Of a stretch of 64,000 nucleotides of DNA, positions 1 to 64,000 are shown one piece after another; position 1 is the first letter of the stretch; every line of letters starts with the position of its first letter. The position numbers and the translations under genes were made by a program. The stretch comes from Acidimicrobiaceae bacterium (GTDB lineage: Bacteria; Actinomycetota; Acidimicrobiia; Acidimicrobiales; UBA8592), in NCBI GenBank assembly GCA_002720485.1, contig PBIQ01000029.1, forward strand, positions 1 to 64,000, in the 5' to 3' direction. A model generated the notes under the pieces. It was not told the origin of the DNA and searched no databases. It saw nothing but the letters and a program-made list of their open reading frames with translations.

Positions 1-2668
1 CCTCTCGTATTTTTGCTAACTCTGCCTCTGCTTCTGTCCGTGCCTTTCTGAAAGTATCTAATTGGCTTATCGCTGCTTGAGCTGCTTCGGATTGTTCTTG
101 GCGCATCCTCCGCAAATCCATCAATTCTTCTTCCACTGCATTGGACTTTTCTTCTACTATTTTGCGGAGGGCTTCAGCCAGACGAAGCTTTCTTTCCAGA
201 TGGACCCGTCGACTTTGGGCATCAGACCTTTCGGACGTGTACCCGTCAAGTCGTTTATTTACATCCTCTAAGCGAGTTTCGAGAAATTGTTTTCTTTCCT
301 CATTGGCCGCTATTTGAGTTTCAATGTTGGTTCTTCGCTCTCCGAGTTCATGAGCTCTTCGGTCTAATTCTTTTCCGGCTTCTTCTGCAATTTTACTCCG
401 GTTTAAAGCCTCGCTTTCAAATGTTTCTAATTCGGGCAAGCTGCGGACTAGCGCTTCTTGAATCTGGATTTGTTCTTGGAGTGTCCCTATCGTTCCAGCA
501 CTTTGGACCTCTAGACCTTCGAGTTCCACTCGAAGCGCACGAAGATCACTTTGGTTTCTAAAGAGCGCATCCTTTAACTCTTCATGATCTCGTTCTGTGA
601 TCTTCAACTGGCTCCGGCAGTTCTCGAGTGCGCGTTCTGCTTCTTTTCGAATACGTCTGCAGTCACTCTGGTTTTTTTCTAGTTGACGAACTTGATCAAT
701 TGCTTCTTCAGACTGGGATATGGCCTCTTCTAGTGCACTCCCAGTCGCTGCTATTCCTGCCGTTCCTACTCGCCAGCCATCTGGAGCGAATCTATCTCCA
801 TCTCGGGTTACGAATACCTTTTGGGGGTTTGTTGTGGCCTTTGAGACACCAGCTGTCCAGTCGTCTACGACAGTTACGTTTCCAAGTAAACTATCCAGCA
901 AGTCTTCTACCAAAGGTATTGTTGAGCGCACATGAGCTCTTAATGTTCCCTCTACCTCAGGTTTCTTTAATAGGTCAACGGAGATCACGCCACCTGATAG
1001 CTGTCCGGATCTAAGCGCTTCCAAGGCTCGTTTTGCTGCATCAAGATCCCGCACAACTACTGAAGCAAAACTTGACCCGATAGCCGCCTCAATGGCTGGT
1101 GCCCAATCATCATCGATTTCGATAAGTTCCAAAAGTGTGCCGACAACACCTTCTAGTTCAGAGATTTCGTCCGCCCCGCTAGATTTCCTGGCTTGATCCA
1201 GAGCCTCTGACAAGGCATCGGCTCTTGCGACCCATGCTTTACTTTCCAATCTTGCTTCAGCTAGAAGCTCTTCAGTGGCTCTCTCTTTTTCTTCGGCGGC
1301 TAATTGGGACGTAAATAGGGTGTCGATCTCTTTGCTTAGAAGGCTCTTTTGTGTACCAAGTATTGACATCTTATTGGTGAGTTCATCCAGCAGATCACCA
1401 GTGTTCTTTTCTTCTCCTGTGAGGGTAGAAATTTTCTGGTTGAGTTGGTCACGGCTATTTTCAAGTGCGTCTATGGAGGCGGCGATGGTTGCTAATTTTC
1501 CTCTAGTTTCTGCCGCTTCAACCCCGTTAGGGGAAATATCTTCAAATAGTTTCTGCTGGAATTCGTTCCTGTCTTCCTTCAGATGCCTCTCTGCTTCGGC
1601 AACTTCCATGGTTGAAGGCTCGAGAAGTTTAGATTTCTCGAACGTTTCCTGAAGTTCCTTTTGGAGCCTTGCGGCTTCAGCTTCTAATGTTTCAACAACT
1701 CCTCCGTCTAATCGACGATCTAAGTCGCGTTGCAATCCAGAAATTCGTTCTGAAAGTAGGGCTTTAAGTCCCCGCGCACGTTCTCTCAAACCCTCTGTGG
1801 CAGCAAGTTGATCGCTAGCTTCACCTGTCCCTGTTGATGCTAATTGATCTTCCGCTGTTTCAATGTCTGTGTCAAGGGTAGCCAACTGGGACCGCAGATT
1901 TTTTTCTGAAGTTCCGTGTTCCTGACGGCCTGATTGTATGGCATTAATCACCTCACGAAGAGCTGTGATTTCTTTCCCAGCTAAATGAATTTGCAATGTG
2001 CTTAATTCAGATGCCAGCGTTCCATGTGTTCGGGCGGCTTCTGCTTGTCGTTCCAGAGGCTTCAACTGGCGTTTTACCTCGCGTACAAGATCTTGTAATC
2101 GAGTTAGGTTCTCTTCAGATGCTTTGAGTCTCCGTTGAGATTTCTCTTTTCGTCTTCGATATTTTAGGATCCCTGCAGCTTCCTCGATGATAGTTCTCCG
2201 TTCTTCCGGTTTCGCGTTAAGAACGGCATCTATCTGCCCCTGTGAAACGATGACATGTTGATGGCGGCCAACTCCCGTATCGCTAAGGAGTTCTTGAATG
2301 TCTAGAAGCCTGCAAGGAACCTCGTTCATGGAATATTCGCTCTCTCCATCTCTAAACAAGATTCTCTTTATCGTCACTTCTTCAAAATCAATAGGAAGCA
2401 TTTTGGCACTGTTATCGATTGTTAACGCTACTTCAGCCCTTCCTAATGCCGCCCTCTTTGCAGTGCCGGCAAAAATAACATCATCCATCTTCTGTGAACG
2501 CACCGAAGCAGGTGCCTGGGCTCCAAGTACCCAAGCAATCGCATCAACTACGTTTGATTTACCACTACCGTTTGGGCCAACGACCACTGCGACTCCGGGT
2601 TCAAAATCTAGAACAGTTGAGTCGGCAAAGGACTTGAATCCCTTTAATGTCATTGATTTCAGGAACAC
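1..2668 (-). CDS. smc: Chromosome partition protein SMC (C-terminus outside window)
   Basis: This is the N-terminal 889 or so residues of the SMC ATPase, which with ScpA/ScpB compacts and segregates the chromosome. The reading frame stays open to base 1, so the C-terminal ABC half (signature and Walker B) lies outside the window. Seen directly: Walker A GPNGSGKS at residues 31-38, the Q-loop region IVSQGQID about residue 150, a long charged coiled coil, a globular hinge at roughly 500-680, and a returning coiled coil. I chose the GTG at 2668 because it gives VFLKSMTLKGFKSF, the family N-terminus; an ATG five codons later is the alternative. No clear Shine-Dalgarno was seen. It follows the mutM-like gene by about 60 bases, the usual actinobacterial order rnc-mutM-smc. 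Identity is certain; the exact start is less so. Confidence 0.96.
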   Translation of the reverse strand, partial: MFLKSMTLKGFKSFADSTVLDFEPGVAVVVGPNGSGKSNVVDAIAWVLGAQAPASVRSQKMDDVIFAGTAKRAALGRAEVALTIDNSAKMLPIDFEEVTIKRILFRDGESEYSMNEVPCRLLDIQELLSDTGVGRHQHVIVSQGQIDAVLNAKPEERRTIIEEAAGILKYRRRKEKSQRRLKASEENLTRLQDLVREVKRQLKPLERQAEAARTHGTLASELSTLQIHLAGKEITALREVINAIQSGRQEHGTSEKNLRSQLATLDTDIETAEDQLASTGTGEASDQLAATEGLRERARGLKALLSERISGLQRDLDRRLDGGVVETLEAEAARLQKELQETFEKSKLLEPSTMEVAEAERHLKEDRNEFQQKLFEDISPNGVEAAETRGKLATIAASIDALENSRDQLNQKISTLTGEEKNTGDLLDELTNKMSILGTQKSLLSKEIDTLFTSQLAAEEKERATEELLAEARLESKAWVARADALSEALDQARKSSGADEISELEGVVGTLLELIEIDDDWAPAIEAAIGSSFASVVVRDLDAAKRALEALRSGQLSGGVISVDLLKKPEVEGTLRAHVRSTIPLVEDLLDSLLGNVTVVDDWTAGVSKATTNPQKVFVTRDGDRFAPDGWRVGTAGIAATGSALEEAISQSEEAIDQVRQLEKNQSDCRRIRKEAERALENCRSQLKITERDHEELKDALFRNQSDLRALRVELEGLEVQSAGTIGTLQEQIQIQEALVRSLPELETFESEALNRSKIAEEAGKELDRRAHELGERRTNIETQIAANEERKQFLETRLEDVNKRLDGYTSERSDAQSRRVHLERKLRLAEALRKIVEEKSNAVEEELMDLRRMRQEQSEAAQAAISQLDTFRKARTEAEAELAKIRE

Positions 2669-2727
2669 AGGGTGAACATAGTCGCTTTGGAGGCAAATTA
2701 CACGTTTGTAACTTTATTTTTTCTATT

Positions 2728-3564
2728 TCAGACTTGGCTCTGTTCGCAGTAGTAGGTCCACTCTCCACCGAATTTTGATCGTGCGATGGGTTTTCGGGAT
2801 CTAGGACTTAACTCTCCGTGCTTCTGAAAGACCGAGTGATGGTCTTGAAAGGAGCCGGGTTCTCCAGTGATTCCGACAAAGAAACTATCCTCTATGCTTG
2901 ATCCGCCGTATTTAACGGCATCGTATAGCGTCTGCACCATTGACTGCCAGAGTCGACGAACTTCATTGGTCGTTAAAGAATCCGATAGTCTGTCGTAGCG
3001 AAGTCCGGCTTCAAATAAAATTTCGTCTGCATACATTGGCCCAACTCCTATGAGGAAAGTCTGATCCGTGAGGAGCGTTTTAAGTTTTATCTTGTATGAA
3101 TGCAATCGATATGCGAACTCACCCCAAGTAACGGGGTTCTCGATCGGGTCTATCCCTAATTCGAGAAGTTCCGGTCGATCTTCGAAGATATTTTCTGTTT
3201 CATGGAATGAAAGTGTCGCATCAGCGTTGTTGTCAATTAGTCTTAACTGCCCCTGCTGGGTGAAGGATACGATTACACCAGTACGCGAATTTTCCTCTTT
3301 CTTATTTGGGACTCGTAACATTTGCCCACCGGTGCCGAGTCCGAAAAGTAAGCTCATCTCATTTGAGAAATCAATGCAGATAAGCATTCCGATTCTTCTA
3401 ACTGATGTCACTTTCTCTTGATCGAAACTTTTCTCAATCAGCGATTTATTACTGGTACCACCAGCGATCCGAGCAATTCTAACTTCAATATTTTTAACTT
3501 TTTTCCCGACACAGTCTCTGTCGAGGTCTCTTCGTATAGTTTCAACTTCAGGAAGTTCGATCAT
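2728..3564 (-). CDS. Fpg/MutM-family protein lacking catalytic residues (pseudo-glycosylase)
   Basis: A 278-residue protein collinear with formamidopyrimidine-DNA glycosylase (Fpg/MutM), which excises 8-oxoguanine and nicks the strand. The start at 3564 is chosen because GAGGAAAAA precedes it and it gives the family N-terminus; an upstream start at 3621 would overlap rnc. Key residues are absent. The Pro nucleophile after Met is Ile2, although the next Glu is kept. The lysine of the beta turn is Met60. The DPRRFG loop reads DNNADA. The Asn of VGxGNxY is Pro (GVGPMYADE). The zinc-finger cysteines are Ser253, Ser256, Cys273 and Ser276, and the finger Arg is Glu268. The frame is intact and sits between rnc and smc exactly as mutM does. 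Homology is clear; glycosylase activity is unlikely, and a DNA-binding or structural role is inference. Confidence 0.9.
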   Translation of the reverse strand: MIELPEVETIRRDLDRDCVGKKVKNIEVRIARIAGGTSNKSLIEKSFDQEKVTSVRRIGMLICIDFSNEMSLLFGLGTGGQMLRVPNKKEENSRTGVIVSFTQQGQLRLIDNNADATLSFHETENIFEDRPELLELGIDPIENPVTWGEFAYRLHSYKIKLKTLLTDQTFLIGVGPMYADEILFEAGLRYDRLSDSLTTNEVRRLWQSMVQTLYDAVKYGGSSIEDSFFVGITGEPGSFQDHHSVFQKHGELSPRSRKPIARSKFGGEWTYYCEQSQV

Positions 3565-3586
3565 TTTTTCCTCTTTGGAATATTGA

Positions 3587-4309
3587 TTATCGCATCTTAT
3601 CGGTATTGAGATCTTCTTCATCCATAAGTTGAGCTAATGCTTGCTCAGCAGCATACTGCATAGCTTCTTTCTTGCTCCGACCTTCACCATGTCCGAGAAA
3701 GCGCCCACTTATAGAAACATCTACAAAAAACTTCATTTCATGGGCAGGACCCACACTTGTGAATGCGTATTCAGGAGAGGCAGAAAAGTGTTGCCCCGCT
3801 AACGCCTGCAATCGACTTTTTGCATCCTCGTTGTTTCTTTCTGAGTTCTCTTCAATTCGGTCACCCAACAATGTTAAAACAAGCCCTTCAGCTGCTTCCC
3901 ATCCTCCATCCAAGAAAACGGCTCCTATGATTGCTTCCATTGCATCTTCTAGCATCGAGGGGGGTAGCGCGTTATCAGATGCCGTTTGGCCTTTACCTAA
4001 TCGTAGAAATGTCGCGACACCTAGATTTTCAGCAAGCTGTGAAAGGCTAGATGAGCTAACTACGAGAGCTCGGAGTTGGCTCAGCTTTCCCTCGGATAGC
4101 TCTGGGTACTGACTGTATATATATCTGGTTACTGCCATACCCAAAACCGCATCCCCGAGGAACTCCAGTCGCTCATTTGAAGGACTTCCGGTATTCTCTG
4201 CACACCAAGAGCTATGCGTTAAAGCTACTTGCAGTAGATCCTCGTTATTGAACCTGTAGCTCAGTTTATTGTATAAGCTCTCATATTTTTCTTGGGGCAA
4301 TACCGTCAA
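3587..4309 (-). CDS. rnc: Ribonuclease III
   Basis: RNase III cleaves double-stranded RNA during rRNA maturation and mRNA decay. The 240-residue protein has the signature NERLEFLGD at about 45-53 (acidic metal ligands E49 and D53) and the second acidic pair in EDAMEAIIG (D122, E125). A C-terminal dsRNA-binding domain spans about 160-230, with the GRSKKEA segment followed by an alanine-rich helix. The start is a TTG that overlaps the acpP stop (TTGA), giving translational coupling. The length is normal for the family. It sits in the acpP-rnc-mutM-smc order found in many Gram-positive bacteria. Confidence 0.96.
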   Translation of the reverse strand: MTVLPQEKYESLYNKLSYRFNNEDLLQVALTHSSWCAENTGSPSNERLEFLGDAVLGMAVTRYIYSQYPELSEGKLSQLRALVVSSSSLSQLAENLGVATFLRLGKGQTASDNALPPSMLEDAMEAIIGAVFLDGGWEAAEGLVLTLLGDRIEENSERNNEDAKSRLQALAGQHFSASPEYAFTSVGPAHEMKFFVDVSISGRFLGHGEGRSKKEAMQYAAEQALAQLMDEEDLNTDKMR

Positions 4310-4596
4310 CCTAACCGCGAATTGACATAGTCAACGGCATCGCGAACACTCTTTAGTTCTTCTAGGTCTTCATCATCGATTCTGAAGTCTATTGATCTTT
4401 CAGAGAGCTCTTCTTCAATGGCCTCGACCAGTTCAATCAATGCAAGCGAGTCTGCATCGAGATCATCGCGGAAAGAATCTCCTTCTTGGATAGAACTCGG
4501 TTCTACCTCAAGTATCTCTCCCAGACGATCCCTGACTAGCTTTAGGATTTCATCTCGACCCAGAGGGTCTCCTTGCATATGTGTTTCTGCGGGCAT
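4306..4596 (-). CDS. acpP: Acyl carrier protein
   Basis: A small acidic four-helix protein of 96 residues that carries growing fatty-acyl chains on phosphopantetheine. The attachment serine is Ser50 in DADSLALIEL, the standard DSL motif. It is slightly longer than E. coli ACP because of an N-terminal extension of about 14 residues; an internal ATG at codon 7 is a possible alternative start. The location between plsX and rnc, with the stop overlapping the rnc start, supports the housekeeping fatty-acid ACP rather than a polyketide carrier. Confidence 0.92.
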   Translation of the reverse strand: MPAETHMQGDPLGRDEILKLVRDRLGEILEVEPSSIQEGDSFRDDLDADSLALIELVEAIEEELSERSIDFRIDDEDLEELKSVRDAVDYVNSRLG

Positions 4597-4673
4597 AATA
4601 GATCTTTCATTCTCGAATTGTCTTAATTCTAGCGATAGATGATGTTTCGTGGAGTTCTTCGAAAGAGAAATTT

Positions 4674-5672
4674 CTATTGCTTAATCACATGCTCAAGATG
4701 CTGAACATGTTTGTCTATAGATAATTCATGCGCTGTGGAGATCGCATTGAAGATTGCCTTTGGCCCTGAGGACCCATGACTGACAATAGCTACCCCTTTG
4801 ATTCCCAAAAGTATCGCACCTCCAACAGATTCGGGGTCGAGTGTTTCATACAGAGGAAGCAGAGCAGGTGCTAGTAATTTAGCCCCTTCCTTTGCGTCCG
4901 AGCTTGAGGAGAAAACCTCTAGTAGGGCGCTGACAATAGATTTTGCAGTTCCTTCAAGGGTCTTTAGGGCAACATTTCCAGTAAACCCATCAGTAACGAT
5001 TACATCGATCTCGGGATTCATTAAATCTCTTCCCTCTACATTGCCTATAAATTCTCCTGAGCATCTACTTTGCCAGCTTTGGTCATCTAAAAGCTCAAAG
5101 GCTTCTTTAACTAAAGGGGACCCTTTACCGGGTTCTTCGCCAATTGAAAGTAGCCCTATCTTTGGTCTAGCGATGTTAAATCTGTCCCTTGCATAGACTG
5201 CGCCCATTTCAGCAAATTGAACTAGCCATTCGGGGTGGCATTCTGCATTCGCGCCGGAATCCAAAAGAATATTTGGATTCTCGCTTCCAGGGATAGGGAT
5301 AGGCGTTGCTATTGCAGGTCTGGAAACCCCACGTATTCTTCCTATTTTCAATAAAGCCGATGCCATGGTCGCACCAGTATTTCCTGCGCTAATCATCGCG
5401 ATGGCTTCGCCATCACGAACAGCTTCAGCGGATCGAACTAGTGAAGAATCCTTTTTCTTGCGGACGGCTGTTGCTGGATCTTCACCCATTTCTATGATCT
5501 CAGAGGCGAACTTAGTAGGGATACCTGAAATATCTGACAGTGCGTCGGGATGCCCAACAAGGAGTACAGGAATTCCAGCCTCAATAGCTAACTCTGCCCC
5601 CTTGATAATGTCAGAAGGTGCATTGTCGCCACCCATTGCATCTACCGCTACTGGTAAGGCGTTATGGTCCAT
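4674..5672 (-). CDS. plsX: Phosphate acyltransferase PlsX
   Basis: PlsX converts acyl-ACP and phosphate to acyl-phosphate, the donor for PlsY in phosphatidic acid synthesis; it is a peripheral membrane enzyme. The 332-residue protein begins with the typical VAVDAMGGDNAP stretch. It contains ISAGNTGA near residue 96 and VTDGFTGNVALK near residue 225, both hallmark motifs. It starts 17 bases after the rpmF stop and precedes acpP, the classic rpmF-plsX-acpP arrangement. The length is typical. Confidence 0.96.
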   Translation of the reverse strand: MDHNALPVAVDAMGGDNAPSDIIKGAELAIEAGIPVLLVGHPDALSDISGIPTKFASEIIEMGEDPATAVRKKKDSSLVRSAEAVRDGEAIAMISAGNTGATMASALLKIGRIRGVSRPAIATPIPIPGSENPNILLDSGANAECHPEWLVQFAEMGAVYARDRFNIARPKIGLLSIGEEPGKGSPLVKEAFELLDDQSWQSRCSGEFIGNVEGRDLMNPEIDVIVTDGFTGNVALKTLEGTAKSIVSALLEVFSSSSDAKEGAKLLAPALLPLYETLDPESVGGAILLGIKGVAIVSHGSSGPKAIFNAISTAHELSIDKHVQHLEHVIKQ

Positions 5673-5689
5673 TCGAGAACCTTGATCTC

Positions 5690-5869
5690 CTAGTTAAGGT
5701 CTAACGCTTCGCGCCCGTTATACCATCCGCAATTTCCGCAAACATGATGGGGTCGTCGAGCTGCTCCGCAACGGGGGCATTTATTTAAAGTCGATGCGGA
5801 TAGTTTCCACGCTGAACTTCGTCGACTTCTTGTTTTAGACTTAGATGTTTTCTTTTTTGGGACTGCCAT
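5690..5869 (-). CDS. rpmF: 50S ribosomal protein L32
   Basis: A 59-residue basic protein found by reading the minus strand between the DUF177 gene and plsX. It begins MAVPKKKTSKSKTR, the standard L32 N-terminus, and carries a zinc ribbon with CPRC at 31-34 and CGNC at 44-47. It sits directly upstream of plsX as in many bacteria. The two CxxC pairs mark the zinc-binding form of L32, rather than the cysteine-free paralogue some actinobacteria use under zinc limitation. Confidence 0.95.
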   Translation of the reverse strand: MAVPKKKTSKSKTRSRRSSAWKLSASTLNKCPRCGAARRPHHVCGNCGWYNGREALDLN

Positions 5870-5943
5870 AGTATGTCCAATTTACAGACAAAAATAGCGA
5901 ACCGTTACCTCTTGTGGAGAATGTTCTCCTGTTACTTGATTTG

Positions 5944-6504
5944 TTATCTGGGCAGATCGCCTAATTTTCCTTCTTCTTCTTCGAAGGTTAGAGACCCTAA
6001 CGCTTCCCATCTGGGGTCGATTGGTGGATCTAAGTTGTGATTTCCCTCTTGCTGGCTTTCGGATCTGGCGGGGTATTCTTCTGGGATAGGACCCTTACAA
6101 TCGTCTGAGCAAAGCGGGGTTAGTGGAAGTGCGAGAAGTATCTGCTCTTGCAACATCGGCCGAAGATCGAGAATTTGATCCATTGGCAACTCAAATGTCT
6201 CTCCTTCTGTTGAATCCCGTTCATAAATTTCGGAGATAATTAGCTCATTATCTCCGTTAGTGGTTTCAAGACATCTCCTGCAAGGCCCGCTCCAGGTAAG
6301 GCACAGTTCTCCACTTACGACAATTTTCTCTCCCGAAGCCTCAGCTCGTAGTTCGCCACCCAGATGTTGGGCTTCAGAATAACTCGTTGATAGATTTTTC
6401 AAGGCCCAGGCTACCGGTAGGGTTACCGCCCCATCCCTTGTGAATAATTTCGGGAGATCGTAGCAAAGAGAATCTTCTTGATTAGGAGTTGGCGCCACTT
6501 TCAT
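5944..6504 (-). CDS. DUF177/YceD family protein
   Basis: A member of the YceD (DUF177) family, found next to rpmF across bacteria and linked to 23S rRNA accumulation in some species. The protein has GPCRRCLE near its middle and CSDDCKG toward the C-terminus, the two conserved cysteine pairs of the family. The C-terminal stretch is acidic and probably disordered. The start at 6504 overlaps the preceding gene by 23 bases; an ATG at 6534 would add ten residues. The overlap region is an imperfect duplication (ATGARAGTGGCSCCAACT twice), which makes the start ambiguous. The gene is in operon with rpmF. Confidence 0.85.
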   Translation of the reverse strand: MKVAPTPNQEDSLCYDLPKLFTRDGAVTLPVAWALKNLSTSYSEAQHLGGELRAEASGEKIVVSGELCLTWSGPCRRCLETTNGDNELIISEIYERDSTEGETFELPMDQILDLRPMLQEQILLALPLTPLCSDDCKGPIPEEYPARSESQQEGNHNLDPPIDPRWEALGSLTFEEEEGKLGDLPR

Positions 6505-7090
6505 CCTGATCGTACAAGTTGGGGCCACTCTCATCTTCTAATGCGTGAGGTTGATGGGCCGCAGTTAGATCTGCAAGAGGGTCACCCTGCAATTTTGTCC
6601 TTCCATCTGCAACCAAGTGAATAGTCCTATTTAAGAGAGCCTCGAAACTTGCAAGTCTTTGATCACAGAAGTCCTCTGTTTCTAGCTTCAAACGTCGAGC
6701 TTCACTTTCTGCAGCCTCTACAACCCGTCGAGCATGAACTTCCGCAGCTTTGACGACTTCTGATCTTTGTACCATCTGACCAGCTCGGGCACGAGCTAAG
6801 TCCATAAGCTCGTCACCTTCTCTTTGTGTTCGGGCAAGAAAGTCTTCCCTTTGTTTGAGAAGCCACCGTGCTGCTCGAATTTCATCAGGTAAACGAAGCG
6901 AGACATCCTTTAATATCTCAAGGACTTCCTCTTTATTTATCATCGAAGATGCAGAAAGCGGTACTGGCCTAGCGGCTTCTACCAGGTCTATTAAAGTTTG
7001 AAGGAGCCTCTCTACCTCTGGGGCTTGATACGGCGTAACTGGTTCAAACACATCTTCACTTCCAGTATTTGAATCCCCGAGATCTGTCAC
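6482..7090 (-). CDS. DivIVA-like coiled-coil protein, probable SepIVA homologue
   Basis: A 202-residue protein with an N-terminal segment ending in VERLLQTLIDLVEAARPVP, then a long alanine- and arginine-rich coiled coil (about 60-170), and an acidic tail with a repeated DESG motif. No membrane segment is present. It lies between coaD and the DUF177 gene, the position occupied in mycobacteria by the DivIVA-domain protein SepIVA (Rv2927c), which regulates envelope assembly at septum and pole. The start is a GTG one base after the coaD stop. The assignment rests on synteny and coiled-coil character rather than strong sequence motifs. Confidence 0.72.
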   Translation of the reverse strand: MTDLGDSNTGSEDVFEPVTPYQAPEVERLLQTLIDLVEAARPVPLSASSMINKEEVLEILKDVSLRLPDEIRAARWLLKQREDFLARTQREGDELMDLARARAGQMVQRSEVVKAAEVHARRVVEAAESEARRLKLETEDFCDQRLASFEALLNRTIHLVADGRTKLQGDPLADLTAAHQPHALEDESGPNLYDQDESGANS

Positions 7091-7091
7091 G

Positions 7092-7562
7092 CTATTCCCC
7101 CTTTGCTAGATAGTTGGCAACTTCATCTGGAACTAATCCAGTGATGTCTCCACCTTGGAGCGATATCTCGCGTATAAACCTACTTGAAAGATATGAGAGT
7201 TGTGGCTCAGCAGGAATAAATATTGTCTGTATGCCTGATACAGTTTTGTTGGTTTGGGCCATCTGAATTTCGCTTTCAAGGTCAGAAGGACCTCGTATTC
7301 CCTTAACTAAATGAGAGGCGGAAACACTCTGAGCTGCTTGGACAACTAAATCTGGAGAGCTCATAGTAATAACGTTGTCGATCTTGGAGAAACATTCTCC
7401 TAATAGCTCTTCTCTCTGTTCTAGAGGAAGAAACCCTTCTTTCGCTGGGTTATACATAGCAGCAACATAAACGGTTTCAAAGATCTGCGATGCAATCTTA
7501 ACTACATGAACATGCCCATCGTGAAGAGGGTCAAATGAACCGGGATACAGTGCTATCGCCAT
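7092..7562 (-). CDS. coaD: Phosphopantetheine adenylyltransferase
   Basis: CoaD transfers AMP from ATP to 4'-phosphopantetheine, the penultimate step of coenzyme A synthesis. The 156-residue protein has the nucleotidyltransferase HxGH motif as HDGH at residues 14-17, in YPGSFDPLHDGH. The second signature appears as YLSSRFIREI near residue 122, the family's ISSTxxRE. The length is normal. It lies between rsmD and the SepIVA-like gene; rsmD-coaD adjacency is widespread in bacteria. Confidence 0.96.
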   Translation of the reverse strand: MAIALYPGSFDPLHDGHVHVVKIASQIFETVYVAAMYNPAKEGFLPLEQREELLGECFSKIDNVITMSSPDLVVQAAQSVSASHLVKGIRGPSDLESEIQMAQTNKTVSGIQTIFIPAEPQLSYLSSRFIREISLQGGDITGLVPDEVANYLAKGE

Positions 7563-7576
7563 ATACGCAGTCTACC

Positions 7577-7644
7577 TGAGGTTTTCCTCAACACTTCGAA
7601 GAGTTAGTTGCCACCTGAGATACGAGAGAATTTAATTAATTCTC
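7577..7644. promoter_or_regulatory. Two inverted repeats in the coaD upstream gap
   Basis: The 118-base gap between rsmD and coaD holds two perfect palindromes. GAGAATT and AATTCTC (7626-7632 and 7638-7644) are separated by five bases. TGAGG and CCTCA (7577-7581 and 7586-7590) are separated by four. Neither is followed by a T-tract on the minus strand, so operator sites or a weak terminator for rsmD are both possible. The function is inferred only from position. Confidence 0.35.
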
Positions 7645-7679
7645 AAAGGCAAGAGAAAGTTTCTTCCGGTAGTTGCTAG

Positions 7680-8207
7680 TTAAGGTATTTTGCGCGTCCG
7701 TTTGGCGATAACTACGAATGTTGATCCATATTTCTTTGCCTTTATCGATGTCCATGGTTCTGGTAGCAGTATTTCGCGCTCTGATTCAATAACTACTGCC
7801 TCGGCCAGCAACGACTCTAGAAGATCATCCCAATCTAGAAATGTATATGGGGGATCGAGGAGTGCGACATCATGCTCACCTATAGATTCAACAATTTGTA
7901 AATAATCACAATGTTTTACCTCAGCTATATCCCGGAACTCCAATGTTGCAATATTCTCGTAAATCACGTCGATACAAGCTTTCTGGTGATCAACGAAAGT
8001 AGCACTCTTTGCACCGCGTGAAAGTGCTTCTAAGCCAAGCGCCCCAGACCCAGCAAATAAATCAAAAAAATGTCGTCCTTCAATCAAATCAAAACTTGTT
8101 AACGAATTGAAGACTGCTTCGCGGACCCTGTCTTTAGTCGGGCGGACATCTTCAATTTGTGGAGGGATTATCTTTCTTCCCTTTGCAATGCCCGATACGA
8201 TGCGCAT
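7680..8207 (-). CDS. rsmD: 16S rRNA (guanine966-N2)-methyltransferase RsmD
   Basis: RsmD methylates G966 of 16S rRNA using S-adenosylmethionine. Starting at the ATG giving MRIVSGIAKGR, the protein is 175 residues. It shows RPTKDRVREAVFN near 27-39, the SAM-binding FDLFAGSGALGLE near 50-60, and the catalytic DPPY motif. A start four codons upstream (8219) is possible, but the chosen one fits the family N-terminus. It is upstream of coaD in the usual order. Confidence 0.93.
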   Translation of the reverse strand: MRIVSGIAKGRKIIPPQIEDVRPTKDRVREAVFNSLTSFDLIEGRHFFDLFAGSGALGLEALSRGAKSATFVDHQKACIDVIYENIATLEFRDIAEVKHCDYLQIVESIGEHDVALLDPPYTFLDWDDLLESLLAEAVVIESEREILLPEPWTSIKAKKYGSTFVVIAKRTRKIP

Positions 8208-8244
8208 GATGCGCAACAATAGCCTGAAGAAGATGTAGGCGACA

Positions 8245-8397
8245 ATGGAAATCCCAGAAGAAATAGTCTGTGTTGATTGCGGTGGAAGGTGCCGTTTAGG
8301 CAGCGATGCGCCAAGAGATGGATGGAGTCCGGGAATGGTAGCTTTCTACAGGTGCCTTGATTGTCTCGACAGGTGGGACATCGTTTTAGAGGAATAG
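8245..8397 (+). CDS. Small zinc-ribbon-like protein
   Basis: A 50-residue reading frame on the plus strand, between and opposite to rsmD and recG. It encodes MEIPEEIVCVDCGG near the start and RCLDCLDRW near the end. The cysteine layout CxxCxxxC at 9-16 and CxxC at 37-40 resembles a rubredoxin or zinc-ribbon knuckle pair. It fills the gap almost exactly, and the cysteine pattern would be unlikely by chance. I do not recognise a named family; a metal-binding or nucleic-acid-binding adaptor is inference. No strong ribosome-binding site is visible. Confidence 0.55.
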   Translation: MEIPEEIVCVDCGGRCRLGSDAPRDGWSPGMVAFYRCLDCLDRWDIVLEE

Positions 8398-8432
8398 GAT
8401 TTAAAGGCGAAATATATTTGAATATTGCAAGA

Positions 8433-10562
8433 CTAGGATTTGAACAAATACTCTGTTTCTGCTCCCCCTAACAAGAATTCTACTTCTTCAATAAGAAGAG
8501 AGATGTCGTCGTTACCTTTTGGGAGATCGAGAAGTTGGATGGCTGCGTCTCGCGCATGTTCTACCCACTGCTTGTCTCTTCGCAATGAGGCGAGTCTCAA
8601 ATCGTTTCTACCCTTTTGAATTACGCCCATGATGGTTCCCTCACCCCTAATCTCTAGATCAATCTCAGCTAATTCGAATCCATCGGTTGACGATTCAAGT
8701 GCAGTTAGCCTTTGAACTGCTTCATCAGTCCTAGCCCCGCTAACGAGAAAGCACCAGGACTCCATATCGCCTCTACCTACTCTGCCTCGTAATTGGTGGA
8801 GTTGGGCGATGCCAAAACGTTCAGCATCGAGAATAACCATAACCGTTGCATTCGGAACGTCTACTCCCACCTCGATAACTGTCGTCGAGATAAGCACATC
8901 TGTAGCCCCATCTCTAAATCTTGTCATCACTTCATATTTTTCTGGCCCTGTCAGACGACCATGCAAAAGATCCACTTCTAGCCCTTTGAGTTCAGTCTCT
9001 ATTAGTCGCTTGTGCGTTTTTTCAACAGAAGCTTTTTGTGTTGTTTCATTTTCTCCTATAAGGGGACAGACAACATAGGCCTGTTTTCCTTTCGCTATCT
9101 GGCTTCTGACCTTTTCCCAGACTTCGCTATCATCTTCAACCCATTTCGTTGAAATGGGGGTCCGGCCAGGTGGTAATTCGTCTAGGATTGAAACATCTAA
9201 GTCCCCGTATACCGTCATCGCCGCTGTTCTTGGTATAGGAGTAGCTGTCATGACCAAAAGATCTGGGATTTCCTCCCCTGATGCTTTGGCCCGAAGTGCC
9301 GCTCGTTGATCGACCCCAAAACGGTGCTGCTCGTCGATTACAGTCAGCCCCAAGTTTTTGAATTCTACGCCTTCTTGAATTAACGAGTGGGTTCCAATCA
9401 CAATGTCCACTGACCCCCTAGAAAGTCCGGCAATAATGTGATTTCTATCACTTTGGCCTGTCCTGCTAGTCAGAAGTTCGATCCTCAGAGGCCTTTCACC
9501 CATCAAAGTCTCAGGGCAGGGGACTTTCATGGAATCGATCAGGCCTGAGATACCCAAATAGTGCTGTTCAGCAAGAACTTCTGTCGGTGCCATTATCACT
9601 CCCTGCCTACCCCCTTCGACAACCCCAAGTAATCCGGCAACAGCGACAAGCGTCTTGCCTGAGCCGACATCACCTTGAAGCAACCTGTGCATTGGCATCT
9701 GTGACTGAAGGTCGCCCGTAATTTCGTTGATAACACGGATCTGTGCACCTGTGAGCTGAAAAGGCAACGTTGAAAGAAGGAGGTCAATGAATTTCCCTTG
9801 GAAATCGTGTGCTATCCCATGATTTGCAAGTTCAAAAATTCGCTTTCTTGCAACTAGAACCAACTGGATCCTCAGAAGCTCATCGAAGACCAGCCTGTTT
9901 CGGGCTTCTATGGTCTCACCTATTGAGGTTGGGTTGTGAATGTTTGTAAGTGCTGTGGTCCGGTCAACCAAATTATGGCGGTGGCGAATCGACAAAGGTA
10001 AAGGATCCGCAAACCCTCTAACTCTGGACTTGTGCAGGGCATCTGCTACCCATGCACCTATCTCCCAAGTTGAGAGGCCTGCTTTACCCGACTGTTGATA
10101 CACAGGAACAATTCTCCCCGTTTTATCTCCAACTAAGTCAACTACTGGGTTGGTCATTCTTCCTTTCCCCCGATATATGTCTAACTTCCCGAAGATAACT
10201 ACATGCATCTCCTCTTGGAGCTGTCGAGCTCTCCATGGCTGGTTGAAAAACGTAATCTCAAGGATTCCAGTTCCATCAGTGACTTCAGCTCGGACTATCT
10301 TCTTTCGATTTCTCGTCCTGATGGTTTGGACATCTAAAACTTCAGCGAGCACCATTCCTTCTTCGCCCTCTTGAAGTGCCCCTATTTTTGCTTCCTTTGT
10401 TCTATCGATATACCTTCGGGGATAGTGCGACAGGACGTCAAGCACTGTTTCGATCCCAATAGATTTGAGTGCCGTTTCTTTTTTTGCTCCGACACCCTTG
10501 AGGCGCGAGACAGGTAAGTTATCAAGGTCCGACAATGTGAGCGGTGATGTCAGGCGCTGCAT
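8433..10562 (-). CDS. recG: ATP-dependent DNA helicase RecG
   Basis: RecG remodels stalled replication forks and Holliday junctions. The 709-residue protein has an N-terminal wedge/OB domain (about 60-150). Its superfamily 2 helicase core shows Walker A GDVGSGKT at 297-304 and DEQH in VIDEQHRFGV near 410. Motif III follows as MTATPIPRT, and motif VI as QLRGRVGRG. The C-terminal region matches the RecG helical hook. The length is typical for actinobacterial RecG. The gene is separated from the upstream fakA-like gene by a terminator-like hairpin. Confidence 0.96.
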   Translation of the reverse strand: MQRLTSPLTLSDLDNLPVSRLKGVGAKKETALKSIGIETVLDVLSHYPRRYIDRTKEAKIGALQEGEEGMVLAEVLDVQTIRTRNRKKIVRAEVTDGTGILEITFFNQPWRARQLQEEMHVVIFGKLDIYRGKGRMTNPVVDLVGDKTGRIVPVYQQSGKAGLSTWEIGAWVADALHKSRVRGFADPLPLSIRHRHNLVDRTTALTNIHNPTSIGETIEARNRLVFDELLRIQLVLVARKRIFELANHGIAHDFQGKFIDLLLSTLPFQLTGAQIRVINEITGDLQSQMPMHRLLQGDVGSGKTLVAVAGLLGVVEGGRQGVIMAPTEVLAEQHYLGISGLIDSMKVPCPETLMGERPLRIELLTSRTGQSDRNHIIAGLSRGSVDIVIGTHSLIQEGVEFKNLGLTVIDEQHRFGVDQRAALRAKASGEEIPDLLVMTATPIPRTAAMTVYGDLDVSILDELPPGRTPISTKWVEDDSEVWEKVRSQIAKGKQAYVVCPLIGENETTQKASVEKTHKRLIETELKGLEVDLLHGRLTGPEKYEVMTRFRDGATDVLISTTVIEVGVDVPNATVMVILDAERFGIAQLHQLRGRVGRGDMESWCFLVSGARTDEAVQRLTALESSTDGFELAEIDLEIRGEGTIMGVIQKGRNDLRLASLRRDKQWVEHARDAAIQLLDLPKGNDDISLLIEEVEFLLGGAETEYLFKS

Positions 10563-10616
10563 GTATTTGGTTTAGTCGATTTGGAAGAACGATGAGCGGA
10601 ATCCCCTAAAATGGTT

Positions 10617-10638
10617 AAAAGCACGCCAGGCCCGTGCT
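10617..10638 (-). terminator. Terminator-like hairpin between fakA-like gene and recG
   Basis: A perfect six-base stem AGCACG/CGTGCT (10620-10625 and 10633-10638) with a seven-base loop. Read on the minus strand it is followed by TTTT. It lies just downstream of the fakA-like stop and upstream of recG, so it may terminate or attenuate transcription between the two. Confidence 0.5.
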
Positions 10639-10660
10639 ACTAGAAAAACTTATCTGAAAT

Positions 10661-12304
10661 TCACTCGACGCCGAAATAATAGGGATACAGAGGCTGTCCA
10701 CCTGAATGAATTTCGATTTCAACATTTTCTTTATTCTCTGCAAGCCATTCGGATATTTCTTCTGTCTGTTCATGGTTGCTCTCTTCTCCTGTAATTACAG
10801 TTACTAATTCATGATCTGGTCCAAGAAGTTTATCCAACAGGCCAATGGCGGCTTCTGTAATTGATTTCGAAATAACGCAGACCCCGTCTCGGTCGAGACC
10901 AATCCAGTCGCCCTCTTCGACCTTTCCTACTGTCGTTTCACTATCGCGAACCGCACGCGTAATCTCACCTGGGATTACTTGCCCAGCAGCTTCTTTCATA
11001 GGATTGAGATTACTTTCAACATCTGATCTTGGGTCAAATGCAAGTAGCGATGCAAAGCCTTCAGGAATGCTTCTAGTTGGAACGACTGCAACTGTCTTCT
11101 CTATTTGAGAGTTAACCTGTTCAGCCACGGGAATAATATTTTTGTTATTTGGAAGGATAATTATTTGGTCAGCCGAAATTGACTCCGTCGCTTGGAGAAG
11201 GTCACGAACTGACGGATTCATCGACTGCCCACCCCTTACAACTGCATTCACCCCTAATGAATCAAATATTGCTTGAACGCCATCACCCGCAACGACAGCA
11301 ATAACCGCTGTTGCAGATTGAGAGTCATTTGTGACAGAGATAGTATTGCCACCTCCAATTTCAAGCGTTTCACGATGATCCCCCAGCTCCTCATGAAGGT
11401 CAGTTACTCGGATGGTATTGGGAGTTCCTTGCCTGATACCTGCTTCAATCGCCCCACCGATATCGTCGGTGTGAATGTGGCAGTTATAAAGACCATTCCC
11501 ACCTACGACAACTATGGAATCGCCGAGGCCAGCCCAGTCTTCTTTGAAATCAGAGATGCTCTCATCGGGCGCCTCTAGAAAAAACATTACTTCGTATCTC
11601 AGTTCACCCACTTCTGTTAAACCTGTAACCGCAAGATGATCTGATGCCCTCATATTTTCTGGCATCTCAGCTGGAGGAGGTATTGGACGCCCATCAGCGA
11701 CGTGAAGAAATGAAGAAAGTAGTAGAACATAACCGGCCCCACCAGCATCGACAACACCAGCTTCTTTTAAGACTGGAAGTAACTCTGGTGTCCTTTTCAG
11801 AGATGATTCTGCTTCAAAAACAATTTTTTCAAGGAAGTCAACAGTGGAGATATCCTCTTTAGCAATTTCTAGAGCTTGTTCTGCTACTTCCCGAGCTACG
11901 GTCAGGATGGTTCCTTCAACCGGCTTCATGACCGAGCCATATGCCGCCTCTGAGGCAGCTTTAAGCGCCATCGAAATAGCTTCAGAATCAATTTCCTCGG
12001 CAGCAGCAAAACTATCTGACAGTGAACGAAGAATTTGGGACAGAATCACTCCGGAGTTCCCTCTAGCGCCCATCAGACTTCCATGACTGATAGCTTCCCA
12101 CTGCGACGAACCCTGATCATCACTCGTCTCTAGTTCTTCAGCGACTGAAGCAAGGGTTAGTGACATATTCGTTCCCGTGTCACCATCAGGGACAGGATAT
12201 ACGTTTAAAGCATTCAAAACATCCGAGTAAGTCTTCAACGAGTCACGAAAAACAAAAATAACATCTCTTATGTCGGTTTCGGAAAAGGATTTAAATTCAC
12301 CCAC
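10661..12304 (-). CDS. FakA-like DAK-domain kinase
   Basis: A 547-residue protein of the YloV/FakA family, homologous to the fatty acid kinase that, with a FakB lipid-binding partner, phosphorylates exogenous fatty acids for phospholipid synthesis. The N-terminal DAK2/DhaL nucleotide-binding domain shows NVYPVPDGDTGTNMSL near 38-53 and GARGNSGVILSQ near 80. The middle and C-terminal halves (AGGAGYVLLL, CHIHTDDIG) match the family. No fakB is visible in the window. fakA-recG adjacency is common in Gram-positive bacteria. The biochemical role is by homology. Confidence 0.88.
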   Translation of the reverse strand: MGEFKSFSETDIRDVIFVFRDSLKTYSDVLNALNVYPVPDGDTGTNMSLTLASVAEELETSDDQGSSQWEAISHGSLMGARGNSGVILSQILRSLSDSFAAAEEIDSEAISMALKAASEAAYGSVMKPVEGTILTVAREVAEQALEIAKEDISTVDFLEKIVFEAESSLKRTPELLPVLKEAGVVDAGGAGYVLLLSSFLHVADGRPIPPPAEMPENMRASDHLAVTGLTEVGELRYEVMFFLEAPDESISDFKEDWAGLGDSIVVVGGNGLYNCHIHTDDIGGAIEAGIRQGTPNTIRVTDLHEELGDHRETLEIGGGNTISVTNDSQSATAVIAVVAGDGVQAIFDSLGVNAVVRGGQSMNPSVRDLLQATESISADQIIILPNNKNIIPVAEQVNSQIEKTVAVVPTRSIPEGFASLLAFDPRSDVESNLNPMKEAAGQVIPGEITRAVRDSETTVGKVEEGDWIGLDRDGVCVISKSITEAAIGLLDKLLGPDHELVTVITGEESNHEQTEEISEWLAENKENVEIEIHSGGQPLYPYYFGVE

Positions 12305-12477
12305 GGAATCAGATACTACTCTTAACTTAGCTCCGGCAGCGAAATCACGTAAACCAACTCCAGTTATGACTTAATTAGCAAAAAGGAATGAAAGTCTCTT
12401 TGGTTCGTCTCTTGGGGTGTAATTCGTATATTCTTAGGTGATTCGCTAAGGCAACAACCGGCCGACTGGAGATCCTC

Positions 12478-12705
12478 ATGCAGGGAGTAATCAAGTCCTA
12501 CGACCCAAATACCAAAGACGGCGTTGTCATGTCCGAAAGAGATTTTGTTGAGTACGAACTGGCCCCCTCTGCCCTCGAAGGTTCAATCTTTCGGATGCTA
12601 CGACAAGGACAAAGAGTGATATTTGATCTTGAAGATAATGGGCTTGCAACAAATCTACGACTTGGATCTGAGGTTGATATGGGAACTCCAGATTTTTTGC
12701 AATAG
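12478..12705 (+). CDS. Cold-shock-domain-like OB-fold protein
   Basis: A 75-residue protein aligned with cold-shock domains: MQGVIKSYDP matches the first strand, KDGVVMS sits at the RNP1 position, and FVEYEL sits at RNP2. The aromatic residues that normally stack on RNA (KGFGFI, VFVHF) are mostly replaced, so nucleic-acid binding is uncertain. The C-terminal part, GQRVIFDLEDNG, fits the final strands. GGAG lies about eight bases before the ATG. It is transcribed divergently from the fakA-like gene and precedes pckA by about 30 bases. Confidence 0.68.
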   Translation: MQGVIKSYDPNTKDGVVMSERDFVEYELAPSALEGSIFRMLRQGQRVIFDLEDNGLATNLRLGSEVDMGTPDFLQ

Positions 12706-12738
12706 GTATTGAAATCGGCGTCCCTGCCGGAGGAACAC

Positions 12739-14409
12739 ATGACAGACAACCCCCAAAGCAACTTATCAGATGAATTGAGCGACCAGTTTGGCCTGACTAG
12801 CGTTTCGTTAGAGTACGGCCTCAGCCAGGACGAGCTGTTCTTCGCAGCAATCGAGAATGACCGTGGAAGAGTTGATCCAGATGGGGATTCCAACCAGCAG
12901 AAGGCCTTTCAAACCGCTCTAGGAGTAGATGGGCCACTCGTGTATTACACAGACCCATCATGCACAGGACGACCAGTTACCGATACCTTTGCTGTCGCAA
13001 GAGATAGTGTCATCAACACGGTTTGGTGGAAAGATGGCTTTGGTCAATTCCCTCCGGAAAAGTTTGATGAACTTCTTCCACGAGTCGTGGAGCACCTCAA
13101 TCAGAAAGAGGCAGTACTTTATGTGACTGATGTCTTTTGTGGGTGGGATCCAGAATTTTCGGAACCATACCGCTTCATTGGTGAATACGCTACACACGCT
13201 TACTTCTGCAACATTATGTTTCCTAAAGATGTTAGGGATGATTCTGACCGTCGCTCCTCCGGGTGGACGATCCTCAACGTCCCTTCGTTCCTCGCAGAGC
13301 CAGACAGGGACGGCACTAGGTCCAACCGTGCAGTTATCATGGATATCGAAAATCGTGTTGCCCTCGTAGTTGGCCCGGCCGACTACTGCGGTGTTAACAA
13401 GAAAACAATGTTCACAGTTATGAACTATGTTCTGCCGGCTAAAGGGCAACTCTCCATGCATTGTTCGGCGAACGTTGGCGACAACGAAGATAGCGCTATT
13501 TTATTTGGGCTTTCCGGCACAGGTAAAACAACACTCTCGGCTGACCCAAAACGGCTCCTTATTGGCGATGACGAACACGTTTGGACAGATGCAGGTGTAT
13601 CCAATTTTGAAGATGGATGCTACGCAAAGCTAATTGACCTCGATAAGGAAGCAGAGCCCGTTATTGCCGCAGCGCTAAGCATGAAAGGCACACTTATAGA
13701 GAATGTGCCGGCACTTTCGGGGAAAGCAATCCAAGAGACAGATCCCCAGGAGTTCGACTTAAATGATGGGTCAAGAACGGAAAATACTAGATTCGCATAT
13801 CCACTGACATGCAACCCAGGAGTTGCCGATGGGGCAAAAGGCCCTCATCCGGAGACAATTGTCTTGTTAACAGCTGATGCCTTTGGCGTTCTTCCACCTG
13901 TTTCAATTCTGAACCCTGAAGAAGTTATGTACCATTTCGTAACTGGATTCACGTCTAAATTAGCTGGAACTGAAGTTGGCGTAACAGAACCTCAGGCAAC
14001 TTTTTCTGCATGCTTCGGAGATCCGTTTATGTCGCAAAAACCGCATGTATACGCCAGCCTTTTGGCTAAACGTATGGAGGAACACGACACCAGATGCATC
14101 TTATTAAATACGGGATGGACTGGAGGCCCTTACGGAGTGGGAGAAAGAATGTCTCTAAAATACACGCGCGTGCTTTTAGACTCAGCACTCTCGGGTGTCT
14201 TTGATGATATTGAACTGGAAATCCAACCTATTCTGAAACTTCGCATGCCAGTGAGCTGCCCTAATGTCCCTGATGAAATCCTCGACCCAAGATCAACATG
14301 GGATGATGTGGATGCCTACGATCAACAAGCATTGAAACTTAGGGATATGTTCAGGAAAAATTACACAGAGAGCGGCTTTCAAAGTCTGGGGATTTCAGAG
14401 GTCATGTGA
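12739..14409 (+). CDS. pckA: Phosphoenolpyruvate carboxykinase (ATP)
   Basis: Catalyses oxaloacetate plus ATP to PEP, CO2 and ADP in gluconeogenesis. The 556-residue protein carries the ATP-type P-loop GLSGTGKTT at about 257-265. The metal and substrate motif GDDEHVW follows, with SNFEDGCYAK after it, and TRFAYPL and GPYGVGERM come later. The start at 12739 is supported by GGAGGAA five bases upstream; a TTG at 12709 is less likely. Most actinobacteria use the unrelated GTP-dependent enzyme, so the ATP type is noteworthy. It follows the cold-shock-like gene and may share its transcript. Confidence 0.95.
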   Translation: MTDNPQSNLSDELSDQFGLTSVSLEYGLSQDELFFAAIENDRGRVDPDGDSNQQKAFQTALGVDGPLVYYTDPSCTGRPVTDTFAVARDSVINTVWWKDGFGQFPPEKFDELLPRVVEHLNQKEAVLYVTDVFCGWDPEFSEPYRFIGEYATHAYFCNIMFPKDVRDDSDRRSSGWTILNVPSFLAEPDRDGTRSNRAVIMDIENRVALVVGPADYCGVNKKTMFTVMNYVLPAKGQLSMHCSANVGDNEDSAILFGLSGTGKTTLSADPKRLLIGDDEHVWTDAGVSNFEDGCYAKLIDLDKEAEPVIAAALSMKGTLIENVPALSGKAIQETDPQEFDLNDGSRTENTRFAYPLTCNPGVADGAKGPHPETIVLLTADAFGVLPPVSILNPEEVMYHFVTGFTSKLAGTEVGVTEPQATFSACFGDPFMSQKPHVYASLLAKRMEEHDTRCILLNTGWTGGPYGVGERMSLKYTRVLLDSALSGVFDDIELEIQPILKLRMPVSCPNVPDEILDPRSTWDDVDAYDQQALKLRDMFRKNYTESGFQSLGISEVM

Positions 14410-14480
14410 CGCCATCTGAGATCCCACATACATCGGTCCCCTTCTTCAGGTAAAACGTTCATGCAGTCTCCTCGACTTGA

Positions 14481-15512
14481 ATGTATTGTGGCACTGTGAG
14501 CGATTTGGAGCAACAAACTACCCCATTCCTTAGGGTAGATCTACCAAGATTTGAGTCTAATCTTTTGATAATGTCGGATGCTTTGCCTGGGACCGCTCTT
14601 CGGCCACATGTGAAAGCCTTCAAATCAACCGCTGTAGCAAAGCGACTATACAGCGCTGGGCATACAGCCTTTTGTTGCGCAACAGTCAAAGAGATGGAGG
14701 GCATGGCATCAGCCGGCCTAACCGATGATCTCCTTCTGGCTAACGAGGTACTGGACGCTCGTAGGCTGGGCGTTATTGCTAAAGATGGAGCCAAGATTAC
14801 TGTCGCAGTCGACTCTAAAGAAACTATTGATGCCGCTATTTCAGGAGGTGTCGTTAATGTCCTGATAGACGTCAACGTTGGGTTAAGAAGGTGCGGCTGT
14901 GCTGTTTCAGAGGCCGGAAATTTAGCTACATATGCGCGGGCAAATGGGCTCAATGTTCGGGGAGTAATGGGCTATGAGGGGCATCTGATGATGGTCCAAG
15001 ACAGATCAAAGCAGGCTGAAATGGTCAAAGATTCTATGGCGACCCTCTTGCGGGCCCACGAGAGTGTAGGAGGGCCGATTGTCTCAGCAGGTGGAACCGG
15101 AACTTTTGATATCAACAACTGGGCTACTGAAATTCAGGCAGGTTCTTATCTATTCATGGACACTGATTATGCAAAGCTAGGCTTACCGTTTTCGGAGTGT
15201 TTGTCGGTGATATCTCGAGTGATATCAGTCGCTCCTGAGAAGAACTGGGCTGTGGTAGATGCTGGACTCAAGGCGTTTGGAATGGATCATGGCAACCCAT
15301 CAGTTGAAGGTGGGATTGTTGGTTTTTGCTCAGACGAGCACACTACGCTTTACCCTCCGGAGGGACAAAGCCATGTGACATGGAATGTCGGAGATCTGGT
15401 AGCTCTCTTTCCCGCACATGTTGACCCGACAATAGCTAAGCATCAAAAGATGCTGGCGTGCGATGGGAATAGGATTTTAGAAGAGTGGCCCATAGACCTG
15501 AGAGGTTGGTAG
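14481..15512 (+). CDS. Alanine racemase fold-III PLP enzyme (DSD1/D-threonine aldolase-like)
   Basis: A 343-residue member of the fold-type III PLP family that includes D-threonine aldolase and eukaryotic-type D-serine dehydratase. The probable PLP lysine is K45 in RPHVKAFKS. SAGGTGTFDI near residue 198 fits the phosphate-binding region. The C-terminal FPAHVDPT carries the HxD metal-ligand position where these metalloenzymes have HxC or HxD. The substrate cannot be assigned from sequence. An internal GTG at 14496 is an alternative start. It is 36 bases upstream of an FAD oxidase and probably co-transcribed with it. Confidence 0.82.
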   Translation: MYCGTVSDLEQQTTPFLRVDLPRFESNLLIMSDALPGTALRPHVKAFKSTAVAKRLYSAGHTAFCCATVKEMEGMASAGLTDDLLLANEVLDARRLGVIAKDGAKITVAVDSKETIDAAISGGVVNVLIDVNVGLRRCGCAVSEAGNLATYARANGLNVRGVMGYEGHLMMVQDRSKQAEMVKDSMATLLRAHESVGGPIVSAGGTGTFDINNWATEIQAGSYLFMDTDYAKLGLPFSECLSVISRVISVAPEKNWAVVDAGLKAFGMDHGNPSVEGGIVGFCSDEHTTLYPPEGQSHVTWNVGDLVALFPAHVDPTIAKHQKMLACDGNRILEEWPIDLRGW

Positions 15513-15548
15513 TTCGGCCACTTTGATGCGGATGGAAGGAAAACGACT

Positions 15549-16847
15549 TTGAGTAACACTTGGGTTAACTGGGGAAGAAATCAAAAGTGTATTCCCAGTA
15601 AGTATGCGACCCCTACAAAAACGGATGAAGTAGCCAAGCTGGTTTGCCTGGGAGTTGCCGAACGACAAAAGGTCCGAGCTGTAGGTGCTAGCCATAGCTT
15701 CAGCCGGCTATGCGCTTCCGAGGGAATAATGATCGACCTGAGTAATTTCAATTCGATTATCGGAATCGACCAGGAACACATGCAGGTAACCGTGGGCGCT
15801 GGTATACGTCTTTTCGATTTAAATCGTGAGCTCGAATCTCATGGGTTAGCGCTCCCTAACCTAGGCGATATCGATCGCCAGAGTCTGGCTGGCGCTATCA
15901 GCACAGGAACGCATGGAACTGGGATAAATTACCATTCGATCAGCCAAGCTGTCATTGGATTAAAGATCGTTACCGGAGATGGAGGAATACTGGAATGTTC
16001 CCCTACCGAGAATCAGAATATTTTTGAGGCTGCGAGAGTAAGCCTCGGAGCTTTAGGGGTCATCATAGAAGTAACACTCCAATGTGTTCCTGCGTTTCGA
16101 TTACGGGCGATTGAGCAGACAACCAGTATCAATAATGTTCTTGAACTCTTCGAAGATGCTATTGGAACAGCAGATCACACAGAGTTTTTCTGGTTTCCCC
16201 ACACTGAAATAGGGACACTGAAAATCAACTCAAAGACAAACGATTCACCCAGCTATAGAAGTCCGTACAAGGCTTTTCTAAGTGACGAAGTGATAGCAAA
16301 CGGCGGGTTCGAGCTGATTAACAGATACGCGAAATTTTTCCCACAACGTGCCCAAAAGATACTGGAAAACCAGATCTCTACTGAGAGGAGAATTTCCTAT
16401 GTAGCATCCAGCCACAAAGTCTTTTGCTCAGCACGTCGAGTGCGATTTATCGAAATGGAATATGCCGTACCTTTGGAGTGTCTGTTTGAAGCTTTCCAGA
16501 AGGTACGCGAAGCAACCAACCAATTAGATCACCCAATAACCTTCCCTATCGAAGTTAGAGTCCTCGGTGCCGATGAGATACCTCTTTCACCTGCATACGG
16601 TAGGAAGTCAGGTTATATCGCCGTCCATGTATATAGGGGGAGCCCCACAGAGCCGTATTTCCAAATAGTTGAAAATATTATGCGAACTTACGATGGGCGA
16701 CCACATTGGGGGAAGGTGCACACGAGAACGAGTCAAGAATTGTCAGACCTATACCCTGAGTGGAATAAATTTCAATTGGTCCTCGAAGAGTTAGACCCTG
16801 ATGGTCATTTTTCTACTCCCTATCTCGATCGAGTCCTTAGAAACTAG
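15549..16847 (+). CDS. FAD-linked aldonolactone/alditol oxidase family protein
   Basis: A 432-residue oxidase of the vanillyl-alcohol-oxidase superfamily, closest in layout to L-gulono- or D-arabinono-1,4-lactone oxidases. The FAD domain shows VGASHSFSRL near residue 45, where H49 is at the position that covalently binds FAD in several relatives, and STGTHGTG near residue 117. The C-terminal GRPHWGKVH near 390 is the conserved HWGK of the ALO domain. The start is TTG with GGAAGG about nine bases upstream. The substrate is probably a sugar lactone or polyol; pairing with the preceding PLP enzyme is unexplained. Confidence 0.87.
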   Translation: MSNTWVNWGRNQKCIPSKYATPTKTDEVAKLVCLGVAERQKVRAVGASHSFSRLCASEGIMIDLSNFNSIIGIDQEHMQVTVGAGIRLFDLNRELESHGLALPNLGDIDRQSLAGAISTGTHGTGINYHSISQAVIGLKIVTGDGGILECSPTENQNIFEAARVSLGALGVIIEVTLQCVPAFRLRAIEQTTSINNVLELFEDAIGTADHTEFFWFPHTEIGTLKINSKTNDSPSYRSPYKAFLSDEVIANGGFELINRYAKFFPQRAQKILENQISTERRISYVASSHKVFCSARRVRFIEMEYAVPLECLFEAFQKVREATNQLDHPITFPIEVRVLGADEIPLSPAYGRKSGYIAVHVYRGSPTEPYFQIVENIMRTYDGRPHWGKVHTRTSQELSDLYPEWNKFQLVLEELDPDGHFSTPYLDRVLRN

Positions 16848-16853
16848 CTGAAT

Positions 16854-17870
16854 CTACTGATACCCATCGGGGTTCTGTTTTTGCCAATTCCAATGGTCGG
16901 CACACATCTTCAAAATAGTATTCTCTGCTCTCCAAGAGAGCTCTTCAGAAGCCTTTTCTGCATCTGCATATACGATCGGGACATCGCCGCTTCGCCTCCC
17001 TACTACCTCTTTGGGAATAGACTTTCCAATTACTTCCTCTACCGTCTGGATTAGCTCAAGCACAGAGGTGCCTTTCCCTGTCCCAAGGTTCCAAATATGA
17101 CTACCTTTTGTCTTTTCTAAGAAGCGAAGAGCAGCTAAATGGCCGCGTGCTAGATCAACAACATGGACGTAATCTCTTATGCATGTTCCATCTGGAGTCT
17201 CATAATCATCTCCAAAAATATAGAGCTTCTCTAATTTCTCGATTGCTACCTGCATGACGTATGGAACAAGATTGTTTGGTGTCCCTCTGGGCATTTCGCC
17301 AATTAACCCAGTTGAGTGTGCTCCTATGGGATTGAAATACCGAAGGAGGCCGATACTCCAATCTTTATCGCCCAAAGCCACATCGGTGAGCATTCTCTCG
17401 ATGAAATACTTCGTCATCCCATACGGGTTTGTAGGGCCAAGTGTTGCGCCTTCATCAACTGGTGAATCCTCAAAGGGTGAATAAACGGTTGCAGATGATG
17501 AAAAAACCAGTGTCGAAACTCCTGATGTTTCCATGGCTTTTACCAGACTCAGAGCAGACCCAAGATTGTTGTCATAATACTTAGTTGGTTCCTCTACTGA
17601 TTCTTTGACTGCTTTAAGCCCTGCAAAATGGACCACTGAAGTAATCGGGTATTCCTTAAAGACTTTAGTAATCGTAGAAGTATCGCGAAGATCTGCTCTA
17701 ACGAAAATCGGTGCTAAGCCTGTTATTTTCTCAATTCTTGACAAGACCTTATCGGATGAATTGACGAGGTTATCGACAATTATTACCTGATATCCGGCTT
17801 CCAATAATGCCACAGTGGTGTGGCTTCCGATATACCCTGTTCCCCCTGTTACAAGAGTGCATTTATCCAT
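16854..17870 (-). CDS. galE: UDP-glucose 4-epimerase
   Basis: Interconverts UDP-glucose and UDP-galactose with bound NAD. The 338-residue short-chain dehydrogenase-type protein has TGGTGYIG at 8-15 and the catalytic YGMTK with Y150 and K154. It also contains the GalE-typical SSSATVY and RYFNPIGAH segments. The length is normal. It is convergent with the FAD oxidase, their stops only six bases apart, and it stands apart from other sugar-nucleotide genes. Confidence 0.95.
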   Translation of the reverse strand: MDKCTLVTGGTGYIGSHTTVALLEAGYQVIIVDNLVNSSDKVLSRIEKITGLAPIFVRADLRDTSTITKVFKEYPITSVVHFAGLKAVKESVEEPTKYYDNNLGSALSLVKAMETSGVSTLVFSSSATVYSPFEDSPVDEGATLGPTNPYGMTKYFIERMLTDVALGDKDWSIGLLRYFNPIGAHSTGLIGEMPRGTPNNLVPYVMQVAIEKLEKLYIFGDDYETPDGTCIRDYVHVVDLARGHLAALRFLEKTKGSHIWNLGTGKGTSVLELIQTVEEVIGKSIPKEVVGRRSGDVPIVYADAEKASEELSWRAENTILKMCADHWNWQKQNPDGYQ

Positions 17871-17933
17871 AATTTAAGTCTGCCAGTAGAAGTCAGAAAT
17901 CAGAACTTCCGAAAGATGATGCTAACAACATCC

Positions 17934-18308
17934 TTATGAGCCGATAAAGAAGGCGCGTATACCTAACCCCATAATGAAAAGACTTCCGAAGCCGTAAAGG
18001 AGATAGCGTCTTTCGCCAACCTGCGACCTGTATCCGTAAAGTAAAGCAATAAAGACAATCATTGAGAAACCATACAAATAGTGAAAATCTCTTGGTGGTA
18101 AGTTTTCGTCAGACTGTAAAGCGACTCCAAGAATCGCCTGAACAAAGACCATGGTTTGAGCCAAAACTATGAAGGCCCAGAATGACCGGCCGCCATATGC
18201 CCGAACTCTATGAGCTACGAAAGCCAAAATTGCAGCTGTAAGGTTTGAAAAGATAACCACTAAAGCAAATGCCGTATGGAAATCACGAATACTTAGAAGA
18301 ATGGTCAC
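17934..18308 (-). CDS. Four-helix membrane protein of unknown function
   Basis: A 124-residue hydrophobic protein with four predicted membrane spans (about 8-31, 42-65, 74-92, 102-122) and short loops. No family was recognised with confidence. The GTG start overlaps the stop of the upstream MhuD-like gene (GTGA), so the two are translationally coupled and may work together. A DFH motif occurs twice (RDFHTAF and RDFHYLY), possibly a shared loop feature. Confidence 0.78.
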   Translation of the reverse strand: MTILLSIRDFHTAFALVVIFSNLTAAILAFVAHRVRAYGGRSFWAFIVLAQTMVFVQAILGVALQSDENLPPRDFHYLYGFSMIVFIALLYGYRSQVGERRYLLYGFGSLFIMGLGIRAFFIGS

Positions 18309-18634
18309 CCGTTATTATTTCCAGAAGATGACACTTCTACAACATAATGCCAAAGCTCTGCTGATAGGCCAAGGTGCTTGGGAGGCTTCTCTCCTGATGG
18401 AGATTGGTGGGCGTGGGCAGCTTGGTCTGAGTTACGCCAAGCCTCAAATGACGCATCGTCAGCCCATCGGGTAACTACTAGCCACTCACTCCTTTCATCA
18501 TCAGGACGGAGAAGTTCAAAGCCTTGAAAACCTGGAGCGTCATCAACGGAATTGACTCTGTCCCCAAACCGCTTTGCCACCTCATCTCCATGTTCTGCAG
18601 GAACGGTGATTGCATTAATTTTAATAACTGTCAT
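18305..18634 (-). CDS. Antibiotic-biosynthesis-monooxygenase-fold protein, MhuD-like haem-degrading enzyme
   Basis: A 109-residue ABM-fold protein resembling mycobacterial MhuD, which opens haem to mycobilin and iron. N7 in VIKINAI and W66 match the MhuD catalytic Asn and Trp positions. A histidine in AAHAHQ (H74 or H76) lies at the haem-ligand position. The short tail is rich in Ser and Asn. It is coupled by a GTGA overlap to a small membrane protein. The haem-degrading role is by homology; a general ABM monooxygenase is the alternative. Confidence 0.8.
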   Translation of the reverse strand: MTVIKINAITVPAEHGDEVAKRFGDRVNSVDDAPGFQGFELLRPDDERSEWLVVTRWADDASFEAWRNSDQAAHAHQSPSGEKPPKHLGLSAELWHYVVEVSSSGNNNG

Positions 18635-18704
18635 ACACCAATCATGGCACTAGAAATCCTGAAAGCAAGAGTCGGACATCAGTTACCTCGGTGGAAGAAG
18701 ATAA

Positions 18705-19847
18705 TTACCCCTTTATCGCATCTTTTTCTCTTAAATCATTGATTTCTTCTTGAGTGAAACCCCAGCTGGAGAGGACTTCTGTAGTGTGTTGCCCGGGATG
18801 AGGTGGTGGTCCGTCAACAGCTCCAGGCGTTCGGCTAAATCTAGGCGCCGGCGCAGGCTGTTTAACCCCTGCTACTTCAATGAATGTTTCACGCTCTAGG
18901 TTGTGGGGATGGACATAGGCTTCTGAAGGCGAAAGAACCGGCGCAAAACAAACATCGGTTCCTTCCATTAGCTCAACCCACTGGTCCCGTGTTTTCTCTC
19001 GAATGGTTTTAGCAATTCTCTCTTTCATCTCGGACCAATGTGATCGATCCATCTGCTTTGGGAGGTCTTCTTGATCAAGGCCCGTTATTCTCAAAAGTTC
19101 TGCATAAAACTGTGGTTCGATTGACCCTAACGAAATGTACTCTCCGTCAGCGCATTCGTATACATCATAGAATGGGGCTCCCGTATCGAGCATATTCGTC
19201 CCGCGCTCTCCCCATACACCCATGGACAGAAATGTATGGATCATTGTCGCCAACAGTGCTGATCCATCTGTCATAGCTGCGTCTACTACCTGTCCAGTCC
19301 CGCTGGTTTGAACCTCGACAAATGCTGCACAAACTCCTAGTGCTAGAAGCATTCCTCCCCCTCCGAAATCCCCTACAAGATTTATTGGCGGAACCGGAGC
19401 CTCTCCTGCTCTCCCAATTGTTCCAAGTACACCTGACAATGCTATGTAATTAATATCATGACCTGCCATATTTGAATAAGGTCCGGTTTGCCCCCAGCCA
19501 GTCATCCTTCCATAGACCAATCGAGGGTTCCTCTCCAAACATTCGTCTGGCCCGATTCCCAGACGTTCGGCTACACCTGGTCGAAAACCTTCGATAAGGG
19601 CATCTGCTTCTTCCACTAGACGAAGGAGTGCGTTAACTCCTTCAGGGTTCTTGAGGTCAAATGCCACAGATTTTCTTCCGCGATTAAGTAAATCGACTCC
19701 TGGAGTTTCTGGAAATTCATCTGGAACCGCAGATACCCTATCAACCCTTATTACTTCTGCCCCAAGATCGGAAAGAACCATCGCGCAAAATGGCCCAGGC
19801 CCTATACCTGCGATTTCGATTATTCTCTTTCCTTGTAAAGGCCCCAT
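18705..19847 (-). CDS. CaiB/BaiF family protein, alpha-methylacyl-CoA racemase-like
   Basis: A 380-residue family III CoA-transferase-fold protein. The residues fit the racemase branch: H120 in MAGHDINY and D150 in LVGDFGGGG correspond to the His and Asp of mycobacterial MCR, and GVLGTIGRAGEAPVPP is typical of it. Racemases of this type invert 2-methyl branched acyl-CoA before beta-oxidation of sterols or branched fatty acids. The gene is alone on its strand. A true CoA transferase is less likely because the transferase nucleophile region instead fits the racemase. Confidence 0.86.
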   Translation of the reverse strand: MGPLQGKRIIEIAGIGPGPFCAMVLSDLGAEVIRVDRVSAVPDEFPETPGVDLLNRGRKSVAFDLKNPEGVNALLRLVEEADALIEGFRPGVAERLGIGPDECLERNPRLVYGRMTGWGQTGPYSNMAGHDINYIALSGVLGTIGRAGEAPVPPINLVGDFGGGGMLLALGVCAAFVEVQTSGTGQVVDAAMTDGSALLATMIHTFLSMGVWGERGTNMLDTGAPFYDVYECADGEYISLGSIEPQFYAELLRITGLDQEDLPKQMDRSHWSEMKERIAKTIREKTRDQWVELMEGTDVCFAPVLSPSEAYVHPHNLERETFIEVAGVKQPAPAPRFSRTPGAVDGPPPHPGQHTTEVLSSWGFTQEEINDLREKDAIKG

Positions 19848-20023
19848 TTTGCTCCTCCTACGATCCTAAGCTTTGTTCTCCCCAGATAAGACTTTCGCTC
19901 TTTTTGATGAACACCGCAACCATAACCGACATGCCTTCATGTAGCAGGTTGTGTTTAAATATTTTGTAACAAGACTTCCCGTTTTTTTAGGCTAGGGCGG
20001 CAATCTAGCGGTAGTCTTCCCCC

Positions 20024-21763
20024 GTGGAGCAACAGAAATATGATTTAACTCCCGCACAATATGACGCGGTAAAAAACGATGCGAAAAGGTTACGGATTCT
20101 AGCTGGAGCCGGTTCAGGCAAAACTCGGGTCTTAACGAATCGAATCGCACACCAAAGTAAGGCCTTACGGATAGAGCCAGAACACGCACTTTGTCTTACT
20201 TTTACAAAAAAAGCTGCTGAGGAGTTAGGGGCACGTTTAGAGACGTTAGGGCTTTCAAGTCCAGTTACTGCCGGAACTTTTCACGCCTTAGCTTATGCAC
20301 AGCTTCAAACACGCTGGAAAGATTTGGACCTCCCGCGTGTACCTTCAATTTTGGAGAACCGTAAACGGATTCTCAACCCTATTCTCCCCAAACAGTTTTC
20401 TTTTGAAGATCGAGAATTAACGATAAACGAAGTTAACTGGGCTACAGCTAGAAGACTAACCCCTGAAACTTATCCTTCTGCAGCGGAAGCCGCCCGACGT
20501 GATCCATCTGCTGGCGTGAGTCAAATTAGCGAATTCTTGCATAAATTCTCCCAGGAAAAGAAGAAAAGGAATCTTATCGACTTTGACGACATCTTGGAAT
20601 ACGCAATTGCAGATCTTACAAACGATGCCGAATATGCTGCAGGGCGTCAATGGAAGTACCGCTATATCTTCGTTGATGAGTTTCAGGATGTAAACCCTTT
20701 ACAGTTCGCCCTTTTACGGTCTTGGCTAGGACCAGATAGCTCAATTTGCGTAGTTGGGGACCCTAACCAAGCCATCTATTCATGGAATGGAGCCGATGCA
20801 AAATACCTGGAAAATTTTGATGAATACTTTCCAAACAGCACAACAGTTGAACTCAACGAAAATTTTCGCTCAACTTCGCAGATACTAGAGTCTGCATCCT
20901 CGCTCCTCAAAAAGAGTAACGCCATGCACACGCATAAGCCAGATGGCGAGATCCCTTCCATATACCAAGCAAATGATTGCTCCGCTGAAGTTTCATATAT
21001 TGCAAAAAAAATCAAAGAGAGACACCTCCAGTCTGGAAGATTGTCAGGCCAAGCCGTACTTGTAAGAACACATACCCAGATAAGCCAAATTGCCAACATT
21101 TTCAATGAGCTCTCTGTCCCTTTTACCAGCCCCATGGATCATGAAACCGCCACTGAAGTTCACAATTCTGTTGAGAGAAACTCGGTCACTATCACTACTT
21201 TCCATGCAGCAAAGGGACTTGAATGGCCAGTTGTTTACATTGCAGGACTGGAAGAAGGATTTAGTCCTATCTCTCATGCTGTTTCCGAATCTTCCTTAGA
21301 TGAAGAACGACGTCTTCTTTACGTAGCTATGACGCGCGCCCAAGATCAGCTGCATTGTTCTTGGGCGCGACAAAGAACATTTGGGACTAAAAAAGTAAGT
21401 CGTCGAGCTTCGCCCTATTTGAAAGAAATATCTCGATCTATGGTCGCCGCTAACGACCAAATCATGAAAGGAGCTCCGCTTCGAGAGCGGATTCAGATAC
21501 TCCGCAACCAGATTTTCCCTAGCGATAAAACTTCGCCACCGAGCTCCCAACTGCGAAATGACCTCAATAGTTGGAGAGAATCCAGAGCGTTAGCGGCTGA
21601 CGTTAAACCTAGCGATGTGATCTCTGACGAGGCCTTTGAAGAGTTAATAGCCCGAAAACCTAAAACTAAAACCCAGCTAGAAAGAGTTCCGCAATTAAGT
21701 ACCTTCAACGTCGCAAGATATGGGGATGAACTTATCAGCATCCTTTCTAACGAAAATGCTTGA
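20024..21763 (+). CDS. uvrD2: UvrD2-type superfamily 1 DNA helicase with HRDC domain
   Basis: A 579-residue 3'-5' DNA helicase. Walker A AGAGSGKT is at 27-34, motif Ia TFTKKAAEE follows, and motif II reads VDEFQDVN near 215. GDPNQAIY and TTFHAAKGLEW come next, and VAMTRAQ is motif VI. The last 70 or so residues (PSDVISDEAFEELI and LSTFNVARYGDEL) match an HRDC domain, the mark of actinobacterial UvrD2. The start is GTG. At 579 residues it is shorter than mycobacterial UvrD2 (about 700), mainly through trimming between the helicase core and HRDC. Confidence 0.9.
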   Translation: MEQQKYDLTPAQYDAVKNDAKRLRILAGAGSGKTRVLTNRIAHQSKALRIEPEHALCLTFTKKAAEELGARLETLGLSSPVTAGTFHALAYAQLQTRWKDLDLPRVPSILENRKRILNPILPKQFSFEDRELTINEVNWATARRLTPETYPSAAEAARRDPSAGVSQISEFLHKFSQEKKKRNLIDFDDILEYAIADLTNDAEYAAGRQWKYRYIFVDEFQDVNPLQFALLRSWLGPDSSICVVGDPNQAIYSWNGADAKYLENFDEYFPNSTTVELNENFRSTSQILESASSLLKKSNAMHTHKPDGEIPSIYQANDCSAEVSYIAKKIKERHLQSGRLSGQAVLVRTHTQISQIANIFNELSVPFTSPMDHETATEVHNSVERNSVTITTFHAAKGLEWPVVYIAGLEEGFSPISHAVSESSLDEERRLLYVAMTRAQDQLHCSWARQRTFGTKKVSRRASPYLKEISRSMVAANDQIMKGAPLRERIQILRNQIFPSDKTSPPSSQLRNDLNSWRESRALAADVKPSDVISDEAFEELIARKPKTKTQLERVPQLSTFNVARYGDELISILSNENA

Positions 21764-21802
21764 AAATCTTAAATCCAGAACGAGAAGTTGTTAAGGTTTT
21801 AC

Positions 21803-23911
21803 ATGGGCGATAACGAAAAGTCACCTACTGACCTGAAAAGGTCTCTTGGACTTGGGCATGTATTTGTGATTAGCACTGGCGGGACTATCAGTGCTGGACT
21901 GTTCTTTCTCCCAAGTTTCGCCGCAGCAAAAGCCGGCCCTTCTGCAATTCTCGCATATTTGATAGCCGGACTTTTAGCGTTACCTGCGATGCTTTCTGTC
22001 GCTGAACTCTCGACTGCTATGCCACGAGCAGGCGGGCTGTATTATTTCCTAGCACGGGCTCTTGGCCCAGCAGGGGGAACAGTAACGAGTGTCGCTACCT
22101 GGCTGTCACTAGTAATGAAGGATGCGTTTGCTCTCGTAGCTATGAGCGCATATTTAGCCCTGATCGGAATAGACCTTCCTAGCAAGCTGACGGCAGTGAT
22201 ATTGATTGCGCTCTTCACCCTGCTAAATATTGTTGGATCCAAGACAGGTGTATCTATCCAGCTCGCCATGGTCGGGTTCCTCCTAGTAGTAGTTGTATGG
22301 TTTTTGGCGACAGGGATGCCGGAAGTAGGAAATGCTGCTGGAGATTTTGAACCTTTCTTCAGTAAAGGGAGTGAGGGCTTAATTGCGGCTATCGGACTGG
22401 TTTTCGTTAGTTACGGTGGGTTAACCAAGGTTGCAAGCATGGCAGAGGAAGTCGAAGATCCTTCGCGAAATATCCCTCTTGGTGTAATTCTCTCTCTTTT
22501 CGTGAGCACTGTTGTTTATACGCTAGGGATGCTCGTAGTAGTAGCAGTTATCCCCCAATCAGACCTCTATGGAGACTTAGCGCCGCTTCATACCGCCGCT
22601 GAAACATACATGCCAGCTGTTGGAGCTGGATTTGTCATAGCGGCTGCTCTTGCAGCTTTTGCATCTGCCGCAAACGCAGGAATCTTGTCGGCTGCGCGAT
22701 ACCCGATGGCGATGAGCCGCGATGGATTGATGAGCGACTCCTTTTTGAAAATGAGCCGGTTTGATACACCTATCTGGGGAATAATACTGACAGGCATTGG
22801 TATGACTGTAATTGTGGTTGCATTTGGTGCTGGAGCTATTGCGAAACTCGCCAGCGCATTCGTGCTTGTAAAGCTCGCACTAGTTAATCTCGCCGTGATT
22901 GTTCTTCGAGGTGCACGGATCAACTCATATGCCCCTGGATTTCGCTCGCCATTATTCCCCTACTTGCATATCTTCGGGATCATATTGTCCATCTATTTGA
23001 TATTTAAATTAGGGGTACTGCCAATTGTTCTTGTTTGCGTGTCGATAGCTGTAACAATGCTTTGGTTCCATTACTTTGGAAGTAAAAAAGTTAAGCAAAC
23101 TGCTGGAGCTATCCATCACATCTTCGAAAGGCTCGGACAGGCTGCCGATACAAGCGTCGATAGGGAAATTTCAGCAGCTATGCAAAGCCATGGGTTACGG
23201 TCAGAGGATGACTATGCAGGTTTAATAGCCCGTGCCACTGTTCTTTCTGTCCCAGAAGATGGCGATATCACGGAAGCAGCAACTAGGGCATCTCAAGTCT
23301 TGAGCAACATACTCCGTGTGGAACCTGAGGATGTACGTGAGCGGTTTCTTGAAACAGGCTCTCTCTGGATTCAACCTTCAGAAACCCACCCCACTGCAAC
23401 ACCTGTTGCTTTCTTTGATGATTCTGAGGTTGATCATCTCGTGATTGTTCGCAGCGAAACGGGGATCGTGATCCCTGCGGAATGGGGAGGCAGAAATGAA
23501 AGGGTAAACGCCCTATTCTTCTTGGCTGGCACTGCTAATAAGCCTGGCAGGTCTTTACGACTTGCGGGAGAACTAGCGGCATACCTGCATACAGACGACG
23601 CGATGGTCGTAGCAGAAGCATCTTTTGAGTCAGAAGTGAAAGAAGCCTTGCTTCCAGGTCTGGAAGTAGGACAATACCTGCTTCTCCCAGAAGCAGAAAT
23701 CGGAGCACTAATCGGCAAAACCATCGAAGAGCTCCAGGTAGGTCAGGAGCTCCACATAGAGGCAATATACCGAAGAGGAGAAATCATCCAGCCTCTGAAC
23801 GAAACAGTGCTTCTAGCAGACGATCAGTTAACCGTTATTGGCCCTAGCGGTTTACTTCCGACAAGTGCAGAGATCGCGGGAAATTTTATCAAGAAGCCTG
23901 ATCTGAACTAG
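21803..23911 (+). CDS. APC amino-acid permease fused to EIIA-like and RCK-C domains
   Basis: A 702-residue protein. Residues 1 to about 423 form an amino-acid/polyamine permease with twelve or so membrane spans (STGGTISAGLFFLPS near the start; AMPRAGGLYYFLARALGP). Residues about 483-616 resemble a type-2 PTS EIIA domain (RASQVLSNIL, VRERFLETGSLW, LRLAGELAAYL), but the position of the phosphorylatable His in its PHA motif reads PVA. Residues about 621-697 fit a TrkA-C/RCK-C ligand-binding domain (IGKTIEELQV, LADDQLTVIGP). AAGG precedes the chosen ATG; a TTG at 21788 is possible. The substrate is unknown; the soluble domains suggest ligand gating. Confidence 0.85.
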   Translation: MGDNEKSPTDLKRSLGLGHVFVISTGGTISAGLFFLPSFAAAKAGPSAILAYLIAGLLALPAMLSVAELSTAMPRAGGLYYFLARALGPAGGTVTSVATWLSLVMKDAFALVAMSAYLALIGIDLPSKLTAVILIALFTLLNIVGSKTGVSIQLAMVGFLLVVVVWFLATGMPEVGNAAGDFEPFFSKGSEGLIAAIGLVFVSYGGLTKVASMAEEVEDPSRNIPLGVILSLFVSTVVYTLGMLVVVAVIPQSDLYGDLAPLHTAAETYMPAVGAGFVIAAALAAFASAANAGILSAARYPMAMSRDGLMSDSFLKMSRFDTPIWGIILTGIGMTVIVVAFGAGAIAKLASAFVLVKLALVNLAVIVLRGARINSYAPGFRSPLFPYLHIFGIILSIYLIFKLGVLPIVLVCVSIAVTMLWFHYFGSKKVKQTAGAIHHIFERLGQAADTSVDREISAAMQSHGLRSEDDYAGLIARATVLSVPEDGDITEAATRASQVLSNILRVEPEDVRERFLETGSLWIQPSETHPTATPVAFFDDSEVDHLVIVRSETGIVIPAEWGGRNERVNALFFLAGTANKPGRSLRLAGELAAYLHTDDAMVVAEASFESEVKEALLPGLEVGQYLLLPEAEIGALIGKTIEELQVGQELHIEAIYRRGEIIQPLNETVLLADDQLTVIGPSGLLPTSAEIAGNFIKKPDLN

Positions 23912-23942
23912 CTGAGTGAAGATACTAAACAAACTCAGCTAG
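23908..23942. terminator. Bidirectional hairpin at convergent gene ends
   Basis: A perfect ten-base inverted repeat, CTAGCTGAGT (23908-23917) and ACTCAGCTAG (23933-23942), with a fifteen-base loop. It lies between the convergent permease and xthA genes and includes the permease stop codon, while the xthA stop lies in the loop. No T-tract follows on either strand, so it is a candidate shared terminator or 3'-end stabiliser. Confidence 0.6.
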
Positions 23943-24698
23943 CAAGGGGGCATGATCTGATGGCTTTTCGCCCTTCCTTGCATTTCTATCTACAAGGACA
24001 AGTTTGCATTGTGCTGATAGTGACTCCGTTGCGAGAATAAAATCTATGCGCATGCCTTGACGTTTATGGAACCTACCGGCCATATATTCCCAAAATGTAT
24101 AGAGGCCTTCTTCGCTCGGATAGTGGTTTCGAAAAACATCGTGGAGGCCCCAATCAAGGACTTCCTCAAAGGCGTTACGTTCTGGCTTACTGACATGCGT
24201 AGCTCCTTTAAACGCTTTCGGATCCCATACGTCTTTATCTTCCGGAGCGACATTAAAATCACCTAGGACAGCAACATTGTCTTGAGGGTCATGGTTTATT
24301 TCGAGATGAGACTTCAATCGTGCTAACCACGAAAGCTTATAGGCATAGTGTTCATGTCCAACTTCTCTTCCGTTGGGGATGTAGGCGCTGGCCACACGAA
24401 CCCCTCCACAAGTAGCCCAGATAATTCTTGCGTCTGGGTCGGGTTCGCCCCCATCTGAGAAACCTGCTACCACGTCTTCGATCCCGACTTTGCTAAGAAT
24501 TGCTACCCCATTCCACTGACCCTGACCATGGTGGACGCTTTCATACCCAAGTGCAGTGAATTCGCTTGATGGGAATGCGTCTTCTGCAAGCTTTGTCTCC
24601 TGGATGCAAAGAACGTCAGGATGCATTATCTCTAACCATTCACGGACTCTTGGTAGTCTCGCTTTTAATGAGTTCACGTTCCATGTAACTATTCGCAT
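23925..24698 (-). CDS. xthA: Exodeoxyribonuclease III
   Basis: An AP endonuclease and 3'-5' exonuclease of base-excision repair. The 257-residue protein shows WNVNSLKAR near residue 5 and the metal ligand Glu in CIQETKL near 31. GDFNVAPEDKD follows near 146, then RIDFILATESL and the catalytic SDHAPLL at the C-terminus. The length and motif order are typical. With the MutM homologue apparently inactive, this is the only visible base-excision enzyme in the window. Confidence 0.95.
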   Translation of the reverse strand: MRIVTWNVNSLKARLPRVREWLEIMHPDVLCIQETKLAEDAFPSSEFTALGYESVHHGQGQWNGVAILSKVGIEDVVAGFSDGGEPDPDARIIWATCGGVRVASAYIPNGREVGHEHYAYKLSWLARLKSHLEINHDPQDNVAVLGDFNVAPEDKDVWDPKAFKGATHVSKPERNAFEEVLDWGLHDVFRNHYPSEEGLYTFWEYMAGRFHKRQGMRIDFILATESLSAQCKLVLVDRNARKGEKPSDHAPLLAEFV

Positions 24699-24759
24699 TC
24701 GAGTAGCCTAGCCTACGAAGCTGCTGGAGGAACTACTCAGAGTTCAGAATGAAAGTTGT

Positions 24760-25401
24760 TCAGCTCGTTAAATCTTCGTTGAGAACTGCTCCGAGGTCAT
24801 GAAGCGCTTGTGGCTCGCTCACTACTTTGATTGTTGTCATCCCTATAGCTCTCGCAGGTTTTAGGTTTATCCCCAAATCGTCAAGAAAGACACACTCCTT
24901 AGGCGTAACATCTAATACTTCACAAGCGATACGATAAAACGCCTTGTCTGGTTTCCGTACACCTATCTTTGAGGATTCAATAATCGCATCAACCACTGAG
25001 GAAACACTTCCTAGGTGTTCACGTGAAGGCCCAGGATTAATATCCTCCTCAGATACCTCGATGAGGTTATTGGTCAAAATAGCCGTCTTGTAGATTTTGC
25101 TTAATCGTTCTACGGTCTGGACCATTTTCGGCCGGATCTGGGTAGACAAACATTGTAAAACTCGTTCCGAGTCAACTGTGTATCCCAGCGCAGCGGCTTC
25201 AGAGGCGAATAGTTCCAAAAAGTCTTCTCTTGTGATTTGGCTCCTTTCGAATTTTGCCCAAGCATTCGTATCTGGGTCAGTACTGTTTATTTTCCGAATT
25301 AACCCTTCGGGAAGGTCTGCTTCTTTTTCATATGCTGCAAACCCGTCAAATGGGCTAGAGGTAATTACCCCTCCGAAGTCAAAAAGCACAGCCGATATCA
25401 T
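24760..25401 (-). CDS. HAD-superfamily hydrolase (subfamily IA)
   Basis: A 213-residue phosphatase-type protein. The nucleophile Asp is D8 in LFDFGGVI, motif II is ILTNN near 111, the lysine is in IGVRKPDKAFY, and motif IV is VFLDDLGINLKPARAIGM. The DFGGV form of motif I is common in the branch related to the N-terminal phosphatase of soluble epoxide hydrolase and ACAD10. The substrate cannot be assigned. It is 61 bases downstream of xthA on the same strand. Confidence 0.85.
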   Translation of the reverse strand: MISAVLFDFGGVITSSPFDGFAAYEKEADLPEGLIRKINSTDPDTNAWAKFERSQITREDFLELFASEAAALGYTVDSERVLQCLSTQIRPKMVQTVERLSKIYKTAILTNNLIEVSEEDINPGPSREHLGSVSSVVDAIIESSKIGVRKPDKAFYRIACEVLDVTPKECVFLDDLGINLKPARAIGMTTIKVVSEPQALHDLGAVLNEDLTS

Positions 25402-25486
25402 TGATTTTGAGCATAGAACGGTTTTTGCCGCATGCCATAACTGCTCTGATGCGGAATTATCCTCTAATGAGAAGTAATCTCAGTGC

Positions 25487-27160
25487 ATGGCATCTGAATA
25501 TATCTTTACCATGCACAAATGCTCTCGGTTCTATCCACCCGACAGAGACGTCCTGAAAGACATCAGCCTCTCCTTTTTTCCTGGAGCCAAGATAGGTGTT
25601 CTTGGAGCTAATGGCGCTGGAAAGTCATCTCTTCTCAAGATTATGGCCGGTATTGATGATGGATTCAGCGGCGAAGCAAGACTCACTCCCCCATACACGG
25701 TCGGATTTCTCCCGCAGGAACCTGAATTGAGTCCTGAAAAAACGGTTTATGAGAATGTCATAGATGGTGTGGGCGAAGTTGCGGATCTTCTAGCTCGATA
25801 TGACGCCGTTCTTTCCCAGTGGTCTGACCCTGATGCTGATTTTGAAAAACTGGGATCCCTTCAGTCATCTCTAGAGAAGGAAATAGAAGCTGCAGGAGCG
25901 TGGGATCTCCAGCGTCGAATCGAAATAGCGATGGATGCGCTCAGGCTTCCACCTGCGGAAATGAATGTTGATTTCCTATCTGGTGGAGAAAAACGACGAG
26001 TCGCACTTTGTAAGCTACTTCTTCGTCAGCCCGACCTGCTTCTCCTTGATGAACCCACTAACCACCTCGATGCGGAATCAGTTGCTTGGTTGGAGCGGCA
26101 CCTTCAGGAATACGCCGGAACCGTTGTCGCTATAACTCATGACCGATACTTTCTCGATAACGTTGCAGAATGGATTCTCGAACTCGACCGCGGTCGTGGA
26201 ATTCCATACCAGGGGAACTATTCGAGCTGGCTCGAACAAAAAGAGCAACGGCTAGCATCGGAGAAGAACAGAGATACTGCTCGTCAACGTACCTTAGAAC
26301 GCGAATTAGAGTGGGTACGGATGGCCCCAAAAGCAAGGCAAGCAAAGGGGAAAGCACGCTTAGCTGCATATGAGAAGCTCCTAGCTGAATCCAAAGCTGA
26401 AGATCAGAGCGAGCGCGAGCTTCAAATAAACATTCACGCTGATAACCGCTTAGGGGATCAGGTTATCGAAGTGAAGGGACTAACTAAGGGATTTGATGAC
26501 AAGCTCCTGATTGATGATTTGAGTTTCTCTCTTCCTCCAGCCGGTATTGTGGGGATTGTAGGAGCTAACGGAGCTGGAAAAACAACGTTATTTCGGATGA
26601 TTACTGGCGAAGAACGTCCAGATAGCGGAAGTATCATTACTGGTTCATCAGTGGAGCTGGGATACGTTGATCAATCACGTGATGCACTTGATTCTGAAAA
26701 AACCGTCTACGAAGAAATCACCGGAGGCCTCGATAATCTAATTATCGGCAAAAGAGAGATTCATGGGCGCGCTTACACAGCTTCATTTAACTTCAGAGGA
26801 TCGGATCAGCAAAAACTTGTAGGAAGCCTCTCTGGAGGTGAGCGCAATAGAGTCCATCTCGAGAAAATTCTTAAAAGTGGGGCCAACGTTTTGCTCCTTG
26901 ATGAGCCAACAAACGACCTCGATGTAGACACATTAAGAGCTCTGGAAGGCGGTCTTGAAAATTTTGCAGGGTGTGCAGTGATTATCAGTCACGACCGGTG
27001 GTTTCTTGACCGTGTCGCCACCCACGTACTCGCATTTGAGGGCGACTCTTTCGTTAGATGGTTCGAAGGCAATTTCAGCGAATACGAAGCGTTCATTCGC
27101 AAGGAACGCGGTGGAACAAGCCAGCCCACCCGAATAAAGTACAAGCCATTGATCCGTTAG
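25487..27160 (+). CDS. ettA: Energy-dependent translational throttle protein EttA (ABC-F)
   Basis: An ABC-F ATPase that binds the ribosomal E site and gates the first elongation cycle according to ATP level. The 557-residue protein has two ABC cassettes. The first has Walker A GANGAGKSS near residue 42, signature LSGGEKRR and Walker B LLLDEPTNHLD. The second has GANGAGKTT, LSGGERNR and LLLDEPTNDLD. The basic linker with WVRMAPKARQAKGKAR is the EttA-type arm. No membrane segments are present. The length matches EttA. Confidence 0.95.
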   Translation: MASEYIFTMHKCSRFYPPDRDVLKDISLSFFPGAKIGVLGANGAGKSSLLKIMAGIDDGFSGEARLTPPYTVGFLPQEPELSPEKTVYENVIDGVGEVADLLARYDAVLSQWSDPDADFEKLGSLQSSLEKEIEAAGAWDLQRRIEIAMDALRLPPAEMNVDFLSGGEKRRVALCKLLLRQPDLLLLDEPTNHLDAESVAWLERHLQEYAGTVVAITHDRYFLDNVAEWILELDRGRGIPYQGNYSSWLEQKEQRLASEKNRDTARQRTLERELEWVRMAPKARQAKGKARLAAYEKLLAESKAEDQSERELQINIHADNRLGDQVIEVKGLTKGFDDKLLIDDLSFSLPPAGIVGIVGANGAGKTTLFRMITGEERPDSGSIITGSSVELGYVDQSRDALDSEKTVYEEITGGLDNLIIGKREIHGRAYTASFNFRGSDQQKLVGSLSGGERNRVHLEKILKSGANVLLLDEPTNDLDVDTLRALEGGLENFAGCAVIISHDRWFLDRVATHVLAFEGDSFVRWFEGNFSEYEAFIRKERGGTSQPTRIKYKPLIR

Positions 27161-27165
27161 TACCA

Positions 27166-27187
27166 TGAGTTCCTCATACTCACTTTT
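27166..27187 (+). terminator. Weak hairpin after ettA
   Basis: TGAGT and ACTCA (27166-27170 and 27178-27182) form a five-base stem with a seven-base loop, followed by CTTTT. It lies six bases after the ettA stop and ahead of the repeat-protein gene, so a weak intrinsic terminator is plausible. The stem is short and AT-rich. Confidence 0.35.
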
Positions 27188-27223
27188 AGGTGTAGATTAT
27201 TCTTTAGTTCTCTAGGAGGCAGG

Positions 27224-30200
27224 ATGCGGTTCCGCAGAAAATTACTAGTAGTTGTCCTCTCTATTACTGGGTTGCTGTCTACTGCGTTCGCTGCTCCAAC
27301 ATACGCCTTTCAGGATGGTGAGAATGATGGTCAGTGGTGCATAGAAGAGGGCGGTATCTGGGATGGCACAATGTGCAGCTTCCCGCAAGAGGAATGGGAC
27401 GAAGAGCAGTGGTGCTATGACGAGGGTGGCACGTGGGATGGCACAATGTGCAGCTTCCCTTGGGACGGTGAAGAATGGCAAGATGATGGATCTATCTGGT
27501 CCGCCCCCGACCAAGAATCATGCATTGAACGCGGCGGCGCATGGGCTGATGAAGGTGACTGGGGTTACTGCTACGAAGAATGGCAAGATGATGGATCTAT
27601 CTGGTCCGCCCCCGACCAAGAATCATGCATAGAACGCGGCGGCGCATGGGCTGATGAAGGTGACTGGGGTTGGTGCTATGAAGACGACGGCTCTGCATGG
27701 TCTGCGCGCGATGAAACAACTTGTTTAGAACGTGCCGGCATCTGGGAATCCGATGGCGATTGGGGCTACTGCTATGAGGAATGGGTTCCAGAAGATGATG
27801 GATCTCTTTGGACGGCGCCTGATGAAACAACTTGCATTGAACGCGGCGGCATCTGGGAATCTGATGGTGATTGGGGTTACTGCTATGAGGGATGGCAAGA
27901 TGATGGTTCAATCTGGTCCGCCCCCGACCAAGAATCATGCATAGAACGCGGCGGCATCTGGGAATCCCAAGAAGATTGGGGCTACTGCTGGGAAGACTCG
28001 GGAGAAGCATGGGATGCGCGCGATCAACCAACCTGTGAAGAACGAGGTGGCACTTGGGAGTCGGCCGACCCTCAGGACCCCCAAAACCCTGATGGATGGT
28101 GTATAGCAGAATGGGATGAATCAAACTATCAACCAGCAGGAGAGTATAACGAGGCGTCAGGATGCTGGGTAGAAGCATACGAAGATGGATCCATATTCGA
28201 ATCATGTGATGATGGATCAGGGTCATGGTTTGACCCTGTCACCGGTGAGACTCAAACTTGGTCGCCGGCAATCTATAACGAAGAAACTGGATGCACTACC
28301 CAGACCTACAATGGTTTTTCCGAGACCTGGTGTGACGATGGGACCCAATACTGGGAGGATGAAGATGGTGGCGTAAACATCTCTTCCTATGATGAGGCAA
28401 CTGGCTGTTGGTCAGATATTTTCGCTGATGGTTCTTCAAGCGTTTACTGCGAGGATGGCTTTAGTTCATGGACTGACCCTGATGGGAACACAGAGACGTG
28501 GGCTGCGCCGGAGGTCAACGTCGATCCTGAAACAGGTTGCACTATTGAGATTTATGATGACTGGAGCAACACATGGTGTCCAAATGGGGATTCAAGCTGG
28601 GAAGATGCCGATGGAACACGGGGAACCTACAACGCCCAAACTGGGTGTAGTGAAACGTTTTATCCGGATGGCGGGAGGGACACTTATTGTTCCGATGGCT
28701 CTGGTTCTTATACAAGCGCTGATGGCGAAACTGACACTTGGGGTGAAACCGAGTACGACCCAGAAACGGGTTGTTATACGCAAGTCTATTCTGATGGCGA
28801 ATCAACTTGGTGTGATGACGGTACCAGCATCTGGACCGATGAATTCGGCAACTCAAGCACGTACACTTACGACGAGTCAACAGGCTGTAGTACTGAAATC
28901 TATTCAGATGGGGCGGTATCAACCTGGTGTGAGGATGGTTCTGGCACGTGGCAGGACGCTGATGGCACGATTGAGACTTGGACAGCTCCAGTAGTTACCT
29001 TCGACGAAGCTTCCGGTTGTACTACGGAAGAGTACGACAATGGTGAAGTCTGGACCTGGTGTGAGGATGGGACATATACGTTTGTCGATGCATACGGCAA
29101 TACTGATACCTGGATACCTCCTGAAGAAGAAATTCGCGAAGACGGAGCGCTCGTCCTCACATTTGATGATGGAACGGTTGAAATACAGAACCCTGATGGA
29201 ACTTACCGTGTTACTTGGCCCGATGGTTCTTGGTATGAGGAAGAAATCATGGAAGATGGCTCTCGAGTTGAGCGCTACTCTGATGGGTCGACCTATGTTG
29301 AGTTTGCTGATGGCACTTCCAAGTATACGGACCCCTATGGTGAGACATCTCGAACTGTCGCCATAGGTCAAGGTGATACTGCTGGTTGGCTAACACAATT
29401 TGATGACGGCAGCAGCTATACCGTTTACGACAATGGCCGCGAAAGCTTCACTGACACATCTGGGTTCAGTGTCGAAATTCTTGTTGACCCCGAGACAGGA
29501 GTTAGAACCGAAACTTCCAGTGATGGAACAATCCGAAGAGAAGACCCTGATGGTTCATTCTCAATTATCTATCCCGATGGAACCCGCGACGTTGGTACAT
29601 TTAACCCTGACGGTGATCTTGTAGTCACCTTTGCTGATGGTTCAAATTTAGTGATCCGTAATGATGGGTCTGAAACCTTTCAGGACCCATACGGCGTTAC
29701 CACCATCATTACCCTTGATGGCGAAGGGCGAAGAACTGAAGTTTCTAGCGATGGCTGGACTTCAACGACCTCTGCAGATGGTTCAACTGTTCGAGTTACG
29801 TCTCCTGACGGGTATGTTGAAAACACGGTCTTCTCCGATGATGGTTCGTACATTACTACAGGAAGCGACGGGTCATCAGTTCGATACGATGCCGGAACTC
29901 AGCAAACTACTTTTGTGAACCCAGCTGGAGTGATCGAGATTCTTCGAATAGATCAGGACGGCAATGAAGTCCTCACAAATTCAAACGGGGACATTTACGA
30001 ATACAACCCTCTTTCGAACACATCTTCGTTCATCGACGCTGATGGAAACACGCAAACGAGTGAGCGAACCGAAGATGGAGGGTATATCGTCACCCTCGAA
30101 GATGGAACAGTTGTCGAGCTCGACCCTTCTGGTAAGCCTTTAAACAGCGAGGCTGACATATCAGAAACCGATACGACGTTGGACATAGCATGGGAAAACG

Positions 30201-30565
30201 TAGGTGAATCAGATGACACTATTGAGCGTGTCGAATGGGACAAAGAGACAAACACTCTGGGCACTTGGACGATAGAAGGCAATCTGAGTAGAGAAATAAG
30301 TGTTGAAGACGATGGCTCTGTGATAGTCGAAGTTGATGGGCAAACGATCGAATATGATCCTGCCACTGGAGTCACCGGTGTTAATGAGATTTTCTACGAG
30401 CTCGGTGAAACGATTATTACTACTTCGGGACCTGGATCTGCAACGATCTCCGAAGACGGGGCGACCTTCACTGTCGACTACGACGGAATAAACGCCACGG
30501 CGGTGGCAGGGGCAACGGGAGTCACCGTTGAAATTGATGGGGAAATCTATGAATTCTCCTACTAG
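27224..30565 (+). CDS. Large secreted cysteine- and tryptophan-rich repeat protein
   Basis: An 1113-residue, strongly acidic exported protein with AGGAGG seven bases before the ATG. Residues 1-28 form a Sec signal peptide (RFRRK, hydrophobic core, APTYA cleavage site). Region A (about 38-305) has eight units, each with one cysteine pair; five read C-[IL]-E-R-x-G-x-W then C-Y or C-W, with C-x15-C spacing. Region B (about 314-635) has eight units with TGC, YxDG and TWCxDG motifs and C-x12/13-C spacing. Region C (about 638-1113) has no cysteine and is built of short DG hairpins such as PDGSW and DPYG, reminiscent of Tcp10-C/G-box repeats. No sorting signal or membrane anchor is visible. The even cysteine counts suggest one disulfide per unit. 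Function unknown; an extracellular matrix or adhesive fibre is inference. Confidence 0.88.
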   Translation: MRFRRKLLVVVLSITGLLSTAFAAPTYAFQDGENDGQWCIEEGGIWDGTMCSFPQEEWDEEQWCYDEGGTWDGTMCSFPWDGEEWQDDGSIWSAPDQESCIERGGAWADEGDWGYCYEEWQDDGSIWSAPDQESCIERGGAWADEGDWGWCYEDDGSAWSARDETTCLERAGIWESDGDWGYCYEEWVPEDDGSLWTAPDETTCIERGGIWESDGDWGYCYEGWQDDGSIWSAPDQESCIERGGIWESQEDWGYCWEDSGEAWDARDQPTCEERGGTWESADPQDPQNPDGWCIAEWDESNYQPAGEYNEASGCWVEAYEDGSIFESCDDGSGSWFDPVTGETQTWSPAIYNEETGCTTQTYNGFSETWCDDGTQYWEDEDGGVNISSYDEATGCWSDIFADGSSSVYCEDGFSSWTDPDGNTETWAAPEVNVDPETGCTIEIYDDWSNTWCPNGDSSWEDADGTRGTYNAQTGCSETFYPDGGRDTYCSDGSGSYTSADGETDTWGETEYDPETGCYTQVYSDGESTWCDDGTSIWTDEFGNSSTYTYDESTGCSTEIYSDGAVSTWCEDGSGTWQDADGTIETWTAPVVTFDEASGCTTEEYDNGEVWTWCEDGTYTFVDAYGNTDTWIPPEEEIREDGALVLTFDDGTVEIQNPDGTYRVTWPDGSWYEEEIMEDGSRVERYSDGSTYVEFADGTSKYTDPYGETSRTVAIGQGDTAGWLTQFDDGSSYTVYDNGRESFTDTSGFSVEILVDPETGVRTETSSDGTIRREDPDGSFSIIYPDGTRDVGTFNPDGDLVVTFADGSNLVIRNDGSETFQDPYGVTTIITLDGEGRRTEVSSDGWTSTTSADGSTVRVTSPDGYVENTVFSDDGSYITTGSDGSSVRYDAGTQQTTFVNPAGVIEILRIDQDGNEVLTNSNGDIYEYNPLSNTSSFIDADGNTQTSERTEDGGYIVTLEDGTVVELDPSGKPLNSEADISETDTTLDIAWENVGESDDTIERVEWDKETNTLGTWTIEGNLSREISVEDDGSVIVEVDGQTIEYDPATGVTGVNEIFYELGETIITTSGPGSATISEDGATFTVDYDGINATAVAGATGVTVEIDGEIYEFSY
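27476..27685 (+). repeat. Tandem 105-base near-identical coding repeat
   Basis: Two adjacent 105-base units (27476-27580 and 27581-27685) differ at only a few positions and encode 35-residue copies of the region A unit. A partial third copy begins at 27893. The near identity at DNA level points to recent duplication or ongoing recombination, and assemblies may miscount the copies. Confidence 0.85.
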
Positions 30566-31193
30566 AACCAGAATTATCAGGCCAGAAAAAAAACTCTCTC
30601 CTTTAAGGATGCTCGGTATTTTCACTGTGTCGTGCATGCTTTTTGTAGGTGCATGTGGAGGTGGAGGCGAAGAAAAAACTAGCTCAAGCGCCGACAGTTC
30701 CTCTACGAGCGCCGTAGACGATGGGGGAAGCAGTGGAAAGAACCAAGGCAGCGGAACCTCCAATGGAGGGGATTGTGTTCTTGAAGTCAACGCAGACTGT
30801 AGCGGAGCGGACCTTTCTGGCCAAGACTTATCAGCAGTAATCGCCCCCGGTGTCAACCTCCGAGGCGCAAATCTTAGTGGAGCAATTCTCGATGGCGCCC
30901 TCTTGGTTGGAGCGAAATTAACCGGAGCTGACCTTAGCGGGGTTTCTCTCGCACACGCTAACTTATCCGCTGCAATCCTGGCTCAAATTCGTGCACCTGC
31001 AGCGGTATTCTTTGAAACAAACCTCACACATGCAGACCTAACGCAAGCCGACTTAAACACTGCGGTAATGATAGGGACAAAACTTAACTCCGCGAACCTT
31101 ACAGGGGCATCCGTTGAAGGTTTAATTGATCGACGAACAGAAAAATGCGGAACCATTTGGGTCGATGGATCACTTGATAACTCAGGTTGTTAA
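30549..31193 (+). CDS. Pentapeptide-repeat lipoprotein
   Basis: A 214-residue protein starting at an ATG that overlaps the end of the repeat-protein gene by 17 bases. After a basic N-terminus comes a hydrophobic stretch and the lipobox FVGAC, so the mature protein should be a diacylated lipoprotein from that cysteine. A Ser/Gly linker follows. Then come about fifteen pentapeptide repeats (ADLSG, ANLSG, AKLTG, AHANL type), which fold as a right-handed quadrilateral beta helix. A C-terminal pair of cysteines may cap it. The overlap suggests co-translation with the giant protein; membrane anchoring of a shared complex is inference. Confidence 0.86.
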   Translation: MNSPTRTRIIRPEKKLSPLRMLGIFTVSCMLFVGACGGGGEEKTSSSADSSSTSAVDDGGSSGKNQGSGTSNGGDCVLEVNADCSGADLSGQDLSAVIAPGVNLRGANLSGAILDGALLVGAKLTGADLSGVSLAHANLSAAILAQIRAPAAVFFETNLTHADLTQADLNTAVMIGTKLNSANLTGASVEGLIDRRTEKCGTIWVDGSLDNSGC

Positions 31194-31259
31194 TCCCGCC
31201 ATTAAACCTGCTTCCCCTAGTGACTCATCTATGCCACGAGAGCCATGTAACATCGCCAT

Positions 31260-32624
31260 ATGCGACATATCGCACTTTTCATAGCTAAGGCGGCGGGAAC
31301 AATCTCCCGCATTCTTAGACGAGGAGGAGGAACTTCCCTCCCCGGAATGATCTTGATGAAGATGCGGCCTACGATGCTACGTGAAATGGCACAAGATCTC
31401 GAAGACGGCGTAATCGTCATCTCAGCAACGAACGGGAAAACAACCACGGCCCGCATGGTGGCAAATGCTATTCAAGAGTCTGAAACCTCATATGTGGCTA
31501 ACACATCCGGAGCGAACCTAGCAAGTGGAATAGCCACAGCCCTACTGGCCAAAAAGCCTGAAGACAGACTCGGGATTTTCGAAGTTGACGAGGCCGCACT
31601 TCCGACTCTCATCCCCGAATTACAACCATCGGTTATTGTCTTAATGAACCTTTTCCGCGACCAACTTGACCGATACGGAGAACTGGAATCAACCATTCAA
31701 AAATGGAAAGACATGATTCAGTCTCTTCCAGAAACAACGAAACTCATTGTCAATGCTGATGACCCTGCGCTCGGCTTTCTCGGCTCACAACATTCGAATG
31801 TAGAGTTCTTTGGAATAGAACAAAACCAATATGGAAGTGTTATCTTACCGCATGCCGCCGATTCCATACATTGCCAAAAATGTGACAGCGCTCTTCAATT
31901 CCAACAAACCACCATAGGCCACCTAGGACACTGGAGCTGCCAAAACTGTGGAGAGCAAAGACCTCAACCAACATTTACCGGAACCAATATCAATCTGAAC
32001 GAACTCAACGGGTCTGAATTCTCCGTAGTTTCCAAATCGAATTCAATAGATTTAGAGGTTCCGCTCGCTGGGCTTCACAACGTATACAATGCGCTCGCTG
32101 CTTTCTCAATATGTTCTGCGAGCGGCATCAAAAGTAGCAACATACAAAAAGGCTTATCGACGCTTTCTGCTGCTTTCGGAAGAAATGAAATAATTACTTA
32201 CGCAGGAACCGAAATGATGCTCTTACTTGCAAAGAATCCTGCTGGCGCCAACCAGAACCTCCAAACGCTTCTCCTAACGGAAGAAAAAATTGATTTAGTT
32301 ATTTCCCTAAATGACAGAACTGCAGATGGAAAAGATATTAGTTGGATTTGGGACGTCGATTACGATATGATATTCGATCGAATAGCCACCCTTACCATCA
32401 GCGGCGATCGGGCTTATGACCTTGCTCTTCGTTTCTATTACTCGGACTTCCCTACTTCGAACATGCATATAGTTCCATCTGTAGAGGGCCTTCTGAATCA
32501 TTTAAAAGACTCGTGCGAAAGCTTACAGAGGGTCGTGATACTCCCGACATATACGGCGATGCTCGATTTACGTTCCCAACTAAACAAAGTTGGGGCAACT
32601 CATTCTTTTTGGGAGGAACAATGA
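31260..32624 (+). CDS. murT: Lipid II isoglutaminyl synthase, MurT subunit
   Basis: With GatD, MurT amidates the D-glutamate of lipid II to D-isoglutamine using ATP and glutamine. The 454-residue Mur-ligase-fold protein has the P-loop SATNGKTTT near residue 55. An inserted zinc ribbon (CQKC and CQNC, about 204-228) is diagnostic of MurT. The C-terminal DUF1727 domain includes LLAKNPAGANQ, which carries the conserved region contacting GatD. Its TGA overlaps the gatD ATG. The length is normal. Confidence 0.95.
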   Translation: MRHIALFIAKAAGTISRILRRGGGTSLPGMILMKMRPTMLREMAQDLEDGVIVISATNGKTTTARMVANAIQESETSYVANTSGANLASGIATALLAKKPEDRLGIFEVDEAALPTLIPELQPSVIVLMNLFRDQLDRYGELESTIQKWKDMIQSLPETTKLIVNADDPALGFLGSQHSNVEFFGIEQNQYGSVILPHAADSIHCQKCDSALQFQQTTIGHLGHWSCQNCGEQRPQPTFTGTNINLNELNGSEFSVVSKSNSIDLEVPLAGLHNVYNALAAFSICSASGIKSSNIQKGLSTLSAAFGRNEIITYAGTEMMLLLAKNPAGANQNLQTLLLTEEKIDLVISLNDRTADGKDISWIWDVDYDMIFDRIATLTISGDRAYDLALRFYYSDFPTSNMHIVPSVEGLLNHLKDSCESLQRVVILPTYTAMLDLRSQLNKVGATHSFWEEQ

Positions 32625-33361
32625 CAGAAATACGTATCTGCCACCTCTACCCGAAGGAAATGAATATTTACGGAGACCGCGGTAATATCGCCGTTTTGCA
32701 GAAACGACTTGAACGTCGAGGATACTCATCATCGGTAACTCCTATAGGGGCTGGTGAAGACTTCAACCCAAGTATTTTCGACCTCTGCTATCTCGGAGGC
32801 GGCCAAGATCGAGATCAAATAATAGTGGCACATGATCTACAAAAAAAGTCTGCAGCATTACGCTCTGGCGCTGAAGACGGAATGGTTTTTCTATGGGTCT
32901 GCGGTGGGATACAACTTGCTGGTGAAGGGTACACAGACTCAGACGGCCGGAGGATTCCAGGCGTCGGGATTCTTGATTTAGATACTTCTGCTGGAAATAG
33001 AAGACTCATTGGAGATCTAGTACTGAATGCGGAACTCGACGGCGAAACCTCTACCCTTGTCGGCTATGAGAACCATGCAGGGAGAACTTTTCTAGGCCCT
33101 GATGCCACCCCATTAGGTTCCGTACTTAAGGGGTATGGAAATAATGGCGCTGATCAAACCGAAGGAGCAGTTCAAGAAAGGGTGATTGGCACATACATGC
33201 ATGGACCTATTTTGCCAAAAAACCCTTGGCTAGCAGACAAACTTCTTACATGGGCGATTGAGCATAACACGGGGGGAATTCCCGCTCTGAGCCCCTTGGA
33301 TGACTCCTTAGAAAATCTCGCACAGCAAGTGGCAATATCACGCGCTGGCGTGAAACGATAG
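32621..33361 (+). CDS. gatD: Lipid II isoglutaminyl synthase, glutaminase subunit GatD
   Basis: A class I glutamine amidotransferase that supplies ammonia to MurT. The start at 32621 is set by GGGAGGAACA just upstream and the ATGA overlap with murT, giving 246 residues. The catalytic cysteine is C94 in WVCGGIQLAG and the histidine is H194 in YMHGPILPK, matching the C94/H189 dyad described for Staphylococcus GatD. As in that family, no obvious third triad residue follows the histidine. It forms a two-gene operon with murT. Confidence 0.95.
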   Translation: MTEIRICHLYPKEMNIYGDRGNIAVLQKRLERRGYSSSVTPIGAGEDFNPSIFDLCYLGGGQDRDQIIVAHDLQKKSAALRSGAEDGMVFLWVCGGIQLAGEGYTDSDGRRIPGVGILDLDTSAGNRRLIGDLVLNAELDGETSTLVGYENHAGRTFLGPDATPLGSVLKGYGNNGADQTEGAVQERVIGTYMHGPILPKNPWLADKLLTWAIEHNTGGIPALSPLDDSLENLAQQVAISRAGVKR

Positions 33362-33403
33362 GCCTATAGTCAAAACCGAGAATGGAGCGAGTAGGTTACT
33401 TAT

Positions 33404-34285
33404 ATGCCAGGAAGATACTCCTACACCAGCCCATGGTCACGCGGAAACGACCCGTGGTTCCGAATAGGGCAAATCGATGTCACAACAACCGTGGGCTTGA
33501 TCGGCTTAGGGATTATTTCAGTATTTGTGTGGGCGATAGAAGGAACAAACCATGAAATTAGTAGAGAACTATTCCTCGCCCCTGAAAGGGTCCTAGATGG
33601 TGAGATCTGGAGATTAATTACCTGGCCACTGGTCAATCAAGCTAGCTTCTGGACTATTTTCCTGTTCTTTATCCTCTATATGCTCGGCAATCAATTAGAA
33701 AATTTGATGGGACGAAGAACCTTTCTTTACCTACTCTTGGCCCTTACAGTTATTCCAGCTGTTGTAGTGACCTTAGCTAGTCTTTCAAGTTCTGACCCTA
33801 TAGGGCTTTTTGGATTACGTTTCGTCGAATTAGGTGTTCTCATTGCCTTTGCTTCTCAATTTCCTTTTGCTCGATTCTGGCCGGGGATTCCCGCATGGGG
33901 AATCGTCAGCGTTATCGTTGGCCTCCAGTTCCTTGACGCACTCCAAATGCGATCTGGCATGCAAGCTCTAGCATTACTCAGCGTTGCAATTACGGCCCTT
34001 ATTGGAATGAGATCTCTAGGGTATGCTCAAGATTTACAATGGATTCCAGCTCTCCCCCTTGCAGGGAAATCTCGAAATCAACCTCGCCAAAAATCACCGC
34101 GCAGAAGAAAGACGAGAAAGAACCATTTACGGGCAGTTACAGATTTTCGCGACCGGCATACTGAAAAGGAAATAGACCAAATATTGGATCAAGTCGCAGA
34201 TGAAGGAGTTGAAAGCCTTTCGAAAGAACAACGAAAGCGACTAGAACAGCATTCAAAGGCATTAAGGAAACGCCGCGACAGATAA
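33404..34285 (+). CDS. Rhomboid-fold membrane protein without protease residues, DUF6576-like tail
   Basis: A 293-residue protein with six predicted membrane spans. WRLITWPLVNQASFWTI and YMLGNQLENLMGRR match the early rhomboid helices. However, the GxSG serine motif is replaced by GLFGLRF and the later catalytic His is missing, so it cannot be a serine protease. A basic linker of about 40 residues follows. The C-terminal helix region (EIDQILDQVADEGVESL, then SKEQRKRLE) resembles the DUF6576 tail found on actinobacterial rhomboid-like proteins. Its stop shares one base with the cysQ start. Confidence 0.82.
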   Translation: MPGRYSYTSPWSRGNDPWFRIGQIDVTTTVGLIGLGIISVFVWAIEGTNHEISRELFLAPERVLDGEIWRLITWPLVNQASFWTIFLFFILYMLGNQLENLMGRRTFLYLLLALTVIPAVVVTLASLSSSDPIGLFGLRFVELGVLIAFASQFPFARFWPGIPAWGIVSVIVGLQFLDALQMRSGMQALALLSVAITALIGMRSLGYAQDLQWIPALPLAGKSRNQPRQKSPRRRKTRKNHLRAVTDFRDRHTEKEIDQILDQVADEGVESLSKEQRKRLEQHSKALRKRRDR

Positions 34286-35034
34286 TGGCGAAACTCTCTG
34301 AACTGGATCATGAATTCGCAAGCTATGCTGCGACCGAAGCAGGAAAGCTATTGCTAGAAATACGTGATGGTATTCATGAGTTAGATGCTTCAAGCCCTGA
34401 CCTAGGCACATACGCCGACACTCAGTCTCATGAGCTTCTAATGAAGTTGATCTCTGACCAATTTCCCGATGATGGGATCCTTTCAGAAGAAGAAACTGAT
34501 GACTCCAGCAGACTTAGCAAAGACCGTGTATGGATTATCGATCCCTTGGACGGAACCCGTGAGTACGGAATTAAGGAAAGATCTGACTGGGCTGTCCATG
34601 TGGCACTTTCTAACAATGGCATCCCTGAAGTAGGTGCGGTTGCGCTTCCAAGCTTTGCAATGACATACAGTACCTTCAGGCCTCCCCATCCCCCTTCAGC
34701 CTCCGACACAATCAGAATTATCTATAGTCGAACAAGGTCCGTCCCTGTGGCAGAGTTCCTTTCAGAGGAATTAAACGGTGATCTGTTTCAAATGGGTTCT
34801 GCTGGAGCGAAAACTATGGCAGTTGTTAATGGAGATGCTGATATTTATGTTCATTCTGGAGGTCAATATGAGTGGGATAACTGCGCGCCTGTTGCTGTAG
34901 CACTGGCATCCGGCATCCACGCCTCAAGGCTTGATGGGTCACCGCTTCGATACAACCAGAAAGATCTCTTCGTTCCGGACTTGCTCATCTGCAGGAAAGA
35001 TCTGGCAGATCCTGTTCTGACACTACTCGGATGA
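34285..35034 (+). CDS. cysQ: 3'(2'),5'-bisphosphate nucleotidase CysQ / inositol monophosphatase family
   Basis: A 249-residue lithium-sensitive phosphatase of the IMPase superfamily. Metal ligands are seen in LSEEETD near residue 69 and IDPLDGTREY near 88, and the C-terminal motif is WDNCAPVAVALASG. The DGTREY variant and length favour CysQ, which removes the 3'-phosphate of PAP from sulfate assimilation; some relatives act on inositol phosphates. The ATG shares one base with the preceding stop. Confidence 0.88.
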   Translation: MAKLSELDHEFASYAATEAGKLLLEIRDGIHELDASSPDLGTYADTQSHELLMKLISDQFPDDGILSEEETDDSSRLSKDRVWIIDPLDGTREYGIKERSDWAVHVALSNNGIPEVGAVALPSFAMTYSTFRPPHPPSASDTIRIIYSRTRSVPVAEFLSEELNGDLFQMGSAGAKTMAVVNGDADIYVHSGGQYEWDNCAPVAVALASGIHASRLDGSPLRYNQKDLFVPDLLICRKDLADPVLTLLG

Positions 35035-35057
35035 ATTTTCAGGTGTAGAGTCCGAGA

Positions 35058-35720
35058 ATGCGTTTAGTTATCGCCTCATGCTCAGTTGATTACAAGGGGC
35101 GACTTCAGGCATATTTACCAACTGCTAAGAGGCTAATCATTGTAAAGGCAGATGGCTGTGTAGCTATTCATGCTGACACTCGGGGCGCATACAAGCCCCT
35201 GATGTGGATGAACGCCCCCAATAGAATCGTTGAAGGGAATGAATCATGGGTTGTCTCAAATCCGAAAGGCGAACACTTGCGAATAACTATTGAGGAGACT
35301 TTGTATGACACAAGTTTCGACCTCGGAGAGGATCCGGGTCTGCAAAAGGATGGGGTGGAGGCGCATTTACAACTTCTTCTAGCAGACAACCCCGAGGAGA
35401 TTGAAGAAGGCCTATCTTTGACTCGGAGAGAATTTCCAACAGATATTGGCCCTGTCGATATGCTGTGCCGCGACGGCGAAGGCGAGGCTGTCGCCATCGA
35501 AATCAAAAGGCGAGGGGGAATTGATGGAGTTGAGCAGCTTACTCGCTACCTCGAATACTTGAACCGCGATCCAAAGCTTCGGCCGGTTAGAGGCATATTT
35601 GTCGCTCAAGAAATAACCCCACAGGCAAAAACATTGGCAAAAGATCGAGATATAGGCTTTGTCGAGATTGATTATGAGGAATTGAAGGGAATAGAATCCA
35701 ACGTCCTCCGACTGTTTTAG
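35058..35720 (+). CDS. nucS: Mismatch-specific endonuclease NucS (EndoMS)
   Basis: NucS cuts both strands at certain mismatches and provides the non-canonical mismatch repair of actinobacteria and archaea that lack MutS/MutL. The 220-residue protein begins [15 protein letters not shown], the family N-terminus. The RecB-like nuclease core [17 protein letters not shown] and [10 protein letters not shown] (about 130-170) contains the Asp, Glu and Lys of the active site. It ends NVLRLF, matching the C-terminal clamp-binding motif of actinobacterial NucS. The length is typical. Confidence 0.95.
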
Positions 35721-35772
35721 GATAGGAATCTAAAATTTGTTAAGAGAAAAGACACAGAGGTGACATAGTGGG

Positions 35773-37932
35773 CTGTGTGTTCTCCATTATTCTGAGGAGA
35801 TCGATTCATCGCCCAATTCTGCACCTCACTATCGTCCTAAAAGGGCGAGAACATCACTAGTTTCTGCTAAAACTAGGAGCTCAAAGCCAATCCTAGTTGC
35901 AGCTGTCCTAATAACCATCCTGACTGTTTGGCTTGCGGCTTGGAGCATAGACAAAGCGATTAACAAGAACAACGTTGGGCGCGGCATTACGGTAGTAGGC
36001 CAAGACGTCGGAGGTTTGGACCCTATTGAGCTCTCCGAAGTCCTTTCCTCGATTGCTCAGAATTACTCGTCGACTCCAGTAATTATTCAAACGGATTTCG
36101 GCGATATCCAAACAACTACAGGAGAAGTAGGCATCAAAGTTCATATAGAGGAAACCTTCAAAAAGGTGCTGGAATTGAGTGATGTGCCCCTTATCGCCGA
36201 ACCTTTCCATTGGGTCAAAAACCTTTTCTCCAAGCGATCTTCACCTATAGCTGTTCAACTATTAGATGATTCAAATTACGAATTTCCGGAGATGCTTACA
36301 ATGAGCAACTTGGAGGCTATCGAACCTGTATGGCAAGTAGAAAATGGTCAAGTTACTTTCACCAAGGGAATCCCAGCTCAAATCTTCAACCCAGCAGCAA
36401 TCAGAAGATCCATCTTTCTTGCCGCCGCAACTGGAGCCAGTCCTATAGTCGTAGACGCTGACGCCACAGAGATACGCCCAGCGATAAGCGATTCAGAAGC
36501 AGCAAAATTTGCCGAAGGCATCAATGGCCTAACTGAAGCCGGATTGACAATTATTGTCGGTCAGCGAACTCACACTTTTTCTCCTGAGGAGATTAGAAAC
36601 TGGCTTATCTTCTCCTTAAAAGAAGAGCAACCAACTTGGAAACTGAACTATCCCTTAGTAAGAGGAGCGATTGGAGACCAGCTTGGAGGCATAGTTGCTG
36701 ATAAAAATGAAGTACCGGAAATTGTGGTAAAGGATGGGGAATTAAGCATTGTTAATCTTTCAGCTAAAGCATGCTGCGAAGAAGACTCTGTTGATTTGAT
36801 CTATCAGGCAATAAGTAACGGTGACAGCTCAGTTAATTTAGAACTAATCGATATCACGGATGGCATGGATGAATTATTGATGGCATATGGAGTATCTGAG
36901 TTAATATCGGAAGCAACAACGCCTCACCCTTGCTGTCAGAGTCGAGTAACAAATATCCAGAGGTTCGCAGAGCTCATTCAAGGAACAATCATTGGACCAG
37001 GGGACTCCCTTTCGCTCAACCAAGCCATTGGTGAACGAACTGAAGCCAAAGGATTCGTAGAAGCTGGAGTAATTGTCAATGGAGAGTTAACGGAAGATGT
37101 TGGAGGTGGGATATCACAATTCGCTACGACATTTTTCCAAGCAGCATTCTATGGTGGCCTCGACATTGTTCAGTATTTTCCTCATACGATCTGGTTCTCA
37201 AGATACGCAGACTTTGAAGGACGAAAAGGGATTGAATCAACGATCTCATGGCCTAGCCCTAATTTAGAAGTGAAAAACATTTCCCCGTTTCCTATCCTCG
37301 TTTGGCCGACATGGACGTCAACATCGTTAACCGTCAGTCTGTACTCAACACAATACGCTGAAACAGGAGTATCGAATCAAAGGTCAACTATGTCTGATCA
37401 ATGCGAAATTATCACTACAACCAGACGCAGACTCCTTCCGGATGCTTCAGAGGAATTAGATACGTTTACAGCAAGATATCAACCCGAAAATGGAATTGGA
37501 TGCAATGGAGAACCTACGTATCCACGGCCTCCAGATCCTCCGATGAATGTTGAGGTAGAGACGGGCGATTCCCAAATAACTGTGTTTTGGGACATCCCAG
37601 AACCTGAAGGGGACTTTGATATAACTGAGTATTTTCCTATAACTTCCTACACTGCTACTGCGAGCCCCGGAGGGAACTCATGTACCACAACTGAATTGAG
37701 TTGTGTTATCAGTGATTTGGAGAACGGGCTTGCCTATACGTTTGTGGTTATAGCTACGAATTCTGAAGGCGATAGCGAGGATTCAGAACCGTCAATTGAA
37801 ATAACCCCAGCACCAACACCCGAACCCACGCCAACACCCGAACCCACACCCGAACCCACACCCGAACCCACGCCAACACCCGAACCAACACCCGAACCCA
37901 CACCCGAACCCACGCCAACGCCTGAACCTTAA
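35773..37932 (+). CDS. VanW-domain envelope protein with Fn3 and proline-rich tail; start codon unresolved
   Basis: A cell-surface protein of about 719 residues. Domain order from the sequence: a charged cytoplasmic N-terminus, a membrane span about 40-60, a PG_binding_4-like region, the VanW domain about 383-530 (HPCCQSRVTNI, DVGGGISQFATTFFQA), Fn3 at about 585-678, and a PTPEP tail. The VanW frame has no ATG, GTG or TTG between the stop at 35761 and a TTG at 36016, which lies after the membrane span. A CTG at 35773 is used here provisionally. A GTG at 35768 with GAGGTG upstream is in another frame and would join this one through a one-base slip in the AAAA run near 35858. VanW proteins are linked to peptidoglycan, but their reaction is not settled. 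Confidence 0.85.
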   Translation: MCVLHYSEEIDSSPNSAPHYRPKRARTSLVSAKTRSSKPILVAAVLITILTVWLAAWSIDKAINKNNVGRGITVVGQDVGGLDPIELSEVLSSIAQNYSSTPVIIQTDFGDIQTTTGEVGIKVHIEETFKKVLELSDVPLIAEPFHWVKNLFSKRSSPIAVQLLDDSNYEFPEMLTMSNLEAIEPVWQVENGQVTFTKGIPAQIFNPAAIRRSIFLAAATGASPIVVDADATEIRPAISDSEAAKFAEGINGLTEAGLTIIVGQRTHTFSPEEIRNWLIFSLKEEQPTWKLNYPLVRGAIGDQLGGIVADKNEVPEIVVKDGELSIVNLSAKACCEEDSVDLIYQAISNGDSSVNLELIDITDGMDELLMAYGVSELISEATTPHPCCQSRVTNIQRFAELIQGTIIGPGDSLSLNQAIGERTEAKGFVEAGVIVNGELTEDVGGGISQFATTFFQAAFYGGLDIVQYFPHTIWFSRYADFEGRKGIESTISWPSPNLEVKNISPFPILVWPTWTSTSLTVSLYSTQYAETGVSNQRSTMSDQCEIITTTRRRLLPDASEELDTFTARYQPENGIGCNGEPTYPRPPDPPMNVEVETGDSQITVFWDIPEPEGDFDITEYFPITSYTATASPGGNSCTTTELSCVISDLENGLAYTFVVIATNSEGDSEDSEPSIEITPAPTPEPTPTPEPTPEPTPEPTPTPEPTPEPTPEPTPTPEP
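37809..37929 (+). repeat. Low-complexity PTPEP-coding repeat
   Basis: Tandem 12- and 18-base units of the type CCAACACCCGAACCC encode a PTPEP/PEPTP tail at the end of the VanW protein. Such proline-rich stalks often cross or extend from the cell wall. Copy number may vary between strains or assemblies. Confidence 0.9.
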
Positions 37933-37985
37933 ACCTAAATATTTTTGAATTCTTGTTCTTGGCGTTATCCGGATACGCTCAAATT

Positions 37986-39260
37986 GTGAAAGAAATTCTT
38001 GAGACCGAAGTTTTGATTGTTGGGGGCGGACCTGCAGGATGTGCAGCAGCGATCGAACTCGCTCGGGCTGGTAGAGACGTCACCATAATTGACAAGGCGG
38101 ACTTCCCGAGAGATAAATGCTGTGGTGATGGACTCACAGCCGATGCGCTACGCATACTTGAAAATGTGGGACTCGAGCCTTCCACCGTTCAAAATTGGAA
38201 CAATATTATGAATGTCATAATTCATTCCCCTAACGGAAAAATTATTGAACTCCCACTCCCACAAGGACGTGGACAATATGCAGCAGTTGTTCCACGCATA
38301 GAACTAGATGAAAGCCTACTTAATCTAGCTCAGAATGCTGGAGCTTCTGTATACACTCCAGTTCGCTTCGGACAAATTAAAGAACTAAATGAACATGTAG
38401 AAATAGCAACATCAGATGAACGGAAGATTGTTTCACGTTACGTCATTGCGGCAGACGGAATGTGGTCGTCAGTTCGTAAAGCCGTGGGAGCTGGAATCGA
38501 TAACTACAGAGGAGACTGGCATGCATTCCGTCAGTATTTCTCTCAGACTGGACCAGAAGCTCAACATCTTCGTGTTTGGTTTGAACCAGATCTACTTCCG
38601 GGATACATGTGGCTCTTCCCTTTGCCCGGACAGCGGGCGAATATCGGATTCGGCGTATTACGAGGCTCACATTATGAGATAGGTGATCTCGGTAAACTCT
38701 GGAATAACCTATTAGAACGTCCACATATTCGTGAAGTAATCGGACCTAAAGCTATTGGAGAGGGAAATCGGAAAGCGTGGCCTATACCTTCTAGATTAAT
38801 GGACTTACTTCCATATAAAGGAAGAATTCATTTCGTTGGAGATGCTATGGGAGCTGCTGACCCAATGACTGGCGAAGGAATTGCGCAGGCTCTAAGAACA
38901 GGAAGGTCCTCTGCGCGAGCAATGATAAAGGCCGGACCCTTCAAATCCCTTCAAGCAGGAGAAACATATCAGAATGCAATATCGGCCGAATTGGGACATG
39001 ACCACCGATTAGCAGGAAAACTACAAAAACTTCTTGAGAGGCCAAAAACCGCTGAAATGGCTCTGCATCTGGCAGATTCTAATGCTTGGACTCGTCGAAA
39101 TTTTGCCCGATGGATGTTTGAAGATTATCCACGTGCCCTAGTATTAACTCCTAACCGATGGAGTTCTAATATGTTCAACTTTGACGGGGCCTACCAGAAG
39201 AATTCAGCCACTCTGACTGAGCCTAAGGCAATATCCTCGATTGTACTTGGAGGAGATTAA
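37986..39260 (+). CDS. Geranylgeranyl-reductase-family FAD-dependent oxidoreductase
   Basis: A 424-residue flavoprotein. The dinucleotide-binding motif VGGGPAGCAAAIELARAG is near the N-terminus. CCGDGLTADAL fits the family's substrate-side PxxKxCGxG motif, and FVGDAMGAADPMTGEGIAQAL is the second FAD motif. Relatives reduce isoprenoid side chains of menaquinone or lipids. The GTG at 37986 is chosen because it begins just ahead of the FAD fold; a TTG at 37953 adds eleven residues. It ends at the start of a PAP2 phosphatase gene, suggesting an isoprenoid or lipid context. Confidence 0.86.
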   Translation: MKEILETEVLIVGGGPAGCAAAIELARAGRDVTIIDKADFPRDKCCGDGLTADALRILENVGLEPSTVQNWNNIMNVIIHSPNGKIIELPLPQGRGQYAAVVPRIELDESLLNLAQNAGASVYTPVRFGQIKELNEHVEIATSDERKIVSRYVIAADGMWSSVRKAVGAGIDNYRGDWHAFRQYFSQTGPEAQHLRVWFEPDLLPGYMWLFPLPGQRANIGFGVLRGSHYEIGDLGKLWNNLLERPHIREVIGPKAIGEGNRKAWPIPSRLMDLLPYKGRIHFVGDAMGAADPMTGEGIAQALRTGRSSARAMIKAGPFKSLQAGETYQNAISAELGHDHRLAGKLQKLLERPKTAEMALHLADSNAWTRRNFARWMFEDYPRALVLTPNRWSSNMFNFDGAYQKNSATLTEPKAISSIVLGGD

Positions 39261-39805
39261 TGGATGAACCAATCTTACTGAACCTTCCAGAAAAGGTCGA
39301 TGACTTTGATTCTGCTGTTGATACTGGTTGGGAACTACTTCGGTCATCTGAAGCTCTAAACCGGCTCTTCTACGTAGCTTCAGCAGTGGGTGACTTCAGC
39401 GTTATCTGGCATATTCTTAACATTACGCAGAAGATAATAAATCCCAGCAGGAAGCGTTCTGTAGTGAGGCTAGCAATCCTGATTGGGATAGAGTCACTAA
39501 TCGTGAATCAAGGCATTAAGAGACTCTTCCGAAGAAGTCGGCCTGAAATCGGATCAAGCAGCCATCCACACAAACTGCGAAAACCTGCTACGTCTAGTTT
39601 CCCCAGCGGACATGCTAGTTCAGCTGTACTTGCAGCTTCGTTACTTTCGGAAAATAGTTCCGCATCACCCCTTTATAAAACAATCGCAGCAATAGTTGCT
39701 GCCAGCCGTCTTCACGTACGAGCCCATCATGCTTCAGACGTCATTGCTGGGGCTTTGGTAGGCTGGTTTTTCTCAAAACTAGTTAGGTCTATCCAGACTC
39801 TATAG
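39260..39805 (+). CDS. PAP2-family phosphatase
   Basis: A 181-residue membrane phosphatase. The three PAP2 motifs are present: RLFRRSRPE near 93, SFPSGHASS near 113 with the catalytic His, and SRLHVRAHHASDV near 153 with the second catalytic His. Hydrophobic helices flank these. Members dephosphorylate lipid or isoprenoid phosphates. The ATG shares a base with the stop of the geranylgeranyl-reductase-like gene, so a shared isoprenoid-phosphate role is possible. Confidence 0.87.
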   Translation: MDEPILLNLPEKVDDFDSAVDTGWELLRSSEALNRLFYVASAVGDFSVIWHILNITQKIINPSRKRSVVRLAILIGIESLIVNQGIKRLFRRSRPEIGSSSHPHKLRKPATSSFPSGHASSAVLAASLLSENSSASPLYKTIAAIVAASRLHVRAHHASDVIAGALVGWFFSKLVRSIQTL

Positions 39806-39831
39806 ATTTAATCCGTCAGGTTAAGTAAAAC

Positions 39832-40008
39832 TCATCCAGAAATAGTGACGGGGTCTTCTGCCGGCTCAATCTGCATGAGCAATAGACGAAGATCTAGGAG
39901 TAAATCGCTGGCTTCTATAGCTGACACGACTTCACGACTTTGCAATCTAGAAAGTTCAGTGTCGATCATTTTAAACGCTTCGTTTATGGTTTGATTTGTA
40001 TCTGTCAT
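39832..40008 (-). CDS. Small acidic protein of unknown function
   Basis: A 58-residue protein starting at an ATG preceded by GGAGAAATA. It is mostly helical (NEAFKMIDTELSRL, ASDLLLDLRLLLMQI) and has no cysteine or membrane segment. A longer frame to 40071 lacks a good ribosome-binding site. I do not recognise a family. It is followed on its 3' side by a convergent PAP2 gene. Confidence 0.65.
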   Translation of the reverse strand: MTDTNQTINEAFKMIDTELSRLQSREVVSAIEASDLLLDLRLLLMQIEPAEDPVTISG

Positions 40009-40084
40009 TATTTCTCCGCCAGGAATTTTTACTACTCCTTTAGTATCCCACCTTTTAGGCTTCGTATGCACATTATTTCTAACT

Positions 40085-41062
40085 CTATCTAGGAGCTAGG
40101 TCACGAATCGCTTGAGAAGGGTCAATCCCACCGAATGGCATCACCATCAGTGCAGCAGTAGTAACACCATTCTCTAGATATCGGTCGATGTGGTCTCTAC
40201 ACTCTTCAGGGGTTCCATGGACGATGAGTTCGTCAACCACACTGTCTGGCATCGCTTCAAGAGAACCAGACCGGTCGCCTTGATCCCATAGGTCCCAATG
40301 GTCTTGAAGTTGCTCAGTTCTTCCCAACCATTCATGAAACGCCCGGTAAACAGGAACATTGAGATAGGCAGCGATAGCGCGCTTTCCTTCTCTTAGAACT
40401 GTCTCAGTATCTGGGTTTGGGCATACAAAAATTCGTGCAACTATCTCTTTATCGGCACCTTGATCATGAACAATTTTCGCAACTGTTTTTACATCTTCAG
40501 CAGATAACCAGTTAATGATCGCCCCATCTCCTTCGCGTCCAGCTAGACGAAGCATCCCCTCTCGAAGAGCAGCTACGAGGATTGGAACTTTCCTTTCCGG
40601 AGGTGCAATCCCTAAGCGGAATCCTTTCACCTCTAAAGTTTCAAAGCCCACTGTTATTTTTTCACCTGTTAGGGCCTGCTTGAGAAAACGGACCACATCG
40701 CGTGTCTTCTTGTACGGGTCAGTAAACGGGATCCCGTTCCAATGCTCAACAATTACGTTCGACGAAGACCCAACGCCAAATGCAAAACGCCCAGGTGCTA
40801 TCGAAGCCATAGTTGCAACCGACTGAGCTAGAAGAGCAGGGCCTCTCGTATATGCTGGGACAATTGCAGTACCAAGTCTCAGTTCAGGAGCATGGATAGC
40901 TGCGAGGGACAACGGCAAAAAGGCATCGGCACCATTGGCCTCTGAAGACCAGGCTTCCTTGTACCCTAAATCAACTAGTTCACGAAGCCCTGGGCCTTGT
41001 TCACTCAGCGGAGTCGGCAGAGGTATCGTCATAGCATAATGGCCAGACCGTTCTTCACTCAT
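40085..41062 (-). CDS. Luciferase-like F420-dependent oxidoreductase
   Basis: A 325-residue TIM-barrel protein of the LLM family. EAWSSEANGADAF near residue 35, LGTAIVPAYTRGP near 62 and FAFGVGSSSNVIVEHWNG near 93 are typical of mycobacterial F420-using members. The substrate is unknown. Its start overlaps the end of the 3-hydroxybutyryl-CoA dehydrogenase gene by eight bases, which ties it to acyl-CoA metabolism. FMN use cannot be excluded, but the co-presence of cofC favours F420. Confidence 0.87.
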   Translation of the reverse strand: MSEERSGHYAMTIPLPTPLSEQGPGLRELVDLGYKEAWSSEANGADAFLPLSLAAIHAPELRLGTAIVPAYTRGPALLAQSVATMASIAPGRFAFGVGSSSNVIVEHWNGIPFTDPYKKTRDVVRFLKQALTGEKITVGFETLEVKGFRLGIAPPERKVPILVAALREGMLRLAGREGDGAIINWLSAEDVKTVAKIVHDQGADKEIVARIFVCPNPDTETVLREGKRAIAAYLNVPVYRAFHEWLGRTEQLQDHWDLWDQGDRSGSLEAMPDSVVDELIVHGTPEECRDHIDRYLENGVTTAALMVMPFGGIDPSQAIRDLAPR

Positions 41063-41909
41063 AGTTATAGAAACCCTGTCCGGTTTTTCTTCCTAAATGC
41101 CCAGCTGTTACAAGTCGCCGGAGGATGGGAGGTGGAGAGTACGTCGGCTCTTTGAATTCTTCATAAAGAACATCAGCTACTAGAAGCAGGGTATCTAACC
41201 CGATGAGGTCTGAGAGTTCAAGCGGCCCTTGGGGGTGGGCGCATCCAAACTTCATCCCAGCATCTATATCTTCCTTGGATGCCTGACCCCGATCATACAT
41301 GTGCATTGCTTGAAGTAAATACGGCACGAGCAGCCTATTTACGACGAAACCAGCACGATCTATGGTCGTAATGGGATGCTTCCCTAACGTATCTCTAGTA
41401 AAGTCTTCAACTGTTTTCAAAGTCTTTTCTGAGGTGACCTCAGAAGTAATCAACTCAACAAGTGGCTGGACAGTCGCAGGGTTGAAAAAATGCATCCCAA
41501 GAACTTTCTCTCCTCTTGATGTTGCCGTCGCTATCTCCCCTATGGAGATTGACGAAGTGTTTGACGCCAATATTCCTTCGGGGTGGACTATCTCATCGAG
41601 GGTGGAAAATACTTTTGCCTTTATCTCCGGAGACTCAATTACTGCTTCAATAACTAGGTCTCTATCTTCTAAATCTTTAAAATCGGTTGTAAAGGAGAGC
41701 TTAGAAAGGAGGCTTTCTCTATCCTCTTCTGTCATTTTTCCTCTGGAGACAGCCTTTTCTGTACTTTTCTCAAGTTTTTCTTGGGCGAATTCAGCTAAAG
41801 AAGCATCTATTTCAACCACTACGGTATCACAGCCAGATTTGGCTGAAACTTCAGCTATTCCTGAGCCCATCGTTCCGCCACCAACGACACCAACTTTGCT
41901 GATTGTCAT
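41055..41909 (-). CDS. 3-hydroxybutyryl-CoA dehydrogenase
   Basis: A 284-residue NAD(P)-dependent 3-hydroxyacyl-CoA dehydrogenase. The Rossmann motif VGVVGGGTMGSGIAE is at 7-21. The conserved LGMHFFNPA near 138 holds the catalytic His, and the C-terminal domain has GAGxGHPxGP-like CAHPQGPLELSDLIGLD. The length corresponds to stand-alone PaaH/Hbd enzymes rather than FadB. It is co-transcribed with the LLM gene downstream. Confidence 0.92.
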   Translation of the reverse strand: MTISKVGVVGGGTMGSGIAEVSAKSGCDTVVVEIDASLAEFAQEKLEKSTEKAVSRGKMTEEDRESLLSKLSFTTDFKDLEDRDLVIEAVIESPEIKAKVFSTLDEIVHPEGILASNTSSISIGEIATATSRGEKVLGMHFFNPATVQPLVELITSEVTSEKTLKTVEDFTRDTLGKHPITTIDRAGFVVNRLLVPYLLQAMHMYDRGQASKEDIDAGMKFGCAHPQGPLELSDLIGLDTLLLVADVLYEEFKEPTYSPPPILRRLVTAGHLGRKTGQGFYNYE

Positions 41910-42028
41910 GGCTTCTCCCTTCTACAGTTTTCTTTATCGTACTAGTAAGGTGGTGGTCCTGACGAGTGCTGGGTGGATTAGAAACCGGATTTATGATAAA
42001 TGTCATACCCCGAAAACATAATTGAGGT

Positions 42029-42181
42029 ATGAACCAACAATTACATCTCATATACACGCAAGAAAAAACTTGGGAGTTAACCGACTTAGACAAAGAACGG
42101 GCTAGACGTGGGATAGCGGCCTGCCGGAAAGCACTCAACCAAACTCAACCTTATTTTTGGGATAGAAATACTGCTGCTTAG
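42029..42181 (+). CDS. Small conserved-looking protein
   Basis: A 50-residue reading frame, MNQQLHLIYTQEKTWELT at the start, then ERARRGIAACRKAL. I recall short actinobacterial proteins with the same plan (QLxLF, W-L-D, GI-AARxAL), but cannot check it. It fills a gap between the divergent dehydrogenase and the convergent SCP2 gene. A weak GAGG lies three bases before the ATG. A five-base hairpin (AGTCC/GGACT, 42192-42208) follows the stop. Function unknown. Confidence 0.6.
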   Translation: MNQQLHLIYTQEKTWELTDLDKERARRGIAACRKALNQTQPYFWDRNTAA

Positions 42182-42197
42182 TGATTACTGAAGTCCG

Positions 42198-42578
42198 TTA
42201 GATGGACTCTAGTTCCTCCCATAGTTGCCTATACCCAATCGATTGTCTCCAATCGTAGAGATCAAGCAGGAATTTCTTATAGTCTCCCTCTATTTTGAGA
42301 TCGCCTCGCATGAATGCTTCCTCGACACTTCCATCTCCAAAAAAGAGCTCTTTTGCATGCTCGAACTTCATATTGAAAAGACAGTCTGGATTGTCCAACT
42401 TTCCTTTTGAGACATCAGATAACACCCCTTCTTTCCAAGTAATATAAAATCGTACTTTCCCTTCAGGAGTTCCAGAGATCTCATACTGGCAAGAAAGCGA
42501 TGCTCCTTCAAACACAGGTAACTTACTTCCGAGGTTTTTGAGTGCTCCAAGCCATTCATCCGAGAGAAAATCAGTCAT
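42198..42578 (-). CDS. SCP2-like sterol-carrier domain protein
   Basis: A 126-residue protein matching the SCP2 lipid-binding fold. It has an N-terminal helix, a beta region with GKVRFYITWKEG, and the typical end FMRGDLKIEGDYKKFLLDL, which forms the hydrophobic binding tunnel. Such single-domain proteins bind acyl-CoA or lipids. Its start overlaps the mca stop by eight bases. Confidence 0.83.
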   Translation of the reverse strand: MTDFLSDEWLGALKNLGSKLPVFEGASLSCQYEISGTPEGKVRFYITWKEGVLSDVSKGKLDNPDCLFNMKFEHAKELFFGDGSVEEAFMRGDLKIEGDYKKFLLDLYDWRQSIGYRQLWEELESI

Positions 42579-43473
42579 TATCCGAACTTTCTATCAATTC
42601 TCTTAAGCCAGTGAACAAGTCATTCTCTTCGGTGATTTCACCCACGCGATTAAAGGCAAGAACGTAATCATCCCAGGGGTAGGCTTCAGCAGCTGCTCCA
42701 GATGGAAGACCAAACCAAAATGTTGATTCTGGGTCAACTTGAGTGGCGTGGGCCAATAAAGCATCATTTCTTCTCTGCCCATACTCCGATACATCAATCT
42801 TTGTCGTAATCCTATGATCCTGTGAGGGTCTCTTAAACCAATCTTCGTTGAAAGGCGATTCGAGGCCTAAATCGAGGAAAACTTTGTGTAACGCTTCAAT
42901 TCTCGAACGACTCCATGTCGTATAGTAAAGCTTCAGAGGTTGCCAAGGGTCACCCGCTTTAGGAAACAGGCTAGCATCACCAGCTGCTTCCCAAGCTGGG
43001 ATACTTATATCGAAGACTCGGAGATGGTCCGGATGCCTATACCCTTGTTGATCATCAGGGTAGGTAACGATGACATGAGGGCGTTCAGACCGAATAATCT
43101 TTACCAATCGTTCTACGGCCTCGTCTAGTGGCGCCATAGCGAAACAGTCAGGATTTTTATTAGCTTCAGAATCCTCCATACCGGAATCTCGATACCCAAG
43201 ATAATGAACAGTGTCATACCCAATAATCTTTGCAGCCTTCGCTAATTCGTCCTTTCGAACCGACGCGATATTTGATCGGACTTCAGGACGGTCCATGGCA
43301 GGATTCAGAATATCTCCTTCTTCTCCCCCGGTACAGCACACTAGCGTGGTGCCAACTCCCGAATCAGCATAAAGAGCTACAGTTCCTGCCCCCTTTGATG
43401 ATTCATCATCTGGGTGGGCGTGAATTGTTAGCAAGCGAAGTTCTTTGGACACACTGACAAGATAGCCGTTCAT
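42571..43473 (-). CDS. mca: Mycothiol S-conjugate amidase
   Basis: Mca cleaves mycothiol S-conjugates to mercapturic acids for export, and is the detoxification partner of mycothiol. The 300-residue PIG-L/LmbE-fold zinc enzyme has IHAHPDDESSKG near 17-28 and YRHPDHLRV near 147. It also carries RDSGMEDSEANKNP, a stretch characteristic of Mca and MshB, and the C-terminal YPWDDYVLA. The Mca-like C-terminus favours it over MshB. A GTG six codons in is an alternative start. It supports an actinobacterial, mycothiol-using host. Confidence 0.92.
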   Translation of the reverse strand: MNGYLVSVSKELRLLTIHAHPDDESSKGAGTVALYADSGVGTTLVCCTGGEEGDILNPAMDRPEVRSNIASVRKDELAKAAKIIGYDTVHYLGYRDSGMEDSEANKNPDCFAMAPLDEAVERLVKIIRSERPHVIVTYPDDQQGYRHPDHLRVFDISIPAWEAAGDASLFPKAGDPWQPLKLYYTTWSRSRIEALHKVFLDLGLESPFNEDWFKRPSQDHRITTKIDVSEYGQRRNDALLAHATQVDPESTFWFGLPSGAAAEAYPWDDYVLAFNRVGEITEENDLFTGLRELIESSDND

Positions 43474-43587
43474 GAAGCGTAACTACTACCTAAAATTCCA
43501 TTACTTTCACACTGGTAATCAATAAGTTATTCAGAGGTGTTCCCATTCGCAGATCACAACTTTCATTGCCGCTGGTGGTAGCTGGCT

Positions 43588-43616
43588 TTCCGACATTTAG
43601 AACTCGGGGCTATGAT
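43588..43616 (+). promoter_or_regulatory. Candidate promoter of the SDR gene
   Basis: TATGAT at 43611-43616 is a good -10 match, with a poor -35 (TTCCGA at 43588-43593) 17 bases upstream. It lies about 43 bases ahead of the SDR start, in the 185-base divergent gap to mca, which otherwise holds nothing I recognise. Confidence 0.35.
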
Positions 43617-43658
43617 CGGGTCTTGAAGCAAAAGAGATCTTAGCTGGAGGGAGACGAT

Positions 43659-44507
43659 GTGAGCGGAAGGTTAGAGAATAAAGTAGCTGTCATAACAGGA
43701 GGCGCAAGCGGAATCGGTGAAGGCACTGTTCGACGCTTTGTAGCTGAGGGAGCTAAATGTGTCATTGCAGATATCCAATACGACCGAGCGGAAAAGCTTG
43801 CTGAGGAACTGGGTGAAAGCGCAGTTGCGTTCTCTGTAGATGTAGCAGATGAAAGTCAGGTGAAAGCAACCGTCGAATTCGCAGTATCCAAATTTGGACA
43901 GCTTGACATCATGTTTAATAACGCTGGAATTTTAGGATCAGTTGGACCGATAAGTGAAATAGATGGTGATGGGTGGCTCCGAACAATAGATGTACTTCTC
44001 AACAGCGTATTTTATGGCATTAAGCATGCAGCGAAGGTAATGATCAAACAAGGTTCTGGGTCGATTATTAATACAGCTTCGACAGCTGGAGTGCGAGCTG
44101 GGCTTGGGCCACATGTATATACTGCGGCTAAGCATGGAGTTGTAGGTCTTTCGCAGTCTGTCGCGACAGAACTTGGGCCACACGGAGTACGCGTGAATGT
44201 TATTGCTCCTGGAGGAACAATTTCCGGCTTAACAGCAAGACTTGTCACCGGAGATCATGAAAATCTTGAGAAAGCTTCAACGATTATTGGCGCACATAAC
44301 CCTCTGAGGCGAGCAGGAAGGCCTGAAGATATCGCAAATGCTGTTCTATATCTTGCCTCTGATGAAGCGAGCTTTACTACTGGGGCCGTCCTAGTTGTAG
44401 ATGCAGCTGGTGAAACAATTGCTGATAGAAATCACCGTTTTGTGGATATGGGGTCCCAGACAGTTCAGGAGGCTGATCGTTCAGGTACCGAAAGTAGCTT
44501 GACATGA
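43659..44507 (+). CDS. Short-chain dehydrogenase/reductase
   Basis: A 282-residue NAD(P)-dependent SDR. The cofactor motif TGGASGIGEG is near 14-23, NNAGILG near 90, the catalytic Ser in NTASTAG near 138, and YTAAK near 155. The start is GTG with GGAGGGAG seven bases upstream. An insertion after the YxxxK region and a hydrophilic C-terminal tail are unremarkable for the family. The substrate cannot be assigned. Confidence 0.93.
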   Translation: MSGRLENKVAVITGGASGIGEGTVRRFVAEGAKCVIADIQYDRAEKLAEELGESAVAFSVDVADESQVKATVEFAVSKFGQLDIMFNNAGILGSVGPISEIDGDGWLRTIDVLLNSVFYGIKHAAKVMIKQGSGSIINTASTAGVRAGLGPHVYTAAKHGVVGLSQSVATELGPHGVRVNVIAPGGTISGLTARLVTGDHENLEKASTIIGAHNPLRRAGRPEDIANAVLYLASDEASFTTGAVLVVDAAGETIADRNHRFVDMGSQTVQEADRSGTESSLT

Positions 44508-44570
44508 ATTTACATAAGTAAGTTATCGGATTGCGAATCTAAGGTACAGCTAGAAATTCGGAACAGGGTG

Positions 44571-44774
44571 TTAGTCGTTCAACACAAAGGTTATTTTTAA
44601 TGTAACCCTATATTCCGTAATGGTTCCGTTCTCTACAACTACCTTCTGGTCTTGGACCCATGCACCCTTAACATTGTCAAGAGTGCTTGCCGCACGTTCA
44701 ACACCGCGTTTTGTAGCATCATCGAAACTAATGGGTGACGATGAAATAACTTCTGTAATTCGTGCGATTGACAT
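44571..44774 (-). CDS. Dodecin
   Basis: A 67-residue protein of the dodecin family, which forms hollow dodecamers that store or buffer flavins (and in some species CoA). SFDDATKRGVERAASTL and GAWVQDQKV fit the family, with the flavin-stacking Trp in GAWV. The length is exactly typical. Flavin storage fits the many flavoproteins in the window. Confidence 0.93.
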   Translation of the reverse strand: MSIARITEVISSSPISFDDATKRGVERAASTLDNVKGAWVQDQKVVVENGTITEYRVTLKITFVLND

Positions 44775-44833
44775 TTGATCCCTTTGAATTTATTTGAAGT
44801 GTAGCGACATCGGAAGGAGATTAATCGTAACGG

Positions 44834-45166
44834 CTATTCCTGATCGCTATTATCTTCGAAACTTGGAACTTCTACCCCTGGAAGGTAATAGGTAAACATA
44901 TCAACGATAATGGCCATTATCTGATTAGGGTCTACACCACCCTTTCCTAAGTCAACGGTTATGACGTTGCTATTCATGGTTATTTTGTCAACACCTCCAA
45001 GTTCGAAAATAGCTTTTGCCAATTTGTCTGGAGGTCGCTCGCCAAGAATTTCTTCTGAAGCCTCGAATCGTTCGTGGTCCATTCCCGTGATGCTCCGGTT
45101 GATTTCATATCGTTGAACACCAGGTTTTGAAGATGATTTTTGTATAACGGTTACAGGTTGTCCCAT
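44834..45166 (-). CDS. NifU/Nfu N-terminal-domain-like protein
   Basis: A 110-residue protein whose body (YEINRSITGMDHERF, then LAKAIFELGGVDKITMNSNVITVDL) matches the Nfu_N domain found ahead of the iron-sulfur scaffold domain. The CxxC-bearing scaffold domain itself is absent, so it is a stand-alone N-domain, common in actinobacteria. The ATG at 45166 is chosen to begin MGQPVTVIQ; a start at 45184 is possible. Its role in iron-sulfur metabolism is inference. Confidence 0.8.
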   Translation of the reverse strand: MGQPVTVIQKSSSKPGVQRYEINRSITGMDHERFEASEEILGERPPDKLAKAIFELGGVDKITMNSNVITVDLGKGGVDPNQIMAIIVDMFTYYLPGVEVPSFEDNSDQE

Positions 45167-45237
45167 ACGAACAAGATCGTACATCGCCGAAGACCAAAGT
45201 TGCGAGATATACGCAAATTGTCTACTAAAATTATGAA

Positions 45238-45945
45238 CTACGGAAATAGTGTCCCCTGTGGATTAGGTCGTTTCATTCTGGTAACGCCATGCGATTTCAG
45301 TTGATCCATAAACGCCCAAGAGTGTCGATGGAGCTCACATGGGCCATATTCGTGCAAAGCTTGGATGTGTTGCGGCGACGGATAGCCCTTGTTATCAGCG
45401 AATTTGTAGTACGGGTATTGAAAATCAAATTCACGCATCATTCGATCTCTGATAACTTTTGCAAGAATAGAAGCAGACGCTATCGCAAGGCACTTCAAGT
45501 CTCCTTTGACAATCTTGGTTACGTTCGTTGTTCCGACAGCATGTCCTACAAAATCCCATTTACCGTCGATCAAATAATGATCGGGCTTGAATGACAGTCC
45601 CTCGATTGCTCGTTTCGCAGCTAGTTTCTGCGATTCGGACATGCCCAACTCGTCGCATTCATGATTCGTTGCATGCCCGACCGCCCATGTCACGCACCAC
45701 TCGGCGACCTTTGGGAAAAGAGCTTCACGTTCTGACTCTCGAAGAAGTTTCGAATCTCTGACTTTATAAATTCTTTTCTCTTGTGGGATGACTACAGCCA
45801 CGACTGTCAATGGGCCAGCCCAAGCTCCTTTACCGACTTCATCAATGCCAGCGATATGCCGGATACCTTCACCCCAAAGATACTTTTCATGCTTCAAAGT
45901 AGGAGATGAGGACTTTAAGGATTTTCGCATCTTATGAGTGCCCAC
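45238..45945 (-). CDS. rnhB: Ribonuclease HII
   Basis: RNase HII removes ribonucleotides and primers from DNA. The 235-residue protein has the catalytic GIDEVGKGAWAGPL with adjacent Asp and Glu, followed by DSKLLRESERE. The later acidic residues lie in YLIDGKWD and CLAIASASILAKVIRD. The start is a GTG; an ATG five codons in (45930) is an alternative. The length is typical. Confidence 0.94.
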   Translation of the reverse strand: MGTHKMRKSLKSSSPTLKHEKYLWGEGIRHIAGIDEVGKGAWAGPLTVVAVVIPQEKRIYKVRDSKLLRESEREALFPKVAEWCVTWAVGHATNHECDELGMSESQKLAAKRAIEGLSFKPDHYLIDGKWDFVGHAVGTTNVTKIVKGDLKCLAIASASILAKVIRDRMMREFDFQYPYYKFADNKGYPSPQHIQALHEYGPCELHRHSWAFMDQLKSHGVTRMKRPNPQGTLFP

Positions 45946-45987
45946 TCTCGAAAGTTACTCCATGGATCAGGACGGTGTGAGATCAAG

Positions 45988-47721
45988 TCAGGAGAAGTTC
46001 TTTCCTTCTTCGTCCCCACTTGGAGGAGTAGCAGGTTTCTGAGAAGAAGGAGAGATGAGAGGAATCGCAGTTTCTTGCGGTTTTTGTTGAGGAAACAGCG
46101 CTTCACCCTGTGTTTCTCGACTTTCCCAATTAGGATCAAACTCTGGCGAAATAAAAGATACTTCCGAACTGGAATTTCCCTCCCAAAGTAACGCTGGTCT
46201 ATCCCCATGCCATCGAACGGCATACCCTATCCCCCCATTTGAAGTTGGCATATTACTCACTTCAACCGGGATGTTGAACCACCTCGGGTTGTAGCTTGGA
46301 AATAACGCAACTGTTGAAACGTTCTTTTTGGGTTGACTTAGAAGGAAACGACGCAAAAAAATAAGAAACAGAGCCGAAGCAAAAGGGTCTTGCAAGCGTT
46401 CATCAGAGGAGAATGCGCCAGATGGAGTAGCTTTCGCAATTATTCGGTTAAGTAAGTCAGAATTATCCGAGGCTCCTAAATAGTCGAGAAGGCATTCGGA
46501 CAAAGGTTTAGCCGCCTGATCTAGATTCAGCAGAGCGTTTGGGAGAGACGAAGAATACTCCGAAATGGAGTTAGACCTATAGATTTTTGAGAGAACATCC
46601 TGCAATCGATGTGCTTCTTCATCTTGAGCTGACCGCTGCAATATGCTTATCGATGATTCAACACCCAGCCTAAGGAACGAATGATCACTTCGCCGTCGAA
46701 TACCTCTACGAGGAATTGACCTAAGAAAGTTTCCGACCTGTTCTGAAGCCCATTGAAGAGATGGGGCACTCACTTCGTGGTTGTCATGAAGTAATGTGAA
46801 CTCGCTACAAGCCCACAATAGGTAGGAGAGGTACTCCCTTTCAGGGTGCTGAAATGAGGAAACCTGATATTGGTCTATCAATTGTTTAAGCAGGCGACTC
46901 GAGGCTTCACTATGACCCCACAAACTCATCGAGACAACTGCGAGCGCTGGAGTGTATGACGGAGATCCTTGCAGCCAGTACGGAGAGTTTAGGTCTTGTT
47001 CGCACCCCACAAGTAGATGCTTTCTTGCTTGAAACAGTATTCTCTCCAACCTCTCATCTTCCAAAACGGCAGTAGCCCCTTGTTCGAGATGCACTCCCCA
47101 ACCGTTTGCTATTCCCTCTAGATTTGGAAGATCATCTGGGAATGGAAGAGAATCTCCGTCTTTATCTCCTGAAAATACTAAACGAAGTGTCGCTGTGTGA
47201 GGAAGAGGAAAGACCACTGCGACCTGGCTGCCCTTTCCAGAGTTAAGTCGTTCAATTTCTTCTTGTCTTTCTTCAGATCTCAGGCGTTCTAACAATTCGT
47301 CCTCGGACGTTGCGATCAAACAGTGACCCACAGCCTTTGATGCAGAGATAATTGGTATAAGGTCTCGGGTTAAAGTCTTCTCTTCGCACTTCCAAGTTGC
47401 AGAACCGCTAGTAAACAGCGCTAGCGCCACTGGAATGGGAGTTTCATTTTCTATCTCAATGACTACTAATGACTTACCTTTGTAGGGGGTTGAACTTGCT
47501 CGGTGAACGACATCACCGCCAGGTACGCGAAGGCGGGTTTCAATTGAAACTCCGTCTTCAGCGATGCCCTGTCGGATTGCTTTTTCATCTCTAGCTATAT
47601 GCCATCTGTCATCTGCCCGAACTCCCCAATGCAGCATATATTCGGACCCTAAAGGGCCTATCTGCCCGCTCGGTGAAACAGTATGGATGTCACCAGTGCT
47701 GATACTTCCAATTTCAGCCAT
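45988..47721 (-). CDS. Uncharacterised 577-residue protein, possible alpha/alpha toroid
   Basis: Not confidently assigned. The N-terminal third is beta-rich (LHWGVRADDRWHIA, RLRVPGGDVVHRASS), and the middle has successive helices (ERILFQARKHLLVGC, YWLQGSPSYTPALAVV, REYLSYLLWACSEF). This organisation recalls glycoside hydrolases of the alpha/alpha six-barrel type such as amylo-alpha-1,6-glucosidase. The C-terminal 40 residues are Pro/Ser-rich and probably disordered. No signal peptide or membrane span is seen. It lies between gpsA and rnhB on the same strand. Catalytic acids could not be picked out. Confidence 0.75.
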   Translation of the reverse strand: MAEIGSISTGDIHTVSPSGQIGPLGSEYMLHWGVRADDRWHIARDEKAIRQGIAEDGVSIETRLRVPGGDVVHRASSTPYKGKSLVVIEIENETPIPVALALFTSGSATWKCEEKTLTRDLIPIISASKAVGHCLIATSEDELLERLRSEERQEEIERLNSGKGSQVAVVFPLPHTATLRLVFSGDKDGDSLPFPDDLPNLEGIANGWGVHLEQGATAVLEDERLERILFQARKHLLVGCEQDLNSPYWLQGSPSYTPALAVVSMSLWGHSEASSRLLKQLIDQYQVSSFQHPEREYLSYLLWACSEFTLLHDNHEVSAPSLQWASEQVGNFLRSIPRRGIRRRSDHSFLRLGVESSISILQRSAQDEEAHRLQDVLSKIYRSNSISEYSSSLPNALLNLDQAAKPLSECLLDYLGASDNSDLLNRIIAKATPSGAFSSDERLQDPFASALFLIFLRRFLLSQPKKNVSTVALFPSYNPRWFNIPVEVSNMPTSNGGIGYAVRWHGDRPALLWEGNSSSEVSFISPEFDPNWESRETQGEALFPQQKPQETAIPLISPSSQKPATPPSGDEEGKNFS

Positions 47722-47767
47722 GGATGAACCTTTGAATTAAGTTGCGAGGATAAAGCATGAGATCAAA

Positions 47768-48814
47768 TTAGGTTTCTGACCCTTGATCACGGAGCATAAG
47801 AAGTTCGTAAGCATCCAGCGGGGAAATGCTTCCTGATACCACTGCCGAAACCTGATCGGTGATAGGGGTCTCTACTTCATGTTCTTTAGCTAGTTCTGAT
47901 ACTACTGGTGCGGTCATGACTCCTTCAGCAACATTATCCATATCAGAAATAACATCATGAAGGAGCTTTCCTTTCCCGAGCTGCTCGCCAACGTATCTGT
48001 TTCTGCTTTGGTTTGAGAAAGATGTTGCAATAAGGTCTCCGAGTCCAGCCAGTCCTACAAAAGTTTCTGGTTTGGCCCCCATTGCTTCTCCCAGCCGCGT
48101 CAATTCAGCAAGACCCCTCGTTATCACAGCAGCTATCGTATTGTCTCCTGTCCCCAACCCAGTTGTCATCCCTGCTGCAAGGGCAAGAACATTTTTAAAT
48201 GCTCCTCCCAACTCACAGCCTTTGACATCAGAACTTGTATAGATCCTAAAATTTTCAGTGATGAAAATTCTGTGTATTTGCTCTGCGTCTATTTCGTCTT
48301 GCATAGCTAGAACTGAGGCCGTAGCGAAACCCTGCATTACTTCCTGAGCAAGATTTGGGCCTGACAGGACTCCGGTGGGGTTTCGGGGAAGCTCCTCGTT
48401 AACGATCTGAGTCATAGTGTAAGTCGTTCCCTGTTCTAAACCTTTTGCCAGACTAATGATAGGAATGTCTTTATTTAGGTATGGCTTCATCTGACAAAGC
48501 ACTTCTCGGAAGCTTTGGGATGGGATCGCTATCAGAGCGATATCAACATCAGAGAGAACTTGCTCTAAATCAGTAGTGGCAGTTAGTGCTCTAGAAAGAA
48601 CGAAGTCAGGTAAATAGTGAAGGTTCTGATGGTTTTGGTTAATTGTGGAGGCAACTTCAGAATCTCTGCACCATAATTTCGATGAGGCATTATGAGAAAC
48701 AAGGTGCGCAACTGTTGTCCCCCATGAACCACCACCTATAACTGCTACAGAAATACCCACCGAAGAATCGTACCCCAGAACAAGCGATGATTCAGATACT
48801 GAGTAATAGATCAT
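47768..48814 (-). CDS. gpsA: Glycerol-3-phosphate dehydrogenase (NAD(P)+)
   Basis: Makes sn-glycerol 3-phosphate from dihydroxyacetone phosphate for phospholipid synthesis. The 348-residue protein has the Rossmann motif VIGGGSWGTT, the conserved SLAKGLE near 143 and LSGPNLAQEV near 170. The catalytic lysine is in GGAFKNVLALAAG, and GLGDLIATS follows. About 18 residues precede the family N-terminus, so a GTG at 48760 may be the real start. Divergence from cofC matches the mycobacterial gpdA2-fbiD pair. Confidence 0.94.
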   Translation of the reverse strand: MIYYSVSESSLVLGYDSSVGISVAVIGGGSWGTTVAHLVSHNASSKLWCRDSEVASTINQNHQNLHYLPDFVLSRALTATTDLEQVLSDVDIALIAIPSQSFREVLCQMKPYLNKDIPIISLAKGLEQGTTYTMTQIVNEELPRNPTGVLSGPNLAQEVMQGFATASVLAMQDEIDAEQIHRIFITENFRIYTSSDVKGCELGGAFKNVLALAAGMTTGLGTGDNTIAAVITRGLAELTRLGEAMGAKPETFVGLAGLGDLIATSFSNQSRNRYVGEQLGKGKLLHDVISDMDNVAEGVMTAPVVSELAKEHEVETPITDQVSAVVSGSISPLDAYELLMLRDQGSET

Positions 48815-48837
48815 AAGACAGACCTAGAATCTTGACA

Positions 48838-49416
48838 ATGAATAATTATGGAGTGCTCCTACCAATTAAATCATTCGATACCGCTAAGGCTCGTCTTGCC
48901 TCCGTGCTTAACCCTTCGGAACGCGCAGCGTTATCTCGTTCCCTCGCTGAGGGCGTAATTCGAGCATGTGCAGGTGTCTCAGTGTGGGTCATCTGTGAAG
49001 ATAGAGAAGTCGAAGAGTGGGCATTGAAGCTAGGTACACAAGTTATCCATAATGACCAAGGAGGACTTAATAACGCAGCCCAAACAGGACTAAATGCCAT
49101 AGCAAAAGAGGGAATAGAAAAGGTGCTAATTACACATGCTGATCTGATTTTCCCCGAAGATCTTCTAAGCCTATTTCAATACGATGGTATTGTTCTCGTC
49201 CCAGATAGGCATAACGATGGAACAAATATCATAGGCCTGCCATCAAATATCGATTTTTCTTTCAAATACGGCCCAGGGTCTTTCGAAAAACATAAAGCAG
49301 AAGCAGAGAAATTCTCGATACCCCTGAGAGTTATCACAAATACAAATTTCGGATTTGATATCGATAATCCTAATGATCTACTCGAATCTAAGTTATCTAA
49401 AGACGATCTGATCTAG
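48838..49416 (+). CDS. cofC: 2-phospho-L-lactate (phosphoenolpyruvate) guanylyltransferase, F420 synthesis
   Basis: CofC/FbiD activates 2-phospholactate or PEP with GTP to start coenzyme F420 assembly. The 192-residue nucleotidyltransferase-fold protein has LLPIKSFDTAKARLA at the N-terminus, GGLNNAAQTGLNA near 81, ITHADLIFP near 101, and KYGPGSFEKHKAEA near 147, all typical. The ATG at 48838 is used; a TTG two codons upstream is possible. Other F420 genes are not in the window. Two LLM oxidoreductases nearby would use the product. Confidence 0.92.
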   Translation: MNNYGVLLPIKSFDTAKARLASVLNPSERAALSRSLAEGVIRACAGVSVWVICEDREVEEWALKLGTQVIHNDQGGLNNAAQTGLNAIAKEGIEKVLITHADLIFPEDLLSLFQYDGIVLVPDRHNDGTNIIGLPSNIDFSFKYGPGSFEKHKAEAEKFSIPLRVITNTNFGFDIDNPNDLLESKLSKDDLI

Positions 49417-49425
49417 AGTGTCACT

Positions 49426-50154
49426 GTGATTAGTTCTAATATCCCTACCCCGATGAGAGCTCTCGCTATTGGAGCGCATCCTGATGACGTTGAGTTTGGG
49501 GCAGGCGCCACGTTAGCGAAGTGGGCTGCGAACGGTTGTGAAGTTAGCTTATTGATCTGCACTGATGGCTCTAAGGGGTCTTGGGACCCTGCTGCCGACA
49601 CAGCCGAGTTGGTAGAGATTCGAAAAGTTGAGCAACGTGCTGCGGCTGAAGCGCTTGGGGTTTCAGGTGAGATTGTTTTCCTTGACTATGTTGACGGCGA
49701 ATTACACGCTGGAGTAGAAGAGCGAGAAATTGTGGCTTCATGGATTCGAAAAATTAAGCCAGACGTGGTCCTTGGCCATGATCCATGGAAGCGATACAGA
49801 TTGCATCCAGACCACCGCAATGCAGGACAGCTAGCTGTAGAAGGTATTGTTGTTGCTCGCGATCCTTTCTTTCTTAACGACTCCGTACTCCCTCCACATC
49901 GCCCCTCAGAGCTCTTTCTATTTGAACCTGAAGAGTGTGACCATCTAGAAACCTCTGAAGGTTACGAGCAACAAAAGCTAAATGCCCTTGAGTCACATAA
50001 AAGCCAATACGTTTCAACAATGGGCATAACCAAAGACAACGAAACTAAGGGATTACAGGATTTCAGAACCCGCATTTCTGAAGACCTTTCTGCTTTCGGC
50101 GATCTTGCAGGAATAGGAATGGCAGAGGGGTTTAAAAGAATTAGAGAAATATAG
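49426..50154 (+). CDS. PIG-L family (LmbE-like) deacetylase
   Basis: A 242-residue zinc-dependent N-deacetylase-fold protein with GAHPDDVEFGAGATL near 17 and RLHPDHRNAG near 125, the two halves of the zinc site. It lacks the Mca/MshB-specific stretch, so it is a third-type member whose substrate is unknown (N-acetyl sugar or bacillithiol/mycothiol-like amide are candidates). The start is GTG, nine bases after cofC, indicating a shared transcript. Confidence 0.88.
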   Translation: MISSNIPTPMRALAIGAHPDDVEFGAGATLAKWAANGCEVSLLICTDGSKGSWDPAADTAELVEIRKVEQRAAAEALGVSGEIVFLDYVDGELHAGVEEREIVASWIRKIKPDVVLGHDPWKRYRLHPDHRNAGQLAVEGIVVARDPFFLNDSVLPPHRPSELFLFEPEECDHLETSEGYEQQKLNALESHKSQYVSTMGITKDNETKGLQDFRTRISEDLSAFGDLAGIGMAEGFKRIREI

Positions 50155-50161
50155 ACAGCTT

Positions 50162-51364
50162 CTATCTATGAACTAGGAAAATTCCTGATCTCACTTTCGG
50201 CTGAAAATACGTACTCTTTGGAGGGAAAGTCATTCGTCGGTCAGCGACAGAAAGTAACTGAACCATGGGAACAGGGTGAAGAGCAAAAGCTACGCCCCCG
50301 TTGAGATCTGTTTGGTCGACAAGATGTTTTAAACCCGCAGATCCCGGAAGGTACTGCAACCTATTACCTGCATCGGCATCATCAATATTAAAAATCGGGC
50401 TCAGAATTTTTCGCTGCAGTAGCCCAGAGTCTATTTCTGCTGGATGCATTCTCGCAGGCTTAATAGCAGTCCACTGACCGGAAGCATACATAGAGAACTC
50501 CCCTGATGCCTTTGGTTCTGGATCTATACCTTCCATAATTGGGAGCACAGAGAAGTCTCGTGCGGCAATTTCTGTGTAAAGCTCGTCTAGAGAGTAACCT
50601 CCCAAATCGGTGACACGTCGATGAAAGGCGCTGATCTTGAGTTCGCTGAGCGGGAAAAAAGCAGCAAAAAGTTTTGAAAAAGATTCAGATTCCCCGTTCC
50701 TTTTCCACATTTCTGATGCTGCACTAACTCGGTGATGACCATCGACAACATATGCCTGCTTGTCTCTCATCAGGCCTATGAGAGCACTTGCATCTCCATC
50801 ATTCACGAGCCAAATTTTTTGTTCAATCAAGTCTTCACGCTGGAAATGCAAAATAGGATTTTCGTTACTCAGAATTGATGAGATGATCATCGCCACTTGG
50901 CTATCATCTTCATATCCAAGAGCAACAGGCGAGGATTGAACACGTATTTTCTCTAAATGATCTGCTAAGTGCAAGGAACGATTTGGCCGAATCCGCTCGT
51001 GAGGAATAATGCGTCCTTCCTCAACAACGGAAAGTGGGACGTCACCTATAATCGCCGTCTGCTGGTGATTCTCAGATCGAAGTTGGTAGAGATAAAGTGA
51101 CGGAGTCCGAACTCTCTCATAAATATTCTCTGAGAGCAGTCGAGATAGTGCTCTAGCATTCGAATCAGAGACTTCTTCCGCAGTTTTAGCGCTCTCATCA
51201 TCTCCAAAAGACCGAGTTACATGAAGAAATACATAGGGATCTTTTTCCATTATCTCTAGTCTTTGCTCAGGTCTGAGAGCATCATACGCTGGTGAAACTA
51301 CTCTCTTAGCCCACTTCTGGCGGACGAGTTGGGCTTCCACTCGCTGAAGTAAACTCGAAGTCAT
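50162..51364 (-). CDS. DUF1015 family protein
   Basis: A 400-residue protein of the widespread but uncharacterised DUF1015 family. VVSPAYDALRPEQR near 22, IIPHERIRPNRS near 117 and YVVDGHHRVSAASEMW near 204 are the conserved motifs; the DGHHR histidines look catalytic or metal-binding. It ends convergently with the PIG-L gene and starts four bases after serA, an association with serine biosynthesis seen in other bacteria. The reaction is unknown. Confidence 0.86.
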   Translation of the reverse strand: MTSSLLQRVEAQLVRQKWAKRVVSPAYDALRPEQRLEIMEKDPYVFLHVTRSFGDDESAKTAEEVSDSNARALSRLLSENIYERVRTPSLYLYQLRSENHQQTAIIGDVPLSVVEEGRIIPHERIRPNRSLHLADHLEKIRVQSSPVALGYEDDSQVAMIISSILSNENPILHFQREDLIEQKIWLVNDGDASALIGLMRDKQAYVVDGHHRVSAASEMWKRNGESESFSKLFAAFFPLSELKISAFHRRVTDLGGYSLDELYTEIAARDFSVLPIMEGIDPEPKASGEFSMYASGQWTAIKPARMHPAEIDSGLLQRKILSPIFNIDDADAGNRLQYLPGSAGLKHLVDQTDLNGGVAFALHPVPMVQLLSVADRRMTFPPKSTYFQPKVRSGIFLVHR

Positions 51365-51368
51365 TCTT

Positions 51369-52583
51369 CTATACAGCTCTCTTATCTAAGAGGGAGACCC
51401 CTAGAACATGTTCAAGGGCTACTAACTCGTCATACAGCCCGATAGGGACTGCCCCCACTACTTCGATACTTGCTACTGCGGCCTTTTTCCCGCTGAACAC
51501 TCGATTATCCATATATTGAACGTTTAGATCAGCAGCTCGGAGAGTCGAAAGAACTGATGCAAGAACTCCAACACGATCTAGATGTCGGACTCTAACCTGT
51601 GATGTTCCATCTCCAGAAGGTGCTTCATTAACACAGTTCAAAGGATTACCAGCTTCGAATCTCAAGACTGTACCAACAACGCCATCAGCAATCGCCTTGC
51701 TCGCTTGAGCAGTGGAGGCCCCTATATGGTGGCTTCCAACTACAGAGGCGTGACTAGCTAAAGCTGAACCAATAGTTCGCTCTCCCGAAGCAGGTTCATC
51801 ACAAAACACATCAAGGCCGGCTCGAATTCCACGTTCGTCCATTGCTTGAATAAGTGCAGGCTCATCGATAATTTCACCCCTACTGGTGTTAATTAAGATG
51901 GCTCCATCTTTAAATGACCTAAGCAATGCTTTATCTACCAATTTCACAGTTTGCTCAGTAAATGGGACATTGATAGATACAACATCACTATGCGCTACAA
52001 GGTCTTCAAGAGTATCGGTTAGACGGATTCCGATTTGTCGAATGCGTTGTTCGACTTGAGGTAAACGCCCATTCTTTCTCTGGCCTATCACGTTTAATCC
52101 GAATGCTTTTGCTCGTTCAGCAACACTTAATCCAATGCCTCCAAGTCCAATGATTCCGATGGTCTTCCCCATAATCCCATCTGCAATCGAATATTTCTTT
52201 TTATTCCAAGTTCCCTTCCGTAAATCCACAGCTGCGTCAACGATATGGCGGTCTATCGCTAGTAGAAGGGCAAAGGTTAATTCCGCTACTGCCGCAGCAT
52301 TTTTCCCCGGCACGTTACACACGTGAATACCCAACTCTGAAGCTGCGATAACGTCGATATTGTCAACCCCTGCTCCCGCCCGAACTATTAGTGATAACCG
52401 GTCCGCAGCCTTTAGGGCATTAGCTGTAACTTTGGTGCTTCTCACCACCAGAACTTCGATACCCTTTATACAGTCTTTGAGTTCTTCGGAAGTTATATCT
52501 GGGCTTTCTTGTACTTCGTGTCCGATATCTTCGAGTGCAAGCTTTGCTGTAGAACCTAATTTGTCCGCAATTAAGATTTTCAT
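51369..52583 (-). CDS. serA: D-3-phosphoglycerate dehydrogenase
   Basis: First step of serine synthesis. The start at 52583 is fixed by AGGAGAAAT just upstream, giving 404 residues. The NAD motif GIIGLGGIGLSVAERAK is near 148. The catalytic Arg is in INTSRGEIID, the Glu in FCDEPASGE and the His in GSHHIGAST. The last 75 residues form an ACT domain (VRHLDRVGVLASVLSTLR), the serine-feedback type. There is no room for the allosteric-substrate-binding domain of mycobacterial SerA, so this is the shorter architecture. Confidence 0.94.
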   Translation of the reverse strand: MKILIADKLGSTAKLALEDIGHEVQESPDITSEELKDCIKGIEVLVVRSTKVTANALKAADRLSLIVRAGAGVDNIDVIAASELGIHVCNVPGKNAAAVAELTFALLLAIDRHIVDAAVDLRKGTWNKKKYSIADGIMGKTIGIIGLGGIGLSVAERAKAFGLNVIGQRKNGRLPQVEQRIRQIGIRLTDTLEDLVAHSDVVSINVPFTEQTVKLVDKALLRSFKDGAILINTSRGEIIDEPALIQAMDERGIRAGLDVFCDEPASGERTIGSALASHASVVGSHHIGASTAQASKAIADGVVGTVLRFEAGNPLNCVNEAPSGDGTSQVRVRHLDRVGVLASVLSTLRAADLNVQYMDNRVFSGKKAAVASIEVVGAVPIGLYDELVALEHVLGVSLLDKRAV

Positions 52584-52683
52584 ATTTCTCCTAGCGTCGA
52601 GCCCTATGCCGGCATTCACGGGCAAAGAGGTCTGCTATTTACATTCTATTGAGTCGTTCTAAAGAGACCTACTCTGAGACCCT

Positions 52684-52714
52684 TTGACTTTCCCCTACTT
52701 CTATTTGGTATTAA
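52684..52714 (+). promoter_or_regulatory. Candidate promoter of the phosphoribosyltransferase gene
   Basis: TTGACT (52684-52689) and an extended -10 TGGTATTAA (TATTAA at 52709-52714) are separated by 19 bases, slightly long. They lie about 50 bases ahead of the start, in the divergent gap to serA. The rest of that gap shows nothing recognised. Confidence 0.42.
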
Positions 52715-52765
52715 TCCTTAGAAGCGCTGGAAGGTATAGGGTTTAGGTTACTGACTGGAGGGAAA

Positions 52766-53272
52766 ATGTCTGAAGAACGCGAAATACTTGAGTGGCAGTC
52801 GTACGGTATAGCGGCGCGTGAGCTTGCCCAGATCGTAGCTGATGATAGCTACCAGCCTGATATTATTTTAGCTATTGCACGTGGTGGGCTTTTCGTAGCT
52901 GGTTCTCTTGGCTATGCCCTCTCGGTTAAGAACCTATATGTAATGAACGTTGAATACTACACCGGAGTTGATGAACGTCTGGAAGTACCCGTCGCCCTAC
53001 CGCCCTACCTTGACTCTATTGATCTCCGAAACGCTCGAGTTCTTATTGCCGATGATGTGGCTGATACTGGCGCAACTCTTGCGTACGTATACGAATTTTG
53101 CAAAAACGAAGTTGCAGAAGTACGTAGCGCTGTCCTATACGAAAAAAGCCCTTCCATTATCAAATGTGAATATGTGTGGAAGCGGACAGACCAATGGATT
53201 AATTTCCCATGGTCATCTGATGATCCGATAATGGAACCTTCTGATGGTCGGGCCATTGTCCTAGACGCTTAA
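52766..53272 (+). CDS. Phosphoribosyltransferase (xanthine/hypoxanthine type)
   Basis: A 168-residue type I PRTase. ILAIARGGLFVAG near 34-46 and the PRPP loop VLIADDVADTGATL near 91-104 are clear. WINFPWSSDD at the C-terminus resembles the hood of xanthine-guanine phosphoribosyltransferases. GGAGGGAAA precedes the ATG. It lies 68 bases upstream of the molybdenum hydroxylase operon, so salvage of purine bases alongside their oxidation is likely, though the base specificity is inferred. Confidence 0.86.
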   Translation: MSEEREILEWQSYGIAARELAQIVADDSYQPDIILAIARGGLFVAGSLGYALSVKNLYVMNVEYYTGVDERLEVPVALPPYLDSIDLRNARVLIADDVADTGATLAYVYEFCKNEVAEVRSAVLYEKSPSIIKCEYVWKRTDQWINFPWSSDDPIMEPSDGRAIVLDA

Positions 53273-53331
53273 AAATTCTAAAACTTTAAATAATCGGGGG
53301 GTCTATCGTTACGGCTTTTTCGTCTTTTCGC

Positions 53332-53337
53332 TACGAT
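53332..53337 (+). promoter_or_regulatory. Candidate -10 element for leaderless transcription of the hydroxylase operon
   Basis: TACGAT ends four bases before the ATG at 53341, with a weak -35 (TTACGG, 53309-53314) 17 bases upstream. The spacing would put the transcript start at or next to the first codon, a leaderless pattern common in actinobacteria. No Shine-Dalgarno precedes the ATG, which agrees. Confidence 0.35.
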
Positions 53338-53340
53338 TAA

Positions 53341-54204
53341 ATGATTATGGAAGTACTTATAGCTTCATCGGCAGAAGAAATCTGTGAATTGCTTGGCCAA
53401 GACAATAGCCGGCAGCTGCTTGCTGGGGGTACTGATTTCATGGTTGAGGTAAACTACAGGCATAGATCACCGTCGAGTGTGATCGCAATTGATCGGGTTC
53501 CTGAGCTACGAAATTGGCACCATGATGGCGATTCTGTGGTAATCGGCTCTTGTGTGACCTATCGGGAAATTGAACGGGGCCCTCTCGCTACACTTGTCCC
53601 AGCTTTAGCCCAAGCAGCACGAACAGTTGGGTCACCACAGATACGAAATGCCGGAACAATAGGAGGGAATATAGGTACAGCCTCACCTGCCGGCGACATG
53701 ATACCTGTTCTCTCTGCGTTGGGGGCAGAAGTTTCGCTAAGAAGCTCTGAAGGCAAGAGAGAGATTTCTTTAGATGACCTAATCGTCGGGGTAAAACAGA
53801 CATCTTTAGGTCAGGGAGAGTTTATCGAATCTGTTCGAGTTCCTGTGTTAGAAAGTCCACAAGAGTTTCTTAAGGTTGGTTCGAGAAGTGCAATGGTCAT
53901 TTCTGTAACCTCGCTTGCATTGATCACCTACCCAAAAACACAATCAGTTGGGATTGGCCTTGGAGCCGTTAATCCCAGACCTACCCGGGCCAGACAGGCT
54001 GAGGAATTTATTAAGGATTTTCTCAACTGGGAGAGTATGCAAGTAGATCCCTCTGGATTAGACCACTTCAAAGAGCTTGTCTCCGAAGCAAGTAGACCGA
54101 TTGACGACCACCGGAGCATAGCTGCGTATCGTCGTCACAGTATTGGTGTACTCGCTCAAAGGGCGCTAACGCGTATTTTTTCTGAAAGGAGCCCTAGTGT
54201 CTAA
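53341..54204 (+). CDS. Xanthine dehydrogenase family, FAD-binding subunit
   Basis: The medium FAD subunit of a molybdenum hydroxylase, passing electrons from the iron-sulfur subunit to NAD or another acceptor. The 287-residue protein shows LLAGGTDFMVEV near 28, AQAARTVGSPQIRNAGTIGG near 93 and NIGTASPAGD near 114, the standard FAD loop motifs. The second ATG (codon 3) may be the real start. It is the only FAD subunit in the window, although two molybdenum subunits follow. It overlaps the next gene by eight bases. Confidence 0.93.
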   Translation: MIMEVLIASSAEEICELLGQDNSRQLLAGGTDFMVEVNYRHRSPSSVIAIDRVPELRNWHHDGDSVVIGSCVTYREIERGPLATLVPALAQAARTVGSPQIRNAGTIGGNIGTASPAGDMIPVLSALGAEVSLRSSEGKREISLDDLIVGVKQTSLGQGEFIESVRVPVLESPQEFLKVGSRSAMVISVTSLALITYPKTQSVGIGLGAVNPRPTRARQAEEFIKDFLNWESMQVDPSGLDHFKELVSEASRPIDDHRSIAAYRRHSIGVLAQRALTRIFSERSPSV

Positions 54205-54703
54205 AGTTACACAGGATCACCTAAATGTTAACGGGACGAAGTTCACAATCGATGATTCCTGGCTCGGAGAGAGTCTTTTATACACTCTCAGGGAACAGCT
54301 AGGACTATATGGATCAAAAAATGCCTGTGAACAAGGCGAATGCGGTTCCTGTTCAATTCTGCTCGATAAAGCCCTTGTATGTGCATGTCTTGTTCTTACC
54401 GGAAGCGCTATTGGAAGAGATATCAAAACTATTGAATCCCTTGCCCCTGAAGGTTCGCTTTCAGTTATTCAACAAGCATTTGTCGACGCCGGAGCTATCC
54501 AATGTGGCTTTTGCACTCCGGGCCTCTTAGTTACAATCGAGGATTTCCTCGATGACAACGCTGAACCGACAGAACTAGAGATCAGAGAAGCTATATCCGG
54601 AAACCTCTGCCGATGTACCGGCTATGGAAGAATCGTTGAAGCTGTTCGCATCGCATCGAAAGCATCCACTGATACGCAAGGGACTGCTGATGACGGCAAC
54701 TGA
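54197..54703 (+). CDS. Xanthine dehydrogenase family, [2Fe-2S] subunit
   Basis: The small iron-sulfur subunit. Eight cysteines form two clusters: CEQGECGSCS and a later Cys in the plant-ferredoxin-type domain, then QCGFCTPG and NLCRCTGYGR in the helical domain. The 168-residue length is typical. The GTG start lies inside the end of the FAD gene, and the stop overlaps the molybdenum subunit start by 14 bases. Confidence 0.95.
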   Translation: MSKVTQDHLNVNGTKFTIDDSWLGESLLYTLREQLGLYGSKNACEQGECGSCSILLDKALVCACLVLTGSAIGRDIKTIESLAPEGSLSVIQQAFVDAGAIQCGFCTPGLLVTIEDFLDDNAEPTELEIREAISGNLCRCTGYGRIVEAVRIASKASTDTQGTADDGN

Positions 54704-56945
54704 GACCTACAAAGTAGGGGCAAGGTCTGGAGTTGGGGTCTCTTCTCAAAGGCCGGATGCGGTACCGAAAGCTACTGGCGAATTCTCCTTTTCAAGTGAC
54801 CTAAGCTCACACAACATGCTGTGGGGGAAAACATTGCGGTCCCCCCACCCATCTGCACGCATCCGCAACATTGACTACTCCGAAGCACTAGCTATTTCAG
54901 GTGTCCATGCAATCCTTACCGCTAGTGACGTTCCTGGGAAAAATCTTTTTGGGCTGGAACATCCCGATCAGCCTGTTCTGGCAGATGATATCGTCCGTTA
55001 TGCTGGCGAACCTATAGCCCTTGTCGCCGCAGAGCATCCAGAAATAGCAGCTGACGCCATCAGTAGAATCCACGTGGATTTTGAAGTCCTCAATCCCCTA
55101 GTTGATGCTGAAAGTGCGGTGACAGCCGACCCTATTCATCCTGAAGGAAACGTAATACGCCACCTAGTAATAGATTATGGCGATCCAACATCATCCGGAG
55201 ATGTGACAGTCGAAGGGACATATGAGGTTGGAATGCAAGATCAAGCTTTTATGGGTACGGAGTCAGGTATGGCTGTTCCTTCGCCTGATGGAAGCGTAGA
55301 TCTATACATCTCTACGCAGTGGCTTCATTCTGACCAGAATCAAATTATAGAGGCTCTTAACCTTCCAGAAGATATGGTCCGGCTTACTTTAGCTGGTGTT
55401 GGGGGAGCTTTCGGCGGAAGAGAAGATGTAAGTATGCATGTTCACCTATGCATGCTTGCCCTTCATACCGGACGGCCAGTTAAGATGATCTACGACCGGA
55501 ATGAATCATTCTTGGGCCACGTTCATCGTCACCCAGCTAAAATTTGGTATCGCCACCATGCGAATAAAGATGGTCTTCTTGTGAAGGTGGAAGGAAAGAT
55601 TATTCTTGATGGAGGAGCCTATGCCTCGACTACGTCAGCCGTATTGGCCAATGCGTGCTGTTTCTCGACTGGGCCTTACAAGGTTGATAACGCTCAAATA
55701 GAAGGATGGGGGGTCCGAACAAATAACCCACCATGTGGAGCAATGCGAGGCTTTGGAAACGTTCAAACATGTTTTGCTATTGAAGCCCAAATGGACAAGA
55801 TAGCTTCGGCTCTAGATATCGACCCCGTCGAACTCAGATTGAAGAATGCTTTAGAGCCAGGCGATCAGATCATCACCGGACAAAAGATTACTGGAGCTGC
55901 TCCGGTTAAGGAGGTGATCTCTTCTCTTGCTGATCACCCTATGCCAGAACCTGCCATAAATGACCTTCTTGCGAGACCAGGTGGAACTGGAAGAACCACA
56001 GATCAAAAACATGTGAAACGAGGAGTTGGATTTGCTGTTTCCATAAAAAATCTCATGTTTGCCGAGGGTTTTGATGACTCTTCTGAAGCGCTATGTGAAG
56101 TCAACGATGGATCAGTAGCTATCCACACTGCATGCGTTGAAGTAGGCCAAGGATTTGTGACCTTAGTGCATCAAATAGCTGAAGAAGTTCTGGGAGTTTC
56201 AGATATCACTGTCATACCAGCTGATACCTCTATTGGTTCAGCTGGTTCAACTTCAGCGAGCAGGCAAACTTGGATGTCAGGAGGCGCAGTGCTAAAGGCA
56301 TGCGAAGCTGTCGTAGTAAATCTCATCGAACAAATCGCCGAAGAGGAAGGCGTAAAATATGAAAACTTGGATGGCGCACTCGTATCAGAAGATGGAACGA
56401 AAACAATACCTATAGCGGAAGCCCTACGAGGAAGATCGTTTCAGGAGAAAGTCGTACATCGGCACGCCCCTACATTCCCTCTGGATGAAAAAGGTCAAGG
56501 CAACGCACACGTTTCTTTTGCTTTCGCCGCTCACCGCGCAGTAGTCGACGTAGACCAGGAGCTCGGCTTAGTTCGAGTAGTAGAAATCGCTACATCTCAG
56601 GATGTTGGCCGCATACTAAATCCGATTCAAGCAGTCGGCCAGATTGAAGGCGGTATAACTCAGGGGCTGGGGTTAGCAGTTCTTGAGGAACTGGTTATGA
56701 AAAATGGTGTAATCCAGAACGCAAATTTTACCGACTACCTTCTACCCACCGCACTAGATACTCCCCCAATTGAAATAGCCTCACTAATTGAAGAGCCCGA
56801 ACCGGGCGCCCCTTTTGGTGCAAAAGGGATCGGTGAGCCACCTACGATTTCTTCTACCCCAGCAGTAGTAGCTGCGATCAGAGACGCTACTGGCTTAGAT
56901 CTTCGACGAGTACCGGTTCGGCCAGAGGATATCGCTCTAGAATAA
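54690..56945 (+). CDS. Xanthine dehydrogenase family, molybdopterin-binding subunit
   Basis: The large catalytic subunit, 751 residues. PDAVPKATGEFSFSSD near the start, GGAFGGREDVSMHV near 233-246 and CGAMRGFGNVQT near 349 line the cofactor site. GVxVxxGxxEMGQG-type CVEVGQGFVT follows, and KGIGEPP near the end carries the catalytic Glu. It belongs to the xanthine/nicotinate/CO dehydrogenase superfamily; the substrate cannot be read with certainty, but the neighbours suggest a purine or N-heterocycle. The ATG at 54690 is chosen as the first in-frame start before the family N-terminus. Confidence 0.93.
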   Translation: MTATETYKVGARSGVGVSSQRPDAVPKATGEFSFSSDLSSHNMLWGKTLRSPHPSARIRNIDYSEALAISGVHAILTASDVPGKNLFGLEHPDQPVLADDIVRYAGEPIALVAAEHPEIAADAISRIHVDFEVLNPLVDAESAVTADPIHPEGNVIRHLVIDYGDPTSSGDVTVEGTYEVGMQDQAFMGTESGMAVPSPDGSVDLYISTQWLHSDQNQIIEALNLPEDMVRLTLAGVGGAFGGREDVSMHVHLCMLALHTGRPVKMIYDRNESFLGHVHRHPAKIWYRHHANKDGLLVKVEGKIILDGGAYASTTSAVLANACCFSTGPYKVDNAQIEGWGVRTNNPPCGAMRGFGNVQTCFAIEAQMDKIASALDIDPVELRLKNALEPGDQIITGQKITGAAPVKEVISSLADHPMPEPAINDLLARPGGTGRTTDQKHVKRGVGFAVSIKNLMFAEGFDDSSEALCEVNDGSVAIHTACVEVGQGFVTLVHQIAEEVLGVSDITVIPADTSIGSAGSTSASRQTWMSGGAVLKACEAVVVNLIEQIAEEEGVKYENLDGALVSEDGTKTIPIAEALRGRSFQEKVVHRHAPTFPLDEKGQGNAHVSFAFAAHRAVVDVDQELGLVRVVEIATSQDVGRILNPIQAVGQIEGGITQGLGLAVLEELVMKNGVIQNANFTDYLLPTALDTPPIEIASLIEEPEPGAPFGAKGIGEPPTISSTPAVVAAIRDATGLDLRRVPVRPEDIALE

Positions 56946-57002
56946 CCGACCCACACAGCGTAAATGTAAGGGAACTCGTCAAGCAAAATGTAGACTTTTA
57001 TA

Positions 57003-58250
57003 GTGGGGCAATTACGCATAGATGGAAACCGGCTTTGGGGGCGACTGGATGAGTTGGCGCAGATAGGCGCTATCCCAGAAACCCTAGGAAGTAGTCGACT
57101 TGCCCTAACGAAAGAAGATGGCCTTGCTAGAGATCTAGTCGTTTCGTGGATGCGGCAGCTTGAAATGGAAGTTTCGATAGACGCTATTGGCAACGTGGTG
57201 GGGCTATGGCATGGGCCAGATACCGATCGCTCCCTGCTGCCGGTAATGACTGGAAGCCATATTGATACAGTTCGATCTGGCGGAAGATTTGACGGAAATT
57301 TAGGAGTACTCGCAGGTCTGGAGATTATCCAAGTCATCAGGGAACAGAATATTTCCACTAAACACCCAATAGCTGTAAGTTTCTTCACTGGGGAGGAGGG
57401 CGCCCGATTTGCCCCAGACATGCTGGGAAGTCTCGTCTATGTTGGAGGACTAGACCTAGAAACCGCTTTAATGACTACTTCCGTCGACGGGAAAAGGCTC
57501 AGTTGTGAACTCGAGGACATCGGATACAACGGGACATCCCCATGCCCAGGTATCGCCCCGAAAATATTTCTGGAGCTCCATATTGAGCAAGGGCCTGTCC
57601 TTGAAAACGAGGGAATCGACATAGGCGCCGTTGAGAATGTTCAGGGTATTAGTTGGACAGAAGTAATAATCGAAGGTCAATCGAACCATGCTGGAACTAC
57701 TCCAATGGAAATGCGTAAAGATGCAGGATATGTTGCTGGGAGAATCTCAACATATATTCGGGAGATTTCAAATAAAATAGGTGGCACACAAGTCGGAACC
57801 GTTGGAAAAATCGACCTTATCCCAAATCTAGTGAACGTTGTTGCGTCAAAAGCGTCGATGACCGTAGATCTTCGGAATACATCAGAACAAATGCTTCGTG
57901 AAGCAGAAGATTATTTGGCAGCTTTTTGTGATCAAATTGCATTTCAAGAAGGTGTAGAGATAACCAATAAATCACTAGCTAGATTCGAGCCGGTTGAATT
58001 CAATCAACAACTTGTGGATCAAGTCATCTCAACTGCAGAAAATTTGGGATACACAACCCGAAGGATCACCTCAGGAGCAGGACATGACGCTCAAATGCTT
58101 GCAAGAGTTTGTCCTTCAGCCATGATCTTTATTCCAAGTAAAGAAGGGTTATCCCACAACCCAGCAGAATACAGTTCGCCTGAAGAAATCACAGCAGGAG
58201 CAAACGTGCTTCTACATATGATAATCGATGCTGCAGAGGTCAATTCATGA
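57003..58250 (+). CDS. M20-type N-carbamoylase / allantoate amidohydrolase
   Basis: A 415-residue zinc or manganese peptidase-fold hydrolase of the hydantoinase/carbamoylase family. MTGSHIDTVRSGGRFDGNLGV begins the metal site near 82, TGEEGARF follows near 127, and LELHIEQGPVLE near 190 is diagnostic. SNHAGTTPMEMRKDA lies in the lid domain and GAGHDAQ near the C-terminus. Members cleave allantoate, ureidoglycine or N-carbamoyl-L-amino acids; sequence alone does not separate these. The start is GTG. Its end overlaps the next gene (ATGA). Confidence 0.92.
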   Translation: MGQLRIDGNRLWGRLDELAQIGAIPETLGSSRLALTKEDGLARDLVVSWMRQLEMEVSIDAIGNVVGLWHGPDTDRSLLPVMTGSHIDTVRSGGRFDGNLGVLAGLEIIQVIREQNISTKHPIAVSFFTGEEGARFAPDMLGSLVYVGGLDLETALMTTSVDGKRLSCELEDIGYNGTSPCPGIAPKIFLELHIEQGPVLENEGIDIGAVENVQGISWTEVIIEGQSNHAGTTPMEMRKDAGYVAGRISTYIREISNKIGGTQVGTVGKIDLIPNLVNVVASKASMTVDLRNTSEQMLREAEDYLAAFCDQIAFQEGVEITNKSLARFEPVEFNQQLVDQVISTAENLGYTTRRITSGAGHDAQMLARVCPSAMIFIPSKEGLSHNPAEYSSPEEITAGANVLLHMIIDAAEVNS

Positions 58251-59191
58251 GTGGTCGCTCACTTCGCGTAGCAGCTGGACAATTAGGTCCAATATCGAAA
58301 GATGACTCTCGAGAATCTGTAGTGGACCGCCTTCTATTACTGCTTGAAAAAGCCGCTAAGTCTGATGTTGACCTTATTGTCTATCCAGAATTAGCCTTAA
58401 CAACTTTTTTCCCGAGGTGGTATTTCGAGGAGGAGTCAGCAATAGATTGCTTCTTCGAAACAGAAATGCCAAGCTCGGAAACTCAAAGACTATTTGACGC
58501 CGCAAAGAGCTTCGGCATCGGATTCTGCCTTGGCTATGCAGAGCTCACTCCCGATGGGCATAGATACAACACTCAAATTCTCGTTGAACGCGATGGAGGC
58601 ATAGTCGGAAAATATCGTAAAGTTCACCTTCCCGGTCATGAAGAGCACGAGCCTTGGAGAGAGTTTCAGCACCTTGAGCGAAGATACTTTGAGGCAGGTG
58701 CTACCTTTCCAACATGGAATGCCTTTGAGGGGATAGTTGGAATGGCGATCTGCAACGACCGTCGCTGGCCAGAAACTTATCGCTGCCTTGCATTAGGCGG
58801 CGCAGAACTAATTTTGATCGGATACAACACTCCACTTCATTATGACCCCGACCCATCACAAAATGATTTGGCAGGTTTCCATAACCATCTCGTAATGCAG
58901 TCAGGTGCTTATCAAAACGGTTGCTTTGTAGTTGGAGTAGCAAAAGGTGGGCTGGAAGAAGGAGTTGAATCTCTTGCAGAGAGTTGCATTATTTCCCCAA
59001 CTGGAGAAATTATCTCTTCAGCTTCAACTTCAGATGATGAGCTAATTATCGCAGATATTGACTTGGACCTCTGCGACAACTATAAAAACACGGTGTTTGA
59101 CTTTGACCGATATCGAAGACCTGATACATACAGCCCTATCGCCAGTCAAAAGGGTAAAATAATGCCTGCGGAAAGAGAGGGGGGTTCATGA
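58247..59191 (+). CDS. Nitrilase-superfamily hydrolase, N-carbamoyl-D-amino-acid hydrolase-like
   Basis: A 314-residue protein with the nitrilase triad: Glu in VYPELALTTFFPRWY near 49, Lys in KYRKVHLPG near 128 and Cys in MAICNDRRWPET near 173. CNDRRWPE, GGxELIxxGYNTP and MQSGAYQNG are close to the D-carbamoylase of Agrobacterium, which releases CO2 and ammonia from N-carbamoyl-D-amino acids. It is coupled by four-base overlaps on both sides. Beta-ureidopropionase-like activity is the main alternative. Confidence 0.9.
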   Translation: MSGRSLRVAAGQLGPISKDDSRESVVDRLLLLLEKAAKSDVDLIVYPELALTTFFPRWYFEEESAIDCFFETEMPSSETQRLFDAAKSFGIGFCLGYAELTPDGHRYNTQILVERDGGIVGKYRKVHLPGHEEHEPWREFQHLERRYFEAGATFPTWNAFEGIVGMAICNDRRWPETYRCLALGGAELILIGYNTPLHYDPDPSQNDLAGFHNHLVMQSGAYQNGCFVVGVAKGGLEEGVESLAESCIISPTGEIISSASTSDDELIIADIDLDLCDNYKNTVFDFDRYRRPDTYSPIASQKGKIMPAEREGGS

Positions 59192-61764
59192 CATCCTTTG
59201 AGCTAAATGGAGAAAAGGTGACTGTGACAGGTGACCACCCCCACTTACTTGCAGCCCTAAGGGATGAACTCGGAATTATTTCTCCAAAAGACGGTTGTTC
59301 GCCCAGTGGCCAATGCGGGTGTTGCACAGTAATAATGAACGATAAAGCCCGAATATCTTGCCAACTTTCCGTAGAGCGCGCAGAAGATGCGAAAATACAA
59401 ACTCTTGAAGGAATAGATCCAGAAGAGCTAGACAGAATGGGTGCAGCTTTTGCTGCATGCGGGGCCCTTCAGTGCGGCTTCTGCACACCAGGAATCATGA
59501 TTCGAACCAAAGTGCTGATAGATAAGAAAGGCGACAAACTTGAGCGCGAGTACGCTGCTCGACATCTGGGTGCCCATCTATGCCGCTGCACCGGATACAT
59601 AAAAATACTGGATGCTATGGAAGCATTAGCAAAAGACAATATTCCTGCGGCCACACCGCTCGAGGGAATAGGGTCTAGCGGATGGAAATACGAAGCCGAA
59701 GATCTAGCCACTGGTAGAAGGCCTTTCATCGATGACATGCAGCCTGACGGGCTTCTCCACGGAGCGTTCAAACTTTCTGAGCATGCCCGAGCCGAAATAA
59801 TATCGATTGATACATCAGCCGCAGAATCCCTCAAGGGTGTCGTTCGTGTAGTAACCGCTTCGGATGTACCTGGAGACCTCCGTGTGGGCTTAATCCATAA
59901 AGACTGGCCGGTCTTTATCCCAGTCGGAGGCAGGACCAGTTATTTGGGTGATGTGCTTGCCCTTGTTGTAGCAACCGATAGAACCACTGCCAGAAAAGCT
60001 GCGGAATTAGTAGACATCACCTATAAAGAATTACCAGTAATTACAGATCCAATTAAAGCGATTGACTCTGATGAAAATGCTGTTTGGGGGTTAGAAGGAA
60101 ACATTCTCTCCACATCAAGTTATACGCGCGGTGATCCAGCGGGTTCATTTAACGATTGTGCCCATGTAGTATCCGAAACATTCCAAACCCAAAGAGTTGA
60201 TCATGCGTTTGTCGAACCAGAGTCGACGTTAGCAACATTTGATAATGCAGGAAACCTCTATGTCTATAGCGGGGGTCAAGGAATCTGGGATGACAGAAAT
60301 GACATAGCACGTGTACTGGGGATAGACCCCTCAGAAGTTACCGTAGAACTCGTTTCAAACGGAGGCGCATTCGGTGGGAAAGAAGATATGTCTAATCAGG
60401 CGCAGACAGCCCTTGCTGCATGGCTATTGCAAAAACCTGTTAAGACAACCCTATCTCGCGAAGAGTCACTGTTGATTCATAGCAAGCGGCACCCAATAAA
60501 GCTGCACTACAAAGCGGGATGTAACAAGGACGGAGAATTACAGGCCCTTTCCGTCCATATGGTTGGCGATTCAGGTCCTTATGCATCAGTAGGCATGAAG
60601 GTCCTCGAACGCGCTGCAGGGCATGCAAGCGGTCCGTATGTAGTCCCCAACATCGAAGTCGAAGCAATTGCTGCTAGAACAAATAATTCTGTTTGCGGAG
60701 CCTTTAGGGGATTTGGTGCGAATCAAGCTCAGTTTGCCATGGAAGGGGTAATGGATAGGCTTGCTGATCTTGTCGGTATCTCAGGATGGGAAATAAGAAA
60801 TCGGAACGTAATCACTTCTGGCTCAATGTGGGGTCCGGGACAAATCATGGACGAAGGATCCTTAGGGGCCAGAGCTTGCCTAAACGCGGTAAAGGACGCC
60901 TACGACACGGCCGCCTCTAATGGAAAAGCCATAGGAATCGGGCTTGGTTTGAAGAATTCAGGATTAGGAAATGGATTTAAAGAGGTCGCTAAAGCTGTAA
61001 TCCGTTTCTGCGAAGATGGAAGAGTCCAAGTTCGGCACTGTTGGACCGAAATGGGGCAAGGCGCACATACCGTTGCTGCACAAGTTGCTATAGAAGAACT
61101 TGGGGTCTCTGCTTCATCTATTGATGTGATAGTTGATACCACTCGAGAGCTGGGTGCTGGACAAACAACTGGTAGTAGAGGGACGCTGATGGGGGCTGGA
61201 GCAGTTCGTGACGCGTGTCAGAAGGCTATCGAAGGTGGACGCGAAATTGGTATTGATTACGAAGGCGAATACCGAGTGGATTGGACAAATGCCCTATCCG
61301 AAAATGTGGAAAATCCTATTATTCATTCAACATTTGGATATGCCGCTCAAGTAGTCATATTAGACCCTGAATCAGGGGATATTGAGAGGGTTATTGCGGC
61401 TCACGATGTAGGAAAGGCCGTAAACCCAATGCTGTGCGAAGGCCAGATCGAAGGTGCGGTTCATATGGGATTAGGGTACGCGCTCTCTGAGGGCTTCCCT
61501 TGTGACGAGACGGGGCGGCCGAAAAATACTACCTTGAAGAGTCTTGGTGTCATACGCCCTAAAGACATGCCACCTGTAGATGTTATTCTTGTGGAGTCAC
61601 CTGAACCTAATTCGCCATACGGGATTAAAGGAGTGGGTGAAATAGGGCTAGTACCTACTGCGGGAGCAGTCGCTGCGGCATTCTTCTCCTACGACGGACA
61701 ATGGCGCACAGAACTCCCTATTCAGAACATAGCGAATCGTGAAAGGTCTGATGCGTGGATTTAG
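59188..61764 (+). CDS. Fused [2Fe-2S]/molybdopterin hydroxylase, XdhD-like
   Basis: An 858-residue natural fusion. Residues 1 to about 150 are a complete iron-sulfur unit (GQCGCCTV, CGALQCGFCTPG, LCRCTGYIK). From about 160 on it is a molybdopterin subunit (SNGGAFGGKEDM near 391, CGAFRGFGANQ near 500, EMGQGAHTVAAQV near 615). The catalytic Glu is in KGVGEIGL near the end. This fused layout is that of E. coli XdhD and of selenium-dependent xanthine dehydrogenases, which also neighbour ssnA. There is no FAD domain, so it may use the upstream FAD subunit. No in-frame selenocysteine codon is needed. The substrate is inferred to be a purine or related heterocycle. Confidence 0.92.
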   Translation: MTSFELNGEKVTVTGDHPHLLAALRDELGIISPKDGCSPSGQCGCCTVIMNDKARISCQLSVERAEDAKIQTLEGIDPEELDRMGAAFAACGALQCGFCTPGIMIRTKVLIDKKGDKLEREYAARHLGAHLCRCTGYIKILDAMEALAKDNIPAATPLEGIGSSGWKYEAEDLATGRRPFIDDMQPDGLLHGAFKLSEHARAEIISIDTSAAESLKGVVRVVTASDVPGDLRVGLIHKDWPVFIPVGGRTSYLGDVLALVVATDRTTARKAAELVDITYKELPVITDPIKAIDSDENAVWGLEGNILSTSSYTRGDPAGSFNDCAHVVSETFQTQRVDHAFVEPESTLATFDNAGNLYVYSGGQGIWDDRNDIARVLGIDPSEVTVELVSNGGAFGGKEDMSNQAQTALAAWLLQKPVKTTLSREESLLIHSKRHPIKLHYKAGCNKDGELQALSVHMVGDSGPYASVGMKVLERAAGHASGPYVVPNIEVEAIAARTNNSVCGAFRGFGANQAQFAMEGVMDRLADLVGISGWEIRNRNVITSGSMWGPGQIMDEGSLGARACLNAVKDAYDTAASNGKAIGIGLGLKNSGLGNGFKEVAKAVIRFCEDGRVQVRHCWTEMGQGAHTVAAQVAIEELGVSASSIDVIVDTTRELGAGQTTGSRGTLMGAGAVRDACQKAIEGGREIGIDYEGEYRVDWTNALSENVENPIIHSTFGYAAQVVILDPESGDIERVIAAHDVGKAVNPMLCEGQIEGAVHMGLGYALSEGFPCDETGRPKNTTLKSLGVIRPKDMPPVDVILVESPEPNSPYGIKGVGEIGLVPTAGAVAAAFFSYDGQWRTELPIQNIANRERSDAWI

Positions 61765-62825
61765 CCATAAACCAGACCCATGGCATGGTTTGTGCTCACC
61801 ACCATCTTTACTCCTCTCTTGCTAGAGGAATGCCTGGTCCGGCAGATCCTCCTCTTTCATTCTTGAATGTTCTTGAATCAGTATGGTGGAAACTAGATCA
61901 GGCTCTCGACTTAGATACAATTTTCTGGTCGGCGAAACTTGGTGCTTTAGAGGCACTTGAAACTGGGACCACTTGTATCATCGACCATCACGAGTCACCC
62001 AATGCAATTGAAGGCTCTCTTTCTGTCATTGCTGATGCTTGTGCCGAAGTCGGAGTCCGGGTCAATACTTGTTATGGCGTAACTGACCGGCATCCCTCAT
62101 CAAATTATCCTCCGATCTCCATGACTGAGGGGGCAAGGAAAGGCCTCGAAGAGAATCGTCGTTTTCTTAGCGAGGGAGGGAGAGGGATGGTAGGTCTTCA
62201 CGCGGCATTTACCTGTTCAGACGAGACCATCGAAAATGCAGCTTCATTAGCCCAAGAGTTTAACGTAGGGGTACATACTCATGTTGCTGAAGGAGAAATA
62301 GACGTATCTGCTTCTGATCGGCTCCATAGTCTCTCCCATGACAATTGGATCCTCGCTCATGGAGTCTTCCTAGAGGATGACCACGACATTCAGGGAACCA
62401 TTATTCACAATCCTCGGTCAAATATGAACAATTCGGTGGGGTATGCTGCGCCTAAACGTTTCAAAAACCCGGTTGGTTTAGGGACTGATGGGATAGGTGC
62501 TGATATGTTTGACGAGTTCCGCATTGGTTATGTTCGGCTACGAGAGGAAGATATAACCGAGTCCCCTGAGACCGTTTGGGAAATGCTAGAGGTAAATGCG
62601 AGACTTTTCCCGGAGAGCCAACAGGACGTAGTGACATGGTCATATCCCGAGATAGATCCTTGGCATCTAGCATTCTCACTAGGAGTTAAGCCAAGAGATA
62701 TTGTGATCGCAGGGGAAGAAGTAATGAAAGATGGAATTGTGATGACAGTTGACGCCGATGAAGTTCGATCGAAAGCAAGGGAAGCTGCGACCAGATTATT
62801 TAAGAAGATTGATAATTTACCATGA
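61755..62825 (+). CDS. SsnA-type aminohydrolase lacking its N-terminal domain
   Basis: A 356-residue amidohydrolase most like SsnA, a cytosine/guanine-deaminase relative found beside xdhD in E. coli. The metal ligands are intact: HH in [15 protein letters not shown], His in [11 protein letters not shown], His in [11 protein letters not shown], Asp in [22 protein letters not shown] is SsnA-like. The usual 55-60 residue beta domain before the first HxH is missing: an in-frame TGA lies at 61749 and the GTG at 61755 is the first start, inside the end of xdhD. Part of the C-terminal beta domain also seems shortened. The protein may be a compact form or a decayed one; the catalytic barrel itself looks whole. 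Confidence 0.85.
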
Positions 62826-63829
62826 CACAACCAGTAGCCATATACCTTCAAGATGCACACTCAATTCAGGATGCTATGAGATTCGCGAAATATGCGGAAG
62901 ATCATAACTTCGATGCAGTATGGCAAGCTGACTCTAGACTCGTGCGAGAATGTTGTGTCCCTATGGCAGCTTTTGCTGCTAGCACCGAGAGCATCAAAAT
63001 AGGAAGTGGAGTTATAGACTGCTGGACTAGGAATCCGGCTCGGATAGCATCAACCTTCTCAACTCTTGATGATCTAGCGCCGGGTCGAATTATTCTAGGT
63101 ATCGGGGCTTGGTGGGATCCCCTTGCTGCAAAAGTAGGGATTGAGCGGAAGCGACCTTTGCGAGTCATGAGAGAAGTAGTGGAGTCTGTTCGTGCACTCT
63201 TACAATGTGATGGGCCCGTGACATATGAAGGTGATTTTGTCCATTTGGATGGAGTGGAACTTGATTATGTCCATCAGGAGCGGCGAAGAAAAGACGTTCC
63301 TATCTATATAGGCGCTACAGGAATGAAGATGATGGAATTGACTGGGAAAATCGCTGATGGCGTCGTCCTGAACTATATGGTCGAACCTGCGTATAATCTT
63401 CGCGCTATGGAGGCTCTGCAAATCGGTGCGGAATCTGTTGGGCGGACCCTTGAGGCTATTGACCGCCCTCAATTAATCGTCTGCTCTGTGGATGAGGACC
63501 GGCAAGCCGCTTTAGATGGGGCGCGATTACTTCTAACCCAGTACCTAGGGCAACAACCGCATATTATGGCAGCGAGCGGCGTATCTGATGATTTACTTAA
63601 TGAGATCCATCAGGTGTTAACGTGGCCTGCGACTCATGAAGAAGTTGTCGCTGCATCAAAGCTTGTACCTGATGATGTCGTCCAAAGATGCACCGCTTCT
63701 GGGACTCCGCAGGAAGCAAAGGAAAAGGTCAAAGAGTATATTGATGCTGGATGCACTACTCCTATTCTTTACCCGTTAGGGCCTGACGTGGAACTTATGA
63801 TCGATACGTTCACTGATTGGAATCCATAA
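62822..63829 (+). CDS. Luciferase-like F420-dependent oxidoreductase
   Basis: A 335-residue LLM protein related to F420-dependent methylene-H4MPT reductase and glucose-6-phosphate dehydrogenase. [17 protein letters not shown] near 31, [19 protein letters not shown] near 59 and [14 protein letters not shown] near 88 are family features. The ATG overlaps the SsnA-type stop by four bases, so it is part of the catabolic operon. It might reduce an oxidised heterocycle or, like RutA, oxidatively open one; both are inference. Confidence 0.88.
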
Positions 63830-63859
63830 AGAATCCTGAAAGCTACTTAGCGCAAAATC

Positions 63860-64000
63860 ATGACTTCGGCTAAGTTCCCTCACATGGGAACTAATGATCA
63901 TGAGTTAAGCAAGTTAGATACTATTGGATTAGCTTCAAAAATACGTGAAGGTGAGATATCTCCTGCTGAAGCTGTTCAAGCTTCGATCGATAGAATTGAA
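63860..64000 (+). CDS. Amidase-family protein (only N-terminus in window)
   Basis: The first 47 codons of a reading frame that runs off the window. LDTIGLASKIREGEISPAEA followed by a helix ending in RIE is the characteristic N-terminus of amidase-signature enzymes such as GatA and allophanate or ureide hydrolases. The Ser-cisSer-Lys site lies beyond the window. It starts 30 bases after the LLM gene and is probably the next member of the operon. Confidence 0.7.
   Translation, partial: MTSAKFPHMGTNDHELSKLDTIGLASKIREGEISPAEAVQASIDRIE

Follow-up and report, generated by a model that had tools for sequence, protein, structure and literature searches.

A giant exported DG-hairpin protein and its pentapeptide-repeat lipoprotein: a candidate two-component surface fiber in Acidimicrobiales

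We propose that a giant gene and the lipoprotein gene overlapping its 3′ end, both carried on a 64,000-nucleotide stretch of DNA (the window), encode a tethered cell-surface fiber or stalk, in which a disulfide-stapled single-layer beta-sheet would be held or assembled by the lipoprotein; we put the probability of this reading at about 0.5. The giant would be exported as a very long single-layer antiparallel beta-sheet made from DG-turn hairpins, as in the TCP domain of CPAP. In its DG-Cys part, each Cys-bearing hairpin would be stapled by one cross-strand disulfide, and its N-terminal array would consist of small Trp/Cys disulfide units. The lipoprotein would be made together with the giant, and its lipidated N terminus, low-complexity linker, and rigid pentapeptide helix would keep the giant in place, or nucleate it, on the external side of the membrane. 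The resulting fiber or stalk would contact the outside, either in adhesion or as a layer seen by phages and grazers. The observations behind this proposal are the anatomy of the sequence, its conservation, the gene pairing, the presence and absence of the genes across genomes, and conflicting trees.

The giant gene (positions 27224 to 30565, forward strand) starts with ATG and encodes 1,113 amino acids; a ribosome binding site, AGGAGG (27214 to 27219, forward), lies 4 nt upstream of the start codon, and a scan for promoters in this region found none that exceeded chance expectation. The protein has 254 acidic versus 36 basic residues, 59 DG dipeptides, and no His. It begins with a Sec-type signal peptide (amino acids 1 to 28; 27224 to 27307, forward), MRFRRKLLVVVLSITGLLSTAFAAPTYA, which is the only strong hydrophobic stretch and is probably cleaved at APTYA/FQ. 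Eight Trp/Cys units follow (amino acids 39 to 293; 27338 to 28102, forward), delimited by Cys spacing, a DNA repeat scan, and the structure model. These units, two short and six longer, share the pattern C-x3-GG-x-W ... C, and in the DNA the array is a tandem duplication, part of it with a 105-bp period and 75% matches. Next come eight DG-Cys hairpin units (amino acids 314 to 613; 28163 to 29062, forward), recognized from Cys spacing and the model. Their unit-to-unit spacing, taken from the Cys positions, alternates (43, 38, 44, 36, 42, 38, and 44 residues), so that they constitute four super-repeats of about 80 residues. The protein is completed by a Cys-free, Tcp10_C-like DG strand-turn region (amino acids 636 to 980; 29129 to 30163, forward), placed by Pfam and PDB matches and the model, and by a C-terminal region (amino acids 981 to 1113; 30164 to 30562, forward) that is beta-rich in a low-confidence model and gave no family match above cut-off. 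The 32 Cys residues form 16 close pairs, with within-pair spacings of 12, 12, 16, 16, 16, 16, 16, and 22 in the Trp/Cys part and of 13 or 14 in the eight pairs of the DG-Cys part; the last Cys is at amino acid 613. The original prediction had described a signal peptide, eight Trp/Cys repeats, eight further Cys-pair repeats, and a long Cys-free DG region, with sixteen paired-cysteine units in all, and the open reading frame and Cys positions bear out both the layout and the count. Besides the signal, the window protein has no membrane-length hydrophobic stretch, no transmembrane segment, and no hydrophobic C terminus. A pattern search found no LPxTG sorting motif in 19 family members, and no covalent-attachment sorting signal was seen in the giant.

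As judged from sequence, Tcp10_C and the TCP domain of CPAP/SAS-4 are the sole credible relatives of the DG part. The whole giant matched Tcp10_C (PF07202) in Pfam at 36.9 bits, against a curated cut-off of 36, and 7/7 family members matched it at an E value of 0.01 or better. CPAP/SAS-4 was matched in the PDB with an E value of 9.6e-7 for the single sequence and 8.8e-9 for a profile. Together with the predicted strand pattern, these matches uphold the likeness to Tcp10-C/G-box domains suggested in the original prediction. In the solved TCP domain of CPAP, about 20 strands and their PDG turns make up a single-layer sheet with water on both faces, and the domain is mainly monomeric (PMC3776556), so the fold alone does not imply fiber formation.

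Structure prediction by region, a check named at the outset, yielded an AlphaFold model of an 817-residue core, built from a seven-sequence alignment, with 84 consecutive short strands at a period of 9 to 10 residues; the Cys-free DG region has about 37 strands of this period in the model. The pLDDT was 75 overall and 83 to 90 across most of the DG region, and the pTM was only 0.32. Fold matches of the core model were Rhs shells, teneurins, and CPAP, with TM scores of <0.35 for all those listed and of 0.28 to 0.34 of the target for CPAP. With this pTM and these low TM scores, the local strand pattern predicted for the giant is believable, and its overall shape is not fixed by the model. The Trp/Cys part was modeled as a short helix plus a hairpin in most units, but with a pLDDT of only 55, and a sequence search of this part against the PDB gave DTX1 as its sole match (E value of 0.07). 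NCBIfam returned only a MiiA motif, under its cut-off, and the best PHROGs match had an E value of 0.035. The libraries searched held no named family for an exported, stapled, lipoprotein-paired form, and paper searches gave no description of one. It had been claimed earlier that no characterized bacterial protein has this layout, with placement of all regions in a known, functionally defined family as what would speak against the claim; no search placed them in such a family.

The Cys pairs were examined in the same core model, where 7/8 are predicted to lie exactly opposite each other across a single hairpin and the remaining pair misses by one residue, compared with about 4% of random residue pairs of like spacing. 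The facing pairs sit at the open ends of hairpins in the model. A relative (G017, locus L026) has two extra Cys residues in an otherwise Cys-free region, and this pair also faces exactly in the model. All 16 core Cys residues are invariant wherever the DG-Cys region is present, and the Cys count was even in all eight complete Cys-bearing members (32, 30, 42, 44, 54, 64, 66, and 26) when only residues from the probable start onward were counted (for G691 this excluded one Cys that precedes the probable start MRTRRKL). The facing geometry and the even numbers support disulfides, in line with the disulfide pinning proposed in the original prediction, and cross-strand disulfides probably staple the DG-Cys hairpins, one per Cys-bearing hairpin. 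Counting against the stapled reading, no known oxidation route was found: VKOR was detected in none of 18 genus genomes, most of them incomplete, and in none of 12 genomes of the family f120, and Thioredoxin_4 (DsbA-like) was detected in none of the 18 genus genomes, while both searches were positive in control genomes. The search for oxidants covered these two families. In the actinobacteria studied to date, exported proteins are oxidized by DsbA-type enzymes and VKOR (PMC12421883 and PMC11208910). Exported proteins containing as many as 66 Cys residues are encoded in the genomes of the genus and of f120 in which VKOR was not found.

A whole-protein search found the giant only in the window's genus, where nine relatives besides the window's genome have at least a trace of it, one as a contig-end fragment only. 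The genus records are Acidimicrobiales metagenome-assembled genomes and one single-cell genome, and their isolate names point to a marine source. A genus-only family was overturned by a core profile search of 397 genomes of the order, which was positive in 8 genomes of the genus and in 12 of f120, the latter all over 90% complete; the phylogenetic spread, which the original prediction had left for checking, is the window's genus plus four genera of f120. In phylum-wide samples the core recovered just one Rhs-like and one PDG-rich protein, neither a convincing relative, and the Trp/Cys array gave zero matches. No match to the giant was found in a phage collection by tblastn, and none of 11 pattern matches of the core profile in viral contigs was confirmed.

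Core identity in seven relatives was 65 to 79%. The number of Trp/Cys units varies (8, 7, 12, and 13 in four complete genus proteins), and that of DG-Cys units is constant at eight within the genus. Both kinds of unit are present in the f120 genus g283, while g309 lacks Trp/Cys units and its complete proteins have 27 to 33 Cys pairs. Array regularity was greatest in L099 (G691:C39) and L101 (G707:C19), with 32 to 33 DG-Cys pairs; the G707 giant has 33 pairs, all spaced 14 residues. A DPWGL motif occurs only in two g309 paralogues. In the genera g347 and g358 (L103 to L109), the DG region follows a long Gly/Pro/Glu-rich N terminus and the protein is essentially Cys-free. Since relatives without Cys exist, Cys is optional in the family and not part of its core, and the idea that Cys residues define the family was dropped; the DG sheet is its lasting element, and Cys is one way of equipping the sheet. 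The earlier Cys-centered view was correct in that the pairs are real, and it missed the Cys-free relatives. Some assemblies have split or frame-shifted giant genes (L102, 1516 to 6753; L097, 1 to 5454), possibly through assembly errors in repeats, and in several genus genomes the giant gene is cut off by a contig end.

The partner gene (30549 to 31193, forward), identified from Pfam, a lipobox pattern, and a 17-locus comparison, overlaps from its ATG the final 17 nt of the giant gene, including the stop codon. Its product, a pentapeptide-repeat protein of 214 residues, has a lipobox (VGAC), a Ser/Gly-rich low-complexity linker, a pentapeptide helix, and the C-terminal sequence CGTIWxDGSLxNxxC. 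Its tandem A(D/N)LXX repeats matched PF00805 with an E value of 1.2e-30 (105 bits against a cut-off of 20.2), and its scores against models for Qnr, MfpA, and HetL were far under the cut-offs. A simple pattern search found the lipobox (V/L/A)(G/A/S)AC-G in 17/17 partners, and lipidation at the lipobox Cys is predicted from this sequence. In 17 loci, representing five genera and two families, the partner lies immediately 3′ of the giant, and a possible start codon for it is no more than about 17 nt from the giant stop. Its Cys and the C-terminal C-x-TI...N..C motif are conserved in all 17 loci, the linker is often long, and the partner accompanies the giant even where the giant has no Cys. The genomic sites of the pair in f120 differ from the window's site: in g358 (L107 to L109) the pair is just upstream of rpsB-tsf-pyrH-frr, and the g309 loci adjoin an AMP-ligase-like gene. 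Because the pair is found at different sites, the pairing is more than a shared neighborhood. The lipoprotein may anchor the giant at the membrane. Within the genus, no second close partner copy was found outside the cassette. At g309 loci B and C (L097, L098, L099, and L101), no lipoprotein is adjacent to the giant, and in G458 (L095) a giant and a lipoprotein are followed by a second giant without its own lipoprotein, a three-gene arrangement; this second giant (L095, 3725 to 7063) carries 26 Cys residues and a signal peptide of its own. The original prediction had treated the giant alone; its anatomy stands, and it overlooked the two-gene unit with a co-conserved lipoprotein.

In the window, the cassette is flanked upstream by an ABC-F ATPase gene (EttA-like; 25487 to 27160, forward), which stands beside murT in cassette-less genomes, and downstream by murT, encoding a lipid II amidation ligase (31260 to 32624, forward), and then gatD. 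The MurT-GatD pair adjoining the cassette spans 31260 to 33361. Eight genomes of the genus have both giant and lipoprotein, and seven have an empty ettA-murT junction, in which only 99 to 115 nt separate the ABC-F gene from murT. The 40-odd bases before murT in the empty genomes resemble those behind the cassette of G015, and in flank-gene trees G015 groups with the empty genomes. The G015 giant is closest to that of the window (79% identity, versus 65 to 66% for the window versus G001 or G017). The MurT grouping was rejected by the core alignment (p of 0.008) and the core groupings by the MurT alignment (p of 0.002 and 5e-5), all values that are optimistic because the groups were chosen after the trees had been seen. 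Between G000 and G015, protein identity is 79% in the core versus 49% in MurT, a difference that suggests exchange, and 64% of 4-fold sites in the core are different; these sites are near saturation yet the protein is conserved, indicating that the giant family is not due to chance. Between G017 and the G003 group, 4-fold differences are 35 to 39% in MurT and 71 to 74% in the core. The conflict between cassette and flank trees indicates that alleles were exchanged, and by these comparisons the cassette has been gained or lost, and recombination has replaced it. A recent G000-G015 cassette transfer was considered and rejected because the 4-fold difference of 0.64 is near saturation; any exchange is old. 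The original prediction was correct for its single locus as far as it went, and missed both the presence/absence pattern and the allele exchange. The MurT proteins of G006 and G011 have 89% amino acid identity but only 4.5% of 4-fold sites different, a far larger difference in protein than at synonymous sites that points to a local frameshift in one of the assemblies.

Other readings of the sheet and its Cys pairs were weighed against the stapled fiber. The DG strands could coil into a cocoon around a C-terminal effector, as in an Rhs/YD-type shell or polymorphic toxin, and the top fold matches by E value were indeed teneurin-like or Rhs cores (9ifo, 8.8e-14; 7q97, 9.2e-14). Matches of this type, however, had TM scores of 0.2 or lower and an rmsd near 30 Å, and we give the cocoon scarcely any credence: no RHS repeat (PF05593) was among the Pfam matches, searched to an E value of 1 for the window protein and 0.01 for the members, simple patterns did not find the core self-cleavage motif in the window protein, the C terminus is conserved within the genus and not swapped, and the neighboring gene encodes a lipoprotein. 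It is somewhat easier, though still improbable, to see several beta-propellers in a row, whose blades would be 40-residue, four-strand units closed by disulfides. The DG-Cys units do have about 40 amino acids and about four strands, and the designed propellers Cake6 and Cake5 matched the profile (E values of 5.2e-9 and 1.6e-7), but the Cake matches fall in the Cys-free DG region, the site of the PDG turns, propeller-like targets superpose poorly (Cake10, TM of 0.13 of the target), and 33 evenly spaced pairs in G707, with freely varying counts elsewhere, misfit closed rings. Binding of a metal or cofactor by the paired Cys, in place of bonding to each other, would agree with the failure to find a VKOR or Thioredoxin_4 oxidant in the genus genomes, or VKOR in f120. 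We nevertheless think it very improbable given the modeled facing of the pairs at hairpin open ends, the lack of His in the window protein, and Cys counts that are always even.

A less easily dismissed alternative, though an unlikely one, concerns tethering: the giant could be a released extracellular matrix or decoy protein, and the lipoprotein a folding or secretion helper and not an anchor. The giant has no covalent anchor, some giant copies have no adjacent lipoprotein, and coupled translation suits a chaperone as much as an anchor; the linker of the lipoprotein and its C-terminal Cys motif, conserved in 17 loci, are however suited to reaching from the membrane. In favor of the tethered fiber or stalk, the long acidic exported sheet, its lipoprotein partner, the differing repeat numbers, and the swapping of alleles at one fixed site all fit an exposed surface structure, and from this we infer the surface location and ecological role of the giant.

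We tentatively suggest, as a bolder claim that may well not hold, a new two-component fiber, in which a giant single-layer sheet exoprotein, its hairpins stapled by as many as 33 disulfides at even spacing, and a dedicated pentapeptide lipoprotein that assembles or tethers it would be encoded as one cassette exchanged among marine Acidimicrobiales lineages. The type of fold has a eukaryotic precedent and the partner comes from a known repeat family; what appears new is the exported, stapled, lipoprotein-paired form, and there is a fair chance that the two proteins are a new kind of surface system. If the fiber reading is right, an open single-layer beta-sheet of the kind seen elsewhere in the centriole protein CPAP would be used outside bacterial cells, a ladder of cross-strand disulfides would replace a hydrophobic core as stabilizer, and pentapeptide-repeat lipoproteins would gain a surface role as tether or assembly partner. 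That uncultured marine actinobacteria gain, lose, and exchange the cassette points to an exposed structure selected on by other organisms, and the 38- to 41-residue stapled hairpin would offer a simple, regular unit for protein engineering.

Among known systems, the CPAP/SAS-4 TCP domain (PF07202, G-box) resembles the giant in its DG/PDG-turn hairpins and, going by the model of the giant, in its short consecutive strands. It is eukaryotic and centriolar, has about 20 strands, and binds STIL, whereas the giant is exported, is paired with a lipoprotein, and combines rows of Cys pairs with about 84 strands predicted for its modeled core. Long runs of short antiparallel strands, as predicted for the giant, are also a feature of Rhs/YD-repeat shells and teneurins; unlike them, the giant has no RHS repeats, the window protein lacks the core motif, and no toxin was found. 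AAWKG family proteins of Streptomyces plasmids are long, DG-rich, and actinobacterial, with a weak tblastn match of 25 to 31% identity, but they lie beside a type VII secretion-associated gene, with no pentapeptide lipoprotein annotated there. One AAWKG protein, DG-rich and encoded on a Streptomyces scopuliridis plasmid (L094, 596 to 4048), also adjoins a huge lonely Cys domain protein. Giant exported proteins of marine Synechococcus such as SwmB (PMC4949707) are also very large and lineage-specific, and a likeness in role to the giant is no more than a suggestion. The partner, finally, is a clear member of the pentapeptide-repeat proteins (PF00805), and it differs from the others in that it is a lipoprotein, has a low-complexity linker, carries a Cys motif at its C terminus, and is encoded beside a DG giant.
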